Shown one piece after another: positions 1 to 22,233 of a DNA stretch of 22,233 nt; position 1 is the first letter of the stretch, and each line of letters opens with the position of its first letter. The position numbers and the translations under genes are program-made. Origin of the DNA: a virus; IMG/VR virus record IMGVR_UViG_3300010367_000095, positions 1 through 22,233 of that record. The stretch is one strand, 5' to 3'. Below the pieces are notes generated by a model. That model was not told the origin of the DNA and searched no databases. It was given only the letters and a program-made list of their open reading frames with translations.

Positions 1-18
1 CCGTTCAGCGCGCTGTAA
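1..18 (+). CDS. Possible 3' end of an upstream gene (partial)
   Basis: Reading from base 1, five sense codons (Pro-Phe-Ser-Ala-Leu) are followed by TAA at 16-18. A strong hairpin begins nine bases later, as expected after a gene end. Too little is present to identify a product, and the reading frame is chosen only because of the stop plus hairpin arrangement. Confidence 0.25.
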   Translation, partial: PFSAL

Positions 19-26
19 ACTGGGGC

Positions 27-55
27 GAGGGGTTGACGGCTTGCCGTCGCCCCTC
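27..55 (+). other. GC-rich intergenic hairpin A
   Basis: GAGGGG (27-32) pairs with CCCCTC (50-55), and GACGGC (35-40) pairs with GCCGTC (43-48), separated by a small TT/G internal loop and a TT apical loop. No T-run follows, so it is not a canonical intrinsic terminator. It may stabilise or process the 3' end of the upstream transcript or act as a weak terminator. It resembles hairpins at 384-411 and 1810-1834 in position and base content. Confidence 0.55.
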
Positions 56-99
56 ATACCTTCTCTGGGCGCAATTCGCGCGCAGACAGGTAGACAGAC

Positions 100-363
100 A
101 TGTACAACCTCAAGTTTTTCTCGGCGAACCAGCAGCCGTCTTCCGTGCCGTCGTACCGCGCCATGGAAGCGGTCTCCTACGAGGTCTCGCCGCCGATGGC
201 CTGCGACACGAGCAGCTTCCCGTGGGCGGACATCACGCTGCATCTGCCCGACGGATCCACGATGCTGGTGCAGATGAAGTCGGGGGAATACCTGATCATT
301 GAGAACGGCAACGGCAAGACCATCGACCGGATTAGCGAGATCCTGGCCGGCCCGCCGCGGTAA
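100..363 (+). CDS. Hypothetical protein, 87 aa
   Basis: ATG at 100 has an AGG nine bases upstream as a weak ribosome binding site. The 87-residue product has an N-terminal stretch rich in Ser/Pro and a C-terminal half (about residues 45-80) of alternating hydrophobic and polar residues with DGS and NGNG turns, suggesting a small beta-rich fold. No signal peptide or membrane segment is seen. I do not recognise the family. It is the first of a series of small + strand genes leading to the endolysin and is separated from the next gene by a hairpin. A longer overlapping reading in another frame (33-302) has no sensible composition and was dismissed. Confidence 0.7.
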   Translation: MYNLKFFSANQQPSSVPSYRAMEAVSYEVSPPMACDTSSFPWADITLHLPDGSTMLVQMKSGEYLIIENGNGKTIDRISEILAGPPR

Positions 364-383
364 GGCTGACTAGCGTTGGCACC

Positions 384-411
384 GGGGTCGGCGTACGCTC
401 GCGCCGACCCC
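384..411 (+). other. GC-rich intergenic hairpin B (perfect 10-bp stem)
   Basis: GGGGTCGGCG (384-393) is the exact reverse complement of CGCCGACCCC (402-411), with an 8-base loop. It sits between the stop at 361-363 and the GGAG ribosome binding site at 416-419 of the next gene. There is no T-run. The short distance to the ribosome binding site means it could also affect translation of the gene at 427. Confidence 0.6.
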
Positions 412-426
412 ACCCGGAGATGTGCC

Positions 427-603
427 ATGGCCACGAACACCACGCCGGTCGCGCCGAACGCCGACGGCAACAAGACCACCACCAAGAAGGGCGTCGACCC
501 GCGCCAGCCGCTGGTCACCGACATGCAGTCTGCGCGCGACTACGGCCGCTGCTCGCCGTCGAAGGGCAAGGTTAATTGCCCCGACGAGGACGATGAAGCG
601 TGA
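427..603 (+). CDS. Hypothetical protein, 58 aa, hydrophilic
   Basis: ATG at 427 follows GGAG (416-419) at seven bases, which decides this start over the longer open frame beginning at 376 that would run through hairpin B. The 58-residue product is hydrophilic, with an Asn/Thr/Lys-rich N-terminus, two cysteines in the C-terminal part (RCSPSKGKVNCPDE) and an acidic tail (DEDDEA). No known domain is evident. Its TGA overlaps the GTG start of the next gene, so the two are probably translationally coupled. Confidence 0.65.
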   Translation: MATNTTPVAPNADGNKTTTKKGVDPRQPLVTDMQSARDYGRCSPSKGKVNCPDEDDEA

Positions 604-782
604 GCGCCGAGTTCACGGTCTACGTCAAAGTCCACGTACGCGGTGAACAGCCCAGCGAGTTGTACGCCGAACTGACTGTGCAGGGCGATCCCACCGCGGA
701 GAACATCGCCAAAGCGATCGTCGACATGCCAGCGCTCCTGGCGCGGCTCCATCGTTCGCACTACACGGGGGATCCGACGTGA
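600..782 (+). CDS. Hypothetical protein, 60 aa
   Basis: GTG at 600 overlaps the preceding stop (GTGA), and its own TGA (780-782) overlaps the GTG of the endolysin at 779 in the same way, so it is embedded in a coupled chain. The 60-residue product starts with a beta-strand-like segment (FTVYVKVHV) followed by an Ala/Glu-rich helical segment. I see no motif that assigns a function. Its place immediately before the endolysin may be incidental. Confidence 0.6.
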   Translation: MSAEFTVYVKVHVRGEQPSELYAELTVQGDPTAENIAKAIVDMPALLARLHRSHYTGDPT

Positions 783-1417
783 TCACTGCATCCGACATCA
801 TCGCGCTCGCGCCGGCGGCCGAGGCGTATGCGCCCCAGCTTCTCGACCAGATGAAGCGTTCGCAGATTGACGTGCGGCCGCAGCGCGCGGCCATGTTCCT
901 TGGCCAGATCCATGTCGAGAGCGGCGGCTTCAAGAACGTCGTCGAGAATTTGAACTACAGCACCGGCGCGTTGATCTCGCTGTTCGGCCGCCATCGCATC
1001 TCTGCGGCGGAAGCGCAGCGTTACGGCCGCAACGAACAGCACCCGGCGGACCCGCAGGCGCTGGCCAACGTGCTGTACGGCGGCGCTTTCGGTCGCAGGG
1101 AGCTGGGCAACACCGAGGTCGGCGACGGCTGGCGGTTCCGCGGTAGCGGCCTCAAGCAGTTGACCGGTCGCGACAACTACCGGCGCTTCAGTCTGGCGTG
1201 GCTGGGCGACGAGTCGCTGCTGCGTGACCCCGTCAGGATCGAGCGCCCGGATGGTGCCGTCGCCAGCGCGATCTGGTTCTGGAATAGCCACCGGCTCAAC
1301 GAGTTGGCTGATTACGGCGACGTCGTGGCGGTGACGAAGACGGTCAACGGCGGATCGAACGGCCTGGACGAGCGCCGCCGCTGGTACAACGCCTACCTCA
1401 AGGCGTTCCAGACGTAG
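779..1417 (+). CDS. Endolysin, GH19 chitinase-like lysozyme
   Basis: The 212-residue protein matches the phage endolysin branch of glycoside hydrolase family 19, which cleaves the glycan strands of peptidoglycan. The region FLGQIHVESGGF (about 40-51) carries the likely catalytic acid E47, and a downstream GWRFRGSGLKQLTGRDNY block (about 117-134) is the conserved family segment lining the active site. Length fits a single-domain GH19 endolysin without a cell-wall binding domain. No signal peptide or N-terminal anchor is seen, so release to the periplasm would need a holin, and a holin-like gene lies at 2380. Start GTG at 779 is coupled to the previous stop. Family assignment is from visible motifs; catalytic activity is inferred. 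Confidence 0.9.
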   Translation: MITASDIIALAPAAEAYAPQLLDQMKRSQIDVRPQRAAMFLGQIHVESGGFKNVVENLNYSTGALISLFGRHRISAAEAQRYGRNEQHPADPQALANVLYGGAFGRRELGNTEVGDGWRFRGSGLKQLTGRDNYRRFSLAWLGDESLLRDPVRIERPDGAVASAIWFWNSHRLNELADYGDVVAVTKTVNGGSNGLDERRRWYNAYLKAFQT

Positions 1418-1453
1418 ACTTAGCCTGGGCACCCCGCCCCTTGGAGATCGACC

Positions 1454-1804
1454 ATGTCCACCAACATCACCACGTTCAACACCGTCTGCAGCAAGCTGGG
1501 CATATCGGTGACCAAGCTGCAGACCCTCGCGAACTCGAGCACGCCGGCCGGTACCGGTACCGCGACCACCACCGTGGCCGGCACGCTCAAGGTCGTGGCG
1601 ACCGACCCCGACAACGCGGCCGTCATCCCCGCATCGGCGCCCGCAGGCGGTACCGGCACCGCGGCCGGCGGCTGGGATACGGCGGCTAACCGCGATCTGG
1701 CGATCACCACGATCAACGGCCTGGTCACCGCGGTGACGTCGCTGAAGGCCGACCACAACGACCTGCTGGCCAAGCTGCGCACCGCCGGCCACTTGGCGCC
1801 GTAA
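1454..1804 (+). CDS. Ala/Thr/Gly-rich protein, possible virion fibre or decoration protein
   Basis: ATG at 1454 follows GGAG (1443-1446) at seven bases. The 116-residue product has an N-terminal segment, a low-complexity Thr/Ala/Gly middle (about 33-76), and a C-terminal helix (NRDLAITTINGLVTAVTSL and onward) ending in a short AGHLAP tail. Such a Gly-rich linker followed by a helical INxLxxxV trimer-like segment is typical of small phage head-fibre or virion surface proteins, but this is an inference from composition. It has its own ribosome binding site and is followed by a perfect hairpin at 1810, suggesting a separate transcript or processing unit. Confidence 0.65.
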   Translation: MSTNITTFNTVCSKLGISVTKLQTLANSSTPAGTGTATTTVAGTLKVVATDPDNAAVIPASAPAGGTGTAAGGWDTAANRDLAITTINGLVTAVTSLKADHNDLLAKLRTAGHLAP

Positions 1805-1809
1805 CGGGT

Positions 1810-1834
1810 TAGCCGGGGTTGACGACCCCGGCTA
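1810..1834 (+). other. GC-rich intergenic hairpin C (perfect 9-bp stem)
   Basis: TAGCCGGGG (1810-1818) pairs exactly with CCCCGGCTA (1826-1834) around a 7-base loop, starting six bases after the stop codon. There is no T-run. It contains the word GGGGTTGACG, also found in hairpin A. Possible weak terminator or 3'-end stabiliser. Confidence 0.6.
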
Positions 1835-1891
1835 CCCTCTCCACACTGGCGGCACCCCCGGCGTGCCGGGCCAACCCCACGCGAGCATCCC

Positions 1892-2380
1892 ATGACGCCC
1901 ACCACGAACGCTGGGCAGGATCCCGCTGTGGCGGTCCTGCAGATGCAACAGAGCACGCTCGATTCTTCCATGCGCGACCTCGCTCGAACCATGAGCGAAG
2001 GCTTCGCGAGCATGAACACGAAGATGGATCGGCTGGGCGATATCAGCCTAAGTCTGGCCAGCATGGCCGCGCGCCAGGAAGCACACAGCGACGGCTTGTC
2101 GCGTGCGTTCAACGAGCTGAAAAGCCTGCGCGAAGCGATGACCAAAGGCATCGACGACCACGCCGAATACGCTGAAAAACAAGCTCTGATCCACAGCGAC
2201 ATCGACAAGCGCATGAGCACCGCGCGCGGCGTCGCGCTGGGTCTGATGTTCGCGTGGACGTCGTTGATCGGGTTGCTGACCTGGGCTGCGTCGACGTACA
2301 TCGCCGAAACGCGGGAAAACACCAGCCGCATTCACCAAATCCAGCTCGAAAACGCGCGGATCCACGGGAGAACGCCGTAA
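1892..2380 (+). CDS. Membrane protein with coiled-coil and one transmembrane segment
   Basis: The 162-residue product has a long polar helical N-terminal region (about 15-108) with Met/Leu/Ala heptad-like spacing, one strongly hydrophobic segment (about 112-136, with GVALGLMFAWTSLIGLLTW) and a short polar C-terminal helix. This topology places one end in the cytoplasm and the other outside. Its TAA shares a base with the ATG of the holin-like gene (TAATG), so the two are probably co-translated and may act together, for example as a holin partner or antiholin. That role is inferred from position and topology only; I do not recognise a named family. The start has only a weak ribosome binding site (GCGAG, 11 bases upstream). 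Confidence 0.65.
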   Translation: MTPTTNAGQDPAVAVLQMQQSTLDSSMRDLARTMSEGFASMNTKMDRLGDISLSLASMAARQEAHSDGLSRAFNELKSLREAMTKGIDDHAEYAEKQALIHSDIDKRMSTARGVALGLMFAWTSLIGLLTWAASTYIAETRENTSRIHQIQLENARIHGRTP

Positions 2381-2649
2381 TGCGCAAGTTCCTCACCAAT
2401 CTCGGCTTGACCCCGACTTGGGACGCCGATCTGTGGAAAGAGAAGTGGTCCACAAAGTTGTCGGCCCTGCAGGTGTCGTTCTCCAGCCTGCTGCTGATTT
2501 GGGCGGCGCTCGACGCCGACATGCGTGCCTCATTGCCGACCTGGGTGCCGACGGTGATCGGTGCGGGTATGCTCATCCTCGGTTTCCTGCTGCCGCCCGT
2601 GGTGAACACGGCCCAGCGGAAGCTGCCTAACCCACCCGAGGAGACGTGA
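2380..2649 (+). CDS. Holin-like protein with two transmembrane segments
   Basis: ATG at 2380 overlaps the preceding TAA. The 89-residue product has a charged N-terminus with a WKEKWSTKL segment (19-27), a first hydrophobic helix (about 28-44), a short turn with DADMRASLP, a second hydrophobic helix (about 56-73) and a polar Pro-rich tail. Size and topology fit a two-helix phage holin, and the tryptophan/lysine entry followed by a LP-x-W-x-P turn resembles the holin-like DUF7940 group, although I cannot run a profile search. The role would be to permeabilise the inner membrane so that the endolysin at 779 reaches the cell wall. An earlier in-frame start (2254) would place the entire upstream membrane helix gene in overlap and is less likely. 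Confidence 0.7.
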   Translation: MRKFLTNLGLTPTWDADLWKEKWSTKLSALQVSFSSLLLIWAALDADMRASLPTWVPTVIGAGMLILGFLLPPVVNTAQRKLPNPPEET

Positions 2650-2650
2650 C

Positions 2651-2809
2651 ATGAAAGGCATGAAAGGCGGCCCGATGGGCAAGATCGGTAAGGCGGCCGG
2701 TGTGGCGCCCACCAAAAACAAGGGCGCAGTCGCGCCGCGCAAAGCGGGTAAGGCCGCGGCCGGTCCGACCGCAACCTCTCCGCGGTTCCAGCCGCAGCGC
2801 AAGAAGTAA
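2651..2809 (+). CDS. Small, strongly basic protein, 52 aa
   Basis: ATG at 2651 follows GAGGAG (2638-2643) at seven bases, one of the strongest ribosome binding sites in the window, and starts one base after the holin-like gene's stop. The 52-residue product holds ten lysines and three arginines and no acidic residue, with Gly, Ala and Pro making up most of the rest. No transmembrane segment is present. It could bind nucleic acid, be packaged in the virion, or act on membranes as a cationic peptide; the sequence does not decide between these. It is short enough to be missed by length-filtered gene calling. Confidence 0.7.
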   Translation: MKGMKGGPMGKIGKAAGVAPTKNKGAVAPRKAGKAAAGPTATSPRFQPQRKK

Positions 2810-2833
2810 GCGCCGCCGCGGGAGCGGTTGCGC
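2810..2833 (+). other. Hairpin between the basic protein and the fibre gene
   Basis: GCGC (2810-2813) pairs with GCGC (2830-2833), and CCGC (2816-2819) pairs with GCGG (2824-2827), with a cg/tt internal mismatch and a GGGA loop. It ends one base before the AGGAG ribosome binding site (2834-2838) of the fibre gene. Weak but positioned to influence initiation. Confidence 0.35.
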
Positions 2834-2845
2834 AGGAGCGATACC

Positions 2846-4039
2846 ATGGCCGTCGTACCCGTATACCCGCAAGGCCCGACGGGTCCAGCAGGCGCTCAAG
2901 GCCCTGCTGGCCCGACCGGCCCCACTGGCGCTACTGGCGCCACCGGACCGACTGGTCCGCAAGGTCCCACCGGCGCAACAGGCGTCGCCGGCCCCCAAGG
3001 TGTGCAAGGCCCCATTGGCCCGAATGGCATTCCTGGGTTGCCTGGTGATCCCGGCCCGGCCGGTCCGACCGGCGCCACTGGCCCGCAAGGCCCTGCCGGC
3101 GCAACCGGTGCAACCGGTGCGACGGGCGCCACTGGTCCCGCCGGCGCCACTGGCCCGCTCGGCCCACAGGGTCCCCAAGGCCCCAGCGGCATTTCTGCCC
3201 AACAAGTTCTCTACACCCCCGGCACCTACAACATTACGCCCCCGCCCGGCGCGACAATGCTCATGCTCGAGATGTGGGGCGGTGGCGGTGGCGGTGGCGG
3301 TGGTCGCAAGGGTGCGCCCGGTACGCTGCGCTATGGCGGTGGCGGTGGCGGTGGCGGTGGTCGAGCGACCCTGGTGTTCCCCGTTACCGCGGCCATCTGG
3401 CCGATCGTGCTCACCGTCGGCGCTGCTGGCGTGGCCGGTGCTGGTGCGACGACCGACAGTACGCACGGTGTGAGCGGTACCGCGGGTGGCACTACGACCT
3501 TCGGGACCTTGGCGCGCGCGACCGGCGGCGGTGGCGGCACTGGCGGCATGGACACGACGACCAATGGCGGCGCCGGCGGCCTGGGCAACCACCCCTTGTT
3601 GAACCCGACGAGTGGTTTGTCGGCTACGAACGGTGGTCCCGGCGGTACCAATACGCCTGGTGGTTCGATCAGCACCGGTACGTCGACCAGTGGCGGCGGT
3701 GGCGGCGGCGGGGTGTCGATCCCCAACGTCGAATCGGCGGGTGGTTCGATTTCGTCCATGCTCGTCACCAACCCCGGCGTTACAGTGGCTGGCGGCATTA
3801 CGGTGTCTGGCTCCCGCGATGGCGCGTCGTTGCCGGGTGCGGACGAGTTTGGCCGCTTCGGTTATGGCGGCGGTGGCGGCGCAGGCAGCCAGACTGGCGG
3901 TAGCAACGGCGGCAACGCAGGCAACGGCAGTAAGTACGGCGGCGGTGGCGGCGGTGGCGGCGCGGGTGTCGACGGCGTAAACAACGCCGGTAATGGCGGT
4001 AATGGCGGTGCGGGCGCTGCGTCGCTGACCTGGTTGTAA
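2846..4039 (+). CDS. Collagen-like, polyglycine-rich fibre protein
   Basis: ATG at 2846 follows AGGAG (2834-2838) at seven bases; a TTG six codons earlier is rejected. The 397-residue product starts with nine residues, then 36 uninterrupted Gly-X-Y triplets (residues 10-117), with Pro common at X and Thr/Ala/Gln at Y, which should form a collagen-like trimeric triple helix. A Gly-rich C-terminal domain follows, opening with a [20 protein letters not shown] strand and containing several runs of seven to nine glycines. Such architecture is known in phage tail fibres and adhesins, where polyglycine loops present the receptor-binding tip. Host-receptor binding is inferred. The gene sits inside the lysis region and ends at a strong terminator. 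Confidence 0.85.
3278..3306 (+). repeat. 29-bp direct repeat, copy 1
   Basis: Alternating GGC/GGT codons ending in GGTGGTCG are identical to the copy at 3335-3363. The repeat encodes the polyglycine run and the following arginine. The copies are offset by 57 bases (19 codons), so recombination between them would keep the frame. Confidence 0.85.
3335..3363 (+). repeat. 29-bp direct repeat, copy 2
   Basis: Exact second copy of the 3278-3306 GGC/GGT tract within the fibre gene. The 28 bases between copies encode a short KGAPGTLRY loop, so the protein shows two equal polyglycine runs bracketing one loop. Confidence 0.85.
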
Positions 4040-4059
4040 CCAGAGTTGACTTCGCATCG

Positions 4060-4091
4060 GGGGTGGCCGATTCTTTGGCCACCCCTTTTTT
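4060..4091 (+). terminator. Intrinsic terminator after the fibre gene
   Basis: GGGGTGGCC (4060-4068) pairs perfectly with GGCCACCCC (4077-4085) around an 8-base loop, followed directly by TTTTTT (4086-4091). This is a canonical factor-independent terminator for bacterial RNA polymerase, 20 bases after the fibre gene's stop. It should separate the fibre transcript from the spanin block downstream. Confidence 0.92.
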
Positions 4092-4103
4092 GTGGCTGAT
4101 CGA

Positions 4104-4205
4104 ATGTGGCACTCGCCCTACATGCTGCTGTATCCGGTGTTACGGTATAGCTGCCCGGTCCACCCGCTTGCGGTGGCCATCGTCGAAGCCCTCTACGACC
4201 TCTGA
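4104..4205 (+). CDS. Possible small gene, 33 aa
   Basis: An open frame from ATG 4104 (or GTG 4092, 37 aa) to TGA 4203-4205 encodes a 33-residue, mostly hydrophobic peptide with aromatic residues near the start (MWHSPYMLLYPVLRY). Its stop lies two bases before the ATG at 4208, and the gene at 4208 has no clear ribosome binding site of its own, so translation of this frame could deliver ribosomes to it. There is no good ribosome binding site before 4104 either. Without homologues this stays tentative. Confidence 0.35.
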   Translation: MWHSPYMLLYPVLRYSCPVHPLAVAIVEALYDL

Positions 4206-4207
4206 CC

Positions 4208-4486
4208 ATGCCAAAGCGTACCCGCCGCGCCGCAAAGCGCCTGCTCGACCAAGCCGCGCCGCACATCGGCCGCGACGTCATCATCATCGCGCCCGGCTGC
4301 AACGGCGAAGGTTATCTGGCGTCGTCGATGCCTACGAAGACCTCGCATGACCTAGAAGCGTTGATCACCATGACCAACGAGGCGCTGAAGAAGCTGCGCA
4401 GTTGGCATCGGCGCCGCGCCAAAGAGGAACGCCGCAACGTCGACTCTGGCCGGGTGGAGCTGATCATCGCGGAGTTGGCACCGTGA
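4208..4486 (+). CDS. Hypothetical basic protein, 92 aa
   Basis: The 92-residue product has a basic N-terminus (PKRTRRAAKRLL), a central hydrophobic strand (DVIIIAPGCNGEGYL, about 23-37), and a helical basic segment (ALKKLRSWHRRRAKEERR) before a hydrophobic end. No transmembrane segment or known motif is evident. Its TGA (4484-4486) overlaps the GTG start of the spanin at 4483. Because it leads the spanin run it may belong to the lysis module, but nothing in the sequence shows this. The start lacks a visible ribosome binding site. Confidence 0.6.
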   Translation: MPKRTRRAAKRLLDQAAPHIGRDVIIIAPGCNGEGYLASSMPTKTSHDLEALITMTNEALKKLRSWHRRRAKEERRNVDSGRVELIIAELAP

Positions 4487-4884
4487 GCGCGGTGCTGGCG
4501 TGGCGGCTGGGTCTGGTTGTCGCGCTGCTCGCCGGCGCGTGGTACGTGGTTCACCTGATCAAGGACAACGCCACGCTGGGTAACCGTCTCGCTGCACAGG
4601 AAGCCGCGACGCTGGTGTTGAGCACGCGTGCCGCGGCGCTCGAAGCGATGACCGTGGCCAACAACCAGTTCGACGATGACGTGCGTAGCGAAGCTACATC
4701 CGGCGTCGCGCGCAACGAGACTGCCCGGAGAACGCAACGTGAAGTCATTGCGATTGACAAGCCTTGGCCTGCTGCTATGCGCGCTCGGGTGTTCAACAAC
4801 CCCGACCCCGCGAGTGGATCCACCGAAGCTGCAGAGCCTGCTGCAGCCCGAAAAGGTGGAAAGCAAATACCGTTCGAGAGATGA
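4483..4884 (+). CDS. Inner-membrane spanin subunit (Rz-like)
   Basis: GTG at 4483 overlaps the previous stop (GTGA). The 133-residue product has an N-terminal transmembrane anchor (about 4-25) followed by a periplasmic helical region (about 28-95) rich in Ala, Leu and charged residues, consistent with a coiled coil, and a Pro-containing tail. Length and topology match inner-membrane spanins of Gram-negative phages, which join an outer-membrane lipoprotein partner and fuse the two membranes in the last step of lysis. The partner gene begins inside this one in another frame (4739), which is the classic Rz/Rz1 arrangement and the strongest support for the call. Confidence 0.85.
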   Translation: MSAVLAWRLGLVVALLAGAWYVVHLIKDNATLGNRLAAQEAATLVLSTRAAALEAMTVANNQFDDDVRSEATSGVARNETARRTQREVIAIDKPWPAAMRARVFNNPDPASGSTEAAEPAAARKGGKQIPFER

Positions 4885-5059
4885 GCTGATGGCGGATCCG
4901 CTGGCGACGCCGGTGGACACCGACAACCAGTTGATCCAGACCGAGGCTGCGCTGCGGCGCGCGAACCGTGATCAGATCGACTCCGCGGCGTTGCTTGAAG
5001 GTGAGCAGACGTCAGCGAAGTGCTCGCCGTGGAAGCGCCTTGTGCGAGGCTGCAAATGA
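4739..5059 (+). CDS. Outer-membrane spanin lipoprotein (Rz1-like)
   Basis: GTG at 4739 was chosen because it gives a short lipoprotein signal peptide: basic start (MKSLR), hydrophobic core, and ALGC with the lipidated cysteine at residue 18. The lipobox is slightly atypical, with Ala at -3 and Leu at -2. The mature part begins with a Pro-rich segment (STTPTPRVDPP), typical of Rz1 proteins, and continues to 106 residues in total. The gene overlaps the last 146 bases of the inner-membrane spanin gene in a different frame and then extends beyond it, so it is longer than the fully embedded lambda Rz1. Its TGA overlaps the next ATG. Confidence 0.85.
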   Translation: MKSLRLTSLGLLLCALGCSTTPTPRVDPPKLQSLLQPEKVESKYRSRDELMADPLATPVDTDNQLIQTEAALRRANRDQIDSAALLEGEQTSAKCSPWKRLVRGCK

Positions 5060-5316
5060 GCAATGTCCGGGAAATGTACGTGGAACTGGGCGGTGCGTGC
5101 CCAACGGTCGAGTCGCAGGCGCAGTACCTGGAATGGTTGGCACGACAGGTGCGCACCGGCGCGATCGAGATGACCCGCGCCGTGGTGGTGATGGAGCCTT
5201 CGACCGGTGACATCCTACTCTACCCGTTCGGTAGCGAGACCGACAGCTTGAAGCTGGTCGGTCTCCTGGAGTTCGCGAAAATGCGCACCATGCTGGATTT
5301 CCACGGCCTTGGGTGA
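5056..5316 (+). CDS. Hypothetical protein, 86 aa
   Basis: ATG at 5056 overlaps the spanin stop (ATGA), favouring it over an upstream in-frame ATG at 5020. The 86-residue product has a helical N-terminal half (with QAQYLEWLARQVRTG) and a strand-rich second half (AVVVMEPSTGDILLYPFG). Composition is that of a soluble globular protein. I do not recognise it. Its stop overlaps the TTG start of the zinc-ribbon gene, keeping the block 4208-5596 without gaps. Confidence 0.65.
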   Translation: MSNVREMYVELGGACPTVESQAQYLEWLARQVRTGAIEMTRAVVVMEPSTGDILLYPFGSETDSLKLVGLLEFAKMRTMLDFHGLG

Positions 5317-5596
5317 GGTCATCCAACTCGGCGCTCGCGGCCCGTACCTGACGGGCGATGTGCGTTGCCTTCGCTGCAATCACGAGTGGGTAGGTGTGAG
5401 CCCGGTCGGCTTAGTCGACGAGCTTGAGTGCCCTGCCTGCGGCGTGTTCGCCGGCGTGCGGCGCGCGCTCATTGCTCCGGAAGACAACGAGCGCTGGCGC
5501 TGCAACTGCGGCAATGAGCTGTTCGTGCTGACGCGCACTGGCGCACCGCTGTGCCCTAACTGCGGGTTGCGCGCCAACAGCTGGGTAGACGGTTAG
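5309..5596 (+). CDS. Double zinc-ribbon protein, 95 aa
   Basis: The product has four cysteine knuckles: C20-x2-C23 and C41-x2-C44 form one probable zinc site, C65-x-C67 and C82-x2-C85 a second. This is a tandem zinc-ribbon arrangement. Such domains bind nucleic acid or protein partners. The start is taken as TTG at 5309, overlapping the previous stop; a GTG at residue 18 is an alternative but would begin two codons before the first cysteine. Its TAG (5594-5596) shares bases with the stop of the terminase gene on the other strand. A role in transcription or packaging is possible but not shown. Confidence 0.7.
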   Translation: MGEVIQLGARGPYLTGDVRCLRCNHEWVGVSPVGLVDELECPACGVFAGVRRALIAPEDNERWRCNCGNELFVLTRTGAPLCPNCGLRANSWVDG

Positions 5597-6990
5597 GTCC
5601 AGCCGCGGATCGGCGGCGCTGGAAGGCTCGGCGCGCGGCCACGGCTGAGCAGTTTGTTGACCCGACCTTGAACTCCGCCCGATGCCACCAGCGTGCCGTA
5701 CTGCAGGCTGTCGGCCAAATCCGAGATTGGGTGGCGCTTCTCCGGGTAGTCCTCAAGCTCGCCGTTTTTCTTCGTCTTGTACCGGTACTCGGCAGCGATC
5801 GCATTGATCAGCATCGGGCACGCCGGCGAGATCTCGAAGCCATTGTGCAGGATCAGCTGTCGCTCGACAGAGGCGATGCGGCGGTCGACGTCGTTGGTCG
5901 GCGCGGGCATGACCTTGAATCCGGCCATCTCGATCACTTTCGCCGGCGACACGTCGTTGACCTCGGACATCCGCATGCCGGCCGGGTCGATCACGCAAAG
6001 GATCGGCAGCCCGGCGAAGTAGGTGGCCACCATCGGGCGGATGTACTCAGCAACGAACTTGTCCATGCCCATGCCGCTGGCGTACGTCTCGCGCAACACG
6101 CGCAGGCGCCCGGACGGCGAGGTTTGCATCGCGACAGCGGCAGGCGAACGGCCCTGGTCGACGCCGATGATGATCGGCGCCAGACCCATCGGCATCAACG
6201 CTTCCTTGGCGACGTGTCGCTCGTAGTCGTAGCTCGACCCCCACACCGCCTTGCCGTCAAGCGAGTCGGGAAACTTGCAGGTGACGTGCGCCTGGATCCA
6301 GTTTTCCGGCTTGCCCGCCAGCAGCATGGTGTAGTAGTCGGGCTTGAGGAACTTCAAGTTTTCGGCTTCCGGCGACAACGCGCTCGGCTGGATAAAAACG
6401 CTGACGTTGTCCGGCCGCTCCACCATCAAATACTTGTACCAGTCGCTGCCTTTGGTACACATGTTCGACTCGCCGAACACGCCGTACCAGTCGGCGCCAC
6501 CTTCCGCGACGGACGGGTAGCGGCCAGTGCGCGACAGCAAGTCGCCGCGCAGGCCAAATGGGATCTCGCGGAATTCAGACAACCAACCACCGGTGTACTC
6601 CACGGATAGCAGTCGACGAGCGTCTTTTTCGTCGTCGAGCGGGCGGAACATCAACTCGCAGTTGATCCGCGTCCCGTCCGGCAGCGGCATGTCGAGCAAC
6701 AGATCCATGTTGGTCTCGTGCCACTTGATCGTTTTCTGGTTCGGCGGTAGCCATTCGAACACGGTTTTGATGACCGAGTCGCGCAGCTGCGATCGCGTGT
6801 TGCGCACCACGGCCCACCGCGTCTTCCGCACGCCGTTCTGGTTCGGTCGCTGCGCGTGCGCCAACGTGAGCAGCTTCATCAACGCGCCAGTGGTTTTGCC
6901 GCCGCCTAGCGGCCCGAACAGGAACTGCAAACGGTTGTCGCAGGCGGCGAATGCGCCGATGGTCGGTGGGTACTCATAGCGGCGGGTCAT
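5593..6990 (-). CDS. terL: Terminase large subunit (packaging ATPase/nuclease)
   Basis: The 465-residue protein has an N-terminal ATPase domain with Walker A GPLGGGKT (26-33) and a Walker B-type strand ending in GGWLSEF with the likely catalytic E139. The C-terminal RNase H-like nuclease shows three acidic residues in order: D278 (IIGVDQG), D335 (VIDPAG) and D424 (HPISDLADSL). It would drive DNA into the procapsid through the portal and cut the concatemer. Its ATG overlaps the stop of the small subunit (ATGA on the - strand), so both form one operon. Unlike every neighbour it is on the - strand, and its TAA overlaps the zinc-ribbon gene's stop. Confidence 0.95.
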   Translation of the reverse strand: MTRRYEYPPTIGAFAACDNRLQFLFGPLGGGKTTGALMKLLTLAHAQRPNQNGVRKTRWAVVRNTRSQLRDSVIKTVFEWLPPNQKTIKWHETNMDLLLDMPLPDGTRINCELMFRPLDDEKDARRLLSVEYTGGWLSEFREIPFGLRGDLLSRTGRYPSVAEGGADWYGVFGESNMCTKGSDWYKYLMVERPDNVSVFIQPSALSPEAENLKFLKPDYYTMLLAGKPENWIQAHVTCKFPDSLDGKAVWGSSYDYERHVAKEALMPMGLAPIIIGVDQGRSPAAVAMQTSPSGRLRVLRETYASGMGMDKFVAEYIRPMVATYFAGLPILCVIDPAGMRMSEVNDVSPAKVIEMAGFKVMPAPTNDVDRRIASVERQLILHNGFEISPACPMLINAIAAEYRYKTKKNGELEDYPEKRHPISDLADSLQYGTLVASGGVQGRVNKLLSRGRAPSLPAPPIRGWT

Positions 6991-7526
6991 TGGTCATTCT
7001 CGATGCGGGTGGCCTGCCCTTCGATCACCGCGAGTTTGGGTTCGGGCTCGGCTTCGCCGATCTGCATGTGTGAACCGTTGGGCATGACGATCTGGATCAA
7101 GGCGCCACCGAAACCAACGCCGCCGGCGCCGGCGACGACCGCCTGCTGCTTTGCGGTGACCGCGCCGATGTCAGCGAGTAGCTGCGCGGCGTTGATCCGG
7201 TCTCGGGCTGCGACTTTCGGGTCCCCCGAGATCGTGGCCATGTCCTGGACGACGACCTCGGCCACTGCCAGCGCGGCGCGCCGGCGCGCCCGTTCGAGGG
7301 TACCGGCGGACCCGCCCAGCTCCTCGTTGGCTTCCTGGACCATCTGCCGGAAGGCAGGCCAGACCCGCAAGACTTCCCACTGGGTGGGGGTAAGGTTGTA
7401 ACTGGCCGCCAAGTTGGCAGCCCGGTCCAACTGGCATACGATGTCCCGCGCCAGCTCTGGTGCTTGGCGGCGCATGAAATTCATAGTGATGCCCACAGAG
7501 GTGGGGGTCATCTGCACGATCGACAT
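6987..7526 (-). CDS. terS: Terminase small subunit (DNA recognition)
   Basis: Placed directly upstream of and overlapping the large subunit gene, the product (179 residues from the chosen ATG at 7526) has an N-terminal helical region with an LTPTQWEVLRVWPAF segment resembling a helix-turn-helix, a central helical region suited to oligomerisation, and a C-terminal strand region (ALIQIVMPNGSHMQIG). This fits small terminases that bind the packaging site and hand DNA to the ATPase. The open frame continues upstream to 7688 into the portal gene; ATG 7511 and 7484 are other options, and none has a strong ribosome binding site. Start position is uncertain, function fairly secure from context. Confidence 0.8.
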   Translation of the reverse strand: MSIVQMTPTSVGITMNFMRRQAPELARDIVCQLDRAANLAASYNLTPTQWEVLRVWPAFRQMVQEANEELGGSAGTLERARRRAALAVAEVVVQDMATISGDPKVAARDRINAAQLLADIGAVTAKQQAVVAGAGGVGFGGALIQIVMPNGSHMQIGEAEPEPKLAVIEGQATRIENDQ

Positions 7527-7584
7527 GCTTTCGCCCACAGAAAGGTTGGTGGTAGCGTAGCTCACAACCACACCGGAGATACAA

Positions 7585-9666
7585 GTGGCCGCCATTTCCT
7601 TCATCCGCGCTGACTTCGGCCCGGCCCCGTCGAGCGAGACTCCCGAGCCGGCTAGCGCGCAGAGCGCTACGACGGATGTGTTGCTCACTGGACTAGCTGG
7701 CTATATCCGTGATTGTTATCGAGGCGCGGCCGACAACCGCCAGAACCTCTGCGTCGACGACCGCATGATGGCGGCGATGCGATCGCTCCGCGGCGAGTAC
7801 GACGCCCAGACCTTGAACGATATCCAGAACTTCGGCGGTAGTCAGATATACGCCCGGATCATCGCCAGCAAGGTGCGCGGCTGCGCGGCCCTGCTGCGTG
7901 AGATCTACACTGCGACTGAGCGCCCGTGGGCACTGTCGCCGACCCCGGACCCCCAGCTGGCCGGGCCGACCCTGGATGAGGCTGTCCGAGCGGTGCTCCA
8001 GGCCGAGGCCTCGGAGATGATGGCGGCGGGCTCCCTGCCGCAGATCGCCCAGCTCAAGAACCGCGCAGCCGAGATCAAGGACGAGCTGCTGCAGATGCGC
8101 AAGAAAGCTGCCGCCACGGCGCTGCAGACGCGCCAAGCGGTGATCGACGATGTGCTGTGGGAAGGCGGGTTCTACGAGGCGCTGTGGGCGTTTCTCGGCG
8201 ACATCGCGACGTTCCCGTTCGCCGTGTTGAAAGGTCCCGTAGTTCGGTTCAAAAACGTCTTGGTGTGGGGCAAAGACGGCAAGCCTACCGTGGAGAACCG
8301 CCCGGTGCCGCAGTGGGAGCGGTGCTCCCCCTTCGACGTGTATTTTGCGCCGTGGTCGCAGCGGCCGCAGGATGGTTACATCATCCACCGCGAGCGCGTG
8401 AGCCGTAGCGCGCTGCAGTCGCTGCGCAATCTGCCCAACTACAACAACGACGCGATCGACAAGGTCCTCGCCAACTGGAACCCGAAGTCGTGCGAATGGT
8501 ACGACTACAACGAAAGCGAACGCGCTGATCTGGAGCAACGCGAGTCCGCGGTGAGCCCGATTTACTCCAGTAACGGGAATGAACGCCCGATGGCGATGCT
8601 GTCGTTCTACGGCAGCGTGAGCGGGAAAATGCTCAAGGACTGGGGCGTTGACGAGAAGAAGATCCCCGACGAGAGCAAGGACATGAACGTCTTTGCGTAC
8701 CTGGTCGGCGGGGAAGTGATCGGCGTCACGCTCAACCCGCACCCGACGGGCCGACTTCCGTTTTATTCTGACTGTTTCGAGCGCGTGCCGGGCAGCTGCT
8801 ACGGCAACGCGATCCCTGATTTGCTGGAAGACATTCAAGGCGTCGGCAACGCCGCGCTTCGTGCGCTGGTCAACAACCTCGCGATCGCATCCGGCCCGAT
8901 GGGCTGGATGAACGAGGACCGCCTGGCCGAGAATGACCCGAACGCAAAAAAGCTGTGGCCGTGGAAGATCTTCAGCTTCAACGACCCGCTGTCGTCGACC
9001 AGCACCAGCGAAAAGCCGATGGAGTTCTTCCAGCCGAGCAACAACGTGCAAGAGCTGATGATGGTCTACGACCGCATGCTCAACATGGCGGACGAACTGT
9101 CGACGATCCCGCGCTACATGCAGGGCAGCGGCCAAGGTGTTGGCGGCGCCGGCCGCACCGCCGCTGGCTTGTCCATGCTTATGGAAGCCTCGAACCGGAC
9201 CATTAAGCAGACGGTTTCGTCGATCGACCACAACGTGATCGAACAAACGGTTGAAGACCTCAACGTGTACCTCGCGCTGACCCGCCCCGACGTGGTGATG
9301 GAAGGCGACATTAGCGTGGTCGCACGCGGCGCGGTCGAGCTGATGCAGCGCGAAACGCTGCGGATGCGCCGGATCGAGTTCTTGAACATCACCAACAACC
9401 CACTCGACCAGCAGATCGTCGGCGTTGAAGGTCGGTTCCACCTGCTGCGTGAAGTTGCGCGTGACCTGGGGCTGCCGACGTCCGACACGATGCAGTTCAA
9501 CGAGGGCGAAGTCGCCAAACTTACGGAACTGCTCAAGGCCCAGATGATGCAGAGCATGTCCGGCGCTGGCGGCCCGACCGGTAACACGCCCCCGCCTGGT
9601 GGCGGGCAACCACCTAACAGCACGCAAGGCGTTGCTCGCCCCCAGCAAATGGCTCCCGGCCAATAA
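7585..9666 (+). CDS. Portal protein
   Basis: GTG at 7585 follows GGAG (7575-7578) at six bases. The 693-residue protein sits just before the scaffold and capsid genes and has the features of podovirus portals: a long mixed N-terminal region, a central wing/stem region, and the conserved segment around 513-535 (MQGSGQGVGGAGRTAAGLSM) followed by long helices containing MQRETLRMRRIEFL. The C-terminal 45 residues are Pro/Gly/Gln-rich and probably disordered. Twelve copies would form the head vertex channel that docks the terminase. It diverges from the terminase genes across a short gap. Confidence 0.88.
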   Translation: MAAISFIRADFGPAPSSETPEPASAQSATTDVLLTGLAGYIRDCYRGAADNRQNLCVDDRMMAAMRSLRGEYDAQTLNDIQNFGGSQIYARIIASKVRGCAALLREIYTATERPWALSPTPDPQLAGPTLDEAVRAVLQAEASEMMAAGSLPQIAQLKNRAAEIKDELLQMRKKAAATALQTRQAVIDDVLWEGGFYEALWAFLGDIATFPFAVLKGPVVRFKNVLVWGKDGKPTVENRPVPQWERCSPFDVYFAPWSQRPQDGYIIHRERVSRSALQSLRNLPNYNNDAIDKVLANWNPKSCEWYDYNESERADLEQRESAVSPIYSSNGNERPMAMLSFYGSVSGKMLKDWGVDEKKIPDESKDMNVFAYLVGGEVIGVTLNPHPTGRLPFYSDCFERVPGSCYGNAIPDLLEDIQGVGNAALRALVNNLAIASGPMGWMNEDRLAENDPNAKKLWPWKIFSFNDPLSSTSTSEKPMEFFQPSNNVQELMMVYDRMLNMADELSTIPRYMQGSGQGVGGAGRTAAGLSMLMEASNRTIKQTVSSIDHNVIEQTVEDLNVYLALTRPDVVMEGDISVVARGAVELMQRETLRMRRIEFLNITNNPLDQQIVGVEGRFHLLREVARDLGLPTSDTMQFNEGEVAKLTELLKAQMMQSMSGAGGPTGNTPPPGGGQPPNSTQGVARPQQMAPGQ

Positions 9667-9669
9667 CCG

Positions 9670-9891
9670 ATGACCACCCAACTCCCGAAACCTGACGCCC
9701 GACTTCTGGAAGCAGTAGCGCGACTGCGAAACAGCCCAGACTTCCAGGCGTTTGCGAAACACCAGCAGGCCTTGCTCGACTACACGAAGGATGTGCTGGT
9801 GAACTGTACCCCTGCAGACGTTCCCCGATTTCAAGGCCGGGCCGCGCAACTGCAGGACCTGATCTCCCTTATGACCAAGGACCTCAAATGA
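9670..9891 (+). CDS. Small head-morphogenesis-region protein, 73 aa
   Basis: Starts three bases after the portal stop and overlaps the scaffold gene start (ATGA at 9888), so it is co-translated with both. The 73-residue product is predicted from composition to be mainly helical (EAVARLRNSPDFQAFAKHQQ and onward) with a single cysteine. Small helical proteins between portal and scaffold are common in podoviruses, but no function can be assigned from sequence alone. Confidence 0.7.
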   Translation: MTTQLPKPDARLLEAVARLRNSPDFQAFAKHQQALLDYTKDVLVNCTPADVPRFQGRAAQLQDLISLMTKDLK

Positions 9892-10871
9892 GCATCCCCG
9901 CACGTGTTGCGGCTGAAGCAGCTCAGGCTGACATCCAGCTTGCCGAACTCGCCGCCGCGGCTAACGCCGCCAAGAACCCGCCCGCAGTCGAGACCCCGCC
10001 CGTTGCAGCTGCACCCGCCGCGCCGGCGCCCGCTACGCCGCAGGTGCAGCCGCTGACTGATCCGAGCGACGAGATCCGCCGCTTGGCGCACCAACTGGGT
10101 ACCGTGCAGGGTCGGCTCGAAGCCGCGACGACCCAGAACCAGCAGCTGCTCGGCCGAGTTGAAGAGTTGAGCCGCCAGGCGCCAACGCCGGCCCCAACGC
10201 CGGCTCCCGCGCCCGTCGTGCAGTTGATCACCGACAAGGATCGCGAGGACTATGGCGACGACTTGCTCGGCTTGATCGCGCGCGCGGTGCAGCAGGCGAT
10301 CGGTACGCGCTTCGACGATATCGGCAACCGACTCGCGGGCCTGGAAGGTCGGATCGGCAACACGCAGCAGCAGGTGAAGTCGGTCCAAGAGGTGGCGCAG
10401 CAGTCCGTGGCCGAGAAGTACATCGCCCGGCTGACCGCCGAGGTCCCGGATTGGGAAGTTATCAACGAGGATCCGGACTTTATTGACTGGCTCAATAAAA
10501 AGGATATATTGGCCGGAAAGACGCGTTTTGCAGTGCTGGAAGACGCCCACAACCGGGCCGAAACCGAAACCGTCGTACATATTTTCCGGCTCTACAAGCA
10601 GGAAAAAGGCACTGGCACCCCGGCTCCGACGCCGGCACCGCCCGCGCCCGCACCGGCGAGTCACATCGACCCGAACACGCTGGCTGCCCCTGCGACCACT
10701 CCGCCGACTCCTCCCCCGACCAACCCGCCGGTGGGCCGTATCTGGTCCAAGGACGAGGTGGACAAGCTGTACGAGGACAAGCAGAAGGGTCGGATCACCC
10801 TCACAGACTTCGACAAGCAGGAGAAGGAATACTTCAAAGCGCTTGCCGAGGGCCGTGTGTCCGCCACCTGA
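9888..10871 (+). CDS. Capsid scaffolding protein
   Basis: The 327-residue protein lies between portal and capsid genes, is rich in Ala, Pro, Gln and charged residues, and alternates disordered Pro/Ala linkers (about 30-52, 103-112, 242-285) with helices (61-98, 145-180). The C-terminal 45 residues form a charged helical unit (WSKDEVDKLYEDKQKG, then TLTDFDKQEKEYFKAL), like scaffold C-termini that bind the coat protein. It would direct procapsid assembly and leave before or during packaging. Around 10475-10515 the base composition turns sharply AT-rich, with a rare ATA codon, coinciding with a promoter-like signal. Confidence 0.85.
   Translation: MSIPARVAAEAAQADIQLAELAAAANAAKNPPAVETPPVAAAPAAPAPATPQVQPLTDPSDEIRRLAHQLGTVQGRLEAATTQNQQLLGRVEELSRQAPTPAPTPAPAPVVQLITDKDREDYGDDLLGLIARAVQQAIGTRFDDIGNRLAGLEGRIGNTQQQVKSVQEVAQQSVAEKYIARLTAEVPDWEVINEDPDFIDWLNKKDILAGKTRFAVLEDAHNRAETETVVHIFRLYKQEKGTGTPAPTPAPPAPAPASHIDPNTLAAPATTPPTPPPTNPPVGRIWSKDEVDKLYEDKQKGRITLTDFDKQEKEYFKALAEGRVSAT
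10479..10499 (+). repeat. Perfect 8-bp inverted repeat overlapping the -35 element
   Basis: TTTATTGA (10479-10486) is the exact reverse complement of TCAATAAA (10492-10499), with a 5-base spacer. It lies in coding sequence and covers the -35 hexamer of the promoter-like signal, an operator-like position. There is no T-run after it on the + strand. Confidence 0.6.
10483..10510 (+). promoter_or_regulatory. Sigma70-like promoter inside the scaffold gene
   Basis: TTGACT (10483-10488, five of six to the -35 consensus) and TATATT (10505-10510, five of six to the -10 consensus) are separated by 16 bases. The surrounding gene is GC-rich, and the codons used here (ATA, AAA, AAT, ATT) are unlike the rest. 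Transcription would start near 10517 and reach the capsid gene about 390 bases on. Function is inferred. Confidence 0.55.
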
Positions 10872-10903
10872 GTTACTTCACCATCCGCTAGAGGATCGCC
10901 ACC

Positions 10904-11830
10904 ATGGCAGTTTTCCCGATTACCCCGGGTCCCACCCCGCCGGCCCACCCGGACTACTCCGGGAAGCTCATTCCGCAGCTGTGGTCGAAGAAGCTCCTGG
11001 AGCGCTTCTACGACGCCACCGTGCTCAACGCGATCTCAAACACCGACTACGAAGGTGAGATCCGTAGCATGGGCGACACCGTGATCGTCAACAAGATCCC
11101 GGACATCACGATCAGCAACTACCGCATGGGCGACAACCTGACGTACGAACGTCCGGTCGCCGATACCGACAGCCTGCTGATCGACCAGGGCAAGTCCTGG
11201 GGCTTCATCATGGACGACGTCGCCGACGCCCAGGCGCTGATCGACATGGTGCCGAAGTGGGCCGAGAACGCGTCCGAGCGCCTGAAGATCGTCGTCGACA
11301 CCGACGTGCTGGCCTACCTGGTCGGCAAGGCCGTCGCGGCCAACCGCGGCGCGACCGCCGGCCGCATCTCGGCGAACATCAACCTCGGTATCGCCGCCAC
11401 CCCGGTGGCGATCACCGCGGTGAACGTGATCGACTACATCGTCGATCTGGGCACCGTGCTGGACGAGGCGAACTGCCCCGAGACCGGCCGCAAACTGGTC
11501 ATCCCGGCCTGGATGGCGGGCATGATCAAGAAGTCCGACCTGCGTGATGCGTCCCTGTCGGGCGATTCGGTCTCGATCGCCCGCAACGGCCGACTAGGCG
11601 TGATCGACCGGTTCGAGCTGTACGTCTCGAACCTGCTGCCCAAGACCGGCGCGAACCACTACGTGTTCGCGATCCACCCGAAGGCGCTGTCGTTCGCGAC
11701 CCAGCTCACCAAGACCGAAAGCCTGCGTGCCGAGTCCACCTTCGGCAACATCATGCGCGGTCTGCTGGTGTACGGCCGCAAGGTGTTCCAGCCGACGCTG
11801 ATGGCCGAAGGCGTGGTCGTCAAGGGCTAA
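10904..11830 (+). CDS. Major capsid protein
   Basis: ATG at 10904 follows GAGG (10891-10894) at nine bases. The 308-residue protein directly follows the scaffold gene and precedes a strong terminator, as expected for the most highly expressed structural gene. It has an N-terminal arm, the segment LIPQLWSKKLLERFYDATVL (25-44) seen near the start of many podovirus coat proteins, central helices (about 100-145) and a C-terminal strand region, consistent with the HK97 coat fold. Its codon choice is strongly biased to C-ending codons compared with neighbours, in keeping with high expression. Confidence 0.9.
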   Translation: MAVFPITPGPTPPAHPDYSGKLIPQLWSKKLLERFYDATVLNAISNTDYEGEIRSMGDTVIVNKIPDITISNYRMGDNLTYERPVADTDSLLIDQGKSWGFIMDDVADAQALIDMVPKWAENASERLKIVVDTDVLAYLVGKAVAANRGATAGRISANINLGIAATPVAITAVNVIDYIVDLGTVLDEANCPETGRKLVIPAWMAGMIKKSDLRDASLSGDSVSIARNGRLGVIDRFELYVSNLLPKTGANHYVFAIHPKALSFATQLTKTESLRAESTFGNIMRGLLVYGRKVFQPTLMAEGVVVKG

Positions 11831-11860
11831 GCCTGAGCAGCCGTGCCGTGGTACGTTAAG

Positions 11861-11890
11861 CCCCGCCAGGACTGTCTGGCGGGGTTTTTT
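11861..11890 (+). terminator. Intrinsic terminator after the capsid gene
   Basis: CCCCGCCAG (11861-11869) pairs perfectly with CTGGCGGGG (11876-11884) around a 6-base loop, followed by TTTTTT (11885-11890). It lies 30 bases after the capsid stop and directly before the AGGAG of the next gene. Its location matches that of the T7 late terminator downstream of the capsid gene. Confidence 0.93.
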
Positions 11891-11904
11891 CTTAGGAGAC
11901 CACC

Positions 11905-12294
11905 ATGACGCAACCCACCGCGGTACCCCCCAAGCATCAGTACTACGTCAGCTTGTCCAACGACGGCATTTACCCGGCGCTGTCTTCGCCGTCCGGTTAC
12001 GAGGACGAGCACCCGTCCGAATACCGCGCCGCCACCGCGTCCGAGGTCGAGGAGTACAAGGCAGGTGTCGAAGCCGTGGTGATCAAGCCGTTGCCGGTCG
12101 ACTACGATCAGCTCGGCGTCACCGCGTCTCCCGCGACGATCCAGCTGGCGCCGGAGCCGCCCGTCGACATCGTGCCGCCCGCGCCGCCGCTGGCTGCGCC
12201 CGTGAGTCCGCCCGATCCGGCGCCGATTCTGGCCACGCCGGTTTCCCCGATTGGCCCGGCGCCGGTGCTCCCGCCGGCCCCTCAGAGCGAGTAA
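11905..12294 (+). CDS. Pro/Ala-rich hypothetical virion protein, 129 aa
   Basis: ATG at 11905 follows AGGAG (11894-11898) at six bases. The first half (about 10-70) looks globular, with YYVSLSNDGIYPALSSPSGY at the start; the second half (about 78-129) is almost entirely Pro, Ala, Val and Leu and is likely an extended linker. Placed between capsid and adaptor genes, it may be a capsid surface or head-completion protein, but I do not recognise it. It is expressed only by read-through of the terminator or from a promoter I could not see. Confidence 0.7.
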   Translation: MTQPTAVPPKHQYYVSLSNDGIYPALSSPSGYEDEHPSEYRAATASEVEEYKAGVEAVVIKPLPVDYDQLGVTASPATIQLAPEPPVDIVPPAPPLAAPVSPPDPAPILATPVSPIGPAPVLPPAPQSE

Positions 12295-12300
12295 GCCGCC

Positions 12301-12639
12301 ATGGCTCGGACAGTTCAGGCCGTCCTTAACCGCGCCCGCGAGATCCTGCAGGATATCGATGCGACTCGTTACCCTGACGCCGAGCTTACCGCTCACGTCG
12401 TGGACGCGATCGTGCAGGCGCGGTACGTGCGGCCTGACCTGTTCGTGGCGGACTACCAGACGCCGTTGCCTGACTCGCTGCTGCCTTCCGACATTTTGCC
12501 GATATCGGACCAGTTTTTCGCGGCAGTGGCCTACTACGTTTCCGGTTGCGCTGAGTTGCGTGATGACGAGTTCGCCGTTGACGGCCGCGCCATGACGCTG
12601 CGAGAGGCATTGGTCAAGAAACTCGTTTCGGGGATGTGA
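12301..12639 (+). CDS. Head-tail adaptor protein (DUF6682-like)
   Basis: The 112-residue protein begins MARTVQAVLNRAREILQD and continues with a helical region, a PLPDSLLPSDILPI segment and a long helix (ISDQFFAAVAYYVSGCAELR), a pattern I associate with the DUF6682 phage adaptor group, found after the capsid gene in podoviruses. It would sit in a ring under the portal and connect it to the tail. ATG 12301 is six bases after the preceding stop; its own stop is one base before the next ATG. The family name rests on recall of sequence pattern, not on a search. Confidence 0.7.
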   Translation: MARTVQAVLNRAREILQDIDATRYPDAELTAHVVDAIVQARYVRPDLFVADYQTPLPDSLLPSDILPISDQFFAAVAYYVSGCAELRDDEFAVDGRAMTLREALVKKLVSGM

Positions 12640-12640
12640 C

Positions 12641-13264
12641 ATGGCTAACGTGCCTTTCAGCGCGCTGTACCCCCAAGTGCTTCCATACCTTCCCGGTGCG
12701 GAACCGCCACTGGTCGACTCGCAGATCCGAAAGGTCGTCCGTGAGTTTTTGAAGCGAACAACTCTGCTGCGCGAGTCGTTTGTTTTCAGCACGCAGGCTG
12801 ACGCCGCGACCTACATGTTGAACCCCGTGTTCGGCCAAGTTTCTTCGGTCCTGCGCGTGGGGTATTCGGGGGAGAAGCACCCGATCCCGCCGTCGGTTGA
12901 AGAGACCCGCGTGCCGGTTGAGCCGGCGAAGCCTACGGGCTGGTACACGATGCTGCCTCACCTGCTGACGTTCTACCCGCAACCTGATGGCGTGTACCCG
13001 ATCATTTGCGACGCCGTGATCACCCTCACGCAAACCGACGTTGAGCTGCCGGGTGACATCGTGGCGCAGTATGCTGAAGCGCTCGCCGCTGGCGTGCTCG
13101 CCACCATGTACGGAATGCCGGGCAAGCCCTGGACTCAATCACAGGCCGCGAAGGAAGCGGCGCGCGCGTACAGCGGTGCGATTAAGACGATCCGCGGTGG
13201 ATTGCGCGACGGCGGCCAACCCAACCATAGTACCTTTCGCGGCATCGCCCGCTTCGGAGCCTGA
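12641..13264 (+). CDS. Head-tail connector / tail tube A-like protein
   Basis: The 207-residue product lies at the position of T7 gene 11 (tail tube gatekeeper, similar length) and has the same general layout: N-terminal helical part (ALYPQVLPYLPGAEPPLVDS, DSQIRKVVREFLKRTTLL), a strand-rich centre (about 55-130) and a C-terminal long helix (QYAEALAAGVLATMYGMPGK). The DSQIRxxVREFxxRT type segment is common in podovirus gatekeeper proteins. It would form a ring joining portal to nozzle. Assignment is from synteny and general sequence pattern. Confidence 0.7.
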   Translation: MANVPFSALYPQVLPYLPGAEPPLVDSQIRKVVREFLKRTTLLRESFVFSTQADAATYMLNPVFGQVSSVLRVGYSGEKHPIPPSVEETRVPVEPAKPTGWYTMLPHLLTFYPQPDGVYPIICDAVITLTQTDVELPGDIVAQYAEALAAGVLATMYGMPGKPWTQSQAAKEAARAYSGAIKTIRGGLRDGGQPNHSTFRGIARFGA

Positions 13265-13267
13265 GCC

Positions 13268-14497
13268 ATGACGATCTTCGTCAACAACGCTGCCGGGACG
13301 CTCGCGGCGAACATCGGCCCGTCCGACGCTGCGATTCTGCTTGGCGCAGGCCAGGGCGCAGCATTCCCTTCGCCGACGGGCGGCAACTATTTCTATGCGA
13401 CCTTGCAGCATTTCGCGACCGGTGTGATCGAGATCGTGAAATGCACAGGGCGTTCGGTTGACACGCTTACGGTTGAGCGTGGTCGCGATAGCACTTCCGC
13501 GACCTCGTTCATTACGGGCAGCGTGCTTGAGTGCCGCCTGGTCGCAGTCATGCTGGTTGAGATCGATTACCGTTTGGTTGCTGGTCAGGCGAATGGGCTG
13601 GCTACGTTGGACGGAGCGGTCAAGCTGCCGGTTGCGCAGTTGCCGACGACAGTGCCGCTACTGACGGGCGGCAAGCTCGACCTGGCGGTGATCCCCACCG
13701 CTGTTCCGACGGCGGCTCAGGTTGACCTCAAGGCGCCGAAAGCGGATCCGACCTTTACCGGTACGGTGACGGCGTCGAAGCTGGTGATGTCCGGAACCGG
13801 GCGTCTGATCGATGTGGGTGACGATGCGGCTTTGTACGACATCAACACGGCAGGCCATATCGGTATAAAGGGTCAAGTCGACCCCAACATTGGTTACATC
13901 CAATTCGGCAACGCGCCTGGGTTTGGCTGGAACGGCAGCGCGCTGGTGTTTAACGGCGGCGCTGTGTACCACGCGGGCAATTTCAACCCTGCCGCTGCCG
14001 TACAGAAGTCTGGCGACCACATGTCGGGGGACTTGTACCTCGATAGCGGCGTGCTGCGGCTGAACTCGGCTGGCAATCGGTACCTGTACAACAACGGCTC
14101 TGTTTACGAGTTGGCTGGGCAGGGGTTGTCAGTGGGTGGTGTGTTGTACTGCACTGACATGACCATCACGGTGTCCGACCGCCGCGCGAAGAAAAACGTT
14201 GCGCGGGTGCAGCCTTCGCTTGACCTTTCGCGCAAGTTGAAGCTGTACGAGTGGAACTTGAAAGAAAGCGGAGAGTACGGCCGAGGCCCGATGGCGCAAG
14301 ATCTCAAGCGCCTTGCTCCCGGTACCGTGCGTAAGAACGGTAAGGTGCTGGGCATCGACAAGGCCGGCGCCGCGCTCGAATACGCGATGAGCTTGGAGCT
14401 GCGAGTGCGCGAGCTGGAGAAGCAACTCGTTGCGCTACAAAAGCAAATGACCCGGGCTTTGGCGCCCAAGGCGCGGAAGCGCACGAAGTCGGAGTAA
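13268..14497 (+). CDS. Tail fibre with C-terminal S74-type self-cleaving chaperone
   Basis: The 409-residue protein has an N-terminal virion-attachment type region (about 1-115), a linker with an LDGAVKLPVAQLP motif typical of fibre proteins, a fibre shaft with YHAGNFNP and SGDHMSGDLYLDSG repeats (about 237-266), and a C-terminal domain (303-409) starting SDRRAKKNV and ending in a coiled coil. That domain is the intramolecular chaperone of endosialidase (peptidase S74) type, which drives trimer folding and is cut between Ser and Asp (here S303/D304). GGAG (13256-13259) precedes the ATG. Receptor specificity cannot be read from sequence. It lies between the connector and nozzle genes. Confidence 0.88.
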   Translation: MTIFVNNAAGTLAANIGPSDAAILLGAGQGAAFPSPTGGNYFYATLQHFATGVIEIVKCTGRSVDTLTVERGRDSTSATSFITGSVLECRLVAVMLVEIDYRLVAGQANGLATLDGAVKLPVAQLPTTVPLLTGGKLDLAVIPTAVPTAAQVDLKAPKADPTFTGTVTASKLVMSGTGRLIDVGDDAALYDINTAGHIGIKGQVDPNIGYIQFGNAPGFGWNGSALVFNGGAVYHAGNFNPAAAVQKSGDHMSGDLYLDSGVLRLNSAGNRYLYNNGSVYELAGQGLSVGGVLYCTDMTITVSDRRAKKNVARVQPSLDLSRKLKLYEWNLKESGEYGRGPMAQDLKRLAPGTVRKNGKVLGIDKAGAALEYAMSLELRVRELEKQLVALQKQMTRALAPKARKRTKSE

Positions 14498-14502
14498 GCG
14501 AC

Positions 14503-16317
14503 ATGGCTGGCTTCCGCGTAACTCTGTTCGGCGGCATTATCCCCCGGCTGGCTGATCGCGGCTTGCCGGATAACGCTGCGCAGTTCGCGATGAATGCGAA
14601 ACTGTTCTCGGGGGAGCTGCGTGCATGGAACCGACTGCGCGAGCTTGCGACACTCAGCATCAGCAACGCCAAAACGGTTTTTCACTACTTGCATAGTGGT
14701 GCTGACCGTTATCTCGCGTTTCCTACGTATACCAACGTGGTGAAGGCGCCGCTGATCAACGAGCAGTTGGGGCGGCTGTACTGGACCCCCGAAGCCGGCG
14801 GCGCGATGGTGAACACCACTGCGCGTATCGAGGCGTCGCAACCTGCGTTCAAGCTCGGCGTGCCACGGCCGACTGGCACCTTTACCGTGGTGCCGGCTGG
14901 CGGCACGATTGCCACGGCTGAAACTCGCGTCTATGCCGCGACAGTGGTCACCACGTTCGGTGAGGAAAGCGCCCCGAGCGACACCGTGTCGGTGAGTGGC
15001 AACGCCGACGGTACGTGGACGGTGAACGGTCTGAACGCTCTCGTGGTCGACACGGCGGGGTATCCGAACATTTCGAAGCTGCGCCTGTACCGGACGCTGT
15101 CGTCGAGCACCGGCGTGGATTACCGCATGGTGTTTGAGTGGCCCATCGGTACGCAGCCAGCTGTCTACAACGACACGATGACGAACACCGCGCTGGCATC
15201 GCAACCGGTGCTGCAGTCGTTGGGCTGGGATCTGCCGCCGGATGGCTTGCGCGGGTTGATCGCGGTCGCTGGCGGTTTCCTCGCCGGCTTTACTGCCCGC
15301 ACCGTCCGGCTGTCGGTACCTTACCAACCGCAGGCGTGGCCCGTTGACTTTCAGTTCGCGGTCGAGGACGACATTGTCGGTTTGGGGACGTTCGGCAATA
15401 CGGTCGTGGTGTGTACCAACGGACGCACCTACTTGTTGATCGGTCCGTCTCCCGACGCGATGTCGTTGGTCAAGATGGAAGGCGTGCAGTCTTGCCTGTC
15501 GGCGCGCAGCATTGTGTCGACTAGCGGCGGCGTCATGTACGCATCGACTGACGGCCTGGTGATTATCGACGGGTCGACGAACCGCGGTGCGATTATCTCG
15601 CGGCAGTGGGTGACCAAAGACGAATGGATGGCGCGATTCGCTCCGCGCCTGCAGATGGCGTCGATCTACCAGGACCGGTATCTGGCCTTTTACAGCAGTC
15701 AGCTGGGCCTTACGATTGGGTTCGACGACTCGCTCACCGGCTTCACTGAGTTGCAGCAGGAAGGCGTGCAATCCGTCGACTTGGACGTGCTCAGTGGCCA
15801 GACGCTTATCACCATCGGCAACAAGGTTTACGAGTGGGACGGCGACCCGACCGCGTCGTTGTCTTACACGTGGCAGTCGAAGCCGTTTTTGGTCCCGAAG
15901 CCGCTCAACTTCGGCGCGCTGCAGCTGCGCGCTGACTTCGCTGGCAACAGCTCGACGATCCCAGTGCCGCCGGCACAGGGCATTGGCGGGTTCGCCATGA
16001 ACGCGCGCGGGCCGATCAACGGGTTCGCCGGTTTGGCCAAGCCGCCAGCTGAGCGCTATGGCTACGCGCTCAACGGGCCGCCCGCATGGATGGCGATGGG
16101 TGTTGCGCCGGCGCCGCCCGCGGCCGGGCCTGAGATCGCGGTGAAGGTCTATGCAGATGGCGTCCTGCGCTGGTTTGGCTCGATCAACAGCGAGAAGGCG
16201 CAGCGCCTGCCGAGCGGGTTCAAAGCAGTGAAGTGGGAAGTCGAGCTGCAGGGAGCGTCTGCGCTGTATTCGTTCGCGCTCTCCGAGACGGCGAAAGGCC
16301 TGGAGCAGATTCAGTGA
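14503..16317 (+). CDS. Tail nozzle / tail tube B-like beta-propeller protein
   Basis: The 604-residue protein lies where T7 encodes its nozzle protein. The N-terminus (GFRVTLFGGIIPRLADRGLP) matches the start pattern of podovirus tail hub proteins, followed by a fibronectin-like insertion (about 120-215) and a series of blade-like repeats (GGFLAGFTARTVRLSVPYQP, GTFGNTVVVCTNGRTYLLIG, SGGVMYASTDGLVIIDG), each of strand-turn-strand form, suggesting a beta-propeller. It would form the tail tip through which DNA leaves. GGAG (14491-14494) precedes ATG 14503 at eight bases. The stop overlaps the next GTG. Confidence 0.75.
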   Translation: MAGFRVTLFGGIIPRLADRGLPDNAAQFAMNAKLFSGELRAWNRLRELATLSISNAKTVFHYLHSGADRYLAFPTYTNVVKAPLINEQLGRLYWTPEAGGAMVNTTARIEASQPAFKLGVPRPTGTFTVVPAGGTIATAETRVYAATVVTTFGEESAPSDTVSVSGNADGTWTVNGLNALVVDTAGYPNISKLRLYRTLSSSTGVDYRMVFEWPIGTQPAVYNDTMTNTALASQPVLQSLGWDLPPDGLRGLIAVAGGFLAGFTARTVRLSVPYQPQAWPVDFQFAVEDDIVGLGTFGNTVVVCTNGRTYLLIGPSPDAMSLVKMEGVQSCLSARSIVSTSGGVMYASTDGLVIIDGSTNRGAIISRQWVTKDEWMARFAPRLQMASIYQDRYLAFYSSQLGLTIGFDDSLTGFTELQQEGVQSVDLDVLSGQTLITIGNKVYEWDGDPTASLSYTWQSKPFLVPKPLNFGALQLRADFAGNSSTIPVPPAQGIGGFAMNARGPINGFAGLAKPPAERYGYALNGPPAWMAMGVAPAPPAAGPEIAVKVYADGVLRWFGSINSEKAQRLPSGFKAVKWEVELQGASALYSFALSETAKGLEQIQ

Positions 16318-17411
16318 CCACGAAGATCAATAAGCGATCGATCGCGCCGCCGACCAACCCCGCTAACCAGAAATCGGTGGCGGATTTGAAAACTGCGGTC
16401 GACGAGCTGAGTGGTTCCGTCGGGCAGAACGCACAGCGCGCGGTGCGGCTGTGCGAGTTGATCGACGCCGGCATTTTGAAGCTAACCCCTGAAGGCTTGG
16501 TTGAGATCGGCGCCAACGCTGCGACCAACACGTTCAATTCCGTGCTGACCGTGCGGCCTCAAGGCGGCCCGTCGGAAGGTGGTGAGATCTCGTTGCTTGG
16601 AGCACCCGGGTATACGACTGCGCGCATCGACAGCTACCAGTCGACGACGCGCCTGTTTGGTGGCGCTTCGAATCCGCTGACCTGGAACCGCCAGGATGGT
16701 GAGCTGAACAACCCGGGGATTATCCGGGCAACTGGCTCCGGCGCGGCGTTGTTTACGCACGACCGAACGAGCGCTCGTACGTGGGCGTTGTACGGAACTA
16801 GCGACACGTTTTATCTGTTCAACGGAACCAACAACATCCTGGTTTCCGATAACGTCGGTAACTTCTACTCTGGGTTCGACAATGCGCGCAGCTGCGGCGC
16901 AGCCGGCAATCGGTGGTCAGTGGTCTACGCCGGCACCGGTACGATCAGCACGTCGGATGCGCGAGACAAGACTCCTGTTCGGACGCTCGAGCAGGCTGAG
17001 CTGCAGGCGGCGGTGGCGCTCGCCCGCGAGATCGGCGTGTACCAGTGGCTCGCCATGGTGGCATCGAAAGGCGCTGAGCATGCCCGGCTGCACTGCGGCA
17101 TGACGGTGCAGCGTGCGATCGAGGTTATGCAGTCGTTCGGCCTGGATCCGATGCGCTACGGGTTCATCTGCTATGACTCCTGGCCAGAGGTTGAAGAGCT
17201 GGTCGAGGAACACCCTGCGATACCGGCGACTTACAGCGAAACGGGCGTCATGCTGTCTCCTGAAGTGCCTGCGCGGCGCGAAGTGGTGCGGTTTGCGCGG
17301 GCAGCGGGTGAGAGCTTTAGCTTTCGCATGGAACAGCTGCTACTGTTCCTCGCAGCAGGGTTTGAAGCCCGCCTCACGGCTTTGGAGAATCCCGATGGCC
17401 CTTCCAGTTAG
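16314..17411 (+). CDS. Second tail fibre with C-terminal S74-type chaperone
   Basis: GTG at 16314 overlaps the nozzle gene stop (GTGA), favoured over a longer frame opening at 16233 inside that gene. The 365-residue protein has a polar N-terminus with a helical segment (about 18-50), a beta-rich shaft (about 60-205) and a C-terminal domain from 214 (SDARDKTPVR) to the end, containing LAREIGVYQWL and GMTVQRAIEVMQSFGLDP. The SD-x-R-x-K motif marks an S74-type chaperone with predicted cleavage at S214/D215. Its sequence differs widely from the first fibre's chaperone, so this is not a recent duplicate. The C-terminal part ends in a coiled coil (MEQLLLFLAAGFEARLTALE). Confidence 0.83.
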   Translation: MTTKINKRSIAPPTNPANQKSVADLKTAVDELSGSVGQNAQRAVRLCELIDAGILKLTPEGLVEIGANAATNTFNSVLTVRPQGGPSEGGEISLLGAPGYTTARIDSYQSTTRLFGGASNPLTWNRQDGELNNPGIIRATGSGAALFTHDRTSARTWALYGTSDTFYLFNGTNNILVSDNVGNFYSGFDNARSCGAAGNRWSVVYAGTGTISTSDARDKTPVRTLEQAELQAAVALAREIGVYQWLAMVASKGAEHARLHCGMTVQRAIEVMQSFGLDPMRYGFICYDSWPEVEELVEEHPAIPATYSETGVMLSPEVPARREVVRFARAAGESFSFRMEQLLLFLAAGFEARLTALENPDGPSS

Positions 17412-17907
17412 CCCCCCGCTGTCGGTGTCGCAGATTTATGCTGAGTTTCTGGTGCCGCCCGGTACGCTGTTCACGCAGCTATATCGTGGTGGGCCTTACG
17501 TCCCGAATACGCCGCAGAACGCCGCGATCTCGACGAACCCGAATGCGTTGTCGGTGTCGCAGTTCTACGGCGCGGTACGCTATGTGCAGTTCGAGATTTC
17601 GGCGTCTCCCCCTGCTGTCGACGAAACCGTACTTGGCGGCCCTGGATCGCCGAGTTCGACGACGGTGGCGGGGGTTACCCACATCAACACGAGCAACGGT
17701 AGTGGCAGCTTTTCCTTCGCCTGGTCGTTGATCAGCGGCACCGCGATGACTCTGACTCCCGCAAATGGGGGCCGGGACATGACCTTCAGCGCGGTGATCA
17801 GTAAGGGGCTCCAGAGGAGCGCGATTTACCGCTGTACGGTGAACGACGGCGTTGGGTCGACTCGCACGGTCGACGTCTCGGTCGTACTGCGGTACGAAGC
17901 GGCCTAG
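17395..17907 (+). CDS. Small tail-associated protein with Ig-like C-terminal domain
   Basis: ATG at 17395 lies 17 bases inside the preceding fibre gene and follows GGAG eight to nine bases upstream. The 170-residue product has an N-terminal region with a repeated motif (LSVSQIYAEF near 8 and LSVSQFYGA near 51), which is common in phage virion proteins, and a C-terminal beta-rich region (about 60-170) ending in ECTVxDG-like spacing (YRCTVNDGVGSTRTVDVSV), resembling an immunoglobulin-like fold. Such domains often decorate tails or fibres. Assignment is by pattern only. Confidence 0.65.
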   Translation: MALPVSPPLSVSQIYAEFLVPPGTLFTQLYRGGPYVPNTPQNAAISTNPNALSVSQFYGAVRYVQFEISASPPAVDETVLGGPGSPSSTTVAGVTHINTSNGSGSFSFAWSLISGTAMTLTPANGGRDMTFSAVISKGLQRSAIYRCTVNDGVGSTRTVDVSVVLRYEAA

Positions 17908-17909
17908 CG

Positions 17910-18326
17910 GTGAACCAGTACGAGCTGATGGAGCGGTTGCACCAGCTCCTGGCCGAGTCCCACGAACGATTCGGCCAGGAGATCGAGCGCTTGGACGCCT
18001 TCACGGCTAACCAGGTGATCGAGGTGTACCCGTGTGGACCGTCGGGGGTGATCGCCTTTCTCGGTGACTACGTCCTGACCGGGTGGCCCGACAGCGAGAT
18101 CCGGGCGGCGTCCCGGGACGCATACCGCCACCTGGCCAAGCGGCTGGATGAACGGGGTTTTACCCGACACATGGTCCACCCCCTTAACTTCCGCTCTGTC
18201 AAGCTCACGCGTAAGCTAGGCGCTGTGCCGCAGGGCTACGACGCTGACGGGTACGTCCACTACATCCTGACCCGAGAGAGGTTTGGCCGCCATGGGAAAG
18301 AAGTCGCCGCCGCCGAAGGCACCTGA
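17910..18326 (+). CDS. GNAT-like protein, 138 aa (T7 gene 13 position)
   Basis: GTG at 17910 is two bases after the preceding stop. The 138-residue product has a central strand pair (VIAFLGDYVLTGW), a helix (RDAYRHLAKRLDERGF) and the segment HPLNFRSVKLTRKLGAVPQG (90-109) followed by DADGYVHYIL, which matches the C-terminal half of GNAT N-acetyltransferases (an N-x-x-S/x-K-L-x-x-K-L-G element). The acetyl-CoA P-loop is not clear, so catalysis is uncertain. T7 gene 13 encodes a protein of the same length in the same relative position, just before the internal virion proteins, where it is needed for virion assembly. It overlaps the next gene by 35 bases. Confidence 0.65.
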   Translation: MNQYELMERLHQLLAESHERFGQEIERLDAFTANQVIEVYPCGPSGVIAFLGDYVLTGWPDSEIRAASRDAYRHLAKRLDERGFTRHMVHPLNFRSVKLTRKLGAVPQGYDADGYVHYILTRERFGRHGKEVAAAEGT

Positions 18327-19776
18327 CCTCACCCCGATCACGAACGCGCAGCTCGACATTGCGAAGCAAAGCAATGAGCTGGCGCGCGAGTATTTGGGCA
18401 TGTCCCGCGAGCAGTTCGCGTGGATGCAGGAAAACGCCCGCGAAGAGCTGGACCTCGCCCGCGAGCAGGCCACCAAGCTGTTCGAATACCAGGACAAAGC
18501 CTTCGCTTCGGACGAAGAGGCTAAGAAATTCGCGCGCCAGGTAGGCCAGTCGCAGATGGATGCGATGAACCTGCAAATGGACTACGCCAAGCGCGACCGC
18601 GAGCGGTACGAAAAGACGTTCCTGCCCATGCAGGACAAGTACATCGCCGAGGCGAACGCCTACGACACGCCCGAGCGCCGCGAGGCCGAGGCGGCGCGCG
18701 CGTCGGTCGATATCCAGCGCCAGTCCGAAGCCGCGCGCGCCAACGCCGACGCACGACTACGGTCCATGGGCCTGGATCCGTCGCAGATGCGCAGTTCGTC
18801 GCTGCTGCAGACCCAGGACGTGGCCATGGCCGCGCAGCAGGCGGGCGCCGCCAATGCCGCGCGCACCTCGGTCGAAGACCGTGGCCGCGCCATGCGCGCC
18901 GACGCGCTGAACGTGGGTGCCGGTCTACCGGCCCAGGCCCTCGCTGGCTTCGCCGGCGCCGGTAACTCGGGTGCTGGCGCGGTCGGTGCCGGCATGGCTG
19001 GCCAGCAGGCGCAGTTGGGCGCGATCCAGGGCGGCGCCGGCTTGGCCGGTACCGCGATGGGCTTCCGCTCGAACGCGCTCAACAACGTCGCACAGCTCAC
19101 CGGCTCGCCCATGCAGTGGGCGGGTATGGGCGGCAACATGCTCGGGCAGGCGTCGGGTACCTACGGCCAAGCAGCCAACACGTCCTCGCAGAACTTCTCC
19201 AACCAGATGTCCAGTTGGAAAGCTGGCCAGGAGCAGGCGCAGCAGGGCTTCAACAACATCATGTCCGTAGCGTCGCTCGCCGGCGGCATGATGATGGCGG
19301 AAGGCGGCGAGGTCCGCGCCCGGCGCTACGCGGAAGGCGGCGGTGTGCAGCGCGAGCAGTTCCCAATGGCGCGTGCACTACTGCAGGTCGACAACGTGGC
19401 CGGTCCCGCCAAAGGCGCGATCGCGCCGCGGCCGAATGTCGGCCCCGGGATGATGGACCGACTACAGTCCGGCATGGACGCAGCCCAGAATTACCAGGGC
19501 TCGAACGTGTGGGAAGGCCAGACCAGCAGCGACCCGCAAATGATGATCCCCCAGCAGCAGTTGAGCGGGGACAACATGCGCTACGCGGCGGAAGGTGGTC
19601 AGGCCCGGCCCGGTCCCCAGCGTGCGCGCGGCGCGCTGCCGGTGCGGCAGGCGCGCGACGTGCTGCCGGCGTTCCTGGCTGAGGGCGAGTACGTGCTCCC
19701 CGCTGACGTGGTGCGGTCGGTGGGTCTCGAGAAGTTGGACAAGCTGGTGGCGAAGTACCACCGGGAGAATGCGTGA
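18292..19776 (+). CDS. Internal virion protein, Ala/Gln-rich coiled coil
   Basis: ATG at 18292 follows GAGAGAGG and is preferred to an in-frame TTG at 18283. The 494-residue protein has a basic Pro-rich start (MGKKSPPPKAPDL), a long charged helical region (about 18-185), and an Ala/Gly-rich centre (about 200-330) that may interact with membrane. The last third carries repeated AEGG motifs (MMAEGGEV near 334, YAEGGGV, YAAEGG) and a conserved-looking end (EGEYVLPADVVRSVG) seen in podovirus internal proteins. It would be ejected ahead of the DNA to build the channel across the periplasm. Role inferred from position and composition. Confidence 0.7.
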   Translation: MGKKSPPPKAPDLTPITNAQLDIAKQSNELAREYLGMSREQFAWMQENAREELDLAREQATKLFEYQDKAFASDEEAKKFARQVGQSQMDAMNLQMDYAKRDRERYEKTFLPMQDKYIAEANAYDTPERREAEAARASVDIQRQSEAARANADARLRSMGLDPSQMRSSSLLQTQDVAMAAQQAGAANAARTSVEDRGRAMRADALNVGAGLPAQALAGFAGAGNSGAGAVGAGMAGQQAQLGAIQGGAGLAGTAMGFRSNALNNVAQLTGSPMQWAGMGGNMLGQASGTYGQAANTSSQNFSNQMSSWKAGQEQAQQGFNNIMSVASLAGGMMMAEGGEVRARRYAEGGGVQREQFPMARALLQVDNVAGPAKGAIAPRPNVGPGMMDRLQSGMDAAQNYQGSNVWEGQTSSDPQMMIPQQQLSGDNMRYAAEGGQARPGPQRARGALPVRQARDVLPAFLAEGEYVLPADVVRSVGLEKLDKLVAKYHRENA

Positions 19777-22016
19777 TGGCACAGACCTGGGGCGACATCA
19801 TTGGCAGCGGCTACAGCGCTGGTCGCGCGATCGGCAACGACATCGCGACCACGCGGTTCGCGCGCAACGCGCAGAAGATCAAGGATCAGTACACCGAACG
19901 CGCAGCGGCCGAAGGCAAGTCGCTGGAAGACTACCTGCCGGACATCGAAAACGACCTCCAGAAGCTGGCGGTGAAAGTCGGCGCGACGCGGCGCAATGTG
20001 ACCGGCCGCGGCGGGCAGGCGCTCGACCGTGAGTACGCGGGCAGCCTGTACCAGGATGTGCAGCGCGCAAGCGAGCGCCGTGCCGGACAAGCTGCGCTTG
20101 CAGGCGATCAGGCCGGTGCGCGTGATAGTCGTGCGCGCACGCAGTACGCGATCGGTGACTTCGACGCTGGCCAGGGCCAGCAGATCGCCGGCGACACGAT
20201 CCGCGCAACGTCCGGTGCCATGGGCGCTGACGGCCAGTACAACATGGCGCAGGGTGCGCAGAACCTGGCCGGTGTCGGCGCGCGCTACGGCAATGCCGAG
20301 GCCGCGAACGCTCAGCAGCAGGGTGCTACTACGTTCCGACTGCAGGCGGCGCGCGCGAAAGCGGACAGCCTGTTCAATATGGCGCAGAACCCCGAAGCGT
20401 TTTCGCCCGACCAGATCGCTGGCGCGTGGGCCGGCTTCAAGGAAAACGTGCCCGAGCTGGAGCAAATGGACCTGCGCAAGGGTCCGGACAATGTGCTCTA
20501 CCTGTACACCAATGGACAGCCCACCGGTTCGTTCGACGCCAAGAACCAGACTGACGTGCAGGAGCTGGCCACGCTGATGGGCCAGTTCACGAAGGATCCT
20601 GGCGCTTCGCTCCAGGGCTACATGCAGTCGCGCCTCAAGTCGATCGAGGAGAGCAAGGCGCGCGACACGAAGATCGGTGACGACTACCGCGCCGCGCGCA
20701 TCGACGTGATCAAGGGCCTGACCGACAAGGGGTTGCCGGCGGATCTCGCTACCAAAGTGGTCGAGGCGCAGCAGAAGGTGCAGAGCGGCGGTGGCGGCTG
20801 GCAGCTGCAGGATATCGGCGCCGAGCCCGGCACCTTCCTCATGCAGAAAAACGGTCAGGTCTACACGATCAAGACCAACGTGGCGGCAGACCCTGCGAAG
20901 GGTGAAGCGGGTGGCACCCTGCAAGTGTTCGACGGCGAGGGCAACCCGGTGCCGGCGACCGTGCTCAACAAGGAAGATCAGACCACGCTGCGTTCGACGC
21001 TGGTGGATCTGGCCAGCACGGTCGCGGCGTCCAACTACCGGCTGAAAACTGGCGTGCTGCGTGACCAGCTGCAGATCCTCAACGAGCTGGAGTCGCAGGA
21101 GCGCGGGCTGTCTGGCGCGCGTGGAGCGGGCGGCGGTTCGGGCAACTCGCGCGCGGAGCGCAACAACAATCCGGGCAATATCGAAGACGGCGAGTTCGCC
21201 AAGAGCCTGCCTGGCTACGCAGGAAGCGATGGTCGTTTCGCCAAATTCGACACCCCCGAGGCTGGCCAGCAGGCGCAGGGCAAGCTGCTGCAGTCGTACG
21301 CGCGCCGCGGCTTCAACACGGTCGAGAAGATCGTCGGTCGGTGGTCGCCGGAGTCGGACCCGACCAACGCGAAGGGCAGCACGCGCAACTACATGAACTA
21401 CGTGGCCAAGCGTTTGGGTGTGCAGCCGGGCGACAAGCTGGATCTGACCGACCCCAAGGTGGCCACCGAGCTGGCCATGGCCATGTCCGAGTTCGAGAGC
21501 GGCAACACGTCTGGCAGGGGGTCCTCGCCCGTGCAGCGCCAGACCGCGGCAACGGCGTCGACGCCAAAGCCGGCGGCCACCGCGGCAACGGCGCGCAGCG
21601 CCCCTGCAGCGCAGACCGCCCTGCCCCGACGTGCGGAGATCTCGCCCGAGTACGTGCGCGGCGCGGCCAAGGACCTGGATGCCCTGCGGACTAAGTTCGA
21701 GTCGGCCCAGGCTGCGCTCGAGCGGTTCAATGCCGACTTCCCGTCGACGCCACAGGCGCGAATGGAGAGCATGCAGCCAGGCGCGATTCCGACCGTTGGT
21801 CGGAGGTATCAGTCCCCCGAGCAGCAGCGGGTGGGCGAGCGGTTGGCCCAGGACGTGGCCAAGGCCGAGCAGGATCTGCGCGAGGCGACTGGTGAGCTGA
21901 GGGCCAACACCGGCGCGCTGAAGCGCCAGACCGCCGCCAAGGTCCAGACTAAGCGCGACGAGGAGCTGTACAGTAAGTACGGCGGTGCGGCAGACTTCTT
22001 CCGCGCAGCCCAATAA
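19776..22016 (+). CDS. Large internal virion protein with peptidoglycan-degrading type domain
   Basis: ATG at 19776 overlaps the previous stop (TGATG) and has GGGAG eight bases upstream. The 746-residue protein has a helical Ala/Gln-rich N-terminal two-thirds, then a domain at 462-576 beginning RNNNPGNI and containing FDTPEAG and a helical region ending MAMSEFESG. The RNNNPGNI signature is shared by phage structural proteins and lysins with lysozyme or transglycosylase-like activity. The remaining C-terminus is an Ala/Thr/Pro linker (about 580-620) and a coiled coil (to about 735). It would open peptidoglycan during DNA entry. Activity is inferred from the motif. Confidence 0.75.
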   Translation: MAQTWGDIIGSGYSAGRAIGNDIATTRFARNAQKIKDQYTERAAAEGKSLEDYLPDIENDLQKLAVKVGATRRNVTGRGGQALDREYAGSLYQDVQRASERRAGQAALAGDQAGARDSRARTQYAIGDFDAGQGQQIAGDTIRATSGAMGADGQYNMAQGAQNLAGVGARYGNAEAANAQQQGATTFRLQAARAKADSLFNMAQNPEAFSPDQIAGAWAGFKENVPELEQMDLRKGPDNVLYLYTNGQPTGSFDAKNQTDVQELATLMGQFTKDPGASLQGYMQSRLKSIEESKARDTKIGDDYRAARIDVIKGLTDKGLPADLATKVVEAQQKVQSGGGGWQLQDIGAEPGTFLMQKNGQVYTIKTNVAADPAKGEAGGTLQVFDGEGNPVPATVLNKEDQTTLRSTLVDLASTVAASNYRLKTGVLRDQLQILNELESQERGLSGARGAGGGSGNSRAERNNNPGNIEDGEFAKSLPGYAGSDGRFAKFDTPEAGQQAQGKLLQSYARRGFNTVEKIVGRWSPESDPTNAKGSTRNYMNYVAKRLGVQPGDKLDLTDPKVATELAMAMSEFESGNTSGRGSSPVQRQTAATASTPKPAATAATARSAPAAQTALPRRAEISPEYVRGAAKDLDALRTKFESAQAALERFNADFPSTPQARMESMQPGAIPTVGRRYQSPEQQRVGERLAQDVAKAEQDLREATGELRANTGALKRQTAAKVQTKRDEELYSKYGGAADFFRAAQ

Positions 22017-22017
22017 C

Positions 22018-22044
22018 GGCCCCCTCGGGGGCCACCACCCGAGG
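22018..22044 (+). promoter_or_regulatory. Two mutually exclusive hairpins before the last gene
   Basis: Hairpin 1: GGCCCCC (22018-22024) with GGGGGCC (22027-22033). Hairpin 2: CCTCGGG (22023-22029) with CCCGAGG (22038-22044), whose right arm contains the GAGG ribosome binding site of the gene at 22053. The two share bases 22023-22029, so only one can form. Confidence 0.5.
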
Positions 22045-22052
22045 TCAAAAAC

Positions 22053-22233
22053 ATGGCTTGGAACGACGAGACTCTGGACTTGAAGCGGGGGCCTGTTCGT
22101 CGGGCCATTGACCTCGGGCCGGTCGAGAGCCGTCTCGACCAAAGCGCGGACGATTACGCATCCGGCCTGGCCGGCGCCGGTGAGCGACTACGCAAAAGCA
22201 TTACGACCACTACGGGTGGCGGCCTCGGCTTGA
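22053..22233 (+). CDS. Start of a further virion-region gene, cut by the window end
   Basis: ATG at 22053 follows GAGG (22041-22044) at eight bases and stays open for 60 codons to the window end. The visible part is polar and charged (WNDETLDLKRGPVRRAIDLG at the start), then a Ser/Thr/Gly-rich stretch. By position it is likely another internal virion protein, perhaps the largest one as in T7 gene order, but nothing in the visible 60 residues shows a function. Confidence 0.7.
   Translation, partial: MAWNDETLDLKRGPVRRAIDLGPVESRLDQSADDYASGLAGAGERLRKSITTTTGGGLGL

Follow-up and report, generated by a model that had tools for sequence, protein, structure and literature searches.

The gene in the scaffold position of this phage contains, within its coding sequence, letters that resemble a sigma70-type promoter, which raises the question of whether they constitute a transcription signal for the downstream major capsid protein (MCP) gene or a by-product of protein sequence and codon usage. 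The window, i.e., the whole stretch of DNA that was analysed, comprises 22,233 nucleotides (IMG/VR record IMGVR_UViG_3300010367_000095). The scaffold-position ORF encodes a protein that matches phrog_13678 (E 1.5e-32), a family of unknown function. Within it, the hexamers TTGACT (5/6 matches to TTGACA) and TATATT (5/6 to TATAAT), separated by a 16-nt spacer, agree with the sigma70 consensus at 10 of 12 positions (Table 1). The initial annotation had reported these hexamers together with a perfect 8-bp inverted repeat and a rare ATA codon, at about 390 bases from the capsid gene. The letters were found exactly as described, ATA accounted for 7 of the 5347 codons counted, and the distance to the MCP ATG is 421 nt counted from the initial T of TTGAC and 393 nt counted from the last base of TATATT. 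The window holds one sigma70-like site with at least 10 of 12 matches, for a chance expectation of 0.42 sites per window (P of at least one site, 0.35); hence, the promoter match is non-significant on the window alone.

Table 1. Coordinates of the features at the scaffold–capsid locus (positions in the window).
Feature	Position	Strand	Basis
Scaffold-position ORF, 327 aa, between portal and capsid genes	9888..10871	+	phrog_13678 match, synteny
8-bp dyad over the -35, TTTATTGA-CTGGC-TCAATAAA	10479..10499	.	perfect arms, 5-nt spacer
TTTA just 5' of the -35; wobble T of TTT enriched clade-wide	10479..10482	+	p 7e-7
-35 element TTGACT (TTGACA in L091/L092)	10483..10488	+	17/17 lineages; wobble p 6e-15
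16-nt spacer, A/T content above codon-usage prediction	10489..10504	+	A/T excess analysis
-10 element TATATT	10505..10510	+	GAT wobble at 10503-10505, p 7e-6
Predicted transcription start, 6-8 nt past the -10	10516..10518	+	sigma70 geometry
MCP gene (phrog_267 major head protein), first complete gene 3' of the putative promoter	10904..11830	+	E 1.1e-54
Intrinsic-terminator-like hairpin and T run directly after the capsid gene	11858..11887	+	13 pairs, 8 GC

Conservation of the -35 site among relatives

Relatives were collected by querying IMG/VR contigs with the MCP and portal proteins for loci with the same gene order, and the removal of near-copies left 17 in-group lineages, which a fully supported branch of the capsid tree separates from the other phages. 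The scaffold protein as a query of viral contigs retrieved no relatives, and a scan of genome contigs yielded just two distant loci. The clade includes no named phage, and no cultured in-group phage was present in the phage collection searched; the nearest named phages, e.g., RHph_TM3_14A, infect Rhizobium. Syntenic scaffold homologues precede the MCP in all in-group loci. The scaffold proteins are highly diverged across the clade, and the promoter island falls in their most conserved motif, W..xN...F[IVL]DWL. The median identity at 4-fold sites between lineages was 0.495 as against 0.37 expected, i.e., near synonymous saturation, and shared ancestry therefore explains little of the -35 conservation; the lineage counts given here assume near-independence, and full independence is not claimed.

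TTGAC was present at the same scaffold site in all 17 lineages, 400-447 nt 5' of the MCP start. In 15 of them, where the protein motif is F/L-[I,V,L]-D-W-[L,V], the DNA sequence is TTGACTGG; GAC is preceded throughout by ATT, CTT, or GTT, such that Ile, Leu, and Val vary with the terminal T constant. The remaining two, L091 and L092, encode W-L-T-W-L rather than F[ILV]DWL from the DNA TTGACATGG, with residues and register altered and TTGACA retained. The wobble T before GAC, a base found at just 6-17% of wobble positions in these phages, was conserved with p 5.9e-15 against each lineage's own codon usage and ranked first among the 1237 codon columns of portal, scaffold, and capsid. Among the next-best columns were those of the capsid start region and, with p 6e-11, the Shine-Dalgarno region of the scaffold gene; as these are known kinds of nucleotide constraint, they serve as positive controls. 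At -450..-400 from the MCP, 17 in-group occurrences of TTGAC were observed vs. 1.5 expected, the corresponding values being 6 vs. 6.9 in the rest of the scaffold gene and 6 vs. 12.4 in the MCP gene. Out-group scaffolds with the [ILV]DW motif use ATC, CTA, CTC, and TTG-GAT as well as ATT. The test proposed by the initial annotation, namely that relatives might keep the protein and lose the hexamers, was run, and TTGAC was kept throughout while the surrounding protein varied. The -35 is under DNA-level selection in the scaffold gene across the clade.

It is exceedingly improbable that a conserved protein motif and codon bias yielded these letters by chance. DWL is indeed conserved in the protein, GAC and TGG are forced or preferred, and the window considered singly gives a non-significant match, but the varying bases are synonymous and rare, their column is the best of all those compared, L091/L092 retain TTGACA with different amino acids, and the synonymous recoding null (below) is exceeded. 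The promoter match is highly significant because it is conserved across lineages. Since synonymous constraint alone cannot tell DNA from RNA, an RNA-level element in the scaffold mRNA, either a structure or an overlapping reading frame, was also considered; it is rendered highly unlikely by RNAalifold, which returned no shared RNA structure at the site (0 pairs), and by the stops that close the +1 and +2 frames in most lineages and the -0 frame in 6/17. No conserved overlapping frame was found on the plus strand, and a candidate frame starting at TTG 10483 was rejected, being closed by stops in most relatives.

The initial annotation had further proposed that a protein binding the dyad over the -35 could block the promoter. 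In the window, the dyad is perfect over 8 bp and overlies the -35; however, its arms pair at 8/8 positions in the window only; in the remaining 16 lineages, just 1-6 of 8 positions pair. The window contains nine perfect 8-bp dyads with loops of 3-8 nt vs. 4.8 +/- 2.7 in Markov controls, i.e., near the chance number, and half of the dyad arm is already fixed by TTGA and the protein motif. The left half of the dyad is set by promoter and protein, and the right half is free and variable. An operator at this position is thus very improbable and was rejected as a conserved feature; the dyad is probably a chance by-product with no conserved role. Of the promoter-with-operator proposal, the promoter part is supported, with TTGAC in all lineages, and the operator part is not.

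The -10 element and the A/T footprint

Synonymous recoding, with amino acids and codon usage held, was used as the null for the whole element. The promoter score summed over lineages was 175 vs. 53 +/- 9 after recoding, and with TTGACT held, the -10 half alone scored 53.6 vs. -0.4 +/- 8.1. The A/T excess over codon usage peaked at -15..+29 around TTGAC (z 5.0, 7.8, and 9.9; ∼45 nt), the -15..-1 segment itself giving z 5.0. It was near zero upstream of -15, small just downstream of +29, and moderate again in the 3' part of the scaffold gene. The wobble, recoding, and A/T excess results all indicate DNA-level selection of the kind expected for a sigma70-type promoter, and the earlier suggestion that codon choice is bent by a DNA signal is borne out by the first-ranked wobble column and the exceeded recoding null.

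Two further observations concern the 3' part of the scaffold gene. A moderate clade-wide A/T excess over codon usage was seen at +120..+134 and +150..+224 from TTGAC (about 10603-10707). The wobble A of aligned GGA codons at 10608 is a second constrained wobble site in the scaffold gene (p 2e-8), ∼125 nt 3' of the -35, where the alignment lies in a low-complexity linker.

The -10 excess was high at spacers of 6 to 21 and not confined to 16-18, because the spacer itself is A/T-rich; the absolute score peaked at 16-17. A -10 near TATAAT at spacer 16-18 was good in about half of the lineages and, taken jointly, above the recoding null. The window, L002, L003, and L111 have a good -10; that of L004, L089, and L090 is moderate, and L091/L092 and the L093-L107 branch have a poor one. 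In the branch of the window, the -10 takes the degenerate form TAnnnT. L093, L095-L097, L099, L100, and L107 show nAnGAT at spacer 17 (individual p 0.07-0.67). The poor -10 in one branch and in L091/L092 is the main weakness of the promoter reading.

This pattern, in which TTGAC is much better conserved than the -10 and the latter is poor in one branch, would also fit a recognition site for a non-polymerase factor, such as a phage regulator, the packaging machinery, or a nucleoid protein, for which TTGACTGG would be the site and the -10 likeness secondary. Such a factor is quite unlikely, as the footprint spans both the -35 and the -10 before declining, the -10 half beats synonymous recoding, TTGAC is a known sigma70 -35, and the same lineages all carry a terminator after the MCP (below). 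Also unlikely, though slightly less so, is a strict -35-only promoter class, in which, for the branch with the decayed -10, a phage-coded factor would recruit the host polymerase late and capsid dosage would be timed separately from the head operon.

A putative capsid transcription unit

A terminator-like hairpin with a T-rich tail was found after the MCP gene in 17/17 in-group lineages, compared with 0-2 of 17 in shuffles and 22/80 in the out-group. In L092, the automatic match was poor, and CCCCCG...CGGGGG-TTTCTTC was recognized by eye at the homologous place. Another strong terminator-like hairpin, with a T run on the left arm, lies at 4059-4086 of the window. By its sequence, the locus has the layout of a dedicated capsid unit, with the putative promoter 5' and the terminator directly 3' of the MCP gene; promoter and hairpin would bracket the capsid gene to give a ∼1.37-kb capsid-only mRNA.

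The comparison shows that selection acts at the DNA level on the -35, that the A/T footprint is concentrated around the element, and that the terminator-like hairpin is conserved; the likely explanation is a sigma70-like promoter for the capsid gene that is embedded in the scaffold coding sequence and conserved across the clade. The claim that a promoter written by codon choice is placed for extra capsid transcription is, accordingly, supported by conservation, as a putative promoter. The host RNA polymerase would recognize TTGACT-N16-TATATT and start near 10517, and the transcript would span the final third of the scaffold gene plus the whole capsid gene and end at the hairpin. This capsid-only mRNA may supplement a polycistronic head-operon transcript, the capsid protein being required in much higher copy number than portal or scaffold, and scaffold codon choice would be bent to preserve the promoter. 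From the above we infer the use of sigma70, the start site, the timing, and the dosage purpose.

In phage T4, the late promoters of gene 23 lie at or in gene 22. The open-access literature yielded no direct precedent for a scaffold gene with an internal promoter. In phage T7, gene 10A is preceded by phi10 and directly followed by Tphi, and upstream transcripts also cover the gene (PMC6068830). The likeness consists in a promoter of its own for the major capsid gene and a terminator right after that gene. However, T7 promoters serve the phage's own RNA polymerase and sit immediately upstream of the gene, whereas the site in this clade is sigma70-like and lies inside the scaffold gene ∼420 nt upstream of the MCP. 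A T7-type polymerase (PF00940) was detected in none of 7 relative records, in a search in which control genomes were equally silent.

The sigma70 consensus of S. meliloti is CTTGAC-N17-CTATAT (PMC2873474), and the clade site resembles alphaproteobacterial sigma70 promoters in its TTGAC -35 and an A/T-rich -10 ∼17 nt on. It differs in that the spacer in the window is 16 nt, the -10 is weak in one branch, and the site is located inside an ORF. Further clear sigma70-like sites occur in the clade records, e.g., CTTGACA-N18-TATACT; they are mostly CTTGACA and resemble the S. meliloti consensus. The Rhizobium phages RHph_TM3_14A, TM27A, and TM29 share the gene order (divergent terminase, portal, scaffold position, MCP), with MCPs about 50% identical, and RHph_TM3_14A has a hairpin after the MCP as in the clade. 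They fall outside the clade, and the corresponding site is CTTGCTTGG, without TTGAC.

The locus illustrates how a putative transcription signal can reside in the synonymous sites of a phage structural gene and be conserved despite highly diverged scaffold proteins, in a clade without a cultured member. It predicts a start near 10517 and a capsid mRNA of ∼1.37 kb. It also suggests that hidden promoters can be lost when phage head genes are recoded or their codon usage is altered, and that phages dependent on the host polymerase could raise capsid dosage in this way, as T7 does via its own polymerase.

Other observations on the clade and its neighbors

In out-group loci, TTGAC occurred 22 times vs. 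11 expected at 300-450 nt 5' of the MCP, at shifted positions, e.g., as CTTGACA in L193 and L116. Promoter turnover is a possible reason for this excess; the counts are suggestive and too weak to claim an out-group promoter at shifted positions. Strong CTTGACA-type sites followed by a stable hairpin at about the expected start were observed in L251 (around 695-794), L252, L253, and L256, which are the records of L096, L097, L100, and L092, respectively. The hairpins of L252 and L253 have a common loop, ACGTGCGGT, on different stems, and that of L251 is slightly different. No trustworthy Rfam match was obtained for the four hairpins, which are possibly a 5'-UTR or antitermination-like RNA element. 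Further along the window, 13268-14497 and 16233-17411 encode two proteins that resemble tail fibres, and both carry a Peptidase_S74 chaperone domain.
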